Shown piece after piece: positions 1 through 64,000 of a stretch of DNA of 64,000 nucleotides. The stretch lies in contig NZ_FNBZ01000007.1 in assembly GCF_900102525.1 (NCBI RefSeq), positions 1 through 64,000 on the forward strand. Direction: 5' to 3'. This DNA comes from Allobosea robiniae. GTDB lineage: Bacteria; Pseudomonadota; Alphaproteobacteria; Rhizobiales; Beijerinckiaceae. Made by a program: the position numbers and the translations under genes. Position 1 is the first letter of the stretch; each line of letters begins with the position of its first letter. A model generated the notes under the pieces. The model was not told the origin of the DNA, made no database searches, and worked only from the letters and a program-made list of their open reading frames with translations.

Positions 1-327
1 ATCGCCAACTGGACCATCCCCGGCAAGATGGTGAAGGGCATGGGCGGCGCGATGGATCTGGTCGCCGGCGTCAAGAAGGTCATCGTCGTGATGGAACACG
101 CCAACAAGGCGGGCGAATCCAAGGTGCTGGAGCGCTGCACCTTGCCGCTGACCGGTGCTGGCGTGGTCGACCTCATCGTCACCGATCTCTGCGTGATGAG
201 CTGCGCCAAGGAAAACGGCGGCGGGCTGACCCTGGTCGAGCTCGCGCCGGGCGTCACGCTCGACGAGGTCAAGGCCAGGACCGGCGCGCCCTTCACCGTC
301 GCGCCAAGCCTCGCAAAGGCCGCGTGA
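1..327 (+). CDS. 3-oxoacid CoA-transferase beta subunit, C-terminal part
   Basis: The reading frame is open from the first base, so the start lies outside the window. About 108 residues remain. The segment has the typical end of a family I CoA-transferase subunit B: a glycine-rich [12 protein letters not shown] stretch, VVMEH, then [11 protein letters not shown] and ARTGAPF. The enzyme moves CoA from succinyl-CoA to a 3-oxoacid. Protocatechuate dioxygenase genes lie 13 kb downstream, so this could be 3-oxoadipate CoA-transferase PcaJ. Acetoacetate CoA-transferase ScoB has the same C-terminal signatures and cannot be excluded. The 265 bases after it hold no gene I can support. Confidence 0.85.
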
Positions 328-592
328 GCGGCTCTATAGAAAGCTGTGCGAGGTTACCGACGGGGATGAAGCCCCACAGCCCGGCGCGGTGTACCTTCTT
401 CGGCCTAAGGGCTCGCATTGAAGCTCAAGTGCATCGCCGGAGCAGCCGCCCGAATTTGCTTGGCAGCCACAAGTCTCAACTTCAGAAGCATGTACATTGC
501 AAAGCCGCTGTCGAATGCTGACAAGCCGCTCTGCTTGGACTCTGGCGCTTTTGCGTACTCGGACGAGCGCGGAGCGAGGATGTCCAGCTGAG

Positions 593-1444
593 TCACGTCT
601 CAAAAAATGAGAGAAGCCTCTTGGCAGTCTCCGCTGGCCGCTCTTCCGGCACCCAATGGCCGCAACCTGCGATGGATCCTCCTACAACGCTGGAAGCGAA
701 TTCCTTGAGCATGGGGATCATCTTTTCTCCATATCGGTGTTCCCCACCCAGAGCCATAACCGGGATCGTCAAGGGCGCCTTTTTCCAGGCGAGACCATTG
801 GCGTGATCCAGAGGAAAGGCACGGTACCATTCGAGTGCGCCGCGGGTGTTTCCGACTTGCGCGAGAGCGCGAGCAAAAATCTCGATATCATGATGCTCGA
901 ATGCGCCGTGGTTGAAGGCTCTGTCCGATAAGAACGTTGAGACATACGTCAGCTCACGCCCCTGGATCAGCAATTCCGGCAAATCCCGTCGCATGTGAAA
1001 TGCGAAGTGCCACACCTTTGGATCAGCGAAATTGGCTTCCCATTGACTCCAGCCGGGCATCGGAGCGTCCAGGATTGCGAGACGCGTCAAGGCCTCGCGG
1101 TGCTGGAATGCCAACGCAAGAGCAACCATGGCTCCGATATCGTGCCCACAGACGGCGTAACGGGCAAAGCCCAGCGATCTCATCGCGGCGTGTACGTCTG
1201 CCGCCATGGAAGCCTTGTCATACCCTGCTTGCGGCTTGTCTGAATGACCGGCACCTCGCAAATCGAGCGCGATCACCGTGTGGTGCTTGCTGAGTTCAGG
1301 CATGACCTTGTGCCATTCCCACCAAGTTTGGGGAAACCCATGCAAAAGAACGACAGGCGAACCCGATCCACCAATGACCGCGTGAAGCCCAACCTCACCC
1401 GCCATCACCATGCGATGTTCGAAACCTTCGAGCTTCGTGCTCAT
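593..1444 (-). CDS. alpha/beta hydrolase, epoxide hydrolase/dehalogenase-like
   Basis: This is a 283-residue alpha/beta-fold hydrolase. I start it at the ATG preceded by GGAGGAG rather than at a longer upstream frame. The oxyanion-hole HGFPQTWWEW motif is near residue 35, the nucleophile elbow GHDIGA has Asp102, and the catalytic His is in CGHWVPEE near the C terminus. An Asp rather than Ser nucleophile points to epoxide hydrolases and haloacetate or haloalkane dehalogenases, which form a covalent ester intermediate. A paralogue lies 34 bases upstream on the same strand, so the two probably form one operon. The substrate is unknown and no secretion signal is visible. Confidence 0.85.
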   Translation of the reverse strand: MSTKLEGFEHRMVMAGEVGLHAVIGGSGSPVVLLHGFPQTWWEWHKVMPELSKHHTVIALDLRGAGHSDKPQAGYDKASMAADVHAAMRSLGFARYAVCGHDIGAMVALALAFQHREALTRLAILDAPMPGWSQWEANFADPKVWHFAFHMRRDLPELLIQGRELTYVSTFLSDRAFNHGAFEHHDIEIFARALAQVGNTRGALEWYRAFPLDHANGLAWKKAPLTIPVMALGGEHRYGEKMIPMLKEFASSVVGGSIAGCGHWVPEERPAETAKRLLSFFET

Positions 1445-1478
1445 GGTCTCCTCCGTAGGTTCTAGTCGCAGCCTTGGA

Positions 1479-2354
1479 TCAGCCCCCTGCGGTGCGTGAT
1501 CTCCCGAGAAATTGCTTGATTGCGGCGGCCAGCTCGTGCGGCCTCTCCTCTGGCGGATAGTGGCCACATCGCTCGATCAGGACATCTTCGACATTGCTTG
1601 CGACCTGGCGGATCGTCCGCGACGATGCATCGCCGTATCCCCAGTCGGCGCCCACAGCGAGAACCGGCATTTGTAGAGGCGTCTGCCCCCACGCCCGATT
1701 GTCTTCGCGATCAATCGGTATGGTTCGGTAATAGCTGAAGGAGCTACGCAGCGCACCCGGCCTGGCGAGCGCCTGCGCATAGTGTTCGATTTCAGAAGAG
1801 CCGACGGCATTTGCGTCGAACAAGCCGACCTTCTCACGCCGCATGAAATGGTCGACGAACAGAAACTCTCGCCCCCTGACCAGCTCTTCCGAGATGTCGC
1901 CTGCCATGTTGAAGCCGAAATGCCAGCTCCCACCTCTGGCAACATCCATGCCCGCTTCTTGGCCAAAGGCAGGGAGGCTGCTCTCAATGAACACGAGATG
2001 GCTCACTTCGTCCGGCCACTGGGCAGCGTACGCAAAGGCGACGTGTCCTCCCAAGTCATGACCGGCAATAGCGATGCGCGACAAACCGAGTGATTGAACA
2101 AATTCTCTTAGACGCGCGGAGACCGTCTTCTTGTCGAACCCGCTATCCGGCTTCGATGAGTAACCGAAGCCTGGCAGATCGGGCGCGATTACGTCGTGCT
2201 CATTGCAGAGAAGTGGCATGATTTTTCGCCAGGCGAACGACGTCTGTGGCCATCCGTGAAGCAACAGGATCGGAGTGCCTTGGCCCACGCGCGTGTAGGC
2301 AAAGCGCATATCACGGGTGCGAACAGAACCGAGGGTCTCCGCAGCGTGGCCCAT
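1479..2354 (-). CDS. alpha/beta hydrolase, epoxide hydrolase-like (paralogue)
   Basis: This 291-residue hydrolase has HGWPQTSFAW near residue 33, the nucleophile elbow GHDLGG with Asp100, and a terminal CGHYPPEERP carrying the catalytic His. Its layout matches the neighbouring 283-residue protein over the whole length (GREF/GREL, the lid region, ALEWYRAFPLD versus SFSYYRTIPID), so the pair arose by tandem duplication. It is the upstream gene of the presumed two-gene unit. Either epoxide hydrolysis or dehalogenation would fit. The first residues are poorly constrained because no strong ribosome binding site precedes the start. Confidence 0.82.
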   Translation of the reverse strand: MGHAAETLGSVRTRDMRFAYTRVGQGTPILLLHGWPQTSFAWRKIMPLLCNEHDVIAPDLPGFGYSSKPDSGFDKKTVSARLREFVQSLGLSRIAIAGHDLGGHVAFAYAAQWPDEVSHLVFIESSLPAFGQEAGMDVARGGSWHFGFNMAGDISEELVRGREFLFVDHFMRREKVGLFDANAVGSSEIEHYAQALARPGALRSSFSYYRTIPIDREDNRAWGQTPLQMPVLAVGADWGYGDASSRTIRQVASNVEDVLIERCGHYPPEERPHELAAAIKQFLGRSRTAGG

Positions 2355-2491
2355 TACCCCAATCTCATTTCAGCTCAGCCGGGCGCAGTACCGCATAATT
2401 CGTTCCTGCATGCAAACAAGATTATATCGAGTTCATGGATGAGAACAATCGGCTAGGACGCCAACATATGGGGAGAGTGGTCACGGCGGCG

Positions 2492-2521
2492 AAAACGCGT
2501 CATTCGGGGCCGAATGACGCG
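2492..2521 (-). terminator. Rho-independent terminator for the iclR pair
   Basis: A hairpin with perfect 12-base arms (2496-2507 and 2510-2521) is followed, on the minus strand, by TTTT (complement of 2492-2495). It lies about 118 bases past the stop of the second iclR gene, so it would end that transcript. The arms contain GTCATTCGG, and such hairpins also occur as dispersed repeats in Rhizobiales, so it may be a repeat co-opted as a terminator. Confidence 0.6.
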
Positions 2522-2638
2522 ACGCCGTAACGGCCCGGTCTGCTCATCGGAGCCGACCACAAACGAGCACGTTGAGAATTTAAGAGCGAGCTAGCGCATC
2601 CGCACGCAAGCGGACGTCAAGCGCCATCCCGGTCGGTA

Positions 2639-3412
2639 TCAGGTAAGGCTGAACAAGGGGGATGAAGCAGCCGCTGCGCCGAGTTCGTCGGCGCTGGCAA
2701 GTAGCCAGGGCGCAATTTCTGTCATGCGAGCAGGCGTCATTCGAATGGTCGGACCTGCTACACTGATCGTGCCGACAGGGGTTCCCACACCGCGCTTGCG
2801 GATCGCGGTAGCCATTGCAGATGTGCCTATCTCGTAAGCCTCCGTCACGCACGCATATCCGAGCTGGCGCGTCCGCTCGATCTGCGTAAGCAGCTGCTCG
2901 ATGGTGGCCGGAGCGTTGGGACCGAGTCCAGATCGATGCAGCCCCTGTTTCTCGACGACAATTTTCACTTGCTCGTCGCTGAGGTTCGCTAACCAGGCCT
3001 GACCATTGGCTGTGGCCGCAAGATAAACTTCCGGCTCGGTGTGCGGGACATAGAACAGGCCGCTTTGCGTGCTTTGAGATTTGGCTACCCAGGTCAAATG
3101 ATCACTTTCGACGACGGCCAGCCGCACCAATTCTCCTGTTCGTTTGGCGAGGTCATCGAGAATCGGCTGAACAAGGTCGGTTATGCCGCTGGTGCCGAGA
3201 TAGGCCAAGCCGAGAGCAGCGAGCTTTACGCTCAAATTCACGGTGCCGTCCGCCGAGCGAAAGAGGAAGCCACCATCGACCAGGCCCTGAACGGCTCGTT
3301 CAGCAGCTGCCGCCGGTATTTTTAATCTGTGGGCGAGGTCTCGCAATGGCAAGCCGGCGGGACATTGCGCCAATGTTTCGAGCATTCCTAAGGCTCGGAT
3401 ACGGCTAGACAT
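2639..3412 (-). CDS. IclR family transcriptional regulator (second of a tandem pair)
   Basis: This 257-residue protein has an N-terminal winged helix-turn-helix (about residues 1-60) and a C-terminal IclR effector-binding domain with TGELVRLAVVE, AYEIGTSAMA and GTISVAGPTIRMT. It begins one base after the stop of an equally long paralogue, so translation is probably coupled. Its recognition helix region (KIPAAAAERAVQGL) differs from that of the partner (AIPRSATHRLLADL), while the effector domains are closely similar. The pair could form heterodimers or respond to related ligands. By position it should control the divergent catabolic operon that starts near 4304. Confidence 0.9.
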   Translation of the reverse strand: MSSRIRALGMLETLAQCPAGLPLRDLAHRLKIPAAAAERAVQGLVDGGFLFRSADGTVNLSVKLAALGLAYLGTSGITDLVQPILDDLAKRTGELVRLAVVESDHLTWVAKSQSTQSGLFYVPHTEPEVYLAATANGQAWLANLSDEQVKIVVEKQGLHRSGLGPNAPATIEQLLTQIERTRQLGYACVTEAYEIGTSAMATAIRKRGVGTPVGTISVAGPTIRMTPARMTEIAPWLLASADELGAAAASSPLFSLT

Positions 3413-3413
3413 G

Positions 3414-4187
3414 TCAATGCGCCGGTTCGGAGAAAATGGGTAGTCCTGTGCCGGCCTTGGCGATGGCGCTGGCTGCGCCGCGCAGGGAGGGCAGGATCTG
3501 ATCCATTGCTTCGCTAGTCATGCGTATGACAGGCCCGGCGACACTGATTGTGCCGATAGGGCGTTGTGTCGCTTCGTCGAAGATGGCGACGGCGATCGCG
3601 GAAGTTCCCGGCTCGTAGGTTTCGAAGATTTTAGCATAGCCGAGTTCACGCGCGGCATCGACAAAGATCAACAGGTCTCGCATGGATCGTGGCGCGTTCG
3701 GTCCATACCCCTCACGCTTCAATCCCTGCTTGGCAGCGAGCTGCAACACCTCGTCCTCGTCAAGGCATGAAAGCCAAGCATGGCCGTTCGAGGTTGCGGC
3801 CAGATAGACCTCGGCTCCTTCGTCGGGGTTGTACAGAAGCCCACGCCTCGCGCCCTGTGCCTTCGCGACGCGGATGAGTTTTCGGTCATGGATGACGGCC
3901 AGCGTAACCAGTTCGCCGGTCTTGTCAGCGAGCCCGTCGAGGAGCGGCTGGATCCTGGTGGTAATACCGGTGGACGCCAGATGACTGAAGCCAAGGGCCA
4001 CGATCTTTGCGGTTAGGCGGTAGGCCCCGCCATCGAACTCTTGGCGGACGTAACCTTCGTCTTTGAGGTCCGCGAGAAGGCGGTGCGTGGCACTTCGAGG
4101 GATGGCCAAAGTGTCGGCCACAGCCATGAGCGGCAGCCCGCCAGCGTGGCGCGACAACAAGTCGATGATCGCAATCGCCCGATCCAT
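3414..4187 (-). CDS. IclR family transcriptional regulator (first of a tandem pair)
   Basis: This is a 257-residue IclR regulator with an N-terminal wHTH (IPRSATHRLLADLKDEGYV) and an effector domain (TGELVTLAVIHDRKL, YEPGTSAIAVAIFD, GTISVAGPVIRMTSEA). IclR proteins bind small acids such as aromatic acids and activate or repress divergent catabolic genes. The ATG at 4187 has GGAGG just upstream, inside an inverted repeat that may be its operator, which suggests autoregulation. It is divergent from the AroE-like/ABC transporter operon and separated from the second iclR gene by a single base. Confidence 0.92.
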   Translation of the reverse strand: MDRAIAIIDLLSRHAGGLPLMAVADTLAIPRSATHRLLADLKDEGYVRQEFDGGAYRLTAKIVALGFSHLASTGITTRIQPLLDGLADKTGELVTLAVIHDRKLIRVAKAQGARRGLLYNPDEGAEVYLAATSNGHAWLSCLDEDEVLQLAAKQGLKREGYGPNAPRSMRDLLIFVDAARELGYAKIFETYEPGTSAIAVAIFDEATQRPIGTISVAGPVIRMTSEAMDQILPSLRGAASAIAKAGTGLPIFSEPAH

Positions 4188-4192
4188 GGTGC

Positions 4193-4230
4193 CTCCGTTC
4201 CAATTGGACCCTATTCGATTTGGAACGGAG
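4193..4230. promoter_or_regulatory. Inverted repeat, likely IclR operator
   Basis: Perfect 11-base inverted arms (CTCCGTTCCAA at 4193-4203 and its complement at 4220-4230) are separated by 16 bases. The half-site TTGGAACGGAG resembles the TGGAA/TTCCA halves of IclR-family operators. The left arm covers the ribosome binding site of the first iclR gene, so binding here could repress the regulator itself. Confidence 0.6.
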
Positions 4231-4241
4231 TGTCACTGTTC

Positions 4242-4271
4242 TTGACGAATGTGGAATTATGAGATTTATGG
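4242..4271 (+). promoter_or_regulatory. Candidate promoter of the AroE-like/pca operon
   Basis: TTGACG at 4242-4247 is followed after 18 bases by TTATGG (4266-4271), a plausible sigma-70-type promoter. The -10 region overlaps the left half of the inverted repeat at 4268-4283. A regulator bound there would compete with RNA polymerase. Confidence 0.4.
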
Positions 4272-4283
4272 AACGAATTCCAT
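4268..4283. promoter_or_regulatory. IclR-type operator ATGGAA-N4-TTCCAT
   Basis: ATGGAACGAATTCCAT is a 6+6 inverted repeat with a 4-base spacer. Known IclR sites have TGGAA and TTCCA halves, and the same TGGAAC half-site recurs in the inverted repeat at 4193-4230. It lies 20 bases upstream of the operon's first start codon. Confidence 0.6.
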
Positions 4284-4303
4284 TTTCTTGACGGACCTCA
4301 CGC

Positions 4304-5134
4304 TTGGCAGATGCCCTTCTCCCGACCAGCGAGCCTTCCGCGTTGAAGGCGATCAGCGGCAGAACGCGACTTTTCGCTGTGCTTGGCGACCCTGTCGCCC
4401 AAGTCATGGCGCCGGCGATGATGAACCAGCTCTTTGTTGAGCGGGGCGTGGACGCAGTGCTGATCCCTGTGGAGGTATCAGCACGGTCGTTGGCGGCAGT
4501 CGTCAATGGGCTGAAACAGATCAACAACCTCGACGGGCTCCTCGTCACCGTCCCTCATAAGCGCAGCGTCCACGATCAGGCGGACATGTTGAGCGGCACC
4601 GCTCGGCTGGCAGGGGCGGTCAACGCCATGCGGCGCGAGGCTGACGGCACGTGGTTCGGAGATAACTTCGACGGCGAGGGCTTCGTACGCGGGCTGGAGC
4701 GGGCTGACCGCTCGATTGCGGGCAAGCGTTTCACGGTTGTTGGCGCCGGCGGGGCGGGTGTCTCGATCGCGGCCGCCATCCTTCGGGCGCAGGCCGCGAG
4801 CGTCACGATCGTCGACATAGACCGCGCAAGTGCGGAAGCGCTCGCGAGCCGCCTCGGCGAGAGGTGGCCCGGGCTTGCTCAGGTCGCGGATGTTCCCGAT
4901 GCAGCAAGCGATGTGGTGGTGAACGCAACGCCGCTCGGTTTGGGCGGCAATGATCCACTGCCTTTCGAGCTGAATGATCTGCGTTCCGAATGCCTTGTCG
5001 CCGACATCATCATGAAGCCAGCCGAAACGCGCCTTCTCCGTGAGGCCGCTGCGCAGGGTTTCGCCACGCACCCGGGGCTTCCCATGCTGAGCGAGCAGAT
5101 CCCTCTTTACCGGGAGTTTTTCCGGATTCCCTGA
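4304..5134 (+). CDS. Shikimate dehydrogenase-like oxidoreductase (AroE family, atypical)
   Basis: This 276-residue protein has the AroE fold: catalytic Lys86 in VTVPHK, Asn107 in VNAM, Asp123 in NFDGEGF and a dinucleotide loop GAGGAG at 147-152. In classical shikimate dehydrogenases a Ser-x-Ser motif after GDPVAQ binds the substrate carboxylate. Here the site reads V34-M35-A36-P37, so both hydroxyls are missing and shikimate is an uncertain substrate. The gene starts the large catabolic operon that also encodes 3-dehydroshikimate dehydratase, so a quinate- or shikimate-related acid is still likely. The TTG at 4304 is the first in-frame start; no clear Shine-Dalgarno is visible, and the exact start is uncertain. 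Confidence 0.8.
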   Translation: MADALLPTSEPSALKAISGRTRLFAVLGDPVAQVMAPAMMNQLFVERGVDAVLIPVEVSARSLAAVVNGLKQINNLDGLLVTVPHKRSVHDQADMLSGTARLAGAVNAMRREADGTWFGDNFDGEGFVRGLERADRSIAGKRFTVVGAGGAGVSIAAAILRAQAASVTIVDIDRASAEALASRLGERWPGLAQVADVPDAASDVVVNATPLGLGGNDPLPFELNDLRSECLVADIIMKPAETRLLREAAAQGFATHPGLPMLSEQIPLYREFFRIP

Positions 5135-5176
5135 ACCAACGACCTTGGCAGAAGACCAGGGCGCCTGGAGGAAACC

Positions 5177-5845
5177 TTGACGTATCAGTTCGATTTTTCA
5201 GTCCTACTTCCGTACTGGGAGCAATTGCTGCGAGGTTGCTGGCTGACAGTCCTGCTGTCGGCCATCTCGATCTCGGCGGGGCTCGTGATCGGAATCCTGA
5301 CCGCACTCGCCAAGCAAAGCCGCTTCGCAGCGGCTCGGATCGCGGCCAGCACCTATGTCGAGATCATCCGGAACACGCCGTTCCTGGTGCAGGTCTTCTT
5401 CATCTTTTTTGGCCTGCCGGCTCTCGGCATCAGCTTTCAGCCCTGGAGCGCAGCCATCTTGGCGCTGAGCCTCAATTGCGGAGCGTTTTCGGCGGAGGTT
5501 ATTCGTGGTGGAATCGATGCTATTGCGCGCGGACAGTATGAGGCCGGCACCGCCCTCGGCCTGAAGCCGCTGCAAATCTTCCGCCATATCATCTTGAAGC
5601 CGGCCCTGCGGATCATTTTCCCAGCATTATCCGGCCAGTTTGTCCTGACGCTCCTCACGACCAGCATTGTCTCGTCGATTTCTGCCGAGGAGCTCACTTC
5701 GATCGCCCAGTCGATCGACACGATGACGTTCCGAAGCTTCGAAATCTACATCGTTGCAACGATCCTCTACCTCACGATGTCGTTCGCCTTCGCAACGTTG
5801 TTCAAGCTGATCGACCGTCTCTATTTCTCTTATCCCGTGAAGTGA
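5177..5845 (+). CDS. ABC transporter permease, polar amino acid type
   Basis: This 222-residue inner-membrane permease belongs to the HisM/GlnP family. It has several hydrophobic helices, the ENTPFL-type motif (EIIRNTPFLVQVFFIFFGLP) near residue 57, and an EAA loop (EAGTALGLKPLQIFRHI) that contacts the ATPase. The start is a TTG with GGAGG five bases upstream. It lies 42 bases after the AroE-like gene and 7 bases before a second permease, so the two should form the heterodimeric membrane channel of one importer. Confidence 0.92.
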   Translation: MTYQFDFSVLLPYWEQLLRGCWLTVLLSAISISAGLVIGILTALAKQSRFAAARIAASTYVEIIRNTPFLVQVFFIFFGLPALGISFQPWSAAILALSLNCGAFSAEVIRGGIDAIARGQYEAGTALGLKPLQIFRHIILKPALRIIFPALSGQFVLTLLTTSIVSSISAEELTSIAQSIDTMTFRSFEIYIVATILYLTMSFAFATLFKLIDRLYFSYPVK

Positions 5846-5852
5846 GGGCGGC

Positions 5853-6503
5853 ATGATCAGAGAATTCGGTCTGTCGGAAGCACTCGCCATCCTGTCGGGC
5901 GTTCAGTCGACAATTCTCCTATCGCTTATCGCCTTCGCGGGGGGCGGAGTCGTCGGGCTGGCGATCGCATTGATGCGCACTTCGGAGCGCGCTTGGCTGC
6001 GCCGCTGTGCCGGCTTCTACATCGATTTCTTTCAAGGCACGCCGCTGCTCATGCAGCTGTTCCTGGTGTTCTATGGATTGCCGGTTCTCGGGTACAAGGT
6101 GAACCCTTGGGTCGCGGTGACCATCGGCTTCACCTTGCATGCCAGTGCATTCCTCGGCGAGGTCTGGCGTGGCAGCATCCAAGCCGTGCCGCGCGGACAA
6201 AGCGAAGCCGCCTATGCGCTGGGCCTGAGCTACGTCTCTCGGATGCGCAACGTCGTCCTGCCACAAGCCATGCGGATCTCAGTGGCGCCGACGGTGGGCT
6301 TCATGGTGCAGCTGATCAAGGGCACCTCACTCGCGGCGATTATCGGCTTCGTCGAGCTCTCGCGCGCTGCTCAGATCATCGCCAGCGCGACGTACAAACC
6401 GCTGCTCGCCTACGGCTGCGCCGCAATCGTCTACTTCCTTCTCTGCTTCCCGCTTTCACGCCTGAGCATGCGCCTCGAGAAGCGCTTCGCCGTGAAATCC
6501 TGA
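5853..6503 (+). CDS. ABC transporter permease, polar amino acid type
   Basis: This 216-residue HisQ/HisM-type permease has the motifs DFFQGTPLLMQLFLVFYGLP and EAAYALGLSYVSRMRNVV (EAA loop). It partners with the upstream permease. The start codon is only 7 bases after the preceding stop, with GAGGGCGG as ribosome binding site overlapping that junction, so the two are probably translated together. Membrane topology is the usual five or so helices with the N terminus outside. Confidence 0.92.
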   Translation: MIREFGLSEALAILSGVQSTILLSLIAFAGGGVVGLAIALMRTSERAWLRRCAGFYIDFFQGTPLLMQLFLVFYGLPVLGYKVNPWVAVTIGFTLHASAFLGEVWRGSIQAVPRGQSEAAYALGLSYVSRMRNVVLPQAMRISVAPTVGFMVQLIKGTSLAAIIGFVELSRAAQIIASATYKPLLAYGCAAIVYFLLCFPLSRLSMRLEKRFAVKS

Positions 6504-6533
6504 AGACCACACCAAAAGACCAACTGGAGGAAA

Positions 6534-7385
6534 ATGCCTATGAAGTGGGTTGAATCATTCCGTCGCACCGCAGTGGCTTCGGCCATGTTCGTCCTCGCAA
6601 CTTCTGCTGTCGCCGGCGCTGCGGCCGCACAGACGGTCGACTCGATCAAAAAAGGGGGCGTGCTTAAGATCGGATCGCAGGTCTCCCAGGTCCCCTGGGG
6701 CTTCAGCGATGCCTCCGGCAAGCTCACCGGCTTCGACATCGAGCTTGGTGAGATGCTGGCCAAGGACCTCGGCGTGAAGGCCGAAGTCACTCCGGTTACA
6801 TCGAGCAATCGCGTCGCGGCGCTGCTCACTGGCCAGGTCGACGTTTTGGCCGCTGTGATGGGCATCTTCGCCGACCGCCAGAAGGTCGTGCTGTTCGCGC
6901 GGCCCTACACCACCAACGACACAATCTACATTGGCAAGGTTGGTGCCGACATCAAGGGATGGAACGACCTGAAGGGCGTGCGTGTCGGCGTTCCGCGCGG
7001 CACACCACAGGACATCGCCATCACGAAGGCGGCGCCGGCCGGCGCGACCATCCAGCGCTTCGACGACGATGCTGCAACCGTCCAGGCGCTTATTGCGGGA
7101 CAGGTCGACATGATTGGCGGCGCCGCGACGCAGGTGCCGAATATCGCTCAGGTCGCCGGACCAGGAAAGTTTGAGCAGAAATTCGTCGTTGCCCGCGCCT
7201 ACAACGCCTTCGCGGTGCGACCGGCGTCGCGGGAATGGGCCGGTTACCTCAGCGATTTCGTTGCCCGGAAGCTCGCGAGCGGCGAATTGCCAGCCCTCTA
7301 CAAGAAGTGGATCGGCGGCGAGCTCGCTCAGATGCCCACGACTGGTGAGGGCGAGGCCGCCCTACCGATTTCGGTGGTGCAGTAA
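6534..7385 (+). CDS. ABC transporter substrate-binding protein, family 3-like
   Basis: This 283-residue periplasmic binding protein has an N-terminal signal peptide (arginines, hydrophobic stretch, cleavage near AAAAQ at about residue 34). GGVLKIGSQ and GFDIELGEMLAKDLG are typical of polar amino acid binding proteins. The second lobe is unusual. Where family members read GRxDAxxxD, with the Asp binding the alpha-amino group, this protein has GQVDMIGGAAT and no such Asp. The ligand may therefore be an organic acid rather than an amino acid. It has a good ribosome binding site (CTGGAGG). A strong hairpin directly follows the gene. Confidence 0.88.
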   Translation: MPMKWVESFRRTAVASAMFVLATSAVAGAAAAQTVDSIKKGGVLKIGSQVSQVPWGFSDASGKLTGFDIELGEMLAKDLGVKAEVTPVTSSNRVAALLTGQVDVLAAVMGIFADRQKVVLFARPYTTNDTIYIGKVGADIKGWNDLKGVRVGVPRGTPQDIAITKAAPAGATIQRFDDDAATVQALIAGQVDMIGGAATQVPNIAQVAGPGKFEQKFVVARAYNAFAVRPASREWAGYLSDFVARKLASGELPALYKKWIGGELAQMPTTGEGEAALPISVVQ

Positions 7386-7392
7386 CTGGCGC

Positions 7393-7415
7393 GCGGGCGG
7401 CATTGCGCCGCCCGC
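7393..7415 (+). promoter_or_regulatory. Intercistronic hairpin after the binding-protein gene
   Basis: GCGGGCGGC (7393-7401), loop ATTGC, then the exact complement (7407-7415) form a 9-base-pair GC stem in the 39-base gap before the ATPase gene. No T-run follows, so full termination is unlikely. Such hairpins commonly protect the binding-protein mRNA 3' end and lower expression of downstream transporter genes. Confidence 0.6.
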
Positions 7416-7424
7416 CTCTTTCCC

Positions 7425-8207
7425 ATGAGCACACACATGTCAGACCAGCAACTCCGCGCGGATAATTCCACTCACCCCCCCATCGTAGACATCAGCGGGG
7501 TTCAGAAGTGGTTCGGCACATTCCAAGTCCTGAAGGACATCGCGCTGACGGTCGCGCGCGGCGAACGCATCGTGATCTGCGGGCCTTCCGGGTCGGGAAA
7601 GTCGACGCTGATCCGCTGCATCAATAGCCTTGAGCGCTACCAGGAAGGCCGGCTCGTCGTCGATGGTTACGACCTTGGTGCGGGGCAGAAGAACATTGAC
7701 GCCGTCCGCGCCGAGGTCGGCATGGTCTTTCAGCAGTTCAATCTCTTTCCGCACCTCACGGTGAAAGAGAACTGCATGCTGGCGCCGATGAAGGTTCGCG
7801 GGACGTCGAAGAGGGACGCCCAGGAGCTCGCGATGCGCTTTCTCACGCGCGTTCGCATTGGTGATCAGGCCGAGAAATACCCAGCCCAGCTATCCGGCGG
7901 TCAGCAACAGCGTGTGGCCATCGCGCGGGCCTTGTGCATGACGCCGAAGCTCATGCTCTTCGACGAGCCAACCTCCGCCTTGGACCCCGAAATGGTCAAG
8001 GAGGTGCTCGACACGATGGTCAGCCTCGCCGACGAGGGCATGACCATGCTGTGTGTGACACACGAAATGGGCTTTGCCCGCAAGGTCGCGGATCGCGTGA
8101 TCTTCATGGACCGCGGCGAGATCATCGAGATCGGCAAGCCGGAGCCCTTCTTCGCCAACCCGCAAAACCCGCGCACCCAGGCCTTCCTCGGGCAGCTCCT
8201 GCACTGA
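7425..8207 (+). CDS. ABC transporter ATP-binding protein, polar amino acid type
   Basis: This 260-residue ATPase has Walker [10 protein letters not shown] (residues 53-61), Q-loop [12 protein letters not shown], signature LSGGQQQR, Walker [14 protein letters not shown] and H-loop CVTHEM. It powers the importer formed with the two permeases and the binding protein just upstream. No Shine-Dalgarno is visible before the ATG at 7425. A second ATG at 7437 is also possible, and a strong hairpin sits 9 bases upstream, so expression may be lower than that of the binding protein. Confidence 0.93.
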
Positions 8208-8261
8208 GCAGGTGGCGGCAAAGCACCCGCCTCGGAATGAAATCCAAAGGATCAAGCCATC

Positions 8262-8729
8262 ATGCTTCCGGGCAAATTCTACGAAGAAATTCAGATTGGC
8301 GACGAGCGGCTGACTCCGCGCGTCACCGTAACCGAAGGGCATGTTCTGGCTTACGCCGGCGTCGCCGGTGACTTCTCCCCGATCCATATGGACGAGATTT
8401 ATGCCCAATCGACAGTTTTCGGGAGCCGCATCGCGCACGGGTTGATGGGGCTGTCCCTGACCGATGGCATGAAGGTGCAGTCAGGCTTCTTCCATGACGG
8501 CATCGCCCTCGGCTGGACTTGGAACTTCAAGCGGCCGATCCGGATCGGCGACACATTGCAGGTCAAGTTCAGGATCGCGGATATGCGTATCCCCAGGAGC
8601 CGCAGCGATATGGGCATCCTGACCATCGCCATCGAGCTCCTCAACCAGCATGGCGAGGTGGTTCAGGAAGGCGAACACCGGCTGATGGTGCCACGCAAGC
8701 CGGACGCAGCGCCGGCGGAGGCCATCTGA
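8262..8729 (+). CDS. MaoC family dehydratase (hotdog fold)
   Basis: This 155-residue single-hotdog protein carries the hydratase 2 signature: GDFSPIHMDEIYA with Asp37 and His42 as the catalytic pair, followed by HGLMGLSL. Family members add water to, or remove it from, enoyl-CoA thioesters. It overlaps the start of the CoA-transferase gene by one base, so it may act on the CoA thioester made by that enzyme. The substrate is not known. A ribosome binding site (AAAGGATCA) precedes the ATG. Confidence 0.87.
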   Translation: MLPGKFYEEIQIGDERLTPRVTVTEGHVLAYAGVAGDFSPIHMDEIYAQSTVFGSRIAHGLMGLSLTDGMKVQSGFFHDGIALGWTWNFKRPIRIGDTLQVKFRIADMRIPRSRSDMGILTIAIELLNQHGEVVQEGEHRLMVPRKPDAAPAEAI

Positions 8730-10270
8730 TGGCCCGCGACAAGTTCATGACGGCTGACCAGGCCGTCGCGCTGATCAAGGACAGCGATACCGTCGCGTTG
8801 ATCGGAGGCGGTGGCGGCCTGATGGAGGCGACGCATACTTTCCGCGCCGTCTCGCGCCGTTTCCTCTCGACCGGCTACCCGCGCAATCTCACCGTGCTGC
8901 ACGCACTCGGGATCGGCGACAAGAAGACCGAGGGCATGAACCACTTCGCCCATGAGGGGCTGGTGAAGCGCGTCATCGGCGGCCATTGGGTCTGGTCGCC
9001 GAAGATGCAGGAGATGGCGCGCGACGAGAAGATTGAGGCCTATGTCCTGCCGAGCGGCTGCGTGATGCAGCTGTATCGCGAGATCGGCGGGCAGCGGCCG
9101 GGCCTGTTCACCCATGTCGGTCTTGGCACCTTTGTCGACCCGCGCCACCAGGGCGGAAAGATGAATGCCTCTGCGAAAGAAGACTTGGTCGAAGTCGTCA
9201 ACCTCGGCGGACAGGAACTGCTTTGGTACAAATCCTTCCCGATCAACGTCGCGATCATCCGCGGTTCCTTCGGCGATGCAGCCGGCAATATCAGTCTGGA
9301 TCAGGAAGCGGCGAATGTGGATGTCTATGCCGCGGCTCTCGCGGCCCATAATTCCGGCGGCATCGTCATCGCGCAGGTTCGTACGGCGGTCGATGTAAAT
9401 TCGCTTCCGGCGCGCTCGGTCCGAGTCCCCGGAGCCATCGTCGATGCCGTCGTGGTCGATCCCGACCAGCGCATGAGCTACGACCTGCCTTACGACCCGC
9501 TCATCTCCGGCGAGCGCCGCGGCCCGACGCCGCTCGATCCGCCCGAGCCGCTCAACATCCGCTCTCTGATCGCGCGCCGCGCCTATCAAGAGCTGACCGA
9601 AGGCGACGTGATCAATTTCGGCGTTGGCATTGGCGAGGGTGTTGCCAAGATGGTCGCCGAGCGCGGCGAAGTCGGGCGCTATTACCAGACCATCGAGCAC
9701 GGGACTTATGGCGGCGCACTGCTGGTTGGCCTGCTCTTCGGCTTTGCCCGCAGCGCCTCGGCCATGATCGACGGGCCGTCCCAGTTCGATTTCTACGCCG
9801 GCGGCGGTCTCGACACCGCATTCCTCGGCTTTGGCGAGTTGGATGAGGCCGGCGACGTCAACGTCTCGAAGCTCGGCGGGCTGACCGTCGGTCCCGGCGG
9901 CTTCATGGACATCGCTCAGAATGCCAAGAAGGTCGTGTTCTGCGGCACCTTCGACACCAAGGGCAGCAGATTGGAGGTCGGCGGCGGCAAGCTCGCAATT
10001 GCGCAGCACGGCTCGGTGCGAAAGCTCGTCAGCAAGGTCGAGCAGATTACATATTCAGGCAAGCAGGCGCTCAAGCGCGGCCATAAGGCGGTGTTCGTAA
10101 CCGAGCGGGCAGTGTTCAATCTGGAGAATGAGGGCCTCGTTTTGAGCGAAGTCGCGCCTGGCGTCGACATCCGCCGCGACATCCTCGAACGGATGGATTT
10201 CATGCCCCTCATCCCGCGCGATCCTCAGGTCATGGAAAGCGCAATTTTCTCGGAATTATCCGGCCTCTGA
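8729..10270 (+). CDS. Fused acyl-CoA:acetate/3-ketoacid CoA-transferase
   Basis: This 513-residue family I CoA-transferase has the alpha and beta halves in one chain, as in propionate CoA-transferase and YdiF. The N-terminal half shows GGGGGLMEA and the HALGIGDKKTEG region. The C-terminal half has the catalytic glutamate, Glu323, in TIEHGTYGG. It forms a glutamyl-CoA intermediate and activates a short acid with CoA from another thioester. The ATG at 8729 overlaps the MaoC stop codon (TGATG), indicating coupled translation. A longer in-frame extension upstream overlaps MaoC fully and is not real. Confidence 0.9.
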   Translation: MARDKFMTADQAVALIKDSDTVALIGGGGGLMEATHTFRAVSRRFLSTGYPRNLTVLHALGIGDKKTEGMNHFAHEGLVKRVIGGHWVWSPKMQEMARDEKIEAYVLPSGCVMQLYREIGGQRPGLFTHVGLGTFVDPRHQGGKMNASAKEDLVEVVNLGGQELLWYKSFPINVAIIRGSFGDAAGNISLDQEAANVDVYAAALAAHNSGGIVIAQVRTAVDVNSLPARSVRVPGAIVDAVVVDPDQRMSYDLPYDPLISGERRGPTPLDPPEPLNIRSLIARRAYQELTEGDVINFGVGIGEGVAKMVAERGEVGRYYQTIEHGTYGGALLVGLLFGFARSASAMIDGPSQFDFYAGGGLDTAFLGFGELDEAGDVNVSKLGGLTVGPGGFMDIAQNAKKVVFCGTFDTKGSRLEVGGGKLAIAQHGSVRKLVSKVEQITYSGKQALKRGHKAVFVTERAVFNLENEGLVLSEVAPGVDIRRDILERMDFMPLIPRDPQVMESAIFSELSGL

Positions 10271-10286
10271 GCCGCGCGAGGATAGT

Positions 10287-11273
10287 ATGGAATATCGGAA
10301 TCTAGGCCGGACCGGCTTGAAGGTCTCGCGTATCGCGCTAGGCTGCATGAGCTATGGAGATCCGACGCGCGGCAACCATAGTTGGGTGATGAACGAGGAT
10401 GAAGGGCGCCCCTTCATTCGCAAGGCACTGGAAGCCGGCATCAACTTCTTCGACACCGCGAATGTCTACTCCGATGGCGCTAGCGAGGAGGTTCTCGGCC
10501 GCGCCATCCGCGACTTCACCACACGAGAAGCCGTGGTAATCGCCACCAAGGTCTATGGCCCTATGCGTCCCGACGCGAACGGTCATGGCCTATCGCGAAA
10601 GGCGATCTTCGCAGAGATCGATGCCAGCCTTAGGCGTCTGGGTACCGACTACATCGATCTCTATCAAATTCACCGCTGGGACTATGAAACGCCCATCGAG
10701 GAGACGCTTGAGGCACTGAGCGACGTGGTTCGGGTCGGTAAGGCCCGTTATCTAGGAGCGTCTTCCATGCACGCTTGGCAATTCATGAAGGCGCTCGGCC
10801 TCCAGCGCCAGCATGGCTGGGCGCCTTTCGTCTCCATGCAGAACCATCTCAACCTTCTCTACCGCGAGGAGGAGCGTGAGATGCTGCCGCTATGCCGGTC
10901 CGAGGGAGTTGGTATCGTACCTTGGTCCCCCTTGGCGCGAGGCCGTCTGACGCGTCCCTGGCAGGACGAACCGGCAACCGCGCGCGCCGCGACGGACGAA
11001 GTGGGTAAGGGCTTCTACGACAAGGCCAAGGATGCCGACCGTTTGGTAGTCCAACGCGTTGGGGAAGTCGCAGAGCGTCTTGGCGCACCACGCGCTCAGG
11101 TGGCTCTCGCCTGGCTGCTGCAGAAGGAGGGTGTGTCGGCACCTCTGGTCGGTGCGACCAAGATGGCGCAGCTCGATGATGCCCTCGCCGCGCTTCAGCT
11201 CAAACTTCCGGATGATGAAATCGCTTCACTGGAGGAGCCTTACGCGCCGCATCAGGTCTCCGCCTTCGTGTGA
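10287..11273 (+). CDS. Aldo/keto reductase
   Basis: This 328-residue NADPH-dependent TIM-barrel reductase has the full catalytic tetrad: Asp56 (FDTANVYSDG), Tyr61, Lys88 (ATKVYGP) and His129 (LYQIHRWD). The C-terminal region LVGATKMAQLDDAL binds the cofactor. It resembles the YajO/Tas group. It lies 16 bases after the CoA-transferase and 61 bases before the QuiC-like gene. In this operon it may reduce or oxidise a carbonyl intermediate of the imported acid; the exact reaction cannot be read from the sequence. Confidence 0.9.
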   Translation: MEYRNLGRTGLKVSRIALGCMSYGDPTRGNHSWVMNEDEGRPFIRKALEAGINFFDTANVYSDGASEEVLGRAIRDFTTREAVVIATKVYGPMRPDANGHGLSRKAIFAEIDASLRRLGTDYIDLYQIHRWDYETPIEETLEALSDVVRVGKARYLGASSMHAWQFMKALGLQRQHGWAPFVSMQNHLNLLYREEEREMLPLCRSEGVGIVPWSPLARGRLTRPWQDEPATARAATDEVGKGFYDKAKDADRLVVQRVGEVAERLGAPRAQVALAWLLQKEGVSAPLVGATKMAQLDDALAALQLKLPDDEIASLEEPYAPHQVSAFV

Positions 11274-11334
11274 AAGCGATAGCCCTGCCCGGAACTGCGG
11301 CGGGCAACGATGTGCCAGTTCGGGAAGGACAACC

Positions 11335-13242
11335 ATGTTACCGTCGATCGCCACCGTGTGCGTTTCGGGCACGCTTCAGGAGAAGCTCGAGGCCATCGCC
11401 GCCGCCGGCTTCACGGCGGTGGAGATATTCGAGAACGACCTGATCGCCTTCCCCGGCTCGCCGGCGGAAGTCCGGCGCATCTGCGCCGATCTCGGCCTGA
11501 GCATCGTGACCTGCCAGCCCTTCCGCGATTTCGAGGGCATGCCGGAGGGGCGCCGCCAGCGCGTCTTCGACCGGGCCGAACGCAAGTTCGATCTCTTGCA
11601 GGAAATCGGCACCGACCTGCTCTTCGTCTGCTCAAGCGTCTCGCCGGAAGCCTTGCCGGGTATCGACAGGCTCGCCGCCGATTTCGCCGAGCTCGGGGAG
11701 CGGGCGGGCCGGCGGGGTCTTCGCGTCGGTTACGAGGCGCTGGCCTGGGGCCGGCATGTCTTCGACTATCGCGACGCCTGGGAGATCGTGCGGCGCGCCA
11801 ACCGGCCGGAGGTCGGGATCATCCTCGATTCCTTCCACATCCTGGCGCGCGGCCTCGATCTTGCGGCGATCGGCACGATCCCGCGCGACAAGATCGAGAT
11901 GGTGCAGATGGCCGATGCCCCGCTGCTGCAGATGGACCCGCTCTCCTGGAGCCGGCACTGGCGCTGCCTGCCGGGCCAGGGCGACCTCGATCTCTCCGGC
12001 TTCATGCGGGCGCTGACCGCGACCGGCTATGACGGCGTGCTCTCGCTGGAGATCTTCAACGATCGCTTCCGCGCCGGTTCCGCGCGTTCCGTCGCGCTCG
12101 ACGGTCATCGCTCGCTGATCTGGCTGCTCGACGAGACCGCCCGGCAGGTCGGCAAGCCGGTGCCCGGCGCGGTGCCGATGCCGCCGCCGGCCCCGGTCGA
12201 GGCGGTCGAGTTCATCGAGTTCACGGTGTCGGAGGCCGAACGGCCCGGTTTCGAGAAGCTGCTGCGCGCGCTCGGCTTCGCACGCACCGGCGCGCACCGC
12301 TCCAAGGATGTCGATCTCTGGCGCCAGGGCGATATCCGCATCGTCCTGAACAGCGAGGCCGACGGCTTCGCCCATAGCTACCAGATCACGCACGGTACCT
12401 CGGTCTGCGCGCTGGCGCTGCGCGTGCCGGATGCGCAGGCCGCGATCGCGCGCGCCAAGGCCCTGCTCGACGTGCCCCATGCCGGCGCGATCGGGCCGGA
12501 CGAGCTCGACATCCCCGCCGTGCGCGGGCTCGGCGGCAGCCTGCTCTATTTCCTCGACCAGGCTTCGGCGCTCGGCCGCTGGGCCGAGGTCGATTTCGAA
12601 GCGACGGGCGAGGCCTCGGACGATGCCGGGCTCACCGGCGTCGACCATGTCTCGCAGAGCATGCAGTACGAGGAGATGCTGACCTGGCTTCTGTTCTATT
12701 CCTCGCTGTTCGAGACGCGGAAGACGCCGAGCCAGGCCGTGCTCGATCCCGGCGGCGTGGTCCAGAGCCAGGTGATCGAGAGCGGGCTCGACGGCAGGAA
12801 CGGCCATGGCCTCAGGCTCATCCTCAACGGCTCGCAGAGCCACCGCACGCTCTCGGCCCGCTTCATCACCGATTTCTTCGGCTCCGGCGTGCAGCATATC
12901 GCCTTCGCGACCGACGACATCGCCGCGACCGTCAAGCGGCTGGCTGCCAATGGCGTCGCCATGCTACCCATTCCCGAGAACTACTATGACGACCTCGAAG
13001 CCCGCTCGGACCTGACGGGCGAGGAGATCGACGCGATGAAGGCGCTGAACATCCTCCATGACAGCGATGCCGGCGGTGCCTTCCGTCAGGCCTATACGCA
13101 GACCCTGGATGGCGGGCTGTTCTTCGAGATCGTCCAGCGCGATGGCAATGCCGGCTATGGCGCGGCCAATGCCGGCATCCGGCTCACCGCGCAGTCCAGG
13201 CTCGCGCGTCCGATCGGCGTTCCCGCGCCGAGCCATGGTTGA
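11335..13242 (+). CDS. quiC: 3-dehydroshikimate dehydratase, QuiC1-type fusion
   Basis: This 635-residue two-domain protein starts at the ATG 11335; a longer frame upstream overlaps the reductase gene and is spurious. The N-terminal sugar-phosphate-isomerase-like TIM barrel (1-270) has metal ligands Glu134 (GYEAL), Asp165 (LDSFHI), Gln191 (VQMAD) and Glu239 (SLEIF), matching the positions I recall for Pseudomonas QuiC1. The C-terminal half (about 290-620) is a 4-hydroxyphenylpyruvate-dioxygenase-like vicinal-oxygen-chelate domain with His438, His521 and Glu598 as a complete metal triad. The enzyme turns 3-dehydroshikimate into protocatechuate, the substrate of PcaHG encoded 15 bases downstream. 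Confidence 0.92.
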   Translation: MLPSIATVCVSGTLQEKLEAIAAAGFTAVEIFENDLIAFPGSPAEVRRICADLGLSIVTCQPFRDFEGMPEGRRQRVFDRAERKFDLLQEIGTDLLFVCSSVSPEALPGIDRLAADFAELGERAGRRGLRVGYEALAWGRHVFDYRDAWEIVRRANRPEVGIILDSFHILARGLDLAAIGTIPRDKIEMVQMADAPLLQMDPLSWSRHWRCLPGQGDLDLSGFMRALTATGYDGVLSLEIFNDRFRAGSARSVALDGHRSLIWLLDETARQVGKPVPGAVPMPPPAPVEAVEFIEFTVSEAERPGFEKLLRALGFARTGAHRSKDVDLWRQGDIRIVLNSEADGFAHSYQITHGTSVCALALRVPDAQAAIARAKALLDVPHAGAIGPDELDIPAVRGLGGSLLYFLDQASALGRWAEVDFEATGEASDDAGLTGVDHVSQSMQYEEMLTWLLFYSSLFETRKTPSQAVLDPGGVVQSQVIESGLDGRNGHGLRLILNGSQSHRTLSARFITDFFGSGVQHIAFATDDIAATVKRLAANGVAMLPIPENYYDDLEARSDLTGEEIDAMKALNILHDSDAGGAFRQAYTQTLDGGLFFEIVQRDGNAGYGAANAGIRLTAQSRLARPIGVPAPSHG

Positions 13243-13257
13243 GGAGAGATAAGCCGC

Positions 13258-13977
13258 ATGAGCAGCCTGATCCTTCCCTATGCAGGGCTCGATGCCGGGC
13301 AGCCGGCCTCGCTCTCGCCGGATTACCGCTCGACCGTGGCGCGCAGCCCGCGCCAGGCCCCGATCGCGATCCCGCAGACGCTGACCGAGGTCACCGGGCC
13401 GACCGACTGGTCGCGCCTGATGGGGCCGGCGATGGCCGACCTCACCACCCAGCACAAGGCCGAGCCGCAGGGCCAGCGCATCGTCGTGACCGGCCGCGTG
13501 CTCGATGAGGACGGAAGGCCCGTGCCCAACACCGTCGTCGAGATCTGGCAGGCCAATGCCGCCGGCCGCTACATCCACGCCAAGGACGACTGGCCGGCGC
13601 CGCTCGACCCGAATTTCACCGGCGTCGGCCGTGCCATCACCGATGAGCAGGGCCGCTATCGCTATGTCACGATCCGGCCCGGCGCCTATCCCTGGGGCAA
13701 CCACAAGAACGCCTGGCGCCCGGCCCATATCCATCTCTCGCTATTAGGCCCGGCCTTCGCGACGCGGCTGGTCACGCAGATGTATTTCCCCGACGATCCG
13801 TTGATCGAGATCGACCCGATCGCGAATGCCGTGCCGATGCCCTATCGCCAGCGCATGGTCTCGCGCTTCGATATCGGCACCACCGTGCCGAACTGGGCGC
13901 TGGGCTATGTCTTCGACATCGTGCTCAAGGGCCGCGACCAGACGCCGTTCGAGGACGACCATGACGACGACCACTGA
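13258..13977 (+). CDS. pcaH: Protocatechuate 3,4-dioxygenase beta subunit
   Basis: This 239-residue iron-binding subunit has Fe(III) ligands Tyr105 (GRYIHAKD), Tyr144 (PGAYPWGNH), His157 and His159 (RPAHIHLS). Their spacing (39, 13, 2) is the same as in Pseudomonas PcaH. With the alpha subunit it opens the protocatechuate ring between the hydroxyls to give 3-carboxy-cis,cis-muconate. GAGGAGA lies upstream of the ATG. The last 17 bases overlap pcaG. It acts directly after the dehydratase in the quinate/shikimate to beta-ketoadipate route. Confidence 0.96.
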   Translation: MSSLILPYAGLDAGQPASLSPDYRSTVARSPRQAPIAIPQTLTEVTGPTDWSRLMGPAMADLTTQHKAEPQGQRIVVTGRVLDEDGRPVPNTVVEIWQANAAGRYIHAKDDWPAPLDPNFTGVGRAITDEQGRYRYVTIRPGAYPWGNHKNAWRPAHIHLSLLGPAFATRLVTQMYFPDDPLIEIDPIANAVPMPYRQRMVSRFDIGTTVPNWALGYVFDIVLKGRDQTPFEDDHDDDH

Positions 13978-14677
13978 CTCTTCCGGCGGGGATTTGGAAA
14001 CCCGCAACGCCGCGCCGCGGCAGGACAGCCAGGACCCGTCGATCTTCGGCCAGACGCCGTGGCAGACGGTCGGCCCCTATTTCCATTACGGCCTGCCCTG
14101 GAAGGGCGGCGCCGATCTGGTCGAGCGCTCCGAGATGGGCGCGCGGCCCGACCTGATGCCGCCGGAGCATTTCCTGCTCTCGGGCTCGAACGTCTCAGGT
14201 CAACCCGAGGGCGAGGTCATCGCGCTCGCCGGCTGCGTCTACGATGCCGACGGCAAGCCGATCGAGGACGCAATGATCGAGATCTGGCAGGCGAACGCGA
14301 ACGGCCGCTATGCCAGCCCGGACGATAATCGCGCCGATGTGGTGCTCGACCGGCATTTCGTCGGCTTCGGCCGCGCCTCGACCGACAAGTCCGGCGTCTA
14401 CCGTTTCCGCACGATCCGCCCCGGCCGCGTGCCCGGCCCCGGCAACAGCCTGCAGGCGCCGCATATCGCGCTCTCGGTCTTCGGCCGCGGCCTGCTGAAG
14501 CGCCTGCCGACAAGGCTCTATTTCGCCGACGGCGAGGGCAACGAGACCGACCCGATCCTCGCCCTCGTCCCCGAGCCGCGCAGGCACACCCTGATCGCCC
14601 AGCGCAAGCCGGACGGAACCTGGTGGCTCGACATCAACCTCGCCGGCGAAAACGAGACGGTGTTCTTCGATCTGTAG
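13961..14677 (+). CDS. pcaG: Protocatechuate 3,4-dioxygenase alpha subunit
   Basis: This 238-residue dioxygenase-fold subunit (QTVGPYFHYGLPW, GCVYDADGKPIEDAMIEIWQ, ARPxxLQAPHIALSVFGRGL region) lacks the full set of iron ligands, as expected for the alpha chain. The ATG 13961 lies inside the end of pcaH, giving a 17-base overlap and coupled synthesis of the two chains. It is the last gene of the operon. Decayed integrase DNA begins within about 50 bases of its stop codon, marking a recombination scar. Confidence 0.93.
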   Translation: MTTTTDSSGGDLETRNAAPRQDSQDPSIFGQTPWQTVGPYFHYGLPWKGGADLVERSEMGARPDLMPPEHFLLSGSNVSGQPEGEVIALAGCVYDADGKPIEDAMIEIWQANANGRYASPDDNRADVVLDRHFVGFGRASTDKSGVYRFRTIRPGRVPGPGNSLQAPHIALSVFGRGLLKRLPTRLYFADGEGNETDPILALVPEPRRHTLIAQRKPDGTWWLDINLAGENETVFFDL

Positions 14678-14724
14678 GTGATCCTCACTGTCGAGCGGAG
14701 GGTTTGCTGCCGCCGGCTCGACCG

Positions 14725-14945
14725 CATCCCGGAAATAGCCGGTCACCAGCCGCTCCAGCTCGACGCCGCTGAGCCTGGTCAGGTCGTAACGCGCCACTTT
14801 CGCCGTAAACGTGGTCTCGGCATTCGCGGTGCGTCGCAGCTCGTCAAAACCGCTCCATGTAGTGATCAAGGTGCTTGCCCATGAGGCCCAGCGCTTTGGA
14901 ACGCTCATTGATCCGCAGGCTGGCGCTACTTACTTTCAGCCGGGC
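14725..14945 (-). pseudogene. Integrase N-terminal remnant (copy A)
   Basis: On the minus strand, RINERSKALGLMGKHLDHY is followed in another frame by FDELRRT and LSGVELERLVTGYFRD. The same order occurs intact in the truncated integrase at 50361-50774 (TNERSKALRLMGKHLDHY, FDELRRT, LSRAELERLVTGYYRD). One extra base near 14850 (TCAAAACC against TCAAAGT) breaks the frame here. This is the N-terminal, DNA-arm part of a tyrosine recombinase; no catalytic domain remains. Confidence 0.7.
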
Positions 14946-15165
14946 CATCTTGATCAACAACCCGAGACCGCAATCGTCGCACTTCATGGCTTGAAGTTGC
15001 TCCACAAGTCTCCGCAGGATTCTCAAAAACATGCGTCGTTCGGATAGCGCGCGCCCGTAGCGTCAGCATCATAGCGCCTGTTCGGCTGGGGCGGGCTCGA
15101 AGCCCGGACCATAGCCGATGACGTGCGGTGCCGGACCGCATGCGGAGGTTGGGTTGGGGGACCCT

Positions 15166-15385
15166 GTGCGGAGATTATCGAGAGTTCGTTGTACGGCGGC
15201 TCTGATCGCGATCTTCATCGCGGTCACGCCTGCTTACTCTGAGGAGGTCTCCGAGGTTTCGCTCTGGTCAAAACCCCGGTTGCTCGACGGCGACTGGCGC
15301 AACGACCTTGCAGGCTACGGCATCAGCTTCGACGCCTAGTGGACGCAGTTCTACCAAGGATTGCGCCTCTACTGCAATGTGCAGG
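15166..15385 (+). pseudogene. OprB-like carbohydrate porin remnant
   Basis: From a GTG at 15166 a signal peptide (VRRLSRVRCTAALIAIFIAV, TPAYS) leads to SLWSKPRLLDGDWRNDLAGY and GISFDA, typical of the mature N terminus of OprB-type porins. A TAG at 15337-15339 interrupts the frame, after which WTQFYQGL continues the homology before it is lost. Only about 70 of more than 400 residues remain, so the gene is dead. Nothing further is recognisable up to the lysR start at 15605. Confidence 0.65.
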
Positions 15386-15604
15386 AGCGCCCCCACCCCT
15401 TTTCGCGACAGCCTTAGGGGCATCATCTGCCTGCCGCGCCTGAATGCCCGCCTATCGGCGGGGTGCCAATGTCCGCAACTGGCGTGGCCCAGAATTCGGC
15501 CGCGAGCAACATTGAATCGATGTGTTGATGAAGCATTGCCAGCACGTGCCGGCCACCGGGATAAGGAGCTATAATTCGACCGGGCTCATAAGGCACTCTA
15601 ATCA

Positions 15605-16498
15605 ATGGCGCAGCCGAACTTCAACGATCTCGCCGCCTTCGCCATGGTCGCGAAGGAGCGCAGCTTCACCAAGGCGGGTGCCAAGCTGGGCGTCTCGCAG
15701 TCGGCGCTGAGCCAGACCATCAAGGCTCTCGAGGAACGCTTGAAGCTGCGGCTCCTGACGCGCACGACCCGAAGCGTCGCCCCGACCGAGGCCGGCATGC
15801 GGCTTCTCGAAAGCGTCGCGCCACGCTTCGACGAGATCGAGGCGGAGATCGCGGCACTCGGCGAATTGCGGGGCAAGCCGGCTGGGACGATCCGCATCAC
15901 GGCCGGCGAACATGCCGCGATCTCCGCCCTGCAGCCCGCCCTGAAGCGCTTCCTGCCGGATCATCCCGACATCAAGGTCGAGATCATCGTCGACTATGGC
16001 CTCGTCGATATCGTGGCGGCGGGCTACGATGCGGGGGTGCGCCTGGGCGAACAGGTCGCGAAGGACATGATCGCCGTCCGGATCGGGCCGGAGATGCGCA
16101 TGGCTGTGGTTGGATCGCCGGATTATTTCAAGCGCTTCGGTATTCCGGAGTCACCGCAGGACCTGGCCTCACATAACTGCATCGCGTCTCGTCTCCCGAC
16201 CTATGGCGGGCTGTTTCCCTGGGGCCTCGAAAAGGATGGCCGCGAGGTCAAGGTGCGTGGCGATGGGCAACTCGTATTCAACAGCCTCGCGCTGCGCCTG
16301 AATTCGGCGCTCGACGGTCTCGGACTGGCCTATCTGCCGGAGGATCAGGCGATCCCGCATATCCGCGCCGGCAGGCTCATCCGGGTGCTCGAGGATTGGT
16401 GCCCGCCATTCCCCGGCTACCATCTCTACTATCCGAGCCGGCGGCATTTCTCTCCGGCCCTGTCGGTGCTCGTCGACGTCCTGCGCTATCGCGGTTGA
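15605..16498 (+). CDS. LysR family transcriptional regulator
   Basis: This 297-residue regulator has an N-terminal winged HTH (SFTKAGAKLGVSQSALSQTI, residues 20-39, then TRSVAPTEAG) and a substrate-binding effector domain. It is of the group often linked to oxidoreductase or esterase genes. It converges on the six-gene exported-enzyme operon that ends at 16377, and the two coding regions overlap by 122 bases at their 3' ends. The likely operator of that operon is 4.5 kb away at 20999-21027. No strong Shine-Dalgarno is visible before the ATG. Confidence 0.92.
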   Translation: MAQPNFNDLAAFAMVAKERSFTKAGAKLGVSQSALSQTIKALEERLKLRLLTRTTRSVAPTEAGMRLLESVAPRFDEIEAEIAALGELRGKPAGTIRITAGEHAAISALQPALKRFLPDHPDIKVEIIVDYGLVDIVAAGYDAGVRLGEQVAKDMIAVRIGPEMRMAVVGSPDYFKRFGIPESPQDLASHNCIASRLPTYGGLFPWGLEKDGREVKVRGDGQLVFNSLALRLNSALDGLGLAYLPEDQAIPHIRAGRLIRVLEDWCPPFPGYHLYYPSRRHFSPALSVLVDVLRYRG

Positions 16499-17141
16499 AC
16501 CCGTAATAGGTGATGACCATCACGAGCCCGGCGACGGCCGCGCAATGGATGAAGAAGCCCGCGACCGCCTCCTCGAAGTTCCACCAATCCAGCGTCATCT
16601 GCATGGAAAGCTTCGTACCCAGGCCGAGCTGATAGAAGCTCCAGACGCCATGGACTGCGATTGCTCCCGCGGTCACGCGCAGCGCGAGCATTCGCAGCGG
16701 GTTCGTTCCTTTGATCCCGAACAGGTTGCGCGCCACCCCCATCAGCATCGGCCAGCGCAGGCCGAGATGGATCGCGACGATGATCAGGGCCCAGTAGGCC
16801 GCCAGCGCGTGGATCTGCCGCGCCGTGAAGCCGTCCCAGGGCGGCAGGTATGGCGCCAGCGCGTTCGAAATCAGCACGCTGGTGAGGAGCAACGCCAGCA
16901 TGGCGATCAGCAGCGCGAAGGTCACCGCGACATTGAACAGCCTGCGGGGCTCGCGCCGTGTCCGCGCAATCCCACCCCACCAGCGCCGGTTGAAGACGTT
17001 ATGGGCAATGATCAGCAGGAACATCGCCGTTCCCGCCAGCTCATGGACAGCGTTGCCCAGCCACCAATAGGCGAAGCCGAGCAGCAGCAGCGCCGCGGTC
17101 AGGCCATCGAGCCACAAACGGGAGAGAAAAAGACGGTTCAC
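16377..17141 (-). CDS. DUF4405/cytochrome b561-like membrane protein
   Basis: This 254-residue protein has about five membrane helices and paired histidines (HELAGTAMFLLIIAHNVFNRRWW, IHALAAYWALIIVAIHLGLRW, FIHCAAVAG) suited to haem b binding. This is the DUF4405 type related to cytochrome b561 and often paired with periplasmic redox proteins. It follows the cytochrome P460 gene by 15 bases. The last 40 or so residues (after YYGFNRD) are hydrophilic, lack family character and lie antisense to the end of lysR, so the C terminus may have been extended by loss of a stop codon. Confidence 0.8.
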   Translation of the reverse strand: MNRLFLSRLWLDGLTAALLLLGFAYWWLGNAVHELAGTAMFLLIIAHNVFNRRWWGGIARTRREPRRLFNVAVTFALLIAMLALLLTSVLISNALAPYLPPWDGFTARQIHALAAYWALIIVAIHLGLRWPMLMGVARNLFGIKGTNPLRMLALRVTAGAIAVHGVWSFYQLGLGTKLSMQMTLDWWNFEEAVAGFFIHCAAVAGLVMVITYYGFNRDSAGRRRAPTGPERNAAGSDSRDGSRGMAGTNPRAPG

Positions 17142-17156
17142 CTCGCGTTTCCCTGC

Positions 17157-17645
17157 CTACTCGATCGGGGTGCCGTTGAAGCGGGGAATCCGGGAGCCAG
17201 TGAACAGATACTCTGCCCCCGACTGACTGCTGTGGCAGGACTGGCAGCGCGCAGTGTTCTCCGCGTTGTTGATGGTCTTGTCCGGCCAGAACCACTGGAA
17301 CTGCCAGTCGCCGGTGCGGCGGCGTTCGTCGTAATCCGCGCCCCAGCCCTGGCCCTTCTCCATGACGAAATAGCGGAAGAGCTTGCCGTCGCGATGGTCG
17401 ACGAGAACGAAATGCGTGCCGGCGGGCACGGGCTGGCGATCCTTGATCGCCTGGATCGCCTCGGGCGTGGTCATGATGTGCTCCATGACGTTGCCGCGGC
17501 GCACGGTGGTGTAGTGCACGAGCTTGTCGAGCTGAGGGAATGTGACCCGCGTTGCCTCGGCATGAACCTGCCAGCCGACGGCGAGAACGGCCGCCATGGA
17601 CAAACCCGCCAGGGCGATCTGGAATGCAGGGATTTTCATCTTCAT
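17157..17645 (-). CDS. Cytochrome P460 family protein
   Basis: This 162-residue exported protein has a signal peptide (MKMKIPAFQIALAGLSMAAV, cleavage near VHA) and a c-type haem site CQSCH near residue 134, in the position found in cytochrome P460 proteins. The family includes periplasmic haem proteins that oxidise hydroxylamine or act as electron carriers. It lies 8 bases after the cupin gene and 15 bases before a b-type membrane protein. The pair could pass electrons from the periplasm to the membrane. A longer upstream frame overlaps the cupin and is rejected. Confidence 0.88.
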   Translation of the reverse strand: MKMKIPAFQIALAGLSMAAVLAVGWQVHAEATRVTFPQLDKLVHYTTVRRGNVMEHIMTTPEAIQAIKDRQPVPAGTHFVLVDHRDGKLFRYFVMEKGQGWGADYDERRRTGDWQFQWFWPDKTINNAENTARCQSCHSSQSGAEYLFTGSRIPRFNGTPIE

Positions 17646-17653
17646 CTCGTTTT

Positions 17654-18136
17654 CTAGCGCCGGTACTGCTCGTCCGAGACGTGCTCCAGCCAATCGACGG
17701 TCTTGCCTTCCTGTGCCTCCGAGATGGCGATATGCGTCATGCCGGTGGCCGGAGCTGCGCCGTGCCAATGCTTCACGCCCGGCGGGATCCAGACGACGTC
17801 GCCGAGACGGATCTCCTGGATGGTGCCGCCCCAGTGCTGCACCAGTCCCGTGCCGGCCGTGACGATAAGCGTCTGGCCGAGCGGGTGCGTGTGCCAGGCG
17901 GTGCGCGCTCCAGGTTCGAAGGATACCGTGCCGCCGCTGACCCGCGCCGGCGCACTGCCCTGGAAACGGCCGTCGACCCGGACAGCTCCGGTGAAGTTCT
18001 GGGCGGCGCCGATGCTCGGCTTCTGCGAGCCGGCGCGCTGGACGACGACCTCCTGACTGGTTTGGGCCAGGGCAGAGGCGATGGGCAGCAGCATGGCGAT
18101 GAGTGCGAGTCCTGGCGCGAACATCCCGGACATCAT
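17654..18136 (-). CDS. Exported cupin domain protein
   Basis: This 160-residue protein has a signal peptide (cleavage near ALAQ, residue 25) and one cupin barrel. The metal residues are in WHTHPLGQT and the partner motif [10 protein letters not shown]. Such cupins are often encoded next to carboxymuconolactone decarboxylase and alpha/beta hydrolase genes, as here. Its ATG overlaps the stop codon of the decarboxylase gene (ATGA), so translation is coupled. A role as a small periplasmic isomerase, dioxygenase or sensor is possible; the substrate is unknown. Confidence 0.87.
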
Positions 18137-18564
18137 TTCGGCTTGAAGACGTCGCGGGCGACCCCGATCGCCGTGATGGCGTTCGGCCAGCCGGTGTAGA
18201 AGGCGAGCTGCGTGATCGCCTCGACGAGCTCCTCCTCCTTGACACCGTTCTGCCGCGCGAGCGCGAGATGCGAGCGGAGCTGATCGGGACGGTTCAGTGC
18301 GATCAGCGCGCTGACGGTGACCAGGCTACGGTCGCGCTTGGCGAGGCCCGGGCGCTCCCAGATGTCGCCGAACAGCACATTGTCGGTGAGCTCCGCCATC
18401 TTGGGCGCGATGTCGCCCATCAGTTGCTGGGCCCGGGAGGGCGGCTTGGCGGGAGTCGTGCTGGATGCGGCGGGTGGCTGGCTCTGGGCGATCACCATGG
18501 TGGACAGTCCTCCGGAGAGCAGCAGGACGGCTGCGGCGAACAGATTTCGGGTCAGTTTCTTCAC
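18133..18564 (-). CDS. Exported carboxymuconolactone decarboxylase family protein
   Basis: This 143-residue protein starts at GTG 18564, preceded by GAGGAG. A signal peptide ([18 protein letters not shown], cleavage near VIAQ) leads into an all-helical CMD/AhpD domain: [50 protein letters not shown]. The CxxC of AhpD peroxidases is absent, so it is closer to the PcaC-like lactone decarboxylases. Export of a CMD protein is uncommon but matches the other exported products of this operon. Longer in-frame extension upstream has no signal sequence and is rejected. Confidence 0.87.
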
Positions 18565-18680
18565 GGGTGCACGGCTCCTCGGGGGCAAGGCCGTGACGGC
18601 CCCGGAACGGAACCGGGACGTCACGCTGCTGAAAGCTTTCACGGGATGGCCCAAGCGATGGGTCCGCGGGTTCTGAACGG

Positions 18681-19781
18681 TCAGACGAGGGTCCGGGCGA
18701 AGAACGGCGTCAGCTTGCCCAGCGCGGCGTCGACATATTTGGGGACCCAATAGGTCTCGATATGCGTCGCGCCCTCGATCTTGAACAGTTGCTTGTCCTT
18801 GGTGCCGACAGCCTTCGGGAACGCGTCCTCGGTCATGTAGAGGCTGTCGGCCTTGCTGCCGGCGATCATCAGCAGCGGCTGGTCGATCAGGTCGATCTGG
18901 TCGGTGGCATCCCAGCGCATCAGGTCGAGCAGGCTGCTCATCGTGTACTTGAAGGTCGAATTCGGATGCGCGTGCGTCTTCCAATAGTACTCGTAACCCT
19001 GCCGGTACATTTCGAAGGGAAGCTTGGCGATCTGCGCGTCGGTCAGGTTGGCGTCGCCCGCATAGAGGATTTCTCCCCCGGCCATCTCCTGGGCACGAGC
19101 CTGCGAAACCTGCTTCAGGCGGCCCTGAATCGTGTTCAGTTGCGAATCCGCGAAGCCGTTGCGACGAACCCGTCCCGAGTTGAACATGCTCAGCGTCGCG
19201 ATGGTCTTGAACCGCTTGTCGGCCTTCGCCGCCGATAATGCGTAGCCGCCGCCACCGCAGATGCCGAGCAGGCCGAGACGCTCGGCATCGACGCCCGCAT
19301 AGCGGGTGATGAAGTCCGCTGCGCCATGGATGTCCTCGATGCGGAACTGGGGCTTGTCGACGCTGCGCGGCTGGCCGCCGCTGCCGCCCTGATAGGCCGC
19401 GTCCATCGTGATCGTGATGTAGCCCTGTTCCGCCAGGCGCTGGGCATAGAGGCCCGCGACCTGTTCCTTGATGCCGCCATTCGGGTGCGCGACGACGATG
19501 GCGGGATACTTCCGGCTCTGATCGTAGTTCGCCGGGGTGTAGACATTGGCGACGATGTCCAGCCCGCCCAGCTTGTAGGTGACCGGGTGGATGTTGACCT
19601 TGCCCGGCTCGTTATTCGTGATCGCGCCGCCATAGACCAAGCCGAACGGATTCTGCTTGGAGTCGGCTGCGCCGGTGGTGGGATTGGCCATTGTTGAAAC
19701 TCCTGGAACTGTAACGGAGAGCACGAGCGCGGAGGCCCCCAGGAATTCGCGCCTGCTCGTGTTGATGGCTGTCGTGGTCAT
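18681..19781 (-). CDS. Tat-exported alpha/beta hydrolase, dienelactone-hydrolase-like
   Basis: This 366-residue protein begins with a twin-arginine signal (SRREFLGASALVLSV). The hydrolase domain has the nucleophile elbow GICGGGGY, so the nucleophile is Cys rather than Ser, as in dienelactone hydrolases. HPNGGIKEQ may form the oxyanion site and the catalytic His is in GATHIETY. GGAGGT lies upstream of the ATG at 19781. It follows an esterase gene by 68 bases. Folding before export by Tat suggests a cofactor or a need for cytoplasmic folding. Confidence 0.87.
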   Translation of the reverse strand: MTTTAINTSRREFLGASALVLSVTVPGVSTMANPTTGAADSKQNPFGLVYGGAITNNEPGKVNIHPVTYKLGGLDIVANVYTPANYDQSRKYPAIVVAHPNGGIKEQVAGLYAQRLAEQGYITITMDAAYQGGSGGQPRSVDKPQFRIEDIHGAADFITRYAGVDAERLGLLGICGGGGYALSAAKADKRFKTIATLSMFNSGRVRRNGFADSQLNTIQGRLKQVSQARAQEMAGGEILYAGDANLTDAQIAKLPFEMYRQGYEYYWKTHAHPNSTFKYTMSSLLDLMRWDATDQIDLIDQPLLMIAGSKADSLYMTEDAFPKAVGTKDKQLFKIEGATHIETYWVPKYVDAALGKLTPFFARTLV

Positions 19782-19849
19782 TTCGACCTCCGATCCGTGA
19801 TCCGAAGGGAGAGCGCTGCCCGCGTCGCGCCGGCTGTCGCGCAAGCGGT

Positions 19850-20941
19850 TCAGTCGAGCTTCTTCTCGGCCAGGAATATCGAGACCAGATCGGCGATCGC
19901 GACATTGTTGAGGTCGGACATCGGGAAATGCGTGTTGCCCTTGATGCCGATCTCGGGGAGATGCACGAGACGCGCGTCACCACCATGCTTGTTGACGGCT
20001 GCGACCCAGAGCTTGGCCATGGCGAGCCGCACGCGCCAGTTGTCCTGCCCACGCTCCGTGGTCGGCTCGACCGGAAAATTGTCACCGTAATAGATGACGA
20101 TCGGGATGCGGGTGAGCTTCTGGAAATCCGCCGTCGGCACGGCCTCGGGCGACAAGGCCCCGGCCGCACTCGGCATAACCGGGGGCAGTTCACCCTCCGG
20201 GAAGATGAAGCCACTCCCCGGTTCGAAGGCGACGATGCCTTTAACGTTCGCGCTCTTGATCGCCGTCAGCCAGCCCGGACCGCCGCCCTGGGAATGCGTG
20301 AACAGGATTGCAGGACCGGTCTTGGCGAACAGCGCCGCCATCGCGTTGGAGATCACGCCGGCATCGTAGGGCCCGGTGTTCGGCGTCACCGAGCGGAAGA
20401 ACTGGTTCAGCGTCTCGGGCTTGCGGTCGAACTGGACATTGTCGAAGTAGTTCGGCCATTTGCCGAGCCGGAACTGATCGAAGAAGAGTTGATCGTAAGG
20501 GGTGGGCTCGATCGTCGTCGCGACGGTGCTGTTGCCAGCCCGCCTGCGGCGCGGCTGATCCACCAGATAAACGGGGAAACCGCGGCGCAGGAACAGGGTC
20601 TGGAAGCCTTCGCGCCCGTCGGAGGTCGCCTCCCAGCTCCGCGCCGACTGGAAGGCGCCGTGCAGCATCACGATCGGCAACGCCTTCGGGTTCTGCGGAA
20701 CCTGATAGAAGGCGTAGAGATGGTCGCCGTGCAGGCTTTGGCCTGCGGCCGTCGGCTTGTTGTTATCGTAGGTGCCTGCGGTATTCGCCACCGTCCCGCC
20801 GACGGCGAAGCTGCCCTGCTCCTGGATCGTCAGAGGCACGGGGTTGGCTGCCTGCTGTTGAGCGAGCGCGGGTGTCGAGCCGATCAGGCCGGCCGCCAGA
20901 AGGAAGGGCGGAATAAGGAATTTGGTCTCGATGGAAGGCAT
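19850..20941 (-). CDS. Exported alpha/beta hydrolase (esterase)
   Basis: This 363-residue protein has a signal peptide (MPSIETKFLIPPFLLAAGLI, cleavage near ALAQ). Motifs are MLHGAFQSARSWE (oxyanion hole), FTHSQGGGPGW (Ser nucleophile) and a late His in GNTHFPMSD. It resembles secreted esterases of the AB hydrolase 1 type. GAGGGG precedes the ATG. It is the first gene of the leftward operon, 58 bases downstream of an inverted repeat (20999-21027) with LysR-site character. The substrate is probably an ester or lactone met in the periplasm. Confidence 0.87.
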   Translation of the reverse strand: MPSIETKFLIPPFLLAAGLIGSTPALAQQQAANPVPLTIQEQGSFAVGGTVANTAGTYDNNKPTAAGQSLHGDHLYAFYQVPQNPKALPIVMLHGAFQSARSWEATSDGREGFQTLFLRRGFPVYLVDQPRRRRAGNSTVATTIEPTPYDQLFFDQFRLGKWPNYFDNVQFDRKPETLNQFFRSVTPNTGPYDAGVISNAMAALFAKTGPAILFTHSQGGGPGWLTAIKSANVKGIVAFEPGSGFIFPEGELPPVMPSAAGALSPEAVPTADFQKLTRIPIVIYYGDNFPVEPTTERGQDNWRVRLAMAKLWVAAVNKHGGDARLVHLPEIGIKGNTHFPMSDLNNVAIADLVSIFLAEKKLD

Positions 20942-20998
20942 TTGCCCCTCGTTCGCTGCATCAGCTTGCGAGGAACCTAGTCACAGACCCACTCTTCG

Positions 20999-21027
20999 AT
21001 TAGCCATCTGGATTCGATAGGGCTAAT
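20999..21027. promoter_or_regulatory. Inverted repeat, candidate LysR operator
   Basis: ATTAGCC (20999-21005) and GGCTAAT (21021-21027) form a perfect 7-base inverted repeat with a 15-base spacer, the form expected of a LysR-type T-N11-A site. It lies in the 169-base gap upstream of the esterase operon. A further CCTAAT follows at 21035-21040. Confidence 0.45.
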
Positions 21028-21110
21028 AAGCTTGCCTAATCAATGGGGCCGCGACCACGGCGGTTATCCGCCGTGCGAAATCTGACGGCTTCTGGCGCAG
21101 AACTCGGCAG

Positions 21111-21965
21111 TCACCTTGCAGATGTCGCCTGAAGAAACGCGACGACATCGTTGAGGATGGGCGCCTGCCATTGCAGAAGCGTGGACAGCGCCGTGGCTGT
21201 GGTTGTATGGCCGAGCCCCTGATAGATCTTCAGCGAGATCGATCGCGCACCCGCCTTTCTGAGCTCTAGGGCAAGGCGCTCGCTGTTGCGGGGGAGCACC
21301 GTTGTGTCGGCGGATCCTGTCACCAGAAGGACCGGCGGGGCGTCGCGCCTTGCAAAGTTGATCGGCTGCGTCTGGGCGAGTTCGCGCGCGTTTCCAAACG
21401 CCGCCTTCGTCACGTCGATATCGAGCGGCAGAAAGTCGTAGGGGCCGGAGAGGCCTACGGTGGAGCGGATATCGCCGGCACGCATTCCCACGGCAGCAAG
21501 ATAACGCCGGTCCAGCGTCAGCATCATCGCGTTGTAGGCGCCCGCCGAATGCCCCATCAGGTGGATTGCCTTCGGGGAGCCACCGAAGCGGGCTATGTTA
21601 TCTCGGACGAAACGCAGCGCCAGCGCTCCATCCTCGATGAAGACCGGGAAGTGCACCTCAGGCACCAGCCGATAATCCGCGATCACCGTGACGAAGCCGC
21701 GCGCGGAAAGCGCTTCGCCGACGAAGGCATAGGTTTCCTTCGCGCCATTGGCCCATGAGCCGCCATAGATGAAGAAGACCACCGGCTTCCGCGCGCTGCC
21801 GCCACCCGAAGGCACGTAGATATCCATCCGTTGCCGGGGATGAGGACCATAGGCCACATCGCGAGCCCCCTCGGTCAGGCCGCCGGGGCGCAGGGCTGCG
21901 CATGCAGGAAGGGCCAGTCCGGCCAGCAGAGGCAGGATCGCGCGTCGGACAATTCGGATCGTCAT
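21111..21965 (-). CDS. Lipoprotein alpha/beta hydrolase (esterase/lipase)
   Basis: This 284-residue protein has a lipoprotein signal (LAGLALPAC, acylated Cys22). The hydrolase core belongs to the hormone-sensitive-lipase/carboxylesterase group: FFIYGGSWANG as oxyanion motif, HLMGHSAGAYN with the Ser nucleophile, and GLGHTTT with the His. It is probably tethered to a membrane facing the periplasm. A sigma-factor-type promoter (TGATCC-N17-GTATAG) lies just upstream, which places it in the ECF regulon of this region rather than in the LysR operon beside it. Confidence 0.88.
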   Translation of the reverse strand: MTIRIVRRAILPLLAGLALPACAALRPGGLTEGARDVAYGPHPRQRMDIYVPSGGGSARKPVVFFIYGGSWANGAKETYAFVGEALSARGFVTVIADYRLVPEVHFPVFIEDGALALRFVRDNIARFGGSPKAIHLMGHSAGAYNAMMLTLDRRYLAAVGMRAGDIRSTVGLSGPYDFLPLDIDVTKAAFGNARELAQTQPINFARRDAPPVLLVTGSADTTVLPRNSERLALELRKAGARSISLKIYQGLGHTTTATALSTLLQWQAPILNDVVAFLQATSAR

Positions 21966-21995
21966 CGTAGCCTGGGGCCGGAGAAGCGTCGCAAT

Positions 21996-22024
21996 CTATA
22001 CGCCTTAAGCGCTGCGGTGGATCA
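21996..22024 (-). promoter_or_regulatory. ECF-type promoter P1 (TGATCC-N17-GTATAG)
   Basis: Read on the minus strand, TGATCC (22024-22019), 17 bases, then GTATAG (22001-21996). It points at the lipoprotein hydrolase, whose ATG is 31 bases downstream. TGATCC is the -35 element known for RpoE-ChrR promoters in Rhodobacter. It is one of seven like sites between 21.9 and 31.8 kb. Confidence 0.7.
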
Positions 22025-22056
22025 GCGCCGCGGCCGCGCGATATCGACGGCGATAC

Positions 22057-22085
22057 TGAACCGAGCCGGCCCGCCGCACGTATCT
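22057..22085 (+). promoter_or_regulatory. ECF-type promoter P2 (TGAACC-N17-GTATCT)
   Basis: TGAACC (22057-22062), 17 bases, GTATCT (22080-22085), 25 bases before the DUF2177 start codon. It is divergent from P1. Five of six -35 bases and all six -10 bases equal those of the rpoE-like gene promoter. Confidence 0.65.
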
Positions 22086-22109
22086 CCTCGCAGAATCCTG
22101 GAGATCGCC

Positions 22110-22523
22110 ATGCGCTTCGTCGCCGGTTACATCGCCTTCATCGTCGCCTTCGGCATCTGCGACGCCATCTGGCTGGGCACGATGACGGCAAGGCTCTATC
22201 GGCCCGCGCTCGGCGATCTCATCGTCGAGCAGGTGCGCTACTGGCCGGCGGCGCTGTTCTATTTCGGTTTCCCGCTCGGGGTCGTCTATTTCGCATTGAT
22301 GCCCGCGCTGCGTGACGGCAACGCGGGCGCCGCATTGCTCAATGGCGCGCTCATCGGTCTGCTCGCCTATGCGACCTACGATCTGACGAACTACGCCACG
22401 CTGCGTCCCTGGACGCTGACGATCACGCTCGTCGATCTCGTCTACGGCACGGTCGTCGTCGGATTGTGCACATGGATCGCCTATGGCGTCGTCCGCCGGG
22501 CGGCCGACTGGGGCTGGTTCTAG
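22110..22523 (+). CDS. DUF2177 family membrane protein
   Basis: This 137-residue integral membrane protein has four predicted helices. DAIWLGTMTARLYRPALG near the first helix and ATYDLTNYATLRPW in the middle are DUF2177 hallmarks. The function is unknown, but in alphaproteobacteria such genes recur beside RpoE-ChrR, cyclopropane synthase and DUF1295 genes, as here. GGAG precedes the ATG at 22110. A motif-matched ECF promoter lies 25 bases upstream. It is transcribed divergently from the lipoprotein hydrolase. Confidence 0.88.
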   Translation: MRFVAGYIAFIVAFGICDAIWLGTMTARLYRPALGDLIVEQVRYWPAALFYFGFPLGVVYFALMPALRDGNAGAALLNGALIGLLAYATYDLTNYATLRPWTLTITLVDLVYGTVVVGLCTWIAYGVVRRAADWGWF

Positions 22524-22541
22524 CCCCAGTCGGCCAATCCG

Positions 22542-23564
22542 TCAGTTCGCGCGCAACCTGTAGTGATGAACGCCCCAGGCATCGCCGCCTTCATGGCCGA
22601 ACAGTCCGCTCGTGGCCAGGAAGAACAGCCGCCAGCGCCGACGCCAGAGCGACGCATCCGCACCATAGGTCTCGCGCAGGATCGGATCGATCTTCGCGAG
22701 GTTGCGATCGAAATTCGCCAGCCAGTCCTCTGCCGTCGCGCGATAGTGCTCGCCGCCCCAGCGCCATTCGGCCTCGACGGTGAAGAGATCGGGGAATTGG
22801 TGCACGAGCGTCGCGCTCGGCATCAGACCGCCTGTGAAGAAATGCTGCGCGATCCAGTCGCCCGTATCGGCGGTGTCGAAACGGTAGCAGCCCTGCCGAT
22901 GGGCGAAGACATGGATGAAGAGCCGGCCGTCCGGCTTCAGCCAGTCACGAACCCGCCCGAGCAGCTCGCGCCAGTTCGCCATGTGTTCGAACATTTCGAC
23001 GGATACGACGCGATCGAAGCGCTCCTCCGTGCCAAACTCGTTCATGTCGGCGGTGACGACGCGGAGATTGGAGAGATGACGGCGCTGCGCCTGCTCTTCG
23101 ATATAGGCGCGTTGCGAAGCCGAGTTTGAGACCGATACGATCCGCGCCAGCGGATAGCGCTCCGCCATCCACAGCGAGAGCGAACCCCAGCCGCAGCCGA
23201 GTTCGAGGATGTCCTGCCCATCGGCGAGATCGGCATGCTCCGCGGCCAGCTCCAGCGCCTTGTCTTCCGCCGCGGCCAGCGTGTCGCCGGGATCAGCGTA
23301 ATAGCAGCAGGAATACTTGCGCCGCGGGCCGAGCACCTGATCGAAGAAAGCGGCCGGCACCTCGTAATGCTGGGCATTCGCGACGTCGGTATGAACGGCT
23401 ATCGGAAATTCCGCCATGTCGCGGGCGAAGGCCGCGGCACCGGCCGATTGCGCTGCCAGCGAGCGCGCCGTGCGCCCGACCAGCGACGCGATCACCATGC
23501 GGCTGACGGCATCGGGTACGGGCAGCCCTTCGCCCCAGGTCGAGAGCCTCTGCATGATCGTCAT
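22542..23564 (-). CDS. Cyclopropane-fatty-acid-synthase-like methyltransferase (short form)
   Basis: This 340-residue SAM-dependent methyltransferase has the SAM loop ILELGCGWGSLSLWMAERY, then SVSNSASQRAYIE, VSVEMFEHM and LKPDGRLFIHVFAHR. It is more distant from E. coli Cfa than the 411-residue protein at 28943. It acts on unsaturated acyl chains of phospholipids or on a related lipid. Its ATG overlaps the stop of the DUF1295 gene (ATGA), and AGGAG lies upstream. It is the last gene of the rpoE-chrR-DUF1295 operon. A longer in-frame upstream extension is antisense-like and rejected. Confidence 0.88.
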   Translation of the reverse strand: MTIMQRLSTWGEGLPVPDAVSRMVIASLVGRTARSLAAQSAGAAAFARDMAEFPIAVHTDVANAQHYEVPAAFFDQVLGPRRKYSCCYYADPGDTLAAAEDKALELAAEHADLADGQDILELGCGWGSLSLWMAERYPLARIVSVSNSASQRAYIEEQAQRRHLSNLRVVTADMNEFGTEERFDRVVSVEMFEHMANWRELLGRVRDWLKPDGRLFIHVFAHRQGCYRFDTADTGDWIAQHFFTGGLMPSATLVHQFPDLFTVEAEWRWGGEHYRATAEDWLANFDRNLAKIDPILRETYGADASLWRRRWRLFFLATSGLFGHEGGDAWGVHHYRLRAN

Positions 23565-24364
23565 GGCGTCGCTCCTTTCGGCGGCAGCGGGATCAGGGCG
23601 CTGGTCCGGCGCTGGTAGTCGCGATAGGCATCGCCGTGCTTGGCGAGCATGTGCTCTTCCAGCGGGGGTATGCCGGAGATGCGGGTGAGCAGCAGCGTGA
23701 TGCAGGCCGGTGCCAGCAAGGCAAGCCAGCCCCAGGGGTAGCCGGTCGCGAGCGCGATCACGGGATAGGAGCACCAGAGCAGGCACTCGAAGAAGTAGTT
23801 CGGGTGCCGCGACCAGCGCCACAGGCCAGAGTCGCAGACGCCGCCAGCTCCCGAGCGTGCGAAGGTCCGCAATTGCCCATCGGCGATGGCGCCTCCCGCA
23901 AGGCCGGCGGCGAACACGGCGACACCGGTAAAATCCCGCCAACCCAGCGCTGGCGCTGGGCTATGTGCCGCGAGGACGATTCCCAATCCCAGGGGAATGC
24001 TGACCACCGCCTGCATCTGCAGCAGCCGGGCCAGTTGCTGCGGCGCAGCGCTTCCCCAGTCCCGCTTCAGCTTCGCATAGCGGGGATCTTCGGTGATGCC
24101 GGTCGTCCGTCGCGCGATATGCACGCCGAGCCGAAGCGCCCAGGCGAATGCGAGCCCGGCCACGACGAAGCGCCGTGACATTGGCCCCGCCCCGAAGGGC
24201 AGCAAAGCGCCGGCAATGCCCGTCAGGCCCAGTCCGAAAGTCCAGACCACATCGATCCAGCCGGAATTGCCGGTGCGGCGTTCGACCAGCGTCGCCAGGG
24301 CCATGAAAGCGGACATGGCCACGGCCATGAAGATAACAGCCGCGATGAAGGAGGCGATCGTCAA
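23561..24364 (-). CDS. DUF1295 membrane protein (steroid 5-alpha-reductase/ICMT-like)
   Basis: This protein of about 267 residues has several membrane helices and the C-terminal motif SRHPNYFFECLLW, typical of DUF1295 and isoprenylcysteine methyltransferase folds, where it binds NADPH or SAM. DUF1295 proteins are thought to reduce lipid double bonds. The likely start is the TTG at 24364, whose TTGA overlaps the chrR stop; an internal ATG 15 codons later is an alternative. It overlaps the methyltransferase gene by ATGA. Its operon place suggests a joint role in modifying membrane fatty acids under stress. Confidence 0.82.
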   Translation of the reverse strand: MTIASFIAAVIFMAVAMSAFMALATLVERRTGNSGWIDVVWTFGLGLTGIAGALLPFGAGPMSRRFVVAGLAFAWALRLGVHIARRTTGITEDPRYAKLKRDWGSAAPQQLARLLQMQAVVSIPLGLGIVLAAHSPAPALGWRDFTGVAVFAAGLAGGAIADGQLRTFARSGAGGVCDSGLWRWSRHPNYFFECLLWCSYPVIALATGYPWGWLALLAPACITLLLTRISGIPPLEEHMLAKHGDAYRDYQRRTSALIPLPPKGATP

Positions 24365-24987
24365 AACCGCACCAGCGGCTGCAGCAGCCGGCCGAGCCAG
24401 CCCTGCAACTGCACGCTCCCCGTCATCGCGACGATGCAGGTGCAGCCCTCGACGGGATCGACGCACGGCGTGTGATCGTGCTCGGTGTCCGCTTCGTCGA
24501 AATCCCCGGCCGCGTAGCGCCCGTATTCGTGTTCATAGGCACCGGCAAGGATCGTGGTCCATTCGACCCCCGTATGCTTGTGGTGCGGCAAGGCGATCCC
24601 CGGCCCGGCGCGCAGCATGAAGACGCGCGCGCCCGCACCGGGAACCTCGACGCGGCGCATGGCGATGCGGATGCCGATCGGGCGCCAGGGACCGAGGCCA
24701 TAGGGGTGCAGCACCTTCGGCATCCCGGTTTCGGACATCGGGACGGCTGCAGCCGGCCCTGGCTCGGCTCGTGCTGCGGTGGCCGGAGGATTTGGGCCGG
24801 AAGCCATCGGGATGGGCTCGACCGCATCCAGCAGTGCGCCTTGTACGGCCTCGAGTTCCCGCAAGCGGCGCCGGCTCTCCTGATCCGCCTCGATATGGCA
24901 GGCGACGACCAGTGCCAAGCCTTCGTCGAGCTGCCCTGCGGCGAAGGCGGTGAGCGTCTCGTCGGATGGGCGATGCCCGATGCTCAT
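24361..24987 (-). CDS. chrR: ChrR-type cupin anti-sigma factor
   Basis: This 208-residue protein has an N-terminal anti-sigma domain (about 1-90) and a C-terminal cupin (LPHHKHTGVEWTTILAGAYE, GDFDEAD, EHDHTPCVD). ChrR binds RpoE through a zinc-stabilised N-terminal domain and releases it on singlet oxygen. The zinc ligands of Rhodobacter ChrR are two His and Cys35/Cys38. Here His5 and His31 are present, but the Cys positions read Asp35 and Ser38, so zinc binding is doubtful. The ATG overlaps the sigma-factor stop (ATGA). It should hold the upstream sigma factor inactive. Confidence 0.88.
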   Translation of the reverse strand: MSIGHRPSDETLTAFAAGQLDEGLALVVACHIEADQESRRRLRELEAVQGALLDAVEPIPMASGPNPPATAARAEPGPAAAVPMSETGMPKVLHPYGLGPWRPIGIRIAMRRVEVPGAGARVFMLRAGPGIALPHHKHTGVEWTTILAGAYEHEYGRYAAGDFDEADTEHDHTPCVDPVEGCTCIVAMTGSVQLQGWLGRLLQPLVRF

Positions 24988-25526
24988 CGCAGATCCTCCA
25001 GCCGGCCGCGCAGATGCGACAGTGCCAGGCGCAGGCGGGATTTCACCGTGCCCAACGGGATGGCGAGGCGATCGGCGACATCCTGATGACTGAAGCCTTC
25101 GATGAAAGCGAGTTCGACCACGCGGTACTGGTCGGGTGAAAGCTGGGTCATCGCGGCCCGCACGCGCGCATCGCGTTCGGCGCCGGAGAGCATCGCATCG
25201 GGTTGTTCGGGGGCTTCTTCATCCAGGATCTCGTAAACTTGCGATAGCCGCGACCGGATCTCACGTCGGGCGATGTCGATGCGCAGGTTGCGCGCGATCG
25301 TTGCGATCCAGGTCGAGGCGCTTGCCTTCGCGGGATCGAACAGGGCTGCCTTGCGCCAGACGGTCAGGAGCGTTTCCTGCGCGACCTCCTCGGCCAGCTC
25401 CGCCGGGGCGCCGCCGCGCATCAGCAACCCTTTCACGCGCGGCGCGAAATGGTCGAACAGCGCGGCGAAAGCGGCCCGGTCCCCTGAGCGCGCAATGGCC
25501 GCAATCAGTCTGTTGGGGTCGAACAA
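24984..25526 (-). CDS. rpoE: RpoE-like ECF sigma factor
   Basis: This protein of about 180 residues has sigma regions 2 (FAALFDHFAPRVKGLLMRGG, ETLLTVWRKAALFDP, ASTWIATIARNLRID) and 4 (LSPDQYRVVELAFIEGFSHQ, DVADRLAIPLGTVKSRLRLA). Directly followed by chrR, it resembles the singlet-oxygen regulator RpoE. Longer frames reach an ATG at 25604, but that lies almost at the predicted transcription start of the TGATCC/GTATCT promoter. AAGGAGG at 25546-25540 stands 7 bases before an ATC and 13 before the TTG at 25526. I use the TTG; an ATC start at 25532 is possible. Confidence 0.85.
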   Translation of the reverse strand: MFDPNRLIAAIARSGDRAAFAALFDHFAPRVKGLLMRGGAPAELAEEVAQETLLTVWRKAALFDPAKASASTWIATIARNLRIDIARREIRSRLSQVYEILDEEAPEQPDAMLSGAERDARVRAAMTQLSPDQYRVVELAFIEGFSHQDVADRLAIPLGTVKSRLRLALSHLRGRLEDLR

Positions 25527-25609
25527 GACGATGAAACGACCTCCTTGAGCGCTGGCTCCCACCTCGCGCATGCCGTCGACAGTCAAGGCGAGAGCGGGGA
25601 CCATGTATG

Positions 25610-25638
25610 AGATACGCGGCCGGAACCGCTCCGGATCA
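25610..25638 (-). promoter_or_regulatory. ECF-type promoter P3 (TGATCC-N17-GTATCT)
   Basis: Minus strand: TGATCC (25638-25633), 17 bases, GTATCT (25615-25610), directly upstream of the rpoE-like gene. It implies autoregulation. The last 11 spacer bases (GTTCCGGCCGC) nearly equal those of P5. Confidence 0.72.
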
Positions 25639-25659
25639 CCGGGACGAGGCCGCCCGCCA

Positions 25660-26028
25660 TCACTCGGCGGCCTTCCAGTTCACGTCGCGGCAGATCAGGC
25701 GCCCGACGATGCAACCGCGCGTGGCGAGCGTACCCGGCGTCACTGTGATCGTCATCGAGTAGGTCCAGTCGCGCTTGGGATCGTAGGCGTTGCCCGAGAA
25801 CGTGCCGTCGGGCTGGCGGGCCAGCGTCATGACCAGCTTGTCGCCGGCTGCCTCGCCCTTGCTGGTGTCGCCGATCCAGAGATTGGTGGCGCAGATCTTG
25901 TCGCCGCAGGGCGCGATCCGCACGCGCGCATTGCCGTCGTCACGCAGCCATGTCCCGTCGAGATCGTTGGCGGCAGCGCTGTGGGCCGAAATAGCGACGA
26001 GGACGAGGACAAGCGGAAGGCGCGTCAT
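25660..26028 (-). CDS. DUF2147 family exported protein
   Basis: This 122-residue protein has a signal peptide (MTRLPLVLVLVAISAHSAAA) and the DUF2147 pattern GTWLRDDGNARVRIAPCG, CATNLWIG, a beta-rich middle and GRLICRDVNW. Four Cys remain in the mature part and may form disulphides. The biochemical role of DUF2147 is not known; members are periplasmic and beta-barrel-like. AAAGGACC precedes the ATG. It lies 30 bases after a membrane-protein gene that has an ECF-type promoter, so both are probably co-transcribed. Confidence 0.86.
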   Translation of the reverse strand: MTRLPLVLVLVAISAHSAAANDLDGTWLRDDGNARVRIAPCGDKICATNLWIGDTSKGEAAGDKLVMTLARQPDGTFSGNAYDPKRDWTYSMTITVTPGTLATRGCIVGRLICRDVNWKAAE

Positions 26029-26058
26029 GATGCGGTCCTTTCGGCGAATGCATCTCGT

Positions 26059-26658
26059 CTACGCTCCGGGAGTGCCGCCGGTTTCATCGGCGCGCGAATT
26101 TGTGTCGAGACGCCCGGCGAACAGCCATCCGATCAGGGCAGTCAGGGATGCCGCGCTCAGAAAATTAAGGCGCTGCAAGGCTGCGTATTCGTCGGGCCCG
26201 TAGAGATGTATCGGCGCCCCCAGGATGGCTGCCGGCAGCAGATAGGCGGCGAAGACCAGTGCCGCGAAGCCGAGAGCGAAGAGGCGCTCCGCGCGGCGAA
26301 ACAGCATCAGCGCCAGCATAAGGCAAGGAAACAGGAAGACCTCGACCCCTGAGCCTGGGCCAAAGGCGGCCCGGCAGAGCAACGTATTGCCGATGCCGGC
26401 GGCGAGGAGCAGCGCTCGCCCGAGCACGGTATTGCACCGCATGACGGCCGGCACGGCCCCGAAGAGCGGCGTCGACAGGAAGGTGACATAGGATGGTGTG
26501 ATGACGGGCGCGACCGCCCAATGGAGATAGAGCGGATAGAAGGGCTGGTTGGAGAGGATCACGAGCGCGACGGTATTCGCGATCGCCGCCCGCGGATCGG
26601 GATGCGCAGCATAGGCGCTGATCGCCGCGACCACTCGCTTCAGTCGGCTCATCGGCAT
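26059..26658 (-). CDS. Membrane protein of unknown function
   Basis: This 199-residue protein has about five hydrophobic helices (AIANTVALVILSNQPFYPLY, VTFLSTPLFGAVPAVM, ALLLAAGIGNTLLCRAAFG, EVFLFPCLMLALMLFRRAE, FALGFAALVFAAYLLPAAI). I do not recognise a family. The ATG at 26658 has GAGGGG at a good distance; an in-frame GTG at 26664 sits too close to it. An ECF-type promoter (TGACCC-N17-GTAAAC) lies about 35 bases upstream, and DUF2147 follows in the same direction. Confidence 0.75.
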   Translation of the reverse strand: MPMSRLKRVVAAISAYAAHPDPRAAIANTVALVILSNQPFYPLYLHWAVAPVITPSYVTFLSTPLFGAVPAVMRCNTVLGRALLLAAGIGNTLLCRAAFGPGSGVEVFLFPCLMLALMLFRRAERLFALGFAALVFAAYLLPAAILGAPIHLYGPDEYAALQRLNFLSAASLTALIGWLFAGRLDTNSRADETGGTPGA

Positions 26659-26692
26659 CGTCACCCCTCGCGGAAAGCCCCGGCCATTCTTC

Positions 26693-26721
26693 GTTTACGC
26701 AGGAGGGGCTGTGGCGGGTCA
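26693..26721 (-). promoter_or_regulatory. ECF-type promoter P4 (TGACCC-N17-GTAAAC)
   Basis: Minus strand: TGACCC (26721-26716), 17 bases, GTAAAC (26698-26693). It serves the membrane protein/DUF2147 pair and is the weakest -10 match of the set, though TAA is the core of the Rhodobacter RpoE -10 element. Confidence 0.5.
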
Positions 26722-26753
26722 CTCGGCCGGGGTGCTTTTGGTCGCGCGGCAGC

Positions 26754-26782
26754 AAATCCAGTCCGGTCCCGGCCGCGTATAC
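26754..26782 (+). promoter_or_regulatory. ECF-type promoter P5 (AAATCC-N17-GTATAC)
   Basis: AAATCC (26754-26759), 17 bases, GTATAC (26777-26782). Initiation 5-7 bases further on would fall at the ATG 26788, so the FAD oxidoreductase mRNA would be leaderless or begin translation at a later ATG (26833). Confidence 0.6.
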
Positions 26783-26787
26783 CCGTC

Positions 26788-28146
26788 ATGACAAACGAAA
26801 CAGCGACGACGGAGCGGGCTCAGGGCAAGGCGATGCGGATCGCCGTCATCGGTGCCGGCATATCCGGCCTCTCGGCGGCGTGGCTGCTTGGGCAAGCGCA
26901 TGACGTCGTGCTGTTCGAGGCTGCCCCTCGCCTCGGCGGTCACGCCAACACGGTTCGCGTGGCGGGTGCCGGCGGCGAAACGGCGGTCGATACCGGCTTC
27001 ATCGTCTACAACGAGGCGACCTATCCGAATTTCATCGCGCTGATGGAGCATCTTCGCGTCGCCACGCAGCCGACCGAAATGTCCTTCGCCGTATCGCTCG
27101 ATGGTGGCCGGCTCGAATATAGCGGCACCAGCGTCGCCGGCCTGTTCGCCCAGCGCAGCAATCTGGTGCGCCCGCGCTTCTGGGCGATGCTGCAAGATAT
27201 CACCCGCTTCTATCGGAACGCATCGAGGGACGCGCTTTCGGGTGGCGCGGCCGCCATCTCGCTCGGCGACTATCTTGCAGCCGGCGGTTACGGCGCCGCG
27301 TTCCGGGACGATCATCTCCTGCCGATGGCGGCAGCGATCTGGTCGGCCCCCTGCTCGGAGATCCTGTCCTATCCGGCCGCCGCCTTCCTGCGCTTCCATC
27401 ACAATCACGGCCTGCTCCAGCTCAGCGACCGGCCGGTCTGGCGCACCGTGACCGGCGGCAGCAGCGTCTATGTGCAGAAGCTGCGCACCGCCTTTTCGGG
27501 AGAAGTGAGGCTCGGCTCGCCGGTGAGGCAGGTTCGGCGCGGAACCGACGATGTCGTTCTGACGGGCGACGGTTGGAACGAGACCTTCGACCAGGTCGTC
27601 TTCGCCTCCCATGCCGACCAGACGCTTGCCATGCTGGCCGATCCCGACCAGGCCGAGGTCGAAACGCTCGGCGCGTTCCGCTATAGCCGCAACCGCGCCG
27701 TGCTGCATGGCGATGAAGCGCTGATGCCGAAGCGACGCCGCGCTTGGGCAAGCTGGAACCATATCGGCGACCGCGCCCGGCCGGACGCCGCCTGCGCGGT
27801 CACCTACTGGATGAACCGGCTGCAAGGCTTGCCGAACGAGCCGCCTCTCTTCGTCACGCTCAACCCGCCGGACACGCTGCGTGCGGACACAGTCCTCCAT
27901 GAGGATATCTATGATCATCCGCTCTTCGACGCGGCGGCTCTCGACGCGCAACAGCGCCTCTGGTGGCTTCAGGGCACACGTCGAAGCTGGTTTTGCGGTG
28001 CCTATGTCGGATCGGGCTTCCATGAGGACGGCCTGCAGGCCGGGCTCGCAGTGGCCGAGGAACTCGGCGGCGTTCGTCGGCCCTGGCGGGTTCGCAATGA
28101 GTCCGGGCGCATTCCAATCGGGCCGCGACTGGAGCAGGCCGCATGA
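26788..28146 (+). CDS. FAD-dependent oxidoreductase (amine-oxidase-like)
   Basis: This 452-residue flavoprotein has the dinucleotide loop IGAGISGLSA (residues 21-30), an FAD-binding Glu-Arg region (FEAAPRLGGHANTV) and the C-terminal GAYVGSGFHEDGLQAGLAVAE segment. It belongs to the NAD(P)/FAD-dependent group found next to cyclopropane synthase and DUF1365. In Rhodobacter, comparable RpoE-controlled flavoproteins take part in making modified fatty acids. The start may be 26788 (leaderless) or ATG 26833. It overlaps DUF1365 by ATGA. Confidence 0.88.
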   Translation: MTNETATTERAQGKAMRIAVIGAGISGLSAAWLLGQAHDVVLFEAAPRLGGHANTVRVAGAGGETAVDTGFIVYNEATYPNFIALMEHLRVATQPTEMSFAVSLDGGRLEYSGTSVAGLFAQRSNLVRPRFWAMLQDITRFYRNASRDALSGGAAAISLGDYLAAGGYGAAFRDDHLLPMAAAIWSAPCSEILSYPAAAFLRFHHNHGLLQLSDRPVWRTVTGGSSVYVQKLRTAFSGEVRLGSPVRQVRRGTDDVVLTGDGWNETFDQVVFASHADQTLAMLADPDQAEVETLGAFRYSRNRAVLHGDEALMPKRRRAWASWNHIGDRARPDAACAVTYWMNRLQGLPNEPPLFVTLNPPDTLRADTVLHEDIYDHPLFDAAALDAQQRLWWLQGTRRSWFCGAYVGSGFHEDGLQAGLAVAEELGGVRRPWRVRNESGRIPIGPRLEQAA

Positions 28147-28946
28147 CCTTGCAATCTGCCCTCTATGTCGGCCGTGTCAGGCACCATCGGTTCCGGCCCC
28201 GGCCGCATGCGCTGGCCTATCGCGTGTTCTGGATGCTGCTCGATCTCGACGAGATCGATCGGGTGTCGGCGAAGCTCCGCTTCTTTTCGCGCAACCGCTT
28301 CAATCTCTACGCTTTTCGCGACGCGGATTACGGGGATCGCAGCGGGCGGCCCCTGCGGCCGCAGATCGAAGAAACCCTGGCGAAAGCCGGGATCGCGCAT
28401 GATGGTGGTCCGATCCGCCTGCTGACCATGCCGCGCATTCTCGGCTACACGTTCAATCCGCTCAGCACCTATTTCTGCTGCCGCCGCGACGGCAGCCTCT
28501 GCGCCACCGTCTACGAGGTGCACAACACCTTTGGCGAGATTCATAGCTACGTGGCGCCTGCCGATAGTTCCGAAGGCGCGTTGAGGCAGGAGGCCGACAA
28601 GGTCTTCCACGTCTCGCCGTTCATGAATCTCGACATGCGCTACGCCTTCACGGTCACCCCGCCGGGAGAACGCGTCTCCGTCGCCATCGAGGGCAGCGAC
28701 ACGGATGGACGCCTGATCACCGCCGTATTGAGCGGCAAGCGAACGGAACTGAGTGATGTGGCCCTGTTGCGGCTGCTCGCGACGCATCCGCTGCTCACGC
28801 TGAAGATCACCGCCGCCATTCACTGGCATGCATTGCGGCTGCTGGCGAAGCGCATCCGCTGGCAGCCTCATCCCGCGCCGCCCGAGCACTCCTTCAGTCT
28901 CGGCAGAGCCGCGACAGCTCATGCGAAAGGACCTCAGCAGCCATGA
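28143..28946 (+). CDS. DUF1365 domain protein
   Basis: This 267-residue protein has the DUF1365 signatures VRHHRFRPRPHALAYRVFW at the start, TMPRILGYTFNPLSTYFC in the middle, VYEVHNTFGE and KVFHVSPFM. The family has no proven enzyme activity, but its genes nearly always sit between an FAD oxidoreductase and a cyclopropane-fatty-acid synthase. Both junctions here are ATGA overlaps (28143-28146 and 28943-28946), so the three products are probably made in fixed ratio and may form a lipid-modifying complex. Confidence 0.92.
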   Translation: MTLQSALYVGRVRHHRFRPRPHALAYRVFWMLLDLDEIDRVSAKLRFFSRNRFNLYAFRDADYGDRSGRPLRPQIEETLAKAGIAHDGGPIRLLTMPRILGYTFNPLSTYFCCRRDGSLCATVYEVHNTFGEIHSYVAPADSSEGALRQEADKVFHVSPFMNLDMRYAFTVTPPGERVSVAIEGSDTDGRLITAVLSGKRTELSDVALLRLLATHPLLTLKITAAIHWHALRLLAKRIRWQPHPAPPEHSFSLGRAATAHAKGPQQP

Positions 28947-30178
28947 GCCGGCCCGACGCGGAACAGCAATTTCGCATGCCCGAACAGGCGCTCTCCCTGC
29001 CAGGTGGTATCGGCCTGTCGCGCTGGTTCCTGCGCCGCGTGCTCTCCAGGATCGCCATCGGCCACCTGACGGTCTTCACACCGGATGGCGAGCGACTTTG
29101 CAGCGTGCCCGGCCTGCCGGGGCCGCAGGCGACGATGATCCTGAACAACTGGCGGTCGATGCGCCGCCTTTTGCTCGACGGCGATATCGGCCTGGCCGAA
29201 GCCTATCGCGACGGCGACCTCCATACGCCGGATCTCACGGCCTTGATCGAGCTCGGCGCGCGCAACGATGCGACCCTGCGCAAGCTGGTCTCGGGGGCCT
29301 GGCCGGCCCGTCTGCTCAACCGCCTGCGGCATGTCCTCAACGCCAATACGCGCCGCGGCAGCCGCCGTAACATCACGGCGCATTACGATCTCGGCAATGA
29401 TTTCTACGGCCACTGGCTCGATGCCAGCATGATGTATTCCTCGGCACTCTATGAAACGCCGACCGAGACGCTAGAGGCCGCTCAGCAGCGCCGGATGGAC
29501 CGGATCGTCGCCATGCTCGACCTTTCGGGCGGCGAGCATGTTCTGGAGATCGGCTGCGGCTGGGGAGCGCTGGCGGAACGGCTGGCGCGCGAGGGCTGCC
29601 GCGTGACGGCGATCACCTTGTCGCCGGCCCAGCTCGAAGCCGCACGACAGCGCGTTGCCGCCGCAGGCCTGTCCGAACGCGTCACCATCGAGCTCAAGGA
29701 TTATCGCGACATCGCCGGGCTGTTCGACCGCATCGTTTCAATCGAGATGATCGAGGCGGTCGGCCGCGCCTACTGGCCGTCATACTTCGATACCTTGAAC
29801 CGCTCGCTCAGGCCCGGCGGCCGTGTCGTCCTGCAGGCGATCACGATCGACGACGCGCTGTTCGAGAGCTACCAGCAGGGCAGCGATTTCATCCAGCGCT
29901 ACATCTTCCCCGGAGGTAGCCTGCCATCGGTTCCAATGCTCAAGAGCAGTGCCGAGGCTGCCGCTCTCGCCGTGGTCGAGCAGCTCGACTTCGGCGGCAG
30001 CTACGCCCTGACCCTGAAGGAGTGGCGCCGGCGCTTTCTCGAAAGCTGGGCTGAGATATTGCCGTTGGGGTTCGACGAGCCGTTTCGCCGGCTCTGGGAA
30101 TTCTATCTCTGCTACTGCGAAGCAGGCTTCCGCGCCCGGACGATCGACGTCAACCTGCTCGCCCTTCAAGGCCGCTGA
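28943..30178 (+). CDS. cfa: Cyclopropane-fatty-acyl-phospholipid synthase family protein
   Basis: This 411-residue protein has the Cfa layout: an N-terminal lipid-binding region (LTVFTPDGERL, DGDIGLAEAYRDGDL), then NITAHYDLGNDFYGHWLD, MMYSSALYETP, SAM loop VLEIGCGWGALAERLA, and IVSIEMIEAVG. C-terminal FIQRYIFPGGSLPS matches the catalytic bicarbonate-site region. It adds a methylene or methyl group from SAM to unsaturated acyl chains in the membrane. It is the third gene of the FAD oxidoreductase-DUF1365-cfa operon and the closer of two Cfa-like proteins here to the classical enzyme. Confidence 0.93.
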   Translation: MSRPDAEQQFRMPEQALSLPGGIGLSRWFLRRVLSRIAIGHLTVFTPDGERLCSVPGLPGPQATMILNNWRSMRRLLLDGDIGLAEAYRDGDLHTPDLTALIELGARNDATLRKLVSGAWPARLLNRLRHVLNANTRRGSRRNITAHYDLGNDFYGHWLDASMMYSSALYETPTETLEAAQQRRMDRIVAMLDLSGGEHVLEIGCGWGALAERLAREGCRVTAITLSPAQLEAARQRVAAAGLSERVTIELKDYRDIAGLFDRIVSIEMIEAVGRAYWPSYFDTLNRSLRPGGRVVLQAITIDDALFESYQQGSDFIQRYIFPGGSLPSVPMLKSSAEAAALAVVEQLDFGGSYALTLKEWRRRFLESWAEILPLGFDEPFRRLWEFYLCYCEAGFRARTIDVNLLALQGR

Positions 30179-30205
30179 GAGGCGCGGCGTTCCCCGCCGC
30201 ACCCT

Positions 30206-30313
30206 TCTAGAGCATTTTCGAGTGAAGTGGATACCGGTTCGCGTCAAGAAAATGCGATAAAACAAAGGCCTAGAGCAATTTCGCGACTCAGGAAATGGCG
30301 GAATTGCTTTAGA
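30206..30313. repeat. Rhizobiales-type palindromic intergenic repeat
   Basis: The stretch contains TCTAGAGCATTTTCGAGTGA, GTGGATACCGGTTCGCGTCA and AGAAAATGCGATAAAAC, then a hairpin with GCAATT (30274-30279) and AATTGC (30302-30307). I have seen nearly the same string in many Rhizobiales genomes as a dispersed element. It lies between the convergent ends of cfa and the anti-sigma gene and probably helps to terminate both transcripts. Confidence 0.55.
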
Positions 30314-31031
30314 GGCGCCGCGCAGTCAGCCCCTTGGCGACGATCGGGCCGGTCGGGCGTCCGGTTGGCGAACCGGCGGCGGGTTCCACCGTGATCTCGA
30401 AGAGCTGATCGGCCCCGAGCGGCAGGTTGTCCAAGCGCAGCGGCACGGCCCGGGCTCTGTCGATGAGGCCGACCGAGCGCGGCCCGGTGGCACGATCCCA
30501 TAGCGTCCAGATTTCCAGCGCACGGCCCTGCGGCACGGCGATATCCTGAAGCGGCAGCAATTCGACGCGCCCGTCGGCGAACGTATTCACAACGGCGGCG
30601 GCGACATTGGTCTCAGTCAGCAGAACCGCGACCATCACGGGCTGACGACGCGCACGATCGAGGGCAGCGACGAGCGCGAAGGCGAGCAGGAGCGCTGCGG
30701 CAAGACTGGCCAACGCGGTCCCGCGCCAAAGCCAAAGGCTCTCCCACCATTGCGAGAGCCGCGCGCCACGCGCCGGCTGCGAAGCCGCGGCCTGGCTTGC
30801 CGCGGGAGCTTGGTCGAGGCCGCTCTCGATGCTCCGCCAGAGTCCTGTCGATGGCTCGATCGCCCGGGCGGTGGCATCGATCGGCGTCAGCCGCGCCTGC
30901 CAGCGAGCGACTGCGGCATCCAGTTTCGCGTCACCCGCCATCTGCCTCTCGAACGCCTCCTTCTCGGCGCCGTCGAGCAGGCCCAGCACATATTCTCCCG
31001 CAACAATCTCGCGATCCAGTTCCGGCGTCAT
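30309..31031 (-). CDS. RskA-type membrane anti-sigma factor
   Basis: This 240-residue protein has an N-terminal anti-sigma domain (EIVAGEYVLGLLDGAEKEAF, VARWQARL), one membrane helix (ALASLAAALLLAFALVAAL, near residue 115) and a periplasmic RskA-like domain (RALEIWTLWDRATGPRSVGL, LFEITVEPAAGSP). Such proteins hold a sigma factor at the membrane until cleaved or modified. The ATG 31031 overlaps the sigma-factor stop (ATGA) and has AAGGAG upstream. It is the partner of the sigma factor at 31028-31588. Confidence 0.88.
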   Translation of the reverse strand: MTPELDREIVAGEYVLGLLDGAEKEAFERQMAGDAKLDAAVARWQARLTPIDATARAIEPSTGLWRSIESGLDQAPAASQAAASQPARGARLSQWWESLWLWRGTALASLAAALLLAFALVAALDRARRQPVMVAVLLTETNVAAAVVNTFADGRVELLPLQDIAVPQGRALEIWTLWDRATGPRSVGLIDRARAVPLRLDNLPLGADQLFEITVEPAAGSPTGRPTGPIVAKGLTARRL

Positions 31032-31588
31032 CCGAGGCACTCCTTGAGTGCGATCAGCGAACGGCGGATCCATGATTTCACCGTCCCGAGCGGTATGCCG
31101 AGCTTGCCGGCGATCTCGCCATGGCTCAGCCCCTGCACGAAGGCGAGCAGCACCATCCCGCGCCGCGGAGCCGACAAGGTCTCCAGACAGCCGCGCAAGG
31201 CCTTGGCATCGGAGAGCTTCGCCATCACGGTCTCGGGATCGTCCTCCTCGCTCGCGGCCTCCTGCCCAATCGGGCTTTCATCTGTCTCCATCCGCCGCTC
31301 GTCACGCAGGATCGACAGCGTGCGGTTGCGCAGGATGGCGTAGATCCAGGTTAAGCCCGAACCGCGCTGCGGATCGAAGCGTCCCGCATGCCGCCAGATC
31401 AGGATGAAACTGTCCTGCACCGCTTCCTCCGCCAGGGCGCGGCGCTTCAGCATGCGCTGCGCCACACCGATCATACGCGGGCACTCCTGGTCGTAGATGC
31501 GCCGGAGTGCGTTTTTATCGCCCCCGGCACAGGCCGCCAGCGCCTGCTCGATGCCTGCTCCATGCGATTGCGCGGCATTGACGGCCAT
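31028..31588 (-). CDS. ECF sigma factor (SigK/RpoE-like)
   Basis: This 186-residue sigma-70 family factor has region 2 (RRIYDQECPRMIGVAQRMLK, AVQDSFILIWRHAGRFDP, GLTWIYAILRNRTLSILR) and region 4 (APRRGMVLLAFVQGLSHGEI, AGKLGIPLGTVKSWIRRSL). It is a different subgroup from the ChrR-linked factor and is paired with an RskA-like anti-sigma. A GCATCC-N17-GTATCC promoter lies 47 bases upstream, suggesting autoregulation or control by the other sigma factor. It diverges from the DUF4394 gene. Confidence 0.9.
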   Translation of the reverse strand: MAVNAAQSHGAGIEQALAACAGGDKNALRRIYDQECPRMIGVAQRMLKRRALAEEAVQDSFILIWRHAGRFDPQRGSGLTWIYAILRNRTLSILRDERRMETDESPIGQEAASEEDDPETVMAKLSDAKALRGCLETLSAPRRGMVLLAFVQGLSHGEIAGKLGIPLGTVKSWIRRSLIALKECLG

Positions 31589-31634
31589 GCGGAATCCCTA
31601 AGCTCGGCTGCCCCGGTTGGACGGCACGACGGGA

Positions 31635-31663
31635 GGATACGCTGCCCGCGTCGCGATGGATGC
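31635..31663 (-). promoter_or_regulatory. ECF-type promoter P6 (GCATCC-N17-GTATCC)
   Basis: Minus strand: GCATCC (31663-31658), 17 bases, GTATCC (31640-31635), serving the second sigma/anti-sigma operon with a 5' leader of about 40 bases. The -35 is the same as in the divergent P7. Confidence 0.65.
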
Positions 31664-31689
31664 ACCCCGGCGGCTTTATTTTTTCGAGC

Positions 31690-31718
31690 GCATCCAATGC
31701 CTTGCCTCGGCTCTATCC
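31690..31718 (+). promoter_or_regulatory. ECF-type promoter P7 (GCATCC-N17-CTATCC)
   Basis: GCATCC (31690-31695), 17 bases, CTATCC (31713-31718), about 60 bases before the DUF4394 start codon. It is back to back with P6, 26 bases apart. Confidence 0.6.
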
Positions 31719-31777
31719 GGCATGAGCGCCGCCAGCAGATATGCATGCCGCGGCGCCTGACAGAACCGGAGGACACC

Positions 31778-32560
31778 ATGACCAAGACGATCCGTTTCGC
31801 CCTCGTCGTTTCAACGTTTCTCGGCAGCGGGATCGCCGCGCAGGCCGCCATGCTCGCGGCTCTCACCGGCGACGACACGCTCACCATGGTCGATACCGCG
31901 ACCCTCAAGGCCAGCAAGCAGATGAAGGTCACCGGCCTTGCCGGCAAGATCGCTGGCATCGACGTCAGACCGGCCGACGGCATGCTCTACGCGCTCGCGG
32001 TCGACGGCGCGATCTATACGATCGACAAGACGGGCAAGGCGACGATGAAGTCGAAGATGGACACCGTGCTCCCTGCCGGCGCCCGGGCCACGGTCGATTT
32101 CAATCCGGCCGCCGACCGGCTCCGCGTGATCGGCTCCGACGGCACCAACCTGCGGGTCAATGTCGATGACGGCAAGACCACGGTCGACGGTAAGCTGAAA
32201 TTCGCCGAGACCGACATGCACAAGGGCGAGGTGCCCATGATCGTAGCCGGCGCCTACACCAACTCCGTCAAGGGTACGAAGGAGACGGCGCTCTACGACA
32301 TCGACGGCAAGATCGGCGGCCTGATCAAGCAGGCGCCGCCCAATGACGGCGTTCTCGGCGCGATCGGCAAGCTCGGCGTCATGCCGAAAACGATCGCCTT
32401 CGATGTCGAGACAGCGGGCGACGGGACCAACACTGGCTGGCTGCTCGCCGACGGCGCCCTGCACAAGGTTGATCTCGCCACCGGCAAGGCGACTGCGGTG
32501 GGCAAGGTTGCTGGTCTGAGCGCAGCCGCGAGGGACATCGCCGTCCTTCCGGCGATGTAG
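31778..32560 (+). CDS. DUF4394 family exported protein
   Basis: This 260-residue protein has a signal peptide (TKTIRFALVVSTFLGSGIA, cleavage near AQA) and a beta-propeller-like DUF4394 domain: LAALTGDDTLTMVDTATL, IDVRPADGMLYAL, VDFNPAADRLRVIGSDGTNL and GWLLADGALHKVDLATG. The family is secreted or periplasmic and without known activity; it occurs next to ECF sigma/anti-sigma pairs as a likely target. GGAGGAC precedes the ATG at 31778. The ECF-type promoter P7 lies upstream. The 161 bases after it hold no feature I can support. Confidence 0.9.
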   Translation: MTKTIRFALVVSTFLGSGIAAQAAMLAALTGDDTLTMVDTATLKASKQMKVTGLAGKIAGIDVRPADGMLYALAVDGAIYTIDKTGKATMKSKMDTVLPAGARATVDFNPAADRLRVIGSDGTNLRVNVDDGKTTVDGKLKFAETDMHKGEVPMIVAGAYTNSVKGTKETALYDIDGKIGGLIKQAPPNDGVLGAIGKLGVMPKTIAFDVETAGDGTNTGWLLADGALHKVDLATGKATAVGKVAGLSAAARDIAVLPAM

Positions 32561-32721
32561 GCCCGCGCTGGATGATCAGGGCGCTCGCTATACGGCGGGC
32601 GTCTTCACCACGTCTCGCCTGGCGCTCCCATGCACCGATCAATCGCTTCAAATGTCTGCTTCCGTGGAGTGACTCAATGTCCGGTCATGGCGCTAAGCGC
32701 CGAGGTAAGCACCTTCCGCCC

Positions 32722-34785
32722 TCAAAGCTCTGGCTTGCCTGTCGGGAACCAGCTCTGAATGGTCTTCGGCACCATCTCCCCTCGCAGCGGCTTCGCATAA
32801 AAATAGCCCTGAGCAGAATCGCACCCTGCTTCGCGCAGGCGTGCGGCCTGTTGGGGGCTTTCGACCCCCTCCGCAGTTGTATGCATTCCCATAGCGTGAC
32901 CGAGACTTACGATGGCGGCGACAATTGCAGCGTCGCTGTCGTCGCTGATCAGGTTCCGCACGAAACTCTGGTCGATCTTGATGTGGTCCACAGGGAACTG
33001 CTTCAGATGAAGAAGCGACGCAAAGCCCGTCCCGAAATCATCCAATGCGATGGAGACGCCGGCCTCGTGCAGCTTGTTCAGGATGGAGGACGCCGTCGCG
33101 GTTCTGCGCCCGAGGAAAGCCGTTTCCGTCACTTCGACTTCAAAATGCGCCGAAGGGACACGTGTATCCTCCAGGATGCGGATAATCCTGTCGGCGAGTC
33201 TCGGGTCGGAGATCTCGGCGGAAGACAGATTGACCGCGACGCGACCGCATTCGAGACCCTGATTCAGCCATGATCGAACATCGACCGCAACCTGGCGGAT
33301 CATCTGCTCGCCCAGAGCAATCGAAATGGCCTGCTCGGCGAACATCGAGCCAAAATAGGCAGGCGTGAGAAGCCCTTTGGTCGGGTGGTTCCAACGCGCG
33401 AGGGCCTCGAAGCCGACGATCCGGCCTGTCACCAACGACACTTTCGGCTGGTAATAGGGAACGAACTGCTGTGCTGCGAGCCCTTCCCGGACGTCGTGTG
33501 CGATGGTCACGCGATGCTCCATCGTCTCGCGAGCGGCACTGGTATAAGCAACCGCTTGGCTGCGCCCCTGCTCCTTCGCGCGATAAAGCGCGATGTCGGC
33601 GTCCTTCATCAGTTCGACCGGATCGCGGTGATGCTCAGGGAAGGTTGCCAGCCCGATGCTGACCGTTGTGGAAAGAGCTCGTCCTTCGTGCTGGAAGGGA
33701 GCGCAGAGAGCGTCTACGATTTCCGTAGCAAGGGCAGTTGCTTCACTTCCCGCTGAAATATCGGCGAGTATGATGGCAAACTCGTCGCCCCCGAGGCGTG
33801 CCACGGTATCGCCTTCTCCGACAAAGCTTCTGAGCCGAAGGGCCGCCTCCTGAAGGAGGAGGTCTCCAACCGCATGGCCAAGCGTGTCATTGACATCCTT
33901 GAAGTCGTCGAGATCCAGCAGCAACAGCCCCACGCTGGCCCCAGAGATTCCGGCATTCGTCAGCGCCTCGTTGAGGCGAGCCTGGAAGAGCGCCCGGTTC
34001 GCCAAGCCCGTCAGAGGGTCGTGATTGGCGGTTCGCCAGATGGCTTCTTCGGCGGCCTTTCGATCTGCGATGTCGAAGGTCAGTCCGATGAGTCGATTAT
34101 CGTCCTTTCGCTCGGCCCTGAGAGCAAGCCACGTTTGCGAGCCGTCAGGAGAATGGTAGCGCACTTCGGCCGCGCCACTTCCTTCCGACCTGACGGCGCT
34201 CCAGAAGGCCGTCACTATTTCTCGGTCGTCGGGATGGACCCTATTGATGAAATCGCCTGCCGGTCCCGAGGAAATGCCGAGCAGCACCATGGAATTCTCG
34301 GAGCGATCGACCCACTGCGTCTCGAGATCGAGCTCCCAAGCAGCCATCCTGCTCGCCTGCAAAGCCAGCCGCAGGCGCTCCTCGCTCACCCGAATCGCGT
34401 TCTCGGCCGCTTTTCGTGTGGTTATGTCAGTAAAGGTGCGCACCATTCCGCCGTTGGGGAGGCGGTTGGTTCGAACTTCCAGCACCGTGCCGTCTGGTCT
34501 CTGCCTATCGTAGTCCAGGATTTCTACGTGTATCCCTTCATATTTGATGGCCCGAAGGAGGTCCTCGGTGACAGTACCAAATTCACCTTGTTCCATCTGC
34601 CATCTCTTCACCGCCTCGAAAGATGGATTGGAACGCATCAGGTCGGGTGGCAGGCCAAGCAGGTCGATCGCGCGCTGATTGCACACGGCCACATAGCCGT
34701 TGGCATCGACCATCAGAATTCCTTGGTCCACATGCTCCAGGACAGCGTTCAATAGAGCACTGTCCACGGGGAAAGCTCGAGTCAT
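32722..34785 (-). CDS. PAS-PAS-GGDEF-EAL cyclic-di-GMP enzyme
   Basis: This protein of about 687 residues has two PAS sensor domains (about 10-125 and 135-245), a diguanylate cyclase domain with intact RLGGDEF (332-336) and a phosphodiesterase domain with GFEALARW (EAL at 460-462), VNLSSAEI, LDDFGTGFASL and IKIDQSFV. Both active sites look complete, so it may make and break c-di-GMP. The RxxD inhibitory site before GGDEF is absent (GEGD). There is no membrane segment, so the signal is cytoplasmic. Possible starts are ATG 34785 or TTG 34797, the latter 7 bases after GAGAGG. Confidence 0.92.
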   Translation of the reverse strand: MTRAFPVDSALLNAVLEHVDQGILMVDANGYVAVCNQRAIDLLGLPPDLMRSNPSFEAVKRWQMEQGEFGTVTEDLLRAIKYEGIHVEILDYDRQRPDGTVLEVRTNRLPNGGMVRTFTDITTRKAAENAIRVSEERLRLALQASRMAAWELDLETQWVDRSENSMVLLGISSGPAGDFINRVHPDDREIVTAFWSAVRSEGSGAAEVRYHSPDGSQTWLALRAERKDDNRLIGLTFDIADRKAAEEAIWRTANHDPLTGLANRALFQARLNEALTNAGISGASVGLLLLDLDDFKDVNDTLGHAVGDLLLQEAALRLRSFVGEGDTVARLGGDEFAIILADISAGSEATALATEIVDALCAPFQHEGRALSTTVSIGLATFPEHHRDPVELMKDADIALYRAKEQGRSQAVAYTSAARETMEHRVTIAHDVREGLAAQQFVPYYQPKVSLVTGRIVGFEALARWNHPTKGLLTPAYFGSMFAEQAISIALGEQMIRQVAVDVRSWLNQGLECGRVAVNLSSAEISDPRLADRIIRILEDTRVPSAHFEVEVTETAFLGRRTATASSILNKLHEAGVSIALDDFGTGFASLLHLKQFPVDHIKIDQSFVRNLISDDSDAAIVAAIVSLGHAMGMHTTAEGVESPQQAARLREAGCDSAQGYFYAKPLRGEMVPKTIQSWFPTGKPEL

Positions 34786-34818
34786 GCGCTGAGTGGTCAA
34801 GCGTCGGCCTCTCGCCAA

Positions 34819-35250
34819 GCTAACGGTCGATCAGGGTATGGCGGCGCGCTTTCGAAATGCTGAAAGATCGAGATCGATTTGCCCGATATCCTGTGTCCAA
34901 CGATGGCTTGGACAACCTTCCTTTACCCGGCTGCCCGAAGCGCCGCTTAGCCTCCCACCAAGACCTGGCAACTCTCCCGACTAGGTTGCTTAAGACCGAT
35001 CTCGCGAACCTCCGAGATAGATCGTTTCCGATCGTGCCGCGACCGCGTTCAAGAGGTCCGTTTTTGGGCAGAGAGCTAGAGTCCGCGACTGGCGCATCTC
35101 CCCCGGAAGAGCGACCGGCGTTTGTGGCCCCTTGCAGACATTAGAAACGTCCGCTCTCGGGTATGTTGATTTCACCGGTCCTAGGCCTGTCCGTGGGGAA
35201 GTGGGCCTTCATTTGAGTCTGGTGTGGGTGCCGACCTCAGGAAACCAAGC
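34819..35250. other. Gene-free stretch
   Basis: These 432 bases lie between the c-di-GMP gene and the MscS remnant. I see no open frame with protein character, no clear promoter and no RNA gene. With a truncated gene alongside, it is probably eroded coding DNA. Confidence 0.5.
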
Positions 35251-35610
35251 TCATCCACCCATCTGCGGCACGTGAAGCGGTTTGGGGACCAGTTTGATAT
35301 TGTTCTCGGCCAGCGCGATCCGTACCTTGGACAGTATCGCCTTGCGGATCTGGAACTGCCGCCCGGCCCGAGCCTTGTATTTGCCGCGGATCACCAGAGT
35401 GCCTTCCTCGAGAGCGGCAATCCCCTGGCTCTTGAACGGCTCGATGAGATCGACGTTTAGCTCCGGGTCGTCTGCGACCTCCAGCCCGATCTTCTTGAAC
35501 AGTTTTCGCACCGCTTCGACATCGGTATCCAAAGCCGCCCGGAACAGCATCTTCTCGACGACCCATTCGCGACTGAAATTCTGAATCCTCCCGATCTGGC
35601 GCCTAGAATA
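35251..35610 (-). pseudogene. MscS-family mechanosensitive channel, C-terminal remnant
   Basis: About 115 residues match the cytoplasmic C-terminal domain of small-conductance mechanosensitive channels: GRIQNFSREWVVEKM, DTDVEAVRKLFKKIG, LIEPFKSQGIAALEEG, GRQFQIRKAILSKVRIALAE and NNIKLVPKPLHVP before a native stop. The pore helices and membrane part are missing. Upstream of about 35610 the homology stops, and the serine hydrolase gene ends at 35675. The fragment cannot form a channel. It may mark a recombination junction. Confidence 0.72.
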
Positions 35611-35674
35611 CGTGGACAAATAGCTTACGACCCACATTGGGTTATTCACACCCCAGCGGCTTGCCAGCGGGCGC

Positions 35675-36925
35675 CTAAGCAACCGCATCCGTCAGCGCTG
35701 TAAACAGGGTGGCGTCGGCATGGCGACCACGGCCGTTCGGCCCCTGGCTATCGTTCCAGGCCGCCCATTTCACGATGACGATCCCTTCGATCGGACTGAT
35801 CGAAATCGACTGTCCCGCGTTGCCGAGCGCGTAGAATATCGAGTCCGCTCCGCGCAGCGGCAACGGGTCAGCGAAGGGCGTCTCTGGATCGATGGCCCCC
35901 GCGCGAACCGAGTTCACGCCTTGGGCAGCGTGCAGCCACCATTGGAAACCATATGGCGCGCGTTCCCTCAGCGAAGCCTCGGAGGGTTTGGTCGCTTCCG
36001 ACAGCCACCAGGATGGCAGGATTTGGGTCGTTCCGATCGAGCCGCCTTCCAGGATGAATTGCCCAAATCGTGCATAGTCACGCAACGTGGCCCCGATGCC
36101 TGAAGCCGTGAATGTCGTGCCGCCATCGGCTTCCGTATTCCAGAAGCCATCGGCTTCCATGCCGAACGGCTTCCAGATCTTCTCCGAGAGGTAGGCGGCC
36201 GGGCGTTTTCCTGTCGCCCGTTCGACGATGATGCCGCACAGGATGGAGTCCAGAGACGAATAATAGAAGACGCTGCCGGGAGGTGTCGTCTGCTTGGGTA
36301 CGCGATTGGCCACCTTGTCGAGCAGGCGTAGGAAGGAGCCGACTTCGCGCCCGACGGTACACGCCTGAAGGGTGTAGACGTCCGCATTGGGGTCTTTGTA
36401 GTCTTCGATAAAGGGTACGCCGGAGACCATCTGGAGGGCATGGCGCAGGCTGACGCCATCGTAGAGGCTGCCTTTCAGCTCCGGCACATATTTGGAAACA
36501 AGATCGTCCACGGAATCGATTGCGCCGTCTTGGATGGCAGCCCCGACCAGCGTTGACGTGAAGGACTTGGCCATCGAGCGCGATGCCCAGCGCGTCGAGG
36601 CGTCGTTGCCGTGGGCATACTTCTCTAGGACGATCTTCCCGTGCTTCAGCATGATCAAACCGGTCGTCTGATTGTCATCGAAGTAGTCGTCGAGCGTCAG
36701 CCGCTTGCCTTCGTAGGTATAGGTGGCATCGATGTTCCCCACCGTTTCAAGTGGACGAACATGATCTCCCGCCGGGACGACATCGCACGGAAACAGATGA
36801 TGCATGTTCCGGTGCGCGATGAACTTCTCGGCGGTTGTCCATCTCAGCTGATCTTCGGGCTTCGGCAACGCAACCTGGTCCTGCGGCAGGACCGGCGTGA
36901 GCTCGCGCTGGGCGATACGGGACAT
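35675..36925 (-). CDS. Serine hydrolase, beta-lactamase class C/NylB-like
   Basis: This 416-residue hydrolase has the SxxK motif S117-M-A-K120 (WASRSMAKSFTS) and a Tyr motif (FYYSSLDS, Tyr222) as in class C beta-lactamases, DD-peptidases and 6-aminohexanoate-dimer hydrolase. The late part has FYALGNAGQSISISP where the KTG-like strand would be. There is no signal peptide, so it is cytoplasmic, which fits an amide or ester hydrolase in catabolism rather than cell-wall work. It lies 42 bases after a dipeptide-type permease gene in the same direction and may process the imported substrate. Confidence 0.88.
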   Translation of the reverse strand: MSRIAQRELTPVLPQDQVALPKPEDQLRWTTAEKFIAHRNMHHLFPCDVVPAGDHVRPLETVGNIDATYTYEGKRLTLDDYFDDNQTTGLIMLKHGKIVLEKYAHGNDASTRWASRSMAKSFTSTLVGAAIQDGAIDSVDDLVSKYVPELKGSLYDGVSLRHALQMVSGVPFIEDYKDPNADVYTLQACTVGREVGSFLRLLDKVANRVPKQTTPPGSVFYYSSLDSILCGIIVERATGKRPAAYLSEKIWKPFGMEADGFWNTEADGGTTFTASGIGATLRDYARFGQFILEGGSIGTTQILPSWWLSEATKPSEASLRERAPYGFQWWLHAAQGVNSVRAGAIDPETPFADPLPLRGADSIFYALGNAGQSISISPIEGIVIVKWAAWNDSQGPNGRGRHADATLFTALTDAVA

Positions 36926-36967
36926 GGAGCGTTTCCTCAGCTGGAAGTTTCGGCTTTTGGTTCTGAC

Positions 36968-37840
36968 CTACAGGTCTTTCGCCATTCTCGGGTCGAGCGC
37001 TTCCCTGAGGCCGTCGCCGAGCAGATTCACGCTAAGCACGCAGAGCGACAGGAAGAGCGCGGGGAAAAGCAGCATCGTGGGCCGGATCTGCCAGAATGTC
37101 CGGGCATCGGCGATGATGTTGCCCCAGCTCGGAATGATGGGAGGCAGGCCAGCCCCGATGAAGGAAAGGATCGACTCCGCGATCATGGCCGCCGCGCAGA
37201 CATAGGTCGCCTGGACGGATAGCGGCGCGATGGTGTTCGGAAAGATATGCCTGATCGCAATCCGGCTCGTGCTGGCTCCGGCTACGATAGCGGCATCGAT
37301 GTAAGGCTCTTCGCGGATCGAAAGAACGACGCTGCGCACGAGGCGCGATGTCCGTGGGATCTCGGCGATCGTTATGGCGACGATCACGGTCAGAAGAGAG
37401 CCTCGGATCAGCGCGACGATCGCGATCGCGAGCAAGATCGAGGGAATGGACATCATTCCATCCATGATGCGCATGATGATCGCATCGAACCTGCGAACGA
37501 ACCCCGACATCGTCCCGATGATCACGCCGCACACGGACGCGAAGAAGGCGACCGACAGGCCCACGATCAGAGAGACGCGGCTGCCGTAGATCACGCGCGA
37601 ATAGATATCGCGGCCGAGCATATCGGTGCCGAACCAGAACTCGGCCGATGGAGGTTTCAGTCGATTGGCGGGATTGAGCTGCGCGGGATCGACGGTTCCC
37701 AGGAACGGCGCGAAGATTGCGATCAAGGCCAAGACGATGAGCAGCGCGCTCGGAAATGCGATCAGCGTATTGCGGCTCATATAGCGCAGCAGCCGACTGC
37801 CCATGGTGCGCCGAGCTGCCAGGGGGAGGGTCATGGTCAA
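36968..37840 (-). CDS. ABC transporter permease, DppC/OppC type
   Basis: This 290-residue inner-membrane permease has a long N-terminal cytoplasmic part, TDMLGRDIYSRVIYGSRVSL (typical of DppC), and the EAA loop EEPYIDAAIVAGASTSRIAI. It forms the channel with the DppB-type permease, whose stop codon overlaps its start (ATGA). No ATPase genes of DppD/DppF type occur in this window, so the importer must use ATPases encoded elsewhere. The hydrolase gene follows downstream. Confidence 0.93.
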   Translation of the reverse strand: MTMTLPLAARRTMGSRLLRYMSRNTLIAFPSALLIVLALIAIFAPFLGTVDPAQLNPANRLKPPSAEFWFGTDMLGRDIYSRVIYGSRVSLIVGLSVAFFASVCGVIIGTMSGFVRRFDAIIMRIMDGMMSIPSILLAIAIVALIRGSLLTVIVAITIAEIPRTSRLVRSVVLSIREEPYIDAAIVAGASTSRIAIRHIFPNTIAPLSVQATYVCAAAMIAESILSFIGAGLPPIIPSWGNIIADARTFWQIRPTMLLFPALFLSLCVLSVNLLGDGLREALDPRMAKDL

Positions 37841-38778
37841 TAGCTGATCCTCGGATCGAACACCGTGTAGAGCAGGTCGACGATGAGATTCACGAGGACG
37901 TAGCTCGCCGAGAAGATCAGGACGACGGCCTGAATGACGGGATAGTCCCGCCCCATGATCGCATCGATCGTCAGGCGACCAAGCCCCGGGAGGGCGAAGA
38001 CGCTTTCGGCCACGACCGAACCGCCGATCAGCAGGGCCACGCCTGTGCCTACCACCGTCACGATCGGAACAGCGGCATTCTTGAGCGCATGTCCGAATAG
38101 CAATGATCGGTCGGCGACACCCTTTGCCCTGGCCGTGCGGATGTAGTCTCGCGACATCGTCTCAAGCATCGTCGCGCGCGTGATCCGGGCGATGAGCGAT
38201 ATATAGACCAGGCTTAGAGCGAGAGACGGAAGGATGATCCCGCGGAGCCAGGGCAGGACGCCGTTCTCGATGCGCGCGTAACCCTGAACGGGAAGCCATG
38301 ATAGCTGCAGACCGAAGGTGTAGGCGAGAAGGTATCCGGTGACGAAAACCGGTAGCGAGAACCCGCCGACGCAAAGGATCATGACGGCTCGATCGATAAA
38401 GGATCCCCGTTTCCAGGCGGAGAGAACGCCCAGCGGCACAGCGACGCTCACCGATATGACGAGGGTCGCAAGCATCAGCGAAACGGTCGGCTGAATGCGC
38501 TGGGCGATCAGATTGCTCACCGGCGCGCCGCTGAGAACGGACTTGCCGAAATCTCCCTGCAGGACGTCCCAGAGCCAATGTCCGAACCGGACGTAGATCG
38601 GCAAATCCAGACCAAGCTGCTGGCGTATGCGCTCCACGACCGCCGGCGTAGCCTGATCGCCGGCGATCATGAGCGCAGGGTCACCCGGTGTGATGTAGAG
38701 CAGGCCGAAGATCAGCACTGCCACGATCAGCATCACCGGGATCGTGGAAAGGCATCGCTTTCCAATATAGAGCATCAT
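37837..38778 (-). CDS. ABC transporter permease, DppB/OppB type
   Basis: This 313-residue permease has six predicted helices. DppB hallmarks are the N-terminal LSTIPVMLIVAVLIFGLLYI, GDPALMIAG, GDFGKSVLSG and the EAA loop region MSRDYIRTARAKGVADRSLL. It is the partner of the DppC-type protein. It follows the binding-protein gene by 36 bases in the same operon. The transporter family carries peptides, nickel complexes, opines and other organic solutes. Confidence 0.94.
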   Translation of the reverse strand: MMLYIGKRCLSTIPVMLIVAVLIFGLLYITPGDPALMIAGDQATPAVVERIRQQLGLDLPIYVRFGHWLWDVLQGDFGKSVLSGAPVSNLIAQRIQPTVSLMLATLVISVSVAVPLGVLSAWKRGSFIDRAVMILCVGGFSLPVFVTGYLLAYTFGLQLSWLPVQGYARIENGVLPWLRGIILPSLALSLVYISLIARITRATMLETMSRDYIRTARAKGVADRSLLFGHALKNAAVPIVTVVGTGVALLIGGSVVAESVFALPGLGRLTIDAIMGRDYPVIQAVVLIFSASYVLVNLIVDLLYTVFDPRISY

Positions 38779-38814
38779 CTCGCGAGGAGCCTGTTATCAC
38801 TGTGCTGTGACGGG

Positions 38815-40386
38815 CTAAGCCCGTTTCACGCCCCAGAATTTGGCGAAGCCCGGCGCGAACCCCTGGAGGTTCGAGCGTGCCAAGCCAGGAGCCTGGACCT
38901 CGCCGATCGGGACGTATGGGACGTCTTTCCAGGCCTGAAGCTGGATTTGGGCCGCGATTTCTTTCTGAGCGGCGACGTCGGTCGAGTTGAACCACTCTTC
39001 GGTCAACTGTTCGATGCGGGGGCTGTCGGGCCAGCCAAACCAGCCCTCGCGGCCATTTGCACGCGCCAGGAAATTCGTCGCCGGATCGAGGAAGTACTCG
39101 GAGTCCGCCCCGACGAAGAAGCATGCCCAGCCGCCCTTATCCGGCGGCTCCATGCTTGCCCGGCGCTGCGAAACGGTTCCCCAATCCAGGGACTGGAAGT
39201 CGACGTTCAGCCCCATCTTCTTGAAGGTGCTTTCCGCGACCTGGCTGGCGGCCAGATTGCGGGGGGTGTCCGAGCCGACGAGCATCACCATCCGCTCACC
39301 CTTGTAGCCCGCGGCCGCCAGCTCGCTCTTGATCTTGTCGAAATCGGTCCTGCCGCGGAAAGCCTCCTTGATACCAGCGTCGGTCTTCATGGAGCCCAGA
39401 TAAAGCCCGATATCGTCGCGCCACTCGCCTCCCCCGCCGACCGCTTGCATGATCGACTTCCGATCGATGCAGCTGAGCAGGATCCGCCGGATTTCAGGGT
39501 TGTTGAAAGGCGGATAGAGGTGGTTGAGCCTGAGGAACATGACCTGGCCGCCGGCCGGCACGATCTTCATGTTCGGATTGCCCTGCACGATCGGCAGGAA
39601 ATCCGGCAGCGGGGATTCCCACCAGTCCATTTCGCCGCTTTGGATCGCCGCAAGCGCGGTGGATCCGTCCGGGATGACATGCCACTCGACGCGGTCAAAA
39701 TGCACGTTCTTGGGGCCGGAGCTGAAGCCGACTTCGCCGCCCGAGCGGGGCGTGTACTTCTTGAACTTCTCGTAGGCGATGAGAGCGCCGGGGCTGTAAT
39801 CCTTCGCGACGAAGGAGAAAGGCCCGCTGCCGACGACCTCGGTCACCGCCTTGGACGGGTCCGTCGAAGCATGGCGCTCCGGCATGATCACAGCGATGTT
39901 GGAGCCGACTTTACCCAGCGCTGCCGGCAGGAGCGCGAACGGACGCTTCAGGCGGAACCGCACCGTCTTGTCATCGACTGCAAGCAACTCGTTGGTTCGG
40001 CTGAACAGGGTCTTGCCGAATGTGTCGCGCTTGCTCCATCGATTCAGGCTGGCGACGACGTCCTTGGCGCGCACCGGCTCGCCGTCATGGAAGAACAGCC
40101 CGTCGCGCAGCTTGATCGTCCAGTCCAGGCCGTCGGCCGAAACCTCGTGACCTTCCGCCATTTGCGGCTGCGGCGCGAAATTGCTGTCGAGCCCGTACAG
40201 CGTGTCATAGACCATGAAGCCATGGAGACGCGTAGGAGCCGACGTGTTTGCGATCGGATCGAGGATCGCAAGACTGGCGCCGGGAATGAACTTCAACACC
40301 GAAGCCGGCTGAGCAATCGCGAACCGGGGCAAGCTCGCAGCGGCAGACGCAGCCAGGCTACCTTGTAGGAATGTACGTCTCTTCAT
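38815..40386 (-). CDS. ABC transporter substrate-binding protein, family 5 (dipeptide type)
   Basis: This 523-residue periplasmic protein begins MKRRTFLQGSLAASAAASLP, a Tat-like signal, with cleavage near AIAQ. SBP family 5 features include the DTLYGLDSNFAPQPQMAEG region, LDWTIKLRDGLFFHDGEPV and AKDVVASLNRW. GGGAGGACG precedes the ATG at 40386. Its start lies inside the end of the lyase gene (29-base overlap), so transport is tied to the CoA-dependent pathway. The ligand is unknown; family 5 proteins also bind opines, oligosaccharides and polyamine- or acid-like solutes. Confidence 0.93.
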   Translation of the reverse strand: MKRRTFLQGSLAASAAASLPRFAIAQPASVLKFIPGASLAILDPIANTSAPTRLHGFMVYDTLYGLDSNFAPQPQMAEGHEVSADGLDWTIKLRDGLFFHDGEPVRAKDVVASLNRWSKRDTFGKTLFSRTNELLAVDDKTVRFRLKRPFALLPAALGKVGSNIAVIMPERHASTDPSKAVTEVVGSGPFSFVAKDYSPGALIAYEKFKKYTPRSGGEVGFSSGPKNVHFDRVEWHVIPDGSTALAAIQSGEMDWWESPLPDFLPIVQGNPNMKIVPAGGQVMFLRLNHLYPPFNNPEIRRILLSCIDRKSIMQAVGGGGEWRDDIGLYLGSMKTDAGIKEAFRGRTDFDKIKSELAAAGYKGERMVMLVGSDTPRNLAASQVAESTFKKMGLNVDFQSLDWGTVSQRRASMEPPDKGGWACFFVGADSEYFLDPATNFLARANGREGWFGWPDSPRIEQLTEEWFNSTDVAAQKEIAAQIQLQAWKDVPYVPIGEVQAPGLARSNLQGFAPGFAKFWGVKRA

Positions 40387-41368
40387 CGCGTCCTCCCTGG
40401 ACTTGGGCTTGTTGTTGGCGGTTCTCGCCCTTGGCCCATTGAATGTTTTTTGGAACGCCGGCGCGTGCGATGGCGCCATAGAGCTGCTCCGCCGGCATGG
40501 CAGCTTGCTGGATGCGGCGAACGTCCGTCAGAGCATGGAGGTCGATGCCTGTTCGGTAGCCCTTCGTTTCACAGAGAAAGACGAGATCCTCGAAGACCGC
40601 GTTGCCCGTAGCACCGGGCGCAAACGGGCAGCCACCCAGGCCGCCAAGCGAACCGTCCAGAATCCGGCATCCTGCATCGAGCGCGGCAGATGCGTTTGCG
40701 ATTGCCATCCCACGCGTATCGTGGAGGTGAACGGAGAAGCGACCCGAGCCAACAAGCAGGTGGACCGCTTTCGAAAGCTCAAACACCTGATCCGGGCCCG
40801 CAAAGCCGACCGTATCCGCGATCCCCACCAGATCCGCGCCTGCCTCGAGGCAGCGCTCGACCAGGTTGAGGACTTCCTCGGATTTGACGTCCCCGGCGAT
40901 CGAGCATCCGAACGCCATCGCGATGCCGACCGAGACGAGAGCCCGGTGCCCGGTCGCGTTACGCTTGGCGACAGCGCCTCGTACGAGATCGATGGCTTCG
41001 GAACGCGAGCGGCGGATATTCGCCTGGCTGTGTTCCTCCGTCGCCGAGACGACACAGGCAATTTCGGCGACGTTCGTCGTAAACGCATCGTCGATGCCAC
41101 GCTCATTCAGTACGAGCGCGGAAGCGTGGAGTTTTGGCCGGGTCCGGAAGAACTCCAGCAGCCCAGGCAAGTCGGCAAACTGGGGAAAGCGGCTGGCCGG
41201 CAGGAAGGATCCGACCTCGAAATGCGTGACGCCGGCCGCGCATTCCTGAGCAAGCCAATCCAGCTTCTGGTCCGTGGATGGCCACGCTTTGACGAGCTGG
41301 AGGCCGTCGCGCAGGCCGACTTCGCGAAGGACGATCCGATCGGTCGGATAGGCTGCTTCCACCGGCAT
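40358..41368 (-). CDS. HMG-CoA lyase family protein
   Basis: This 336-residue TIM-barrel enzyme of the DRE-TIM group has VLREVGLRDGLQ (metal and catalytic Arg-Asp), HFEVGSF, SATEEHSQANI, HLHDTRGMAIAN (two metal His) and GSLGGLGGCPFAPGATGN with the active-site Cys. It cleaves a 3-hydroxy-3-methylacyl-CoA to acetyl-CoA plus a keto compound; relatives cleave citramalyl-CoA-like substrates. The ATG at 41368 overlaps the CoA-transferase stop (TGATG). The pairing suggests that the thioester formed by that transferase is its substrate. Confidence 0.9.
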   Translation of the reverse strand: MPVEAAYPTDRIVLREVGLRDGLQLVKAWPSTDQKLDWLAQECAAGVTHFEVGSFLPASRFPQFADLPGLLEFFRTRPKLHASALVLNERGIDDAFTTNVAEIACVVSATEEHSQANIRRSRSEAIDLVRGAVAKRNATGHRALVSVGIAMAFGCSIAGDVKSEEVLNLVERCLEAGADLVGIADTVGFAGPDQVFELSKAVHLLVGSGRFSVHLHDTRGMAIANASAALDAGCRILDGSLGGLGGCPFAPGATGNAVFEDLVFLCETKGYRTGIDLHALTDVRRIQQAAMPAEQLYGAIARAGVPKNIQWAKGENRQQQAQVQGGRDEETYIPTR

Positions 41369-42540
41369 CACATCGTCTCGCCGTTGGCAGTTGCACGGGA
41401 TTGAGAGCGCCGAGCTTTCAGCTCGGCCAGCACTTCTTCGGTGTGCTCACCAATCTTCGGCGGATCGCGCCGCTTTTGAAGGCGCTCTCCATCGAACGAG
41501 AAAGGCAATGCGGGCGTCTTGACCTGGTGACCTCCATCAGTGGTCAGGTCCATCAACCCGCCCGACGCATTGAGATGAGGGTCGTCGAACAGATCGCCGG
41601 GTGTGTTTACCGGTGCGAACGGAAGCCCGAGCTTTTCCAGAATCTGGCTGATCTCTTCGCTGTCGTATCGAGCAACGATGTCCCTGATCTCGGGAATGAT
41701 CCAACTGCGGTTATCGACGCGCCCCTGACTGGTCGCAAGGCGCGGGTCGCTCAACCAACCTTTTCGATCGAAGGTCTCGCAGAAGCCGACCCAGTGCTCC
41801 TCGCCGACGATCGAAACAAAGATCTTCTCGCCGCCCCTGGTGTCGAAAAGATCATAGACCGGCCAGGGGGCCTCCTTCACCGACCATGGTTGAGAGCGCT
41901 CCCCTGTGACGCTTTCGAACATCATGGCTTGGGCCATGAGGAAGACGTTGTTCTCGAACAGAGCGCTCTGGATGTAAGTCCCCATGCCCGTCTTCGCGCG
42001 CTGCGCCAGAGCTGCCTGGATCGCAATGACCCCGAACATTCCGCCCATGATGTCATTGACCGACGCGCCCGCGCGCATCGGCCGGCCGGGAAGACCCGTC
42101 ATATAGGCAAGCCCGCCCATCATCTGAACGACCTCGTCCAGCGCCAAGCGGTTCTCGTAAGGCCCGGGCAGATAGCCCTTGAGCGAGCAGTAGATGAGCC
42201 AAGGGGCTTCCGGCGCCAAAGTCCCATAGTCCAGCCCGAAGCGCCCGAGGAGGCCGGGGCGGAAGTTCTCGATGAGGACGTCAGCACCTAGAACCAGCTG
42301 CTTGGCTGTCTGTCGGCCCTCGGGAGTGGCGGTGTCGATCACGACGCTGCGCTTGTTGCGGCTGTAGGTGTTGAAGAAGCCTGAGGCTACGCCCTTGAAG
42401 AAGCGTGTCCTGTCGCCCTTGGGCGGCTCCACCTTGATCACGTCGGCGCCGAGATCGGCGAGGATCATTCCGCAGGATGGCCCCATGACCATCTGCGAGA
42501 ACTCAACGACGCGGACCCCCTCCAAAGGCAGTTGGCTCAT
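41368..42540 (-). CDS. CaiB/BaiF class III CoA-transferase
   Basis: This 390-residue protein has the class III pattern: VVEFSQMVMGPSCGMILADL, GADVIKVEPPKGDRTR, NRNKRSV-like SRNKRSVVID, and the catalytic Asp in RAGASVNDIMGGMFG. The C-terminal part has LPFAPVNTPGDLFDDPHLNA. Such enzymes move CoA from succinyl-CoA, acetyl-CoA or another thioester to a carboxylic acid. The gene is followed with 1-base overlap by the lyase. Upstream, an inverted repeat with TTTTGTAATTT arms (42651-42680) is the probable GntR operator. Confidence 0.93.
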   Translation of the reverse strand: MSQLPLEGVRVVEFSQMVMGPSCGMILADLGADVIKVEPPKGDRTRFFKGVASGFFNTYSRNKRSVVIDTATPEGRQTAKQLVLGADVLIENFRPGLLGRFGLDYGTLAPEAPWLIYCSLKGYLPGPYENRLALDEVVQMMGGLAYMTGLPGRPMRAGASVNDIMGGMFGVIAIQAALAQRAKTGMGTYIQSALFENNVFLMAQAMMFESVTGERSQPWSVKEAPWPVYDLFDTRGGEKIFVSIVGEEHWVGFCETFDRKGWLSDPRLATSQGRVDNRSWIIPEIRDIVARYDSEEISQILEKLGLPFAPVNTPGDLFDDPHLNASGGLMDLTTDGGHQVKTPALPFSFDGERLQKRRDPPKIGEHTEEVLAELKARRSQSRATANGETM

Positions 42541-42650
42541 GTCACGCGGCCTTTGAAAGAGCAGGACGCAGCAGCCAAACCACGGCCGTTTGCCGTGCCT
42601 CGATACGCTCCGCCAGTGAGAGCAACTTTCATAACCACCCTAGTTCAGCT

Positions 42651-42680
42651 TTTTGTAATTTATGAATTCAAATTACAAAA
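42651..42680. promoter_or_regulatory. Inverted repeat, probable GntR operator (site 2)
   Basis: TTTTGTAATTT (42651-42661) and its exact complement (42670-42680) flank an 8-base spacer. It lies between the aconitase-like gene and the CoA-transferase start. The same TTTTGTAATTT string occurs at site 1 (44720-44750). A further 11-base string, TGTCAATGAGA, recurs 14 bases on (42694) and near site 1 (44784). Confidence 0.65.
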
Positions 42681-42695
42681 TCTGCATTTCGAATG

Positions 42696-44648
42696 TCAAT
42701 GAGATTCAGGCCGTCCAGGGCCGGACCGGATGTCGTCGAAGCTGGCGATCTGGCCCGCGATTGCGCTAGCAGCAACGGTAAAAGGGCTGGCGAGCCAAAC
42801 CTGCCCCGGACCTGACCGGCCAGAAAAGTTGCGGTTGATCGCGGAGATCGTCACTTGATCGCGCGCCGTCGAAGACCCAGGGCCGCAGTTCGCGCATGCT
42901 CCGCAGGCAGGCTGCATGAGCTCAGCGCCTACTGCGCGGAAGGCGTCGAGATATCCTTTCGCCTCGCAGTAGTCCCGGACGTCGATCGTTCCGAACTGCA
43001 GGATCAGGGTGACGCCTGGTGCCACCTTCATTCCCCTGGCCGCCGCCCAGGCGAGAACCTCATGGTAATTGTCGAAGTCCTCGCGCTTTCCAGCCGTGCA
43101 CGAACCGCCATATGCGATATCGATGGTCACCGGTGTCGTCAGCTTCGACAGGTCAACGCCATTGCCGGGATCTCCTGGCTTCGCCACCATCGGTGCCATG
43201 GCGGAAACATCCAGGACAATGCGCTCCGCATACTTGGCGCCCGGATCGCTTCGCATCCAATCCTCGACGACGAAATCGACGCCTCTGCGTTCCCGGATGA
43301 AGCGCACCGTCTCGTCGTCCGGCGCGACCAGCCCTGCGAACCCGCCCAGTTCAGCGACCATGTTCGTCAGTGTTGCGCGCTCATCGACCGACATTCCGGC
43401 AACCGCTGGGCCGGCAAACTCGAAGGTCCGTCCCACACCTGCGCCTGACCGGATCGCCGGCAACGCCAATAGATGCAGGACAACATCCTTGGCAGTCACA
43501 CCACGTGGCCTGTGACCTTCCAGCCAGATCAGGATGCTCTCGGGCATTGCCATCCGGACGGCGCCGGTAACGAAGCTGTTGGCAATATCCGTCGTCCCCA
43601 CCCCGAAGGCGACGCATCCGAGAGCGCCCGAATGCGGCGTGTGGGAATCCGTACCGACGATCAGCTCTCCCGGCAGAGCGTAGCGCTCAGCCATCAGGGC
43701 ATGCGAGATGCCCTCCGAGCCCGGTCCGCCGTTCAGATAGCCATGATGGCGAAGGCCGTGTTCCTCGACGAATGCACGATGCGCAGCCGACAACTCCCGG
43801 ATCTGCGGCATGAGGTGACGATGGGCCGGGCTCAGATGGGTGTACGAGTAGTGATCTTCGAAAACCAGGATCGATGACGGGTCGCTCAGCCTGAGAGCCT
43901 GCCCGAACTCGCGGTGGAGCATGTGCCGGGCCATGGCGGTGTAGATGTCATGGATAAATCGGAAGTCGGCGCGCACGAAGCCGCTATCGCCAATTTCCCG
44001 GACTGCCGGCGTATCCATCGTGCTAATCGCATGACGACGTACGATCTTCTCGAAGAGCGTGCGTGGAGCAGGGTCAGACGGGACATCCACCGCCTCGATG
44101 GGCGCAAGCTTTTGACGCCCGTAGCCGAGCAGGCCTCCGGCACGGAGGATGGACTGGGCGAGCGAGTCCCGCCCAGTCAGCAATTCGTCAACCGAGATCG
44201 CCTCGCCGGCTTGAATGCGCCCGATCAACGAAAAATCAGTCGACGTAAACAATCCGACATTGTCGGCGTTCTGGCGGTAGATCCGCTCGAAGCTCTCGGC
44301 AATCACGAGCCGGATGCCGGCCATACGCTCGGCAACCGGGGAATGCTCGCGCGACGATCCTTTGCCGTATCGGCCGCCGGCGACAATCGTGGAGAACCCG
44401 CCATTTTTCAGCGCTCCCAACGCGATCGGATTCTCGTCACCAGCCTTGAAACCGATATGCGCATGCGATGCCAGACGTTCGTCGAAGAACGCTAACGACG
44501 GAATCGGCGTAATCTCGTCGGTCGAGATTTCCGAACGCAACGGGCGGCAATCCTCGATAGTGAGATCCTCCCCGCCGAGCTGCTGCCTGACGCGGCCGGG
44601 ATCGCACGACAAGAATAGAACGCGACGCCCAAGATCCAGATTGGTCAT
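42696..44648 (-). CDS. Aconitase/isopropylmalate-dehydratase-like, swivel domain first
   Basis: This 650-residue hydro-lyase has its domains in an unusual order. Residues 1-170 form the swivel (LeuD-like) domain with GRYGKGSSREHSP (93-104). Residues 200-650 form the large catalytic part with GTDSHTPHSGALGC (332-345), GGSCTAGK (Cys517) and ACGACANCG (Cys582, Cys585) as 4Fe-4S ligands, then NRNFSGR. It should add water to, or move it within, an unsaturated di- or tricarboxylic acid such as citraconate. It precedes the CoA-transferase/lyase pair by 155 bases and faces gntR. Confidence 0.9.
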   Translation of the reverse strand: MTNLDLGRRVLFLSCDPGRVRQQLGGEDLTIEDCRPLRSEISTDEITPIPSLAFFDERLASHAHIGFKAGDENPIALGALKNGGFSTIVAGGRYGKGSSREHSPVAERMAGIRLVIAESFERIYRQNADNVGLFTSTDFSLIGRIQAGEAISVDELLTGRDSLAQSILRAGGLLGYGRQKLAPIEAVDVPSDPAPRTLFEKIVRRHAISTMDTPAVREIGDSGFVRADFRFIHDIYTAMARHMLHREFGQALRLSDPSSILVFEDHYSYTHLSPAHRHLMPQIRELSAAHRAFVEEHGLRHHGYLNGGPGSEGISHALMAERYALPGELIVGTDSHTPHSGALGCVAFGVGTTDIANSFVTGAVRMAMPESILIWLEGHRPRGVTAKDVVLHLLALPAIRSGAGVGRTFEFAGPAVAGMSVDERATLTNMVAELGGFAGLVAPDDETVRFIRERRGVDFVVEDWMRSDPGAKYAERIVLDVSAMAPMVAKPGDPGNGVDLSKLTTPVTIDIAYGGSCTAGKREDFDNYHEVLAWAAARGMKVAPGVTLILQFGTIDVRDYCEAKGYLDAFRAVGAELMQPACGACANCGPGSSTARDQVTISAINRNFSGRSGPGQVWLASPFTVAASAIAGQIASFDDIRSGPGRPESH

Positions 44649-44719
44649 TGTCTGGCTGTCCCGATCATCGGTGTTCCGGCTTCCACCCGCGAGATGCTTT
44701 TCCAGATTTCGGCATCGGC

Positions 44720-44750
44720 TTACAAAAATGCTTATCTGCTATTTTTGTAA
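44720..44750. promoter_or_regulatory. Inverted repeat, probable GntR operator (site 1)
   Basis: TTACAAAAAT (44720-44729) and ATTTTTGTAA (44741-44750) form a perfect 10-base inverted repeat with an 11-base spacer. It sits between the divergent aconitase-like and gntR genes, in AT-rich DNA unlike the surroundings, and shares TTTTTGTAATTT with site 2. Confidence 0.68.
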
Positions 44751-44841
44751 TTTGTAGCAAAAAATGACAAAACGATGATCATTTGTCAATGAGACGTCGC
44801 GATGTGATATCAGAGGCGATATTGGCTTGGGCGAGCACGAT

Positions 44842-45726
44842 ATGGGCGCAGATTTGAACGTTTCGCCGAAGACGCTGGAACTGGTCGGACAAATCATTCA
44901 GATCGCGCGAAGCGACAACCTCCGCCGTGGCGAGCGGCTTTTCCCTCACCGGTTTGCCAATCGCCTCGGTGTCTCTCGCGGACCGGTTCAGAGCGCGATG
45001 CAGATCCTGGTCGCCAAGGGGATTGCTGAAGCTGTTCCGAACAAGGGCTTCGTCTTGGTTGACGAACTCGACACCGCGACTGCGCTCGAAGCGCTGGGGA
45101 GCGCGGACGACGAGAGTGAAGCCCACTATTTGAGAATTGCGCGGGATCGTCTGAACGGCGCGCTTCCGGACGTCGTCAGCGAAGCCGAACTCATGCGACG
45201 CTACGAGATGAAGCGTGCGGCGGTTTTACGTTTGCTGGATCGGATCGCATCCGAAGGTTGGATCGAGCGTTCGCGTGGCTACGGATGGCGCTTCACCCAG
45301 ACGCTCAACAGTGCGCGATCCTACGCCGAAACTGGCAGGTTGCGCATGATGATCGAGCCGGGAGGTATCCTCGAGCCCGCGTTCCAATGGCGCACTGATC
45401 TGATGGCATCCGTGCGAGAGCACCAGCAGCGCCTGCTGGAAGACCCAGGCCGTTTCACCCCTCCCGAGCTTTTTCGCTTCGGCTGCGAGGTGCATGAGGC
45501 CATTGCCGAGTGCTCCGGGAACGCGGTGCTGCTGGAGACATTAAAGCGCCTCAACCGACTCCGTCGCCTTTTCGCATACAGCTTCATAACTGATCTGCAG
45601 GTGGAAAAACATGCTCGGGAGCACCTACAGCTGCTCGATCTGCTAGAGGCTGGACAGCGTTCCGATGCCGCGGAGCTCATGAAGCACCATCTTCGCTGGA
45701 GCGGTGGCGGAGATCAGATCGGATAG
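44842..45726 (+). CDS. GntR family transcriptional regulator, FCD-like
   Basis: This protein of about 294 residues starts at ATG 44842 (a TTG at 44827 is also in frame). The N-terminal wHTH has FPHRFANRLGVSRGPVQSAM. A second HTH-like stretch SEAELMRRYEMKRAAVLRLL follows, then an all-helical ligand domain of FCD type (RFGCEVHEAIAECSGNAVLL, EHLQLLDLLEAGQRSDAAEL). Two HTH-like segments in one chain are unusual for GntR proteins. It is divergent from the hydratase gene and probably controls both operons through the paired inverted repeats. Confidence 0.87.
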   Translation: MGADLNVSPKTLELVGQIIQIARSDNLRRGERLFPHRFANRLGVSRGPVQSAMQILVAKGIAEAVPNKGFVLVDELDTATALEALGSADDESEAHYLRIARDRLNGALPDVVSEAELMRRYEMKRAAVLRLLDRIASEGWIERSRGYGWRFTQTLNSARSYAETGRLRMMIEPGGILEPAFQWRTDLMASVREHQQRLLEDPGRFTPPELFRFGCEVHEAIAECSGNAVLLETLKRLNRLRRLFAYSFITDLQVEKHAREHLQLLDLLEAGQRSDAAELMKHHLRWSGGGDQIG

Positions 45727-45935
45727 CTCCTGCATCGGCCAGCGCCGATGGGAGGCGCATCTTCGTTGTTCGGTATTCGTGCGCAGGTGGTTTTTCGCAC
45801 CTGAGGAATGTCCGCTACCCGGCGACCAGCCGACTTCCGCTTACTGGCACGCCTGGGCAGGAAGCGAGCACTGAGTCTCGCGAAATATTTTGATAAAATA
45901 GTCCCGGATGCGGCATCCCAAATGGGGGACCTGCC

Positions 45936-46558
45936 ATGGATATCCACGCGCAGAACCAGTTGCCTCATCAGTCGTGGAACCTCGGGCGCATCATCGGACC
46001 GAAGCCACCTCTGAAGCCGAGGCATATCTGGGCTATCCGGACCCGCCTACAGCACGACGGGCGTGTTCGTGATCTCGCCATGTTCAATCTCGCAATCGAC
46101 AGCAAGCTGCGAGGGTGCGGCCTCGTTCGCCTTCGTGTCGGCGATGTCGTGCTTGGGGGCACGGTCCGGCTACGAACGGCGATCGTTCAACAGAAGACCG
46201 GGCGGCCGGTCCCATTTGAGTTAACTGACTCTGCCCGCGAGGCACTCACGGCAAGGCTCGGAAGGAGAGCCTCGCGAAGAGGGTTGGCTCTTCCCGAGCC
46301 GCAGCCGGCCGGGTGACCACATCACAACGCGCCAATACGGCCGTCTTCTTGATAACTGGGTGGCGCTGATTGGACTGGATCCCGCGCTCTATGGAACCCA
46401 CAGTCTCCGCCGAACGAAGGTCGCGTAATCTATAAGCGCACCGGAAACCTACGCGCTTGTCAGCTCCTTCTCGGCCATACGAAACTGGAAAGCACTGTAC
46501 GCTACCTCGGCATCGAGGTTGACGATGCGCTTCTCCTTTCGGAGCAAACGGACCTATG
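45936..46558 (+). pseudogene. Tyrosine recombinase/integrase, frameshifted
   Basis: The first frame (from 45936) reads RDLAMFNLAIDSKLRGCGLV, RLRVGDVVLGG and QQKTGRPVPFELTDSAREAL. It then shifts near 46280 to LFPSRSRPGDHITTRQYGRL and YGTHSLRRTKVA, stops, and shifts again near 46425 to IYKRTGNLRACQLLLGHTKL and ESTVRYLGIEVDDALLLSEQ. All catalytic parts (Arg, HSLRR, GHTKL, Tyr in VRYLG) are present but spread over three frames, so the gene is inactive. A strong terminator follows. The 209 bases before it show no gene. Confidence 0.85.
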
Positions 46559-46563
46559 ACGCG

Positions 46564-46593
46564 TGGCACGGCGGGTACCCGCCGTGCCATTTT
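46564..46593 (+). terminator. Rho-independent terminator after the integrase pseudogene
   Basis: A perfect 26-base palindrome (46564-46589; arms TGGCACGGCGG and CCGCCGTGCCA around GTAC) is followed by TTTT. An 11-base-pair GC-rich stem with a 4-base loop and T-run is the classical terminator form. It begins 5 bases after the pseudogene's terminal stop. Confidence 0.75.
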
Positions 46594-46749
46594 CACCACT
46601 CGGCCAAGGGCAACAGAGGGTCGGGTCGGGAAATTGGGCCGGCCACCCGCTACGTCTGCTTCCAGGCAAGGAGGCAGAGTCCGCTTGTGGCGCAATGCGA
46701 TGCACCAGTCAGCAACAAGCACTTCGAGCTCAAGTTCGGCGGACGGCCT

Positions 46750-47229
46750 TTATGGAGAGATGACCGTCAAGTAAGGGCTGGCCGGCTTGTCCTGTGGAGG
46801 GGTGATCGCCGGCACCTTGTTGGAGATCGGCTTCAGCGACTTCAGATAGCTTGCCAGCGAGTCGGCGTCCTGCGGGTTGAGCCTGCCGTAGGAGTGCCAA
46901 GGCATGACCGGTGCCAGAACCCGGCCGTCCGGTCGCTCGCCTTTGGTTACCGCCTTGATGATGTCTGCCTTCGACCATTTGCCCAGCCCCGTCTCCGGAT
47001 CTGGCGTCAGGTTCGGCGGGTAGAAGATACCGACATTGGGGATCTGGAAGCCGACGTCGCCTCCGGCGATGAAGCGGGAACGGTCGGGTTTGCCGAGCAT
47101 TTGGCCGGGTGTATGGCAGCCGCCGCAGTCCATGATCGCGGCCAGGTACTCGCCCCGCTTCACATCGGCGTGGCCAATGGCTGGAAGACTTGTCAGGGCC
47201 ATGACAGTGGCAAAGGCAAGGCGATACAT
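46750..47229 (-). CDS. c-type cytochrome, class I
   Basis: This 159-residue periplasmic protein has a signal peptide (YRLAFATVMALTSLPAIGHA) and one haem site C35-GGC-H39 (AAIMDCGGCHTPG). PNLTPDPETGLGKWSKADI and ITxAV-like IIKAVTKGERPDGR are typical of diheme-like or alcohol-dehydrogenase-associated cytochromes c; the sixth ligand may be the Met in LAPVMPWHSY. AAGGAG precedes the ATG at 47229. It lies 70 bases after the glycosyltransferase gene. No partner dehydrogenase is encoded nearby, so its electron donor is unclear. Confidence 0.88.
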   Translation of the reverse strand: MYRLAFATVMALTSLPAIGHADVKRGEYLAAIMDCGGCHTPGQMLGKPDRSRFIAGGDVGFQIPNVGIFYPPNLTPDPETGLGKWSKADIIKAVTKGERPDGRVLAPVMPWHSYGRLNPQDADSLASYLKSLKPISNKVPAITPPQDKPASPYLTVISP

Positions 47230-47299
47230 CTCGCTTCTCCTTGGAAGGCGGCAAGTCTGCATGCTTCCGGCGATGGACCCGTCCGGAAGTCGCAGGCGA

Positions 47300-48622
47300 T
47301 CAGGCCGCCTGGCCCGGCTTATCGGCTCGATGCCCGGCGGCGAAGGCTTCGATCTCTGCGATTAGGCGATCAACGCTGGAGCCTTCGGCCGCGAGCAGGC
47401 CGGCCATTCGCCTGGCCTGCTCCGCGAAGCTGGCATCGGCGAGGACATCCTGAACCGCGCGGGCAATTTCGGATGGGCTCGCTGTCGGGGCCAAGCGAAT
47501 GCCGACCCGATGATATTCCACGCGGGCGGCATTATCGTTCTGGTCGCGTCCCATCGGCATAACGACCAGGGGAACGCCATGACGCAGCGCGCGCAGGACC
47601 GTGCCGTGTCCGCCATGGGTCACGACGACCTGCGTCGATGGCAGGATCGCCTCATGCGACGCACTGTCGAGGATGCGGACATTGTCCGGTGCCTCGATTG
47701 CGAACTGCTCCAATGCCTTGCCGAGCGTCACCACGGCGCTAACCGGGAGTTGGCCGAGCGCAGCAACGATACGACGCAAGACTTTGTCCTGCCCCTGATG
47801 CGTGGTGCTGAAGGAAACCAGCGCTCTCGGGCGCGTGTCGATGCCGATTGCGTGGTGCCCGGAAGTGACCGCCCAGCTCGGCTCCTCCAGGAGGGGGCCG
47901 ACATAGCGGATATGCTCCGGCATCCGAGCGACGGGAAAGTCGAAGCTGGGGCTGGTCGCGAGCAGGCAGCGTCCCGCGCGGGCAGCCTGATCGAGGACGC
48001 GCGCGAGCGGGGCGAGGCCAAAATGGGCGCGGGCGGCATTGAGGGCTGGCAGCGCCTGGTTCCAGAGCGCCTCGCCGACGGCTGCGGCTTCCGCATCGCG
48101 CGCCTGTTCGGCCGGGTTTCCAGCGGGCTGGAAACCCGGCCCGAACGGCGGGTGGCCGGGCAATGGCGACAGGGAGATGTTGGCCGCGAGCAGCACAAGA
48201 GGGGTCCGGGAGACTTCCGCGGCTAGCATGCCGCCGAAGAGCAGATCCGAGCCTATCATCAGGTCCGCGGGCTCCGCGGCCAGCGCATCCAGAATATCGA
48301 GCGCATAGTCCCGTGGTGGTGCCACGAAGATCCGATCGCACCATTGCCGAAACGCAGCGATCGGGTCCGCGATATCCCGATCGCGCACGAAACAGCTGGC
48401 GGCGCTTCGATCCGGTCGGTTGGGAGCACGGGTCCAGGGCTGGAAGCGTGCTCCGGCGGCAATCGCCTCGGCTCTCATGGAATCATCGGCGATCAGGCGA
48501 ACGTCATGGCCGCGGGCCGCGAGGCCTCGCAAGGCGGCGATGAAGGGCGGCACGTTGCCGCCGCCTTCCCATCCCGTCACCAGAATGCGCAGAGGCGTCT
48601 GTGGGCTCGACAGCTGTGTCAT
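47300..48622 (-). CDS. GT1-family glycosyltransferase (MGT/UGT-like)
   Basis: This 440-residue GT-B protein has the N-terminal RILVTGWEGGGNVPPFIAAL, RGLAARGHDVRLIAD and the C-terminal donor-site motif THGGHGTVLRALRHGVPLVV, MPMGRDQNDNAARVEY. It resembles macrolide, flavonoid and rhamnosyl transferases that glycosylate small hydrophobic acceptors with a UDP- or dTDP-sugar. The ATG at 48622 has AGGA upstream. It follows a tetR gene by 29 bases, in the pattern of an inducible detoxification enzyme. A longer frame upstream overlaps tetR and is not used. Confidence 0.88.
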   Translation of the reverse strand: MTQLSSPQTPLRILVTGWEGGGNVPPFIAALRGLAARGHDVRLIADDSMRAEAIAAGARFQPWTRAPNRPDRSAASCFVRDRDIADPIAAFRQWCDRIFVAPPRDYALDILDALAAEPADLMIGSDLLFGGMLAAEVSRTPLVLLAANISLSPLPGHPPFGPGFQPAGNPAEQARDAEAAAVGEALWNQALPALNAARAHFGLAPLARVLDQAARAGRCLLATSPSFDFPVARMPEHIRYVGPLLEEPSWAVTSGHHAIGIDTRPRALVSFSTTHQGQDKVLRRIVAALGQLPVSAVVTLGKALEQFAIEAPDNVRILDSASHEAILPSTQVVVTHGGHGTVLRALRHGVPLVVMPMGRDQNDNAARVEYHRVGIRLAPTASPSEIARAVQDVLADASFAEQARRMAGLLAAEGSSVDRLIAEIEAFAAGHRADKPGQAA

Positions 48623-48651
48623 GTCGGAGTTCCTGCACCTGAACCGGAAAT

Positions 48652-49248
48652 CTAACGAACCGCGCCCTCGTGGAGCAGCCGTTCCACTGCCTCGATCATC
48701 AGCCGGCCGGTCTCGCCGGCCGTATGGTTTTGGTTGCGGCGCAGCAGATGCCACACCCACACATCCGTCAGCGCCAGCAGCTGTGCGAGACGGTCGGCTT
48801 TCGCCGAGGGAGGCAGCTTGTCGAGCCAAGCCGCGAACATCTCCTCGATCCACGCGCGGTGACTATTGCGGCCGCGCGCGAGGATCGCGCCGAACTCGGG
48901 AATGCGCGCCTCCTGGCTGAGCGTGCGGACAACGATGTCGCCCGCCTGTTCATAGTCCTGCACCAGGACCGTGATGATCGCAGCGACGGTCTTTCCGGGG
49001 TTGTGCCAGCGCCTGGTCCTGATCTCCGCATCAAGCCCATCGGCCATCGCGCTCAGCACGCCAGCCTTGTCGCCGAATCGCCTGATCACGGTCTGTCGGG
49101 TCGTGTTGGCCGCCCTGGCGATATCGTCGAGCGTGATGTCCTCAAACCAGCGCTCGCTCAGGAGGTGCCTGAGAGCGTCCACGATTTGTTGCTCGGTGTC
49201 TTGCACGGCATGGGCGCGTGCGACCTGACGATAAGCACGGGGCGACAC
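48652..49248 (-). CDS. TetR family transcriptional regulator
   Basis: This protein of about 198 residues starts, in my view, at GTG 49248. A longer frame begins at an ATG (49284) that lies within a 33-base operator-like palindrome. The HTH is ITLDDIARAANTTRQTVIRR, then FGDKAGVLSAM; the ligand domain is helical (MFAAWLDKLPPSAKADRLAQ, DVWVWHLLRRNQNHTAGETG). It probably represses its own gene and the glycosyltransferase gene 29 bases downstream until a ligand, perhaps the acceptor, binds. Confidence 0.88.
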   Translation of the reverse strand: MSPRAYRQVARAHAVQDTEQQIVDALRHLLSERWFEDITLDDIARAANTTRQTVIRRFGDKAGVLSAMADGLDAEIRTRRWHNPGKTVAAIITVLVQDYEQAGDIVVRTLSQEARIPEFGAILARGRNSHRAWIEEMFAAWLDKLPPSAKADRLAQLLALTDVWVWHLLRRNQNHTAGETGRLMIEAVERLLHEGAVR

Positions 49249-49258
49249 TGTTGAATTC

Positions 49259-49291
49259 CAATTTAGGGTTACTGATTGTAACATCAAATTG
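49259..49291. promoter_or_regulatory. Palindromic TetR operator candidate
   Basis: Two nested inverted repeats share one centre: CAATTT (49259-49264) with AAATTG (49286-49291), and GTTAC (49268-49272) with GTAAC (49278-49282). The overall form is CAATTT-N3-GTTAC-N5-GTAAC-N3-AAATTG. It lies immediately upstream of tetR and is AT-rich relative to its surroundings. Confidence 0.68.
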
Positions 49292-49507
49292 AAATGCGTC
49301 AATGCATCCGCCGATGAAGCCGGCGGCATCTCTTCGAACAGCGACACCTCGGGGAACGAGCTTGCAGTCCGCGGCAAGTATCCCGATCTCCACCGGGTCG
49401 GCAGGCGGCCTCCTGCAGGCTCGTGCGATGCTCGGCTGCGGACACGTCCTGACCAGAAACCGATCCATGATGAGCCCTTCGGAACGCCGGGCTCAGATGG
49501 ATCTCAC

Positions 49508-50182
49508 ATGGCACGTGGCGTAAGCACGGTTCCTCGACGCGGCACGACCGGCCTGCGCCAGTTTCTGGATCCTGAACAGCAGCGCGCCTGGATCGAGGGC
49601 ACGGCTGGCTTGCCCGACGCCGACGAGCGCTCCGAGTCCCTGGAGCTGCGGTTCAAGTACATCCCCCGGTTTGAAAAGCTGCTTCGCCGCCCGCAGGCAC
49701 AGGACGTCCTGGCGCTTCTCGGCCTCTATGGCCGGAACTGCATCCCCATCCCGCGCAGGAGCGAACGTCACTACTGGTCGGTTTCCTGCCTGCCTTCGAC
49801 GTCCGACAAGCCGCTTGTCCGCGTCAACGCGAGCTGGATGGAACTTTTCACGCTCTATGCGGCCGAAGAAGGTGTCCGTGCGCGCTGCCTGATGCGCCTT
49901 TCGGATTTCACCACGGACCGTTCGCTCGCACACAGCCATCTGGATGAGGCCTTTCTCGAGAGCTGCGTCACGGCGCCGGAGGATATCAGCTATTTCTTCC
50001 CAAATGGCCCGGACATGTTCGGCGTCAATGTCCTGGGCTGCGCCTCGATCCGTCGTTTCCTTGGAATGCCGCGGATCCTATGCGCCATTCGGACTTTCAA
50101 TTTGATGCACATGAACCGGGGGCGGAACGCCTACCAGGCCAGTCACTGCTACAGCTTGGCAGATTTCATGCTGGCAGGGTGA
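49508..50182 (+). CDS. Hypothetical protein
   Basis: This 224-residue protein starts at ATG 49508 and is divergent from tetR. I do not recognise a family. Soluble-protein segments such as TTGLRQFLDPEQQRAWIEG, LELRFKYIPRFEKLLRRPQA, LALLGLYGRNCIPIPRRSE and RVNASWMELFTLYAAEEGV have good codon use, and no signal peptide or membrane helix is visible. It has five or six Cys (CIPIP, VSCLPS, ARCLM, ESCVT, LGCAS, SHCYS), scattered rather than in CxxC form. It lies between tetR and an integrase remnant, so it may be island cargo. Confidence 0.55.
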   Translation: MARGVSTVPRRGTTGLRQFLDPEQQRAWIEGTAGLPDADERSESLELRFKYIPRFEKLLRRPQAQDVLALLGLYGRNCIPIPRRSERHYWSVSCLPSTSDKPLVRVNASWMELFTLYAAEEGVRARCLMRLSDFTTDRSLAHSHLDEAFLESCVTAPEDISYFFPNGPDMFGVNVLGCASIRRFLGMPRILCAIRTFNLMHMNRGRNAYQASHCYSLADFMLAG

Positions 50183-50360
50183 ATGCCAGCGCGGCACTGC
50201 CCTCAGCCTGCACGGCCTCGCGTTCGGTCCACATCGACGGTGGGGAGATGCCGCTTGATGACGCCGACTTTGGTTCGAATGCTCGGCCACCCGGATTTGA
50301 GCAAGATATGATCGGCGGTGCTCTGGACCCGCTCCTTGCCCTCTTCGTCGCGGCGGCCCG

Positions 50361-50765
50361 TTACATGAGAGAGGGTGTCGCTCCAACCCGCGACAAGCTC
50401 GTCGCGGTCTTCGTCGTCGGCTGGCCGGCTGATAGCGGCGGCCGCAGCACATCCCGGTAATAACCTGTCACCAGCCGCTCCAGCTCGGCCCGGCTCAATT
50501 TGGATATGTCATTGCTGGCGGTCTTTTCGGCGAGGGCCTGTTCCGCCTTGCCCGTGCGTCGCAGTTCGTCAAAGTGCTCCATGTAGTGGTCGAGGTGCTT
50601 GCCCATCAGCCGTAGTGCCTTCGAGCGCTCATTGGTGCGAAGGCTGAACCGAATGGTCTTGGAACCAAACGCGGCGGCCACATCCACGGGCACGCGCATA
50701 TCGAAATAGAACCTGCCGTTGCGGGCGATCAGGTACGACGCTCTGGGCACGATTTCTCTGCTCAT
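50361..50765 (-). pseudogene. Integrase N-terminal fragment (copy B)
   Basis: About 134 residues open with SREIVPRASYLIARNGRFYF and DMRVPVDVAAAFGSKTIRFS, the DUF6538-type start of tyrosine recombinases, then TNERSKALRLMGKHLDHYME and LSRAELERLVTGYYRDVL. The frame then runs into unrelated sequence and stops; the core-binding and catalytic domains are absent. It points away from tRNA-Glu, 85 bases off, the normal place of an island integrase. The same segment, frameshifted, occurs at 14725-14945. Confidence 0.78.
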
Positions 50766-50849
50766 GCATGCCAAAATGTATGACAGGCCGGCCGGAGTAA
50801 ACCGTTGGTTTTTCGAGAGTTTAAGCCCCTCAAGGGCTTAGGCGGCGAA

Positions 50850-50925
50850 TGGCGCTCCCTAGGGGACTCGAACCCCTGTTTTCGCCGTGAGAGGGCGACG
50901 TCCTAGACCGCTAGACGAAGGGAGC
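50850..50925 (-). tRNA. tRNA-Glu (CTC)
   Basis: Minus strand: acceptor GCTCCCT/AGGGAGC, D-arm TCGTCTAGCGGTCTAGGA, anticodon stem CGCC/GGCG with loop CTCTCAC (anticodon CTC), T-arm AGGGGTTCGAGTCCCCT, discriminator G and an encoded CCA (50852-50850). The length is 76 bases including CCA. Its first 24 bases are repeated at 51097-51120. Confidence 0.95.
50902..50925. repeat. 24-bp direct repeat, copy in tRNA-Glu
   Basis: This is the 5' 24 bases of tRNA-Glu, read on the plus strand from CCTAGACC to AGGGAGC. An identical copy in the same orientation lies at 51097-51120. It is a candidate attachment-site core or scar. Confidence 0.75.
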
Positions 50926-51415
50926 GTTACTTACTTTATACTACTATATACCTTACTATTACTTCTCTTAGTCGCCAGTCAATTCCATTCGTCTAACTCA
51001 CCAAATTCAGCCCGCGACCGGACCTCGTTGGTAACCCTACCACCCTTAATCCCCTGCCCCTACTCACTTGGTAGGTAACCTGGGGGGTAGTCGCGACCTA
51101 GACCGCTAGACGAAGGGAGCAGCGCTGGCCGAGGGCGCCTGTGTAGTCGGACAACCGCGCCACCGCAACAGCTTTTTGCATCGTCCGCACATTAAAGATG
51201 CCCGGACCGCCCGGTGCCCTGCGGAAAGCCGTACAGGTCGTCGACAGGCACGGGGTGATCCGGCGATGCCAGCCGGCCTGGACCATCCGAAGAACCGCGT
51301 TTTCCGATAACCCCGTCGTCGTCCGCAGTTGCCCTCCCGCGCAGGAAGCCTGATGCTGCGGCGATCCCGGCCGGCATAAGCCGGCCGGCTTCGACGGTCG
51401 GATGGCGGCACGCCC
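50926..51415. other. AT-rich spacer and gene-free DNA beside tRNA-Glu
   Basis: From 50926 to about 51060 the DNA is rich in TACT/TATA runs (TTTATACTACTATATACC) and clearly less GC-rich than the rest. The second 24-base tRNA-Glu repeat follows at 51097. From 51121 to the comF start at 51416 I see no gene, only GC-rich DNA of core-genome type. The AT-rich part may be upstream promoter DNA of tRNA-Glu or integrated foreign DNA. Confidence 0.5.
51097..51120. repeat. 24-bp direct repeat, copy outside tRNA-Glu
   Basis: An exact copy of the tRNA-Glu 5' segment, 195 bases from the first and in the same orientation. The rest of the tRNA is missing, so it is not functional. It looks like the second end of a past site-specific insertion. 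Confidence 0.75.
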
Positions 51416-52279
51416 ATGGCGGAGTGGCAGATCGAAACCCCGGTTGGCGAGGCGACCGCCGACGAGGTGCTTGTGACCGGGCACACGCGATCGGCGAACG
51501 GGGCACTGCGCGATTCCGCGAAGCGCGCGCGTCTCGCCCTTCGGACGGGCCTGCACGGCCTGCTCGGCATCGTCTACCCGCCGACCTGCATCGCCTGCCG
51601 GGCCGCCACGGGAGAAGCACAGGCGCTGTGCCCGGCGTGCTGGCGCGGCGTCGGCTTCATCGAGCGGCCCTATTGCGAGCGGCTGGGCACGCCGTTTCCC
51701 GTCGATCTCGGCGCCGGCCTGCTCTCGCCGGCTGCGATCGCCGACCCGCCCGTCTTCGCCCGCGCGCGCGCCGTCTGCCGCTTCGATGGCACGGCGCGCG
51801 AACTGGTCCATCGCCTGAAATACGGCGACCGCGTCGAGCTCTCGTTGACGCTCGGCCGGATGATGGCGCAAGCCGGTCGCGAGCTCATCGGCGATGCCGA
51901 TCTGATCCTGCCGGTGCCGCTCCACCGGACCCGGCTCTGGCGCCGGCGGTTCAACCAGGCCGCAGCCCTGGCACAGGTGGTTGCCCGTGAGGCCGGGCTG
52001 CCGCTCGCCACGACGGCATTGACCCGGATCAGACGCACCCGGCAGCAGGTCGGGCTGACGCGCGTCCAGCGCGCCGACAATCTGCAAGGTGCTTTCCACA
52101 TACCGGCAGCGATGCGCGGGCTTGTCGAAGGCCGGCGCGCCCTGCTGGTCGACGACGTGCTGACCACCGGCGCGACGGTCAATGCCGCCTCGCGCGCCCT
52201 GCTGCGGGCCGGCGCGAGCGCCGTCGATGTGCTGACTTTCGCACGGGTCGTGACGGATGGCCGGGAAGGCACTACATGA
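51416..52279 (+). CDS. comF: ComF family phosphoribosyltransferase-like protein
   Basis: This 287-residue protein has an N-terminal zinc-ribbon-like pair C58xxC61 and C72xxC75 (YPPTCIACRAATG, LCPACWRGV) and a C-terminal type I phosphoribosyltransferase domain with LILPVPLHRTRLWRRRFNQA and the PRPP loop ALLVDDVLTTGAT. ComF proteins help take up single-stranded DNA or handle DNA in natural transformation; in most proteobacteria the role is unproven. It begins the core-like run of genes to the right of tRNA-Glu. Glutaredoxin follows 28 bases on. Confidence 0.92.
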   Translation: MAEWQIETPVGEATADEVLVTGHTRSANGALRDSAKRARLALRTGLHGLLGIVYPPTCIACRAATGEAQALCPACWRGVGFIERPYCERLGTPFPVDLGAGLLSPAAIADPPVFARARAVCRFDGTARELVHRLKYGDRVELSLTLGRMMAQAGRELIGDADLILPVPLHRTRLWRRRFNQAAALAQVVAREAGLPLATTALTRIRRTRQQVGLTRVQRADNLQGAFHIPAAMRGLVEGRRALLVDDVLTTGATVNAASRALLRAGASAVDVLTFARVVTDGREGTT

Positions 52280-52307
52280 GGGGCATCGCAACGAGAGACA
52301 CGTCCTC

Positions 52308-52565
52308 ATGCCGCCGGTTACGATCTACACCACGCCCTGGTGCCCCTATTGCCATGCGGCCAAGGCGCTGCTGACGCGCAAGGGCGTGGCCTTCACCGAG
52401 ATCGATGTCGACGGCAAGCCGGAATTGCGCCAGGCCATGACGGTGCGCGCCGGCGGGCGCACCTCGGTGCCGCAGATCTTCATCGGCGAGCAGCATGTCG
52501 GCGGTTCCGACGATATCCACGCGCTCGACGCCCGCGGCGAACTCGACAAGCTTCTGGCGGCCTGA
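52308..52565 (+). CDS. grxC: Glutaredoxin 3
   Basis: This 85-residue glutaredoxin has active site C12-PY-C15 (TTPWCPYCHAAKALL), the cis-proline TSVPQIF and GGSDDIHAL for glutathione binding. It reduces disulphides and glutathione adducts using glutathione in the cytosol. I take the ATG at 52308, which gives the usual GrxC length; an in-frame upstream ATG lies within comF. In many Rhizobiales grxC lies between comF and DUF1178, as here. Confidence 0.95.
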   Translation: MPPVTIYTTPWCPYCHAAKALLTRKGVAFTEIDVDGKPELRQAMTVRAGGRTSVPQIFIGEQHVGGSDDIHALDARGELDKLLAA

Positions 52566-52618
52566 CGCCCCCGCAGACCCGGTTGCCTTGGCGACCTCCC
52601 GCCACCATCTATGACGAC

Positions 52619-53101
52619 ATGATCCGTTACGCCCTCATCTGCGACAGCGCCCACGAATTCGAGAGCTGGTTCGCCTCCTCGGCCAGCTTCGAGGATCAGA
52701 CGAAGCGCGGCTTCGTCACCTGCCCGGTCTGCAACAGCGCGAAGATCGAGCGCGCGATCATGGCGCCCAATGTCGCCCGCACCGATCTCGGCCCGAAGGC
52801 GACGGGGCCGGTAGCGGAGACTCCCGCCCCGGCAGCAGCGACGTCGGCGCCTGCGCCGGTCGCCCTGATGAGCGAGAAGGAGCAGGCCTTCCGCGAGATG
52901 GTGACGGCACTGCACCGGCATGTCAGCGAGAACGCCGAGCATGTCGGCAAGCGCTTCGCCGACGAGGCGCTGAAGATCCATCACGGGGAAGCGGAAGAGC
53001 GCGCCATCTATGGCGAGGCGACGCCGGACGATGCCCGGATGCTGCATGAGGAGGGCGTCGATTTCCTGCCATTGCCGCGCCTGCCGGGCTCGGGGAACTG
53101 A
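52619..53101 (+). CDS. DUF1178 family protein
   Basis: This 160-residue protein opens IRYALICDSAHEFESWFASS, with a CPVC pair (GFVTCPVCNSAKIERAIMAP), a low-complexity Ala/Pro linker and a C-terminal AEHVGKRFADEALKIHHGEA, IYGEATPDDARML. These are the marks of DUF1178, an alphaproteobacterial family of unknown function with a possible zinc ribbon. It lies 53 bases after grxC. The 313 bases downstream contain no gene but hold a CtrA-type site. Confidence 0.92.
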   Translation: MIRYALICDSAHEFESWFASSASFEDQTKRGFVTCPVCNSAKIERAIMAPNVARTDLGPKATGPVAETPAPAAATSAPAPVALMSEKEQAFREMVTALHRHVSENAEHVGKRFADEALKIHHGEAEERAIYGEATPDDARMLHEEGVDFLPLPRLPGSGN

Positions 53102-53321
53102 AGCGCTCCTCGGGCGTTTCCGATCACAAAGCTGCGCTCGCAGCGACTTTCATCAGTGCCGATATTGCGGTTTCGCTATGCAGGGCGAGGCTGCCCGAAT
53201 GAAATTTTTCGGCGCGGCGGCGTAAATTTTTTCGTTCTGTAACAAGGCGCTATCGGTCGGGCGCCTCCCGCCGGAAGGCGTCTCGAGGCGCTCTGCCCCG
53301 CTTCCCCTCTTCCGTCCCGGA

Positions 53322-53336
53322 TTAACTTTCTGTTAA
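53322..53336. promoter_or_regulatory. CtrA-type box TTAA-N7-TTAA
   Basis: TTAA (53322-53325), CTTTCTG, TTAA (53333-53336) is a full-length match to the CtrA binding consensus of alphaproteobacteria. It lies 79 bases upstream of the start codon of the SleB-type hydrolase, in the gene-free stretch 53102-53414. The latter also holds two AT-rich runs (AAATTTTT near 53200 and 53225). Confidence 0.65.
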
Positions 53337-53414
53337 GGAATTCGCGGTTCCTTGCCGGCAATACCGGTTTGCCGCCCTCGGCGATCACGGGTCCGGAATT
53401 CAGGAGGTTGCCAC

Positions 53415-54332
53415 ATGAAGCGGACCGCGATCGCTGCGCATGGTCTTCGTTCCGGTGAGAAATCCCGGCATGGCAGCAAGGCGATCCCGCTCCTGATTGC
53501 GCTGGCGGCTCCGACTCTTGGCGCCTGCAGCATGTCCCCGGTCGAGACGGCCGCAACCTCCGCAGCCACGGCTCCCGCAGTGAAGGAGCCCGCCAAGGCG
53601 CGCAGGCATGCGGTGGCGCTGGCCAAAGCCAATCCGCGCGAGAAGGAATGCCTCGTCCGCGCGATGTATTTCGAATCGAACCGGTCGAGCGAGTCCGGCC
53701 TGCTCGGCGTCGGCACCGTCGTGATGAACCGGGTCGAGTCGGCCAAATACCCCGAGACGATCTGTGGCGTGGTCGGAGCACCGCGCCAGTTCGCCGCCGG
53801 CGTCCTGACCCGGCCGATGACGGACAACGTCCTGCCGAAGGTCGAGGCTATCGCCGAGGACATTCTCAACGGTCGCCGCAACGATGCGGTCGGCGCGGCC
53901 AAGCACTTCCACATGGCCGGCCTGCGCTTCGGCTACAAGAACATGCATTACGTGACCGTGGCCGGCGGCAACGCCTTCTACGTCAAGGGCGAGCGTCCCG
54001 AGCGCCGCCGCATCGAGGAACCGACGATCCAGCTCGCCTCGGCCTCCACCACCTCCGTGCCGCTCACGACGGCGTCTTCTTCCGCAACCACCGCGGCCTC
54101 TTTCGCCTCGGCCCCGCTCGCCTTCGCGCCCGAGACGCCCGCGCCGAAGCTGCCCGCGCTCGAGAACCCGATCGTGACGCTGGTCAAGAACGCGCCCCTG
54201 CCGCCCGGCCGCCCGCTCGATCTCGACCTGCCCAAGGCGCCCTTGCGTGCCTTTGTCGCCCCGCCGAAGGACGACCGCCGCGTCGCGCTGCTGCGGACCT
54301 CCGATATCAGGGGCAGCCTGTCCTCGCGATAG
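53415..54332 (+). CDS. SleB-type cell wall hydrolase, probable lipoprotein
   Basis: This 305-residue protein has a signal with lipobox TLGAC (Cys38), then a Hydrolase_2/SleB domain (about 75-185): ECLVRAMYFESNRSSESGLL with catalytic Glu87, VGTVVMNRV, PRQFAAG, AAKHFHMAGLRFGYKNMHYV and GGNAFYV. These are lytic transglycosylase-like peptidoglycan hydrolases. The C-terminal third is a Ser/Thr/Ala/Pro-rich tail. CAGGAGG precedes the ATG. A CtrA box upstream suggests cell-cycle control, fitting a role in wall remodelling at division or polar growth. Confidence 0.9.
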   Translation: MKRTAIAAHGLRSGEKSRHGSKAIPLLIALAAPTLGACSMSPVETAATSAATAPAVKEPAKARRHAVALAKANPREKECLVRAMYFESNRSSESGLLGVGTVVMNRVESAKYPETICGVVGAPRQFAAGVLTRPMTDNVLPKVEAIAEDILNGRRNDAVGAAKHFHMAGLRFGYKNMHYVTVAGGNAFYVKGERPERRRIEEPTIQLASASTTSVPLTTASSSATTAASFASAPLAFAPETPAPKLPALENPIVTLVKNAPLPPGRPLDLDLPKAPLRAFVAPPKDDRRVALLRTSDIRGSLSSR

Positions 54333-54496
54333 TCTCGCGCAAGCCTGCTGCTGCCCCTCACAATCCTTATCCTGAGGAACCGCGCGAGCGGCCCGAGGCG
54401 CCGTCAGCCTAACGTCGCAGGGGACACAGCCGCAGCTCTGGCGTTATCTTCGCCGCAGCGCAACATTCAGATTGCTCTGCAATACGGGGAGACGCC

Positions 54497-56485
54497 ATGA
54501 CCGCGACGGACCAAGGCGGCCGGGAAACGGCCCAGCGCGACAAGCCGTGGATCTTCCGGACCTATGCCGGCCATTCCGACGCGGCGGAGTCCAACAAGCT
54601 CTACCGGACCAATCTCGCCAAAGGCCAGACCGGCCTCTCCGTCGCCTTCGACCTGCCGACGCAGACCGGCTACGACCCCGACCATGTCCTGTCGCGCGGC
54701 GAGGTCGGCAAGGTCGGCGTGCCGATCACGCATCTCGGCGATATGCGGGCGCTGTTCGACCAGATCCCGCTGGCGCAGATGAACACCTCGATGACGATCA
54801 ACGCGACGGCAGCCTGGCTGCTCTCGCTCTACATCGCCGTCGCCGACGAGCAGGGCGCCGACCGCAAGCTGCTGCAGGGCACGACCCAGAACGACCTCGT
54901 CAAGGAATACCTGTCGCGCGGCACCTATGTCTTCCCGCCGCGCCCCTCGATGCAGCTCACCACCGACATCGTCGTGTTCACGGCCAACGAATTGCCGAAA
55001 TGGAACCCGACCAACGTCTGCTCCTACCATCTGCAGGAGGCCGGGGCCTCGCCGGTGCAGGAGCTCTCCTTCGCACTGGCGACGGCCATCGCCCTACTCG
55101 ATTCGATCCGTGCCCGGCCGGAAGTCTCGGCCGAGGAATTCCCTGGCACGGTCGGCCGCATCTCCTTCTTCGTGAATGCCGGGATGCGCTTCGTCACCGA
55201 GCTCTGCAAGATGCGGGCTTTCGTCGAGCTCTGGGACGAGATCACGCTTGGCCGCTATGGCATTGCGGACGAGGCCATGCGGCGCTTCCGCTATGGCGTG
55301 CAGGTCAATTCGCTCGGGCTGACCGAGCCGCAACCGGAGAACAACGTCTACCGCATCCTGATCGAGATGCTGGCGGTGACGCTGTCGAAGAAGGCGCGCG
55401 CGCGGGCGGTGCAGCTCCCGGCCTGGAACGAGGCGCTCGGCCTGCCGCGCCCCTTCGACCAGCAATGGTCGCTGCGCATGCAGCAGGTCCTGGCCTATGA
55501 GACCGACCTGCTCGAATTCGGCGACATTTTCGACGGCTCGACCGTGGTCGATGCGAAGGTGGCGGCGCTCAAGGCCGCGGCGCTGGAGGAACTGGCGAAG
55601 ATCGACGACATGGGCGGCGCTCTGGCCGCCGTCGAGAGCGGCTACATGAAGCAGGCGCTGGTCGAGAATGGCGCGCGCCGCATCGAGGCGATCGAGCGCG
55701 GCGAACAGGTCGTCGTCGGCGTCAACAAGTTCACCAACAGCGAGCCCTCCCCGCTCTCGGCCGGCGAGGGCAACGTCGTCACCGTGCCGGATTCGGTCGA
55801 GACCGAGGCGATCGCCCGGCTCAAGGCCTGGCGCTCGGCCCGCGATGCCAAGGCGGCCGAGGCAGCGCTGGCCGAACTCACCGCCAGCGCCCGCGAGAAC
55901 CGCAACGTCATGCCGGCCTCGATCGCCTGCGCCAAGGCCGGCGTCACCACCGGCGAATGGGCGCAGACCCTGCGCGAGATTTTTGGCGAGTACCGCGCGC
56001 CCACCGGCGTCGACACGACCAAGCTCGGCGATGCGACCGGCCTCGCCACCGCCAGGGCAGCGGTCGAGAAGGCGACCGAGCGTCTCGGCCGCGCGCCGCG
56101 CTTCCTCGTCGGCAAGCCCGGCCTCGACGGCCACTCGAATGGCGCCGAGCAGATCGCCGTGCGCGCCCGCGATGCCGGGATGAGCGTCAGCTATGGCGGC
56201 ATCCGCCAGACGCCGGAGGAGATCGTCAGCGAAGCCCGCGAGCAGCAGGCCGACATCATCGGGCTCTCGATTCTCTCGGGCTCGCATCTGCCATTGGTCC
56301 GCGACGTCACGGCGCGTCTGCGCGTCGCCGGCATGGATGTACCCGTGGTGGTCGGCGGCATCATCCCGCCGGACGACGAGAACGCCTTGCGCAACATGGG
56401 CGTGGCGCGGGTCTACACGCCCAAGGATTTCGCGCTGGACGGCATCATCGCCGATGTCGCGAGGCTGGCAGCGAAACAAAGGTGA
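54497..56485 (+). CDS. meaA: B12-dependent acyl-CoA mutase, ethylmalonyl-CoA mutase-like
   Basis: This 662-residue single-chain mutase has an N-terminal TIM barrel (WIFRTYAGHSDAAESNKLY, TGLSVAFDLPTQTGYDPDH, MNTSMTINATAAWLLSLY) and a C-terminal cobalamin domain with D544-GH546-SNG (GKPGLDGHSNGAEQIA). MeaA-type proteins are ethylmalonyl-CoA mutases of the ethylmalonyl-CoA pathway, which lets bacteria without isocitrate lyase grow on C2 units. The length and the AGHSDAAESN and LSRGEVGKVGV segments match MeaA better than two-subunit methylmalonyl-CoA mutases. GGGGAGACGCC precedes the ATG. Confidence 0.9.
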   Translation: MTATDQGGRETAQRDKPWIFRTYAGHSDAAESNKLYRTNLAKGQTGLSVAFDLPTQTGYDPDHVLSRGEVGKVGVPITHLGDMRALFDQIPLAQMNTSMTINATAAWLLSLYIAVADEQGADRKLLQGTTQNDLVKEYLSRGTYVFPPRPSMQLTTDIVVFTANELPKWNPTNVCSYHLQEAGASPVQELSFALATAIALLDSIRARPEVSAEEFPGTVGRISFFVNAGMRFVTELCKMRAFVELWDEITLGRYGIADEAMRRFRYGVQVNSLGLTEPQPENNVYRILIEMLAVTLSKKARARAVQLPAWNEALGLPRPFDQQWSLRMQQVLAYETDLLEFGDIFDGSTVVDAKVAALKAAALEELAKIDDMGGALAAVESGYMKQALVENGARRIEAIERGEQVVVGVNKFTNSEPSPLSAGEGNVVTVPDSVETEAIARLKAWRSARDAKAAEAALAELTASARENRNVMPASIACAKAGVTTGEWAQTLREIFGEYRAPTGVDTTKLGDATGLATARAAVEKATERLGRAPRFLVGKPGLDGHSNGAEQIAVRARDAGMSVSYGGIRQTPEEIVSEAREQQADIIGLSILSGSHLPLVRDVTARLRVAGMDVPVVVGGIIPPDDENALRNMGVARVYTPKDFALDGIIADVARLAAKQR

Positions 56486-56487
56486 GC

Positions 56488-56538
56488 GTCATCCCGCACC
56501 CGCTGCGGCACGAAGTGCTGCGACGCGCACGGGATGAC
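56488..56538. repeat. Inverted repeat/terminator hairpin after meaA
   Basis: GTCATCCCG (56488-56496) pairs with CGGGATGAC (56530-56538), with a second imperfect stem between (GCGGCAC/GTGCTGC). This is the common GTCAT-CCGGG type of intergenic palindrome of alphaproteobacteria. It separates the convergent meaA and J-domain genes and probably ends both transcripts. Confidence 0.6.
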
Positions 56539-56561
56539 AGCGCCTGCTGTTCCCTTCCCGC

Positions 56562-57179
56562 TCAGACCATCCCCACGCTCTTCAGCTGCTGATAGGCCTT
56601 CAGGATCTCCTGAAGCGTGCCCTCGCGCGAGCGATCGCCGCCATTGGCGTCCGGATGGAAGCGCTTCACCAGTTCCTTGTAGCGCGCCTTGATCGCGGCG
56701 GAATCGGCGGTATCGTCGAGGCCGAGCGTATCCAGCGCCTTGCGCGCCACGATGCCGACGCGCGATTCCGGCTGGGCCGCCTGCTGCTTGTTCCGGGCGC
56801 CGAACAGGTTGAAGGCGTCGTGCATGTCGGCCGCGGCCTCACCGTTGGCCTTGCGCCCGCGCTGCGACATCCGCGCCGCCTTGGAGTTGACGCCGAGCTT
56901 CCAGGTCGGCCGATGGCCGATCTCCTCCTGCTTGGCGTAAGCGGCGAGCGCATCGTCATCCATGCCCGCGAAATAATTGTAGGTCGCGTTATAGGCCTTC
57001 ACATGCTCCATGCAGAACAGGAAGAACTGGCCTTCGCGGCCGCGGCCCTTCGGCGCCCGGAACTCGCCCGTGCGGGCGCAGCCCGGATGGCTGCAACGCG
57101 GCGCATCGCTTTCCACGGGCGCTTCCGCCTCGGAAGCTCCGATCCTGATGCTGTCGAAAAGGCGAGAGTTGATGTTCAT
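56562..57179 (-). CDS. J-domain protein (DnaJ-like)
   Basis: This 205-residue protein has a C-terminal J domain (about 140-205) with KELVKRFHPDANGGD containing the HPD motif that stimulates DnaK ATPase. The N-terminal half has RCSHPGCARTGEFRAPKGRG and FCMEHVKAYNATYNYFAG, a Cys/His set (CxxxGC, CMEH) that may bind zinc. This layout is typical of a conserved Rhizobiales J-domain protein next to bolA. I use ATG 57179, which gives the family length; a longer frame exists. It is divergent from bolA, 96 bases apart. Confidence 0.92.
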   Translation of the reverse strand: MNINSRLFDSIRIGASEAEAPVESDAPRCSHPGCARTGEFRAPKGRGREGQFFLFCMEHVKAYNATYNYFAGMDDDALAAYAKQEEIGHRPTWKLGVNSKAARMSQRGRKANGEAAADMHDAFNLFGARNKQQAAQPESRVGIVARKALDTLGLDDTADSAAIKARYKELVKRFHPDANGGDRSREGTLQEILKAYQQLKSVGMV

Positions 57180-57275
57180 CGTCGACGGGTTATGAGACGC
57201 AAGGGCTAGGGCCGGCAAGTGCGATGCAGCACATCGCCGAACCGACAGAACAATCATGGTAACGGTGGCGCGATC

Positions 57276-57548
57276 ATGACCTCAATCAGCGAAAGAATCA
57301 CGCAAAAGCTGACCGCGGCCTTTGCGCCACAGGCGCTCAGGGTGATCGACGAATCGCACCAGCATCAGGGCCATGGCGGCTGGCGCGAGGGCGGCGAGAC
57401 TCATTTCAGGGTCGATATCGTATCGGAGGCCTTCGCTGGCAAGAGCCGGCTCGAACGCCACCGCCTCGTCAACGCGGCACTGGCGCAGGAACTGGCCGAC
57501 CGCGTGCACGCCCTGGCGATCGCGGCGAAGGCTCCGGGCGAAGGCTGA
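57276..57548 (+). CDS. bolA: BolA family protein
   Basis: This 90-residue protein has the BolA fold: ISERITQKLTAAFAPQALRV, then DESHQHQGHGGWREGGETHF with clustered His as iron-sulphur ligands, and SRLERHRLVNAALAQEL. BolA proteins form 2Fe-2S complexes with monothiol glutaredoxins and affect iron homeostasis, cell shape and stress response. The ATG at 57276 gives the normal length. Its 3' end is 1 base from the end of the convergent MFS gene. Confidence 0.93.
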   Translation: MTSISERITQKLTAAFAPQALRVIDESHQHQGHGGWREGGETHFRVDIVSEAFAGKSRLERHRLVNAALAQELADRVHALAIAAKAPGEG

Positions 57549-57549
57549 G

Positions 57550-58758
57550 CTAGGTTGCCGCAGGGACGACGGCCTTGGGCTCCGCCGGTGCGGCGATATA
57601 GATGGCCAGCGTCACGGCGAGCATCGCGCCCATGAAGACGAACAGCCAGCCAAAGGTCGCCTGCGCATCGTAGCCGCGCCCGTCGAGAGCGTTCACCAGG
57701 CGTCCCGAGAGCCACTGCATCACGCCCGCCCCACCCATGAAGACGAAATTCATGAAGGTGACGCCGCGGCCGATCTCCTGGGGCGACATGAAGGCGCGCG
57801 CATGCGCCATCACCACGGCATAGGTGACGCCGAACAGGCCGATGACGAGGAGCAGGCCGACCGCAAGGCGCGACGATGCCTCGCCCCACAGAGCCAGCGA
57901 GAAACACGCAAGGGCGACGGTCACCGCACAGGCGATGACCGTGGGCTTGGCGCCGATCCGCCGATAGAGCGGCAGCACCAGGAGCGCACCCGCCGCGATA
58001 AAGCCACCCATGGTCATCGCAGCATAGCTCGTGGCAGCGAGGTCGAAGCCGTGCACCGTCTGGAGATAGGGCGCGATCCACAAGCCCCGGATCGAGATCG
58101 TGACGCCGTAGCTCACGAAGGTGAAGGGGAGGATGAGCCAGAGCGGCCGTTTCACCACGATCTGCTTGATCCCGCCCAGCAGCGAGACAGGCTGTTGCGC
58201 GGCGCCAGGCAGCGGCGGCGGGTCCTTCAGCAGCAGCACCACGAGCAGGGCCGTCAGCGCCACGATTCCGGCAAGGCCGAACACCGTCGCGCGCCAGCCA
58301 TAGGCCGCCAGGAAATAGGCGAGCGGCGCGCCGCTCAGCGGATCGCCGATGCAGCCGAACCCGATCAGGAAGGATGACATCGTGGCGAAATGCCGGGGCG
58401 AATAGAGCCGCGCGGCCAGATAGAAGCCGGACATCAGGATCGGCGCGCAGCCGATCCCGATCAGCGCGAGCGCCGTCAGCGCAGAAAGATAACCGCGCGA
58501 CAGGCCGAAGATCACCGTCCCAACGAAGGCGACCAGGAGGAACCCTGCCAGCGTCCGCCGCGGGCCGATCCGGTCGAGTGCATAACCGACCGGAAATTGC
58601 GTGAGCGCGAAGGCGATCAGCCAGGCGGCCTGCAGGCTGCCGAGCTGGCCCTGGTCGAGGCCGAGGTCTCGCGTCAGGTCCCCGGAGATCACCGCCAGGA
58701 ACGAGCGGAAGAACTGGCTCAGGATATAGGCCAGCAGCAGGACCAAGAAGCTCGTCAC
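57550..58758 (-). CDS. MFS transporter
   Basis: This 402-residue inner-membrane transporter has 12 predicted helices. Motif A-like sequence LIAFALTQFPVGYALDRIGP, RRTLAGFLLVAFVG lies between helices 2 and 3, with its partial repeat LVLPLYRRIGAKPTVI in the second half. The family moves small molecules by proton symport or antiport. No neighbour suggests a substrate. It is convergent with bolA and follows the thiolase gene by 73 bases. Confidence 0.92.
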   Translation of the reverse strand: MTSFLVLLLAYILSQFFRSFLAVISGDLTRDLGLDQGQLGSLQAAWLIAFALTQFPVGYALDRIGPRRTLAGFLLVAFVGTVIFGLSRGYLSALTALALIGIGCAPILMSGFYLAARLYSPRHFATMSSFLIGFGCIGDPLSGAPLAYFLAAYGWRATVFGLAGIVALTALLVVLLLKDPPPLPGAAQQPVSLLGGIKQIVVKRPLWLILPFTFVSYGVTISIRGLWIAPYLQTVHGFDLAATSYAAMTMGGFIAAGALLVLPLYRRIGAKPTVIACAVTVALACFSLALWGEASSRLAVGLLLVIGLFGVTYAVVMAHARAFMSPQEIGRGVTFMNFVFMGGAGVMQWLSGRLVNALDGRGYDAQATFGWLFVFMGAMLAVTLAIYIAAPAEPKAVVPAAT

Positions 58759-58831
58759 GACAATCCGCCTTCATCCGGCGGACTGTGCCGCAAGCCTGCT
58801 TTCCGGGCTCGTCCTGGCCTGGAAGCCGGCC

Positions 58832-60001
58832 TCACTTGATCCGTTCGAGCACGGAGACGTAGTTGGCGACCGCAGCCCCGCCCATGTTGAAGATGCCGCC
58901 GAGGCGCGGCTCGCTGAGCTGCATGCCCTCCGGCGCCTCCCCGGTGAGCTGCATGGCGGAAAGCACATGCATCGAGACGCCGGTCGCGCCGATCGGGTGG
59001 CCCTTGGCCTTGAGGCCGCCGGACACGTTGACCGGCAGCTTGCCGTCCTTCTGGGTCCAGCCTTCCTTGATCGCGCGGGCCCCGTCGCCTTCCCGGGTCA
59101 GGCCCATTGCCTCGTATTCGATCAGCTCGGCGACGGTGAAGCAGTCATGCGTCTCGACGAAGGAGAGATCGTCGAGCGTCACGTTCGCCTTGGCCAGCGC
59201 CTGTTTCCAGGCGAGCGCGCCGCCCTCGAATTTCAGGATGTCGCGCTTCGACATCGGCAGGAAGTCCTGGACATGGGCCATGCCGCGGAAGCCGACGGCG
59301 CGGCGCATCCTGAGCGCGGTCTCCTCGTCGGCCAGCACCAGCGCAGCGGCGCCGTCCGAGACCAGCGAGCAGTCGGTGCGCTTCAGCGGCCCGGCGACAT
59401 AGGGGTTCTTCTCGCTCTCCTCCCGGCAGAAGGCATAGCCGAGGTCCTTGCGCATCTGCGCATAGGGGTTCGCGACGCCGTTCTTGTGGTTCTTCGCCGC
59501 GATCATCGCGAGCGCGTCGGACTGGTCGCCATGGCGCTGAAAATAGGCCGCCGCGATCTTGCCGAAGACGCCGGCGAAGCCGCCTTGCACCTCGCTATCC
59601 TCCGGCAGGTAGGAGGCCTTCAGCAGGTTCTTGCCGATCTCGGGGCCGGGCGTCTTGGTCATCTGCTCGACGCCGACGACGAGCACGACCTTGGCATCAC
59701 CGGCCCGGATCGCGCGCACGCCCTGGTGCACCGCGGCAGAGCCGGTCGCGCAGGCGTTCTCGACGCGCGTCGTCGGCTTGAAGCGCAGGGCAGGATCGGC
59801 CTGCAAGACCAGCGATGCGGTGAAATCCTGGGCCGAGAAGCCGGCGTTGTAGTGGCCGAGCACGATCTCGTCGACCTCGTCGGCCGTGATGCCGGCATCG
59901 ACCAAAGCCTCGGTCGCCACCCGCACGATCAGGCTCTCGACGGTCTCGGCATCCTGCTTGCCGAACGGTGTATGGGCCCAGCCGACGATTGCAGCGCTCA
60001 T
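58832..60001 (-). CDS. Thiolase family protein (SCP2/SCPx-like)
   Basis: This 389-residue thiolase has nucleophile Cys84 in VENACATGSAAVHQG, catalytic His in SFVETHDCFTVAELIEYE and GGLKAKGHPIGATGVSMHVL. The HDCF signature and the missing second Cys near the C terminus (GGIFNMGGAAVANYVSV) put it in the SCPx/acetyl-CoA acetyltransferase-like group rather than with PhaA/AtoB. Such enzymes cleave or form 3-ketoacyl-CoA. Its operon place before an MFS gene gives no clear pathway. Confidence 0.9.
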   Translation of the reverse strand: MSAAIVGWAHTPFGKQDAETVESLIVRVATEALVDAGITADEVDEIVLGHYNAGFSAQDFTASLVLQADPALRFKPTTRVENACATGSAAVHQGVRAIRAGDAKVVLVVGVEQMTKTPGPEIGKNLLKASYLPEDSEVQGGFAGVFGKIAAAYFQRHGDQSDALAMIAAKNHKNGVANPYAQMRKDLGYAFCREESEKNPYVAGPLKRTDCSLVSDGAAALVLADEETALRMRRAVGFRGMAHVQDFLPMSKRDILKFEGGALAWKQALAKANVTLDDLSFVETHDCFTVAELIEYEAMGLTREGDGARAIKEGWTQKDGKLPVNVSGGLKAKGHPIGATGVSMHVLSAMQLTGEAPEGMQLSEPRLGGIFNMGGAAVANYVSVLERIK

Positions 60002-60139
60002 GGCGAAATCTCCCTTACTGTGCAGCTACACGTTATCTTGGCAGCCCTGTGCCATCGGGCAAGCCGGTATCCGCGCATGGTGGCCGTGCACGGATCGGCT
60101 GGCAGGGCATCTGCCTCCAGCACTAGCGGCCCCGTCCGT

Positions 60140-61045
60140 TCATCGCAACGCCAGAGACAGCAGCAGCCCGACCCCGCCGACAATCATCGCCATGCCCAGG
60201 ATTTCGCGCCGGCTCGTCCCCTCCGCGAACAGTTTGCGCGAGGCGATCTGCGCCAGCGGCACCTCGATCAAAGCCAGCGTCCGGACATTGGCCGCCGTCG
60301 TCAGCGAAAAGCCGATGAACCAGAACTGCGAGGCGGCCGCGCCGAGGAAGCCGGCCGAGAGCGAGCGGCGCCAGCTCTTCAGGCTAAGGATCAGCGCCTG
60401 CCGGTCGGCGACCAGCATATAGGCCACCAGCAGCAGGATCTGGAGCCCGAGGCCGAGCACGAGGATGGTCGAGGCCCGAATCAGGAACTCACCCTCGGGC
60501 AGCGCCTGGATGCCACCGCGGAAGCCGATCGCCGAGAGCGCGAAGAAGGCTCCGGAGACGATGCCGAGCACCGCCGGCCGCAGGCCTGCGCGCGTCAGTT
60601 TCTCGCCGGGCTTCCACGACACCACGATCACGCCGGCCGTCGCGATCGCGATCGCCAGGAACTTCATCGGTGTCAGCGCATCGCCGAGCAGCGCCGCACC
60701 GAACAGCGCGACCTGCACCGGCTCGGTCTTGGTATAGGCCGTCGTCACCGCGAAGGAGCGCTCGCGCATCGCTGCCAGCATCAGCGCGGTGGCGGCGATC
60801 TGCGTCAGCGCCCCCCAGAGCGTATAGCCGAACGAGGCCATGCCGATCTCCGGGGGCAATCGCTGCAGACCAAGGCAGGCGAGCGCCAGGAACAGCATCG
60901 CGAAGGGCAGGCCGAACAGGAAGCGGACCTGCGTCGCCCCGACGACGCCGATGGTTTCGGTGAGCGAGCGCTGCGCCAGGTTGCGCGCGGTCTGCAAGAG
61001 CGAGGCGATGATGGTCGCCGGTATCCAGAGAAGGCCGAAAGCCAC
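60140..61045 (-). CDS. EamA/DMT family transporter
   Basis: This 301-residue membrane protein has 10 helices in two EamA halves: SLLQTARNLAQRSLTETIGV and FLFGLPFAMLFLALACLG in the first, KLTRAGLRPAVLGIVSGAFF and FWFIGFSLTTAANVRTLALI in the second. DMT proteins export metabolites or drugs. The C terminus GMAMIVGGVGLLLSLA matches the last helix. It lies alone between the thiolase and the carboxypeptidase. No regulator is adjacent. Confidence 0.9.
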   Translation of the reverse strand: MAFGLLWIPATIIASLLQTARNLAQRSLTETIGVVGATQVRFLFGLPFAMLFLALACLGLQRLPPEIGMASFGYTLWGALTQIAATALMLAAMRERSFAVTTAYTKTEPVQVALFGAALLGDALTPMKFLAIAIATAGVIVVSWKPGEKLTRAGLRPAVLGIVSGAFFALSAIGFRGGIQALPEGEFLIRASTILVLGLGLQILLLVAYMLVADRQALILSLKSWRRSLSAGFLGAAASQFWFIGFSLTTAANVRTLALIEVPLAQIASRKLFAEGTSRREILGMAMIVGGVGLLLSLALR

Positions 61046-61260
61046 GCGACAAGCCCTAGAAAAGCGAAGGAGGCGTCGCTTGTGGACCGCCCGCCGCAGC
61101 TAGGCAAATCGCTGCGCAAGGGGTAGGTATGCATTCACGGGCGGGCGATTGTGGCGGCTGTCTCGAAATTGCCGCATGCATCGCGTTGAACCGTGCGCCG
61201 TCGTCACTGGCCAAGCTATCCGCAAGACCGCTCCGAGCAAGACAGGTTCAGACCCGCCCG

Positions 61261-62823
61261 ATGATCGCTTCCCGCCTCGCAGCCGCCCTCGCCCTCGGAG
61301 CCGTCCTGACGGGGCCGGCCTATGCCGGAACCAGCATCGTCATCGACGCCTCAAGCGGTGCTGTGCTGTCGAGCGAGAATGCGAACCAGGCCTGGCGTCC
61401 GGCCTCCACGACCAAGATGATGACGATCTATCTCGCGCTGAAGGCGGTGCGGGAAGGGCGTTTGAGCCTGGAGACCGCTATCCCGGTCTCGAAGCTCGCC
61501 GCCAGCCAGCCGCGCGTGAAGGTCTATGCAAAGCCGGGGTCGGAGATCACGCTCGACAACGCTTTGCGCATCATGATGGTGAAATCGGCCAACGACATCG
61601 CCTATGTCGTGGCCGAGGGCGTCGGCGGCGACGTTCCGAGCTTCGTCGCCATGATGAACGCGGAAGCGCAGCGCCTCGGCATGCGCGATACCCGCTTCGT
61701 CAACCCCAATGGCTGGGACAATCCGGACCAGCAGACCAGCGCCCGCGACCTCGCCGTGCTCGCCATGGCGCTGATGCATGATTTCTCTGATTATTCCGAT
61801 TACTGGGGCACCTCGGCCGTGCAGCTCGGCAAGCAGGTGATGCACAACACCAACGGGCTGGTCGGGCGCTATTCCGGCATCAGCGGCATGAAGACCGGCT
61901 TCACCTGCGCCTCCGGCTTCAACGTGGTCGCAACGGCGAGCCGCGGCGGACGCACCTTGATCGCCATCGTCCTGGGCTCGCTTTCCGGCGCCGAGCGGAC
62001 GGTGCAGGCAGCCCAGCTTCTCGATGCGGGCTTCGCCTCCTGGGGCGGCACCGGCTACAGCGTCGCCTCGATGCCGCCGAGCGGCACCCGCGCGCCCAAT
62101 ATCTGCGACGATGTGCGCCATCGCGGCGGCGGGGCCGCGCTCGCCGACGATGCCGATCTCTCCGGCCCGATCTCGGCCATGGCCACCGCCAATAGCGGCA
62201 ACGAAGCCGATGGCGGGCGCTTTGCGACGGCGCTCTCCGCCCAGTCGGCCGCACCGGTCGCGAGCCGTTCCTCGCGCGGACGCATCACGCTGGGCCCGCG
62301 CGCCCAGGTCTTCCCGATCCAGGTCTCCTTCGGCCGCTCGCCGGGCTCCGCTTCCGCCCCGCTCGCCGCCAATGCCACGGCGCAGCCGAGCTCGCGCGTC
62401 GCCCGCGGTACCCCGACGATCGAGCCGGATGCTCCGGTCGCCGCCGGCCTCGCCATTCCCCCGACCCGTCGCACCGCTTCGAGCAACGGCGCGATCCCGC
62501 GCGGCACAACCGCCTTCGCGCCCGCAAGCGCGCCGGTCCAGCCCTCGACCGATGCCTTCGAAGGCGGCCCGCTGCGCCTCCAGGGCGCCGTCCGGCCCGG
62601 CGCCGCCAATACCGCGAGCCTGCGCCCCGGCGCGGCGGCCGGCATCAAGCCCGCCCCGCGCAAGGCGCAGGCCGCCAAGACCCAGCCGGCAAAGGCCCAG
62701 CCGCTCAAGACCCCGCCGGCCCGCACCTTGCCGGCCAAGCCCAAGCCTTCCCAGGCTGCCGCGAAGCCGCCGGCGGCCAAGCCCGCAGCCGGAGCCAAGG
62801 CCAAGCCCGGCAACGACGCCTGA
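61261..62823 (+). CDS. D-alanyl-D-alanine carboxypeptidase (class A-type PBP, DacF-like)
   Basis: This 520-residue exported enzyme has a signal peptide (cleavage near AYA, residue 22) and active site S49-TTK52 (RPASTTKMM), S109-AN111 (VKSANDIAYV) and K211-TG213 (GMKTGFTC), the peptidase S11 triad. It trims the last D-Ala from peptidoglycan stem peptides. Residues 330-520 form a long Ala/Pro/Lys-rich tail (KPAAKPAAGAKAKPG at the end), which may bind wall or membrane in place of an amphipathic helix. ATG 61261 is chosen over an upstream ATG because it starts the signal peptide directly. Confidence 0.93.
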   Translation: MIASRLAAALALGAVLTGPAYAGTSIVIDASSGAVLSSENANQAWRPASTTKMMTIYLALKAVREGRLSLETAIPVSKLAASQPRVKVYAKPGSEITLDNALRIMMVKSANDIAYVVAEGVGGDVPSFVAMMNAEAQRLGMRDTRFVNPNGWDNPDQQTSARDLAVLAMALMHDFSDYSDYWGTSAVQLGKQVMHNTNGLVGRYSGISGMKTGFTCASGFNVVATASRGGRTLIAIVLGSLSGAERTVQAAQLLDAGFASWGGTGYSVASMPPSGTRAPNICDDVRHRGGGAALADDADLSGPISAMATANSGNEADGGRFATALSAQSAAPVASRSSRGRITLGPRAQVFPIQVSFGRSPGSASAPLAANATAQPSSRVARGTPTIEPDAPVAAGLAIPPTRRTASSNGAIPRGTTAFAPASAPVQPSTDAFEGGPLRLQGAVRPGAANTASLRPGAAAGIKPAPRKAQAAKTQPAKAQPLKTPPARTLPAKPKPSQAAAKPPAAKPAAGAKAKPGNDA

Positions 62824-62830
62824 GGCCTGA

Positions 62831-63742
62831 TTGAACCCAGGCAGCCCTGACCGGGACCAAATCAGCGAGCGCCGGGGATTCGTCCTGGCGCTGGCTTCGG
62901 CCGCTGCCTTCGGCACGAATATCGTCAGTGCCCAGATCGCCGGCCAGGCGGGCCTGAGCGGCCCGCTGCTCGTCTTCTACCGCGTTTTCCTGATGCTCGT
63001 CCTCGTCGGGGGAGCCGCTCTCTTCTGGCGTGGATCGCTGGCCCTGCGGCGCGGCGAGCGGCAGCCCGTGCTGCTCTTCGGCCTGGCGACGGCGCTGGTC
63101 GGCATCGCCTATCTCTCATCGGTCGCCTTCGTGCCCGTCTCGGTCGCGGCGGTGGTGTTCTACACCTTTCCGATCCTGATCGTTCTGGCCGAGCCGGTTC
63201 TGACCCCTGCCCCCTTCCGCGCCGACAGGCTGGCGGTCGCCCTCGCAGCCTTTCTCGGCATCGCCCTCGTCGTCGGGCCTGACCTGCACGGGCTCGATCC
63301 GCGCGGCCTGGCGCTCGCGATGCTGGCGAGCCTCAGTGCGGCCGCGCAGTTCTTCGCCGCTGCCCGCTGCGCGGAAACGCCGACCCTGCCCAAACTGTTC
63401 TGGTCGCATGTCGTCATCCTGCCGGTCGCGGCGCTGGTGCTGCTGGCGACCGGCGGCTTCCTGCCGCCACAGACCTTCCTGCTCGCGCCGATCGCCGTCG
63501 CCATCACCTATGGCGGCTATGTCGTCGGCTTCCTGTTCCAGATCCTGGCGCTCGCCCGCATCGCGCCGGGCCCGGCCGGGCTTGCCTTCTGCGCCGAGCC
63601 GGTCTTCGCCGTCATCATCGCCGCCGTCGTGCTCACTGAGCGGCTGGGCCCGCTGCAATATGCCGGCTGCGCCCTTGTCATCGCCGCCATCGCCACTAAT
63701 GTAATATTAGAACAAACGAGGCGGAGCACCGTGCCTGCCTAA
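62831..63742 (+). CDS. EamA/DMT family transporter
   Basis: This 303-residue membrane protein has 10 helices in two EamA units (RGFVLALASAAAFGTNIVSA, LVGIAYLSSVAFVPVSVAAV; AMLASLSAAAQFFAAARCAE, ALARIAPGPAGLAFCAEPVF, AVIIAAVVLTERLGPLQYAG). The start is a TTG 7 bases after the carboxypeptidase stop, with GAGG just upstream; no better start is available. It is not close to the DMT protein at 60140. The substrate is unknown. The 3' end is 14 bases from the CobW gene. Confidence 0.9.
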   Translation: MNPGSPDRDQISERRGFVLALASAAAFGTNIVSAQIAGQAGLSGPLLVFYRVFLMLVLVGGAALFWRGSLALRRGERQPVLLFGLATALVGIAYLSSVAFVPVSVAAVVFYTFPILIVLAEPVLTPAPFRADRLAVALAAFLGIALVVGPDLHGLDPRGLALAMLASLSAAAQFFAAARCAETPTLPKLFWSHVVILPVAALVLLATGGFLPPQTFLLAPIAVAITYGGYVVGFLFQILALARIAPGPAGLAFCAEPVFAVIIAAVVLTERLGPLQYAGCALVIAAIATNVILEQTRRSTVPA

Positions 63743-63756
63743 AGGCTCAGCGATTC

Positions 63757-64000
63757 ATGACCGGCGACCCTGCCCGCCCCCTCCCCGTTCCGCTCACCCT
63801 GCTGACCGGCTTCCTCGGCGCCGGCAAGACCACCTTGCTGAACCGCCTGCTGAAGGACCCGACGCTCGCCGGCACGCTCGTGCTCGTCAACGAGTTCGGC
63901 GAGATCGGCCTCGATCACCTGATGATCGAGGGCGTCGAGGAGAACATGATCCTCCTCGAATCCGGCTGCCTCTGCTGCACCATCCGCGACGATCTCATCG
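63757..64000 (+). CDS. CobW/COG0523 GTPase, N-terminal part
   Basis: The frame runs from ATG 63757 off the end of the window (81 residues seen). It has a Walker A/G1 loop GFLGAGKTTL (residues 18-27), NEFGEIGLDH (switch region) and the metal-binding C71-L-C73-C74 (ESGCLCCTIRDDL). These are the marks of COG0523 G3E GTPases, which load zinc, cobalt or iron into client proteins. Which subfamily cannot be told from this part. Confidence 0.93.
   Translation, partial: MTGDPARPLPVPLTLLTGFLGAGKTTLLNRLLKDPTLAGTLVLVNEFGEIGLDHLMIEGVEENMILLESGCLCCTIRDDLI

Follow-up and report, generated by a model that had tools for sequence, protein, structure and literature searches.

The block at positions 21111-32560 very probably consists of two abutting sigma/anti-sigma modules, an RpoE-ChrR regulon of the ECF11 type and a SigK/RskA-type divergon that includes a DUF4394 gene. 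A sequence-only reading had taken the block for a single regulon, and this is not supported, since the last two of its seven promoter sites have another -35 element (GCATCC) and adjoin another sigma factor, of the SigK/RskA type, while the recognition helices of the two sigma factors differ and the divergon mostly occurs without an RpoE block in its flanks. Which sigma factor reads which site is what we infer from these sequences.

Promoter sites of the block

The window, meaning the whole stretch of DNA analysed, covers 64,000 nt of the chromosome of a soil bacterium with a genome of 5.28 Mb. All seven transcription units of the block are preceded by a 29-nt site with hexamers exactly 17 nt apart, and each site was found at the coordinates and on the strand that the sequence-only reading had assigned to it. 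The five RpoE-type sites, packed within about 4.8 kb, carry the hexamer pairs TGATCC/GTATAG, TGAACC/GTATCT, TGATCC/GTATCT, TGACCC/GTAAAC and AAATCC/GTATAC, and the two Sig2-type sites carry GCATCC/GTATCC and GCATCC/CTATCC, all with a 17-nt spacer. A C directly precedes the -10 element in six of the seven, so that the motif can also be read as N16-CGTA.

The earlier argument that such fixed spacing is hard to explain by chance holds for placement, conservation and an outside matrix, but not for density. The matrix, trained on 21 hand-picked sites at ten loci (L128-L137) of other genomes, every site beginning TGATCC, ranked the RpoE-type sites 1, 2, 3, 8 and 11 among all window positions on both strands. 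Among near relatives, the motif columns are 0.85-1.00 identical, against 0.37-0.65 for the spacers. The genome scan for motif density, on the other hand, gave no enrichment of the bare consensus at the right spacing (5 of 50 matches over 16 spacers for TGATCC-N17-GTAT and 5 of 66 for TGATCC-N16-CGTA), and weaker matrix hits in the window showed no excess at the 17-nt spacer (22 at a threshold of at least 8 bits; 6-30 at the other 14 spacers). The evidence for promoter sites is placement and conservation, not density. That the seven sites are chance matches, picked by hindsight in a GC-rich genome, could be argued from this lack of enrichment and from the 31 genome matches obtained when one mismatch is allowed, many of which lie in open frames (stop-to-stop; 30 of the 31 with loci); such frames cannot fix gene starts, and no count was taken from these looser matches. 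The high ranks from a matrix of other genomes, the better conservation of motif than of spacer and a spacing peak at 17-18 nt in 48 divergons have already largely refuted this reading, which is left with very little probability.

The strict pattern WRAHCC-N16-CGTAWMB, whose genome count is partly circular because it was drawn from the five RpoE-type sites, has 10 genome matches, five of them the sites themselves, and its reversed control has 6. Of the other five matches, judged by GC3 and not by annotation, L035 faces no gene and four lie inside open frames; L150, among these four, is close to its frame's end, with another frame starting 119 nt on, and may be a further promoter site. The block is compact, as the sequence-only reading had it, and may be self-contained, going by strict motif matches only. 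GCATCC-N17-STATCC occurs twice in the 5.28-Mb genome, both times in the block, among 27 matches over spacers 10-25. GCATCC-N12-22-STATCC gave 208 matches in 13 further genomes against 149 for the reversed pattern (spacers pooled).

The RpoE-ChrR module

The first sigma factor (24984..25604, minus strand) is an ECF11-type RpoE homologue with 2q1z_A as its best PDB sequence match (3.1e-39), and it adjoins a ChrR-family anti-sigma factor with a cupin-like domain (24361..24987, minus; TIGR02451, 149 bits with a cut-off of 124.5; 2z2s_B, 4.4e-25), in which the equivalents of H141, H143, E147 and H177 are kept. A DUF1295 membrane protein (23561..24364, minus; Pfam 2e-59) and a CMAS-like methyltransferase, cfa-like 1 (22542..23564, minus; Pfam 2.3e-41), complete this operon, whose promoter (25610..25638, minus; TGATCC-N17-GTATCT) is matrix rank 2. 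RpoE-type promoters stand before rpoE and the core genes, with deviating -35 elements at DUF2177 and at the ufaD-like operon. The DUF2177 membrane protein (22110..22523, plus; Pfam 2.9e-39) is preceded by TGAACC-N17-GTATCT (22057..22085, plus; rank 8). The ufaD-like operon is preceded by AAATCC-N17-GTATAC (26754..26782, plus; rank 11), and AAATCC is present in 8 of 8 near relatives including the window. It encodes an FAD amine-oxidase-like, UfaD-like protein (26788..28146, plus; Pfam 2.7e-19), a UfaO-like DUF1365 protein (28143..28946, plus; Pfam 1.3e-82) and a UfaM-like CMAS methyltransferase, cfa-like 2 (28943..30178, plus; Pfam 1.7e-82). RSP1090 (UfaO) is presumably a DUF1365 protein as well. 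The likeness to UfaD, UfaO and UfaM follows role descriptions in PMC7380195, not sequence comparison.

Two further units are likely new members of the RpoE regulon. A lipoprotein alpha/beta-hydrolase, an esterase by its Pfam BD-FAE match (5e-30) and by esterase structures, with a lipobox-like LPAC seen by eye (21111..21965, minus), has the rank 1 site (21996..22024, minus; TGATCC-N17-GTATAG), and L044, L046, L047, L091 and L126 each have a site in the corresponding position. The second unit begins with a membrane protein (26059..26664, minus) that has hydrophobic stretches and no Pfam or NCBIfam family match, followed by a DUF2147 protein (25660..26028, minus; Pfam 2.1e-14), and its promoter (26693..26721, minus; TGACCC-N17-GTAAAC) is rank 3. 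The sequence-only reading had named the esterase, DUF2147 and DUF4394 as new members; the first two are likely, while DUF4394 better fits the second sigma factor. The RpoE half is likely otherwise of the known kind, a singlet-oxygen regulon that gains the esterase and the membrane protein-DUF2147 unit.

In other genomes, a TGATCC-N17 site precedes rpoE in 14 of 16 rpoE loci. The search gave no good site ahead of rpoE in L134 or L136, ahead of DUF2177 in L128 or L134, ahead of the DUF2147 gene of L125 and the membrane protein gene of L127, or ahead of the esterase gene of L128, which sits inside the rpoE-chrR operon. DUF2147 may not belong to RpoE in every genome, since two distant divergons (L078, L084) have a DUF2147 gene after DUF4394. 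The -10 elements of the rpoE and ufaD-like promoters end 5 nt before the first ATG; leaderless mRNAs were considered, and wrong start calls are likelier. The true start of rpoE probably lies downstream of 25604, and that of the UfaD-like protein may be at 26833, where a downstream ATG begins the FAD motif (by eye).

By analogy with published relatives, from which the signals, the release and the fatty-acid chemistry are taken, singlet oxygen or organic peroxide would free RpoE from ChrR, and freed RpoE would initiate at the five TGATCC-like/N16/CGTA promoters. The output would be additional RpoE and ChrR, enzymes for furan fatty acids of the UfaD, UfaO and UfaM kind, and further lipid and membrane proteins, to which this lineage would add the lipoprotein esterase and both proteins of the membrane protein-DUF2147 unit.

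In the anti-sigma domain of ChrR, the zinc ligands H6, H31, C35 and C38 correspond to R, H, D and S, with three of the four replaced, and the protein is therefore not classed as a ZAS protein; the cupin zinc ligands are kept. The same four residues occur in six of seven near ChrR orthologues, and the seventh (L125) has E for C35. Five closely related sequences gave an AlphaFold model of ChrR with pLDDT 32, which was set aside. PMC6852236 describes zinc binding at the anti-sigma domain as required for inhibition in R. sphaeroides, and in view of this need the missing ligands count against a plain RpoE-ChrR reading. As the same review gives the role of this zinc in the singlet-oxygen response as unknown, the natural loss of ligands would make the question directly testable with this ChrR: if the system still responds, a ChrR without the zinc site would show that this particular zinc is not the singlet-oxygen sensor.

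The Sig2-RskA/DUF4394 divergon

The RpoE module is a well-known singlet-oxygen switch, and the Sig2 module a little-studied one. Sig2 (31028..31588, minus) is a SigK-like sigma factor by Pfam and 4nqw_A, and its PDB sequence matches to SigK (5.1e-21) and RpoE (7.1e-21) are tied. Its Cys134 and Cys184 align to C133 and C183 of SigK, and both are present in 48 of 49 Sig2 rows. The adjacent membrane anti-sigma factor (30309..31031, minus) has an RskA_C domain (PF10099, 6.2e-19 for the longer frame, to 31073) and one TM-like stretch, and no Hx3Cx2C was found in it. Between sig2 and the divergent DUF4394 gene lie a promoter for sig2-rskA (31635..31663, minus; GCATCC-N17-GTATCC), the A/T tract TTTATTTTTT (31675..31684) and a promoter for DUF4394 (31690..31718, plus; GCATCC-N17-CTATCC), with the two -35 elements back to back around the tract. 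DUF4394 (31778..32560, plus; Pfam 5.2e-69) has an N-terminal hydrophobic stretch and is a predicted exported beta-propeller; its model (pLDDT 85) matches propellers, and only this fold is predicted. No enzyme function is claimed, because 2h2u_B, a calcium-activated nucleotidase (Z 16.9, rmsd 3.2 with 225 aligned), scores level with 9ya3_K (Z 17.0, rmsd 3.2 with 198 aligned). A full-text search for DUF4394 in the literature collection used gave no paper.

Sig2-RskA is divergent from DUF4394 at 47 of 51 named DUF4394 loci, with an RpoE block in the flanks of four. Of 48 intergenic regions, 45 have GCATCC on the DUF4394 side and 46 have it on the sigma side, while shuffled DUF-side strands gave a mean of 3.55 and at most 9. 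The regions without an exact hexamer are L057, L076 and L078 for the DUF side, and L078 and L092 for the sigma side. At spacer 17, [GC]TA follows in 41 sigma-side and 21 DUF-side cases, and at spacer 18 in 4 and 6, respectively. A GCATCC reported for S. meliloti in an ECF sigma/anti-sigma context, among the literature matches listed, is a -10 element and was not taken as a parallel.

It is improbable that all seven promoters belong to RpoE, or to both sigma factors alike. The equal spacing and similar -10 elements of the seven, the 36% identity of the two sigma factors and a GCATCC-N16-CGTA site among candidate RpoE targets of P. syringae (PSPTO_4231; PMC5507510) speak for such a reading, and the last of these makes cross-reading by the two sigma factors possible. 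However, Sig2 divergons that have no RpoE block in their flanks still carry GCATCC, the divergon of genome G325 has GCATCC on either side in a genome that gave no ChrR match, and the -35 element never begins with GC in 36 near-relative RpoE sites. The recognition helices also differ, since Sig2 rows have W173 (47 of 49) and R176 (48 of 49), where RpoE rows have R (16 of 17) and L (14 of 17), the rest being gaps.

For the Sig2 module, then, a membrane-bound RskA-like protein would hold Sig2 until an envelope signal, upon which Sig2 would fire the two back-to-back GCATCC-N17-GTA/CTA promoters for its own operon and the exported DUF4394 beta-propeller, with the A/T tract probably shared by both as an UP-type element. 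Of 44 divergons, many of them close relatives, 43 have in this tract their longest intergenic A/T run, where 6.2 would be expected by length, and no such tract was found in RpoE divergent pairs of six genomes. These two results weigh against its being a nucleoid-protein or regulator site, or a side effect of promoters being rich in A/T; this is a distinct possibility, though well short of an even one, given that the tract is known here from its sequence and that GC-rich genomes often retain promoters rich in A/T. A helical phasing of the gaps between the two -35 elements, considered in 12 distant divergons, was dropped (p 0.11-0.28).

Taken together, and with not quite an even chance of being right as a whole, we tentatively propose an undescribed SigK/RskA-type divergon, conserved in the Hyphomicrobiales, in which one A/T tract between back-to-back GCATCC promoters drives the sigma operon on one side and, on the other, an exported beta-propeller, DUF4394, which perhaps feeds back on RskA in the periplasm; it adjoins an RpoE-linked ChrR that naturally lacks the anti-sigma-domain zinc site. 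The DUF4394 half of the block gives a domain of unknown function a context of sigma factor, promoter and predicted export.

Comparison with known systems

The claim that TGATCC is a -35 element of RpoE-ChrR-type promoters agrees with PMC5507510, where the ECF11 consensus is TGATCC-N16-CGTA, and with PMC4336711, which gives mapped starts for two promoters of this type in Shewanella. The first module resembles RpoE-ChrR of Rhodobacter sphaeroides, Shewanella and Pseudomonas syringae in its sigma/anti-sigma homologues and in the TGATCC-N16-CGTA site before rpoE-chrR (PMC6852236, PMC5507510 and PMC4336711), and it shares with R. sphaeroides the FAD oxidoreductase (RSP1091/UfaD), the gene in the RSP1090/UfaO position and the cfa-like methyltransferase (RSP2144/UfaM), as described in PMC7380195. 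Unlike in that system, the zinc ligands H6, C35 and C38 are absent from its ChrR. An esterase/lipase-family gene, PSPTO_4843, has already been reported in P. syringae, the family likeness here being by description only. Known RpoE-ChrR systems differ from this one, which has five sites in about 4.8 kb and the added lipoprotein esterase and membrane protein-DUF2147 unit.

UP elements of bacterial promoters are A/T tracts just upstream of the -35 element, and the tract of the divergon is like them in composition and position; unlike the usual ones, it would be common to two divergent ECF promoters. The -35 element also differs from that of SigK, being GCATCC here and CCATCC there. The second module is like SigK-RskA (ECF18/19) of Mycobacterium and Yersinia, as described in PMC7509140, in its two signature cysteines, its adjacent RskA_C anti-sigma factor and its neighbouring exported target. 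Unlike the mpt83-sigK-rskA cassette, its target would be a divergent DUF4394 beta-propeller served by back-to-back promoters and not an MPT83-type protein, and it is therefore named SigK/RskA-type and not counted as a member of that cassette. It appears to be a new form within the SigK/RskA type of module.

Seven putative ECF promoters and chance

As the sequence-only reading had proposed, seven putative ECF promoters stand on the correct strands with their hexamers exactly 17 nt apart, one in front of every transcription unit of the block. Five are RpoE-type and precede the lipoprotein alpha/beta-hydrolase (esterase) gene at 21111-21965 on the minus strand (site 21996-22024), DUF2177 (22057-22085), rpoE-chrR-DUF1295-cfa1 (25610-25638), membrane protein-DUF2147 (26693-26721) and FAD-DUF1365-cfa2 (26754-26782), while two are Sig2-type, named after the second sigma factor, and precede sig2-rskA (31635-31663) and DUF4394 (31690-31718). 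The further claim that the sites are hard to explain by chance holds for their placement and conservation, but genome-wide spacer counts indicate that density alone is insufficient. In the 5.28-Mb source genome, TGATCC-N17-GTAT occurs 5 times versus 50 summed over sixteen spacers, and TGATCC-N16-CGTA, in the same kind of comparison, 5 times versus 66. A degenerate pattern fitting all five RpoE-type sites gave 10 genome matches and its reversed control 6, a count that is partly circular because the pattern came from these five sites; the remaining five matches are without a clear gene downstream. With a matrix from 21 sites, which were hand-taken upstream of rpoE, FAD, DUF2177 and DUF2147 genes at ten distant loci (L128-L137), had been found by likeness to the consensus and all start with TGATCC, the five sites rank 1, 2, 3, 8 and 11 among all window positions on both strands. 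GCATCC-N17-STATCC is present exactly twice in the genome, both times within the sig2/DUF4394 gap, with 27 matches over spacers 10-25.

Sig2 and the putative divergent DUF4394 promoters

Sig2 is predicted to be a SigK/RskA-like sigma factor. It has cysteines aligned to SigK C133 and C183, both of which occur in 48/49 Sig2 rows (one best hit is perhaps a paralogue), and the published conservation of this pair is 94% in ECF18, 56% in ECF19 and <2% in other families (PMC7509140). Its anti-sigma partner carries RskA_C, and Hx3Cx2C is absent from this partner in the window and in 48 orthologues. The -35 reading helix is KSWIRRSL in Sig2 (W in 47/49 rows, R176 in 48/49) and KSRLRLAL in RpoE (R in 16/17 rows with one gap, L in 14/17 with three gaps), a difference that would fit separate -35 preferences.

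The DUF4394 protein is predicted to fold as a beta-propeller (pLDDT 85), and its hydrophobic N-terminus suggests export; one guess is that it might be an envelope sensor or binding protein. DUF4394, alone or with sigma factor, gave no paper in the literature collection searched; the published ECF re-classification may list the ECF group of Sig2. The nearest named relatives are from Bosea. Divergent Sig2 and RskA lie beside DUF4394 in 47 of the 51 named loci, Sig2 not being found at L080, L082, L088 and L091, and the RpoE block is also present in L044, L046, L047 and L091, a count limited by flanks of at most 10 kb, shorter at contig ends. DUF4394 is present in 25 of 299 sampled genomes of the phylum. 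Judged from 1.5-kb flanks, Sig2 adjoins it in 8/8 genomes of the same order (in G049 both genes run in the same direction), in 1/8 other genomes of the same class and in 0/9 remaining genomes; no match to ChrR was found in G049 or G325. In two distant Sig2 divergons, L084 (10930) and L078 (2951), a DUF2147 gene sits just downstream of DUF4394, a gene order hinting that DUF2147 could belong to either regulon.

Across 48 intergenic regions including that of the window, the DUF4394-facing side carries GCATCC in 45 and the sigma-facing side in 46, while letter-shuffled DUF-side strands gave a mean of 3.55 and a maximum of 9. On the sigma side, GTA or CTA comes after spacer 17 in 41 regions, after spacer 18 in 4 and after any other spacer within 8-26 in four; the DUF-side figures are 21, 6 and one. 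The back-to-back hexamers are 25-26 nt apart in 34/48 regions, taking the pair nearest 26 nt where several were possible (no pair in four regions). Of the 44 regions whose paired hexamers are separated by 15-50 nt, 43 have their longest A/T run between the two (6.2 expected by length), and in 30/43 this run lies 5-6 nt from the DUF-side hexamer; these divergon counts are not independent, because many loci are close relatives. In the window, the tract is TTTATTTTTT (31675-31684, within the gap 31664-31689). Since a proximal UP element sits at about such a distance from its promoter, the tract is proposed to act as an UP-type element that would serve both the sig2 and DUF4394 promoters. Such a tract was not seen in the RpoE divergent pairs of the window, L044, L046, L047, L091 and L126. 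In both window pairs (gaps 22025-22056 and 26722-26753) the -35 elements are separated by exactly 32 nt, as they are in L044, L046, L047 and L091, while L126 has 27 and 32; the 32-nt gap is kept although the esterase/DUF2177 inter-site sequence differs among loci.

Zinc ligands of ChrR

The window ChrR (24361-24987) scores above the TIGR02451 cut-off. In the R. sphaeroides protein, zinc is held in the anti-sigma domain by H6, H31, C35 and C38 and is described as required for RpoE inhibition, with its sensing role stated to be unknown (PMC6852236). In the window ChrR and seven near orthologues these positions are R, H, D or E, and S, so three of four ligands are missing, while all cupin ligands are retained. 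Among 13 RpoE-adjacent ChrR of a family sample that leaves out L106 (locus cut off), the four ligands are intact in 7, R-H-D/E-S occurs in 4 (the window's own and three near ones) and 2 are reduced in other ways (L107, L108); another sixteen ChrR-like proteins, none of them beside an RpoE match, also lack both cysteines. Zinc-free ChrR relatives are thus common, and anti-sigma groups holding zinc and non-zinc members together have been reported (PMC7406223); the loss is notable here because this ChrR is RpoE-linked.

RpoE sites in relatives and in known regulons

The best solved-structure match of the window RpoE is R. sphaeroides RpoE. A TGATCC-N17 site lies upstream of rpoE in 14/16 RpoE loci, none being found in L134 and L136. 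In the near relatives (window, L044, L046, L047, L091, L125-L127), column identity is 0.85-1.00 in the motif versus 0.37-0.65 in the spacers. The esterase gene is present in seven loci including the window. Six have a site at the matching place, some of these being weaker, with AAATCC, AGATCC or CGATCC; at L128 the gene has no site of its own and sits between chrR and DUF1295. The membrane protein unit is preceded by a site in six loci; in L127, L135 and L136 the site belongs to DUF2147 itself instead, and in L125 none was found for the unit. The membrane protein (26059-26664, minus strand) has no family match and adjoins DUF2147; a weak relative lies after cfa1 in L137.

Comparable elements have been described elsewhere. 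The P. syringae consensus is given as TGATCC-N16-CGTA, with an esterase/lipase-family gene among its targets (PMC5507510), and in Shewanella transcription starts were mapped after TGATCC/CGTATT and TGATCC/CGTAAT (PMC4336711). In family and gene order, the FAD, DUF1365 and cfa-type genes resemble UfaD, UfaO and UfaM as described in PMC7380195.
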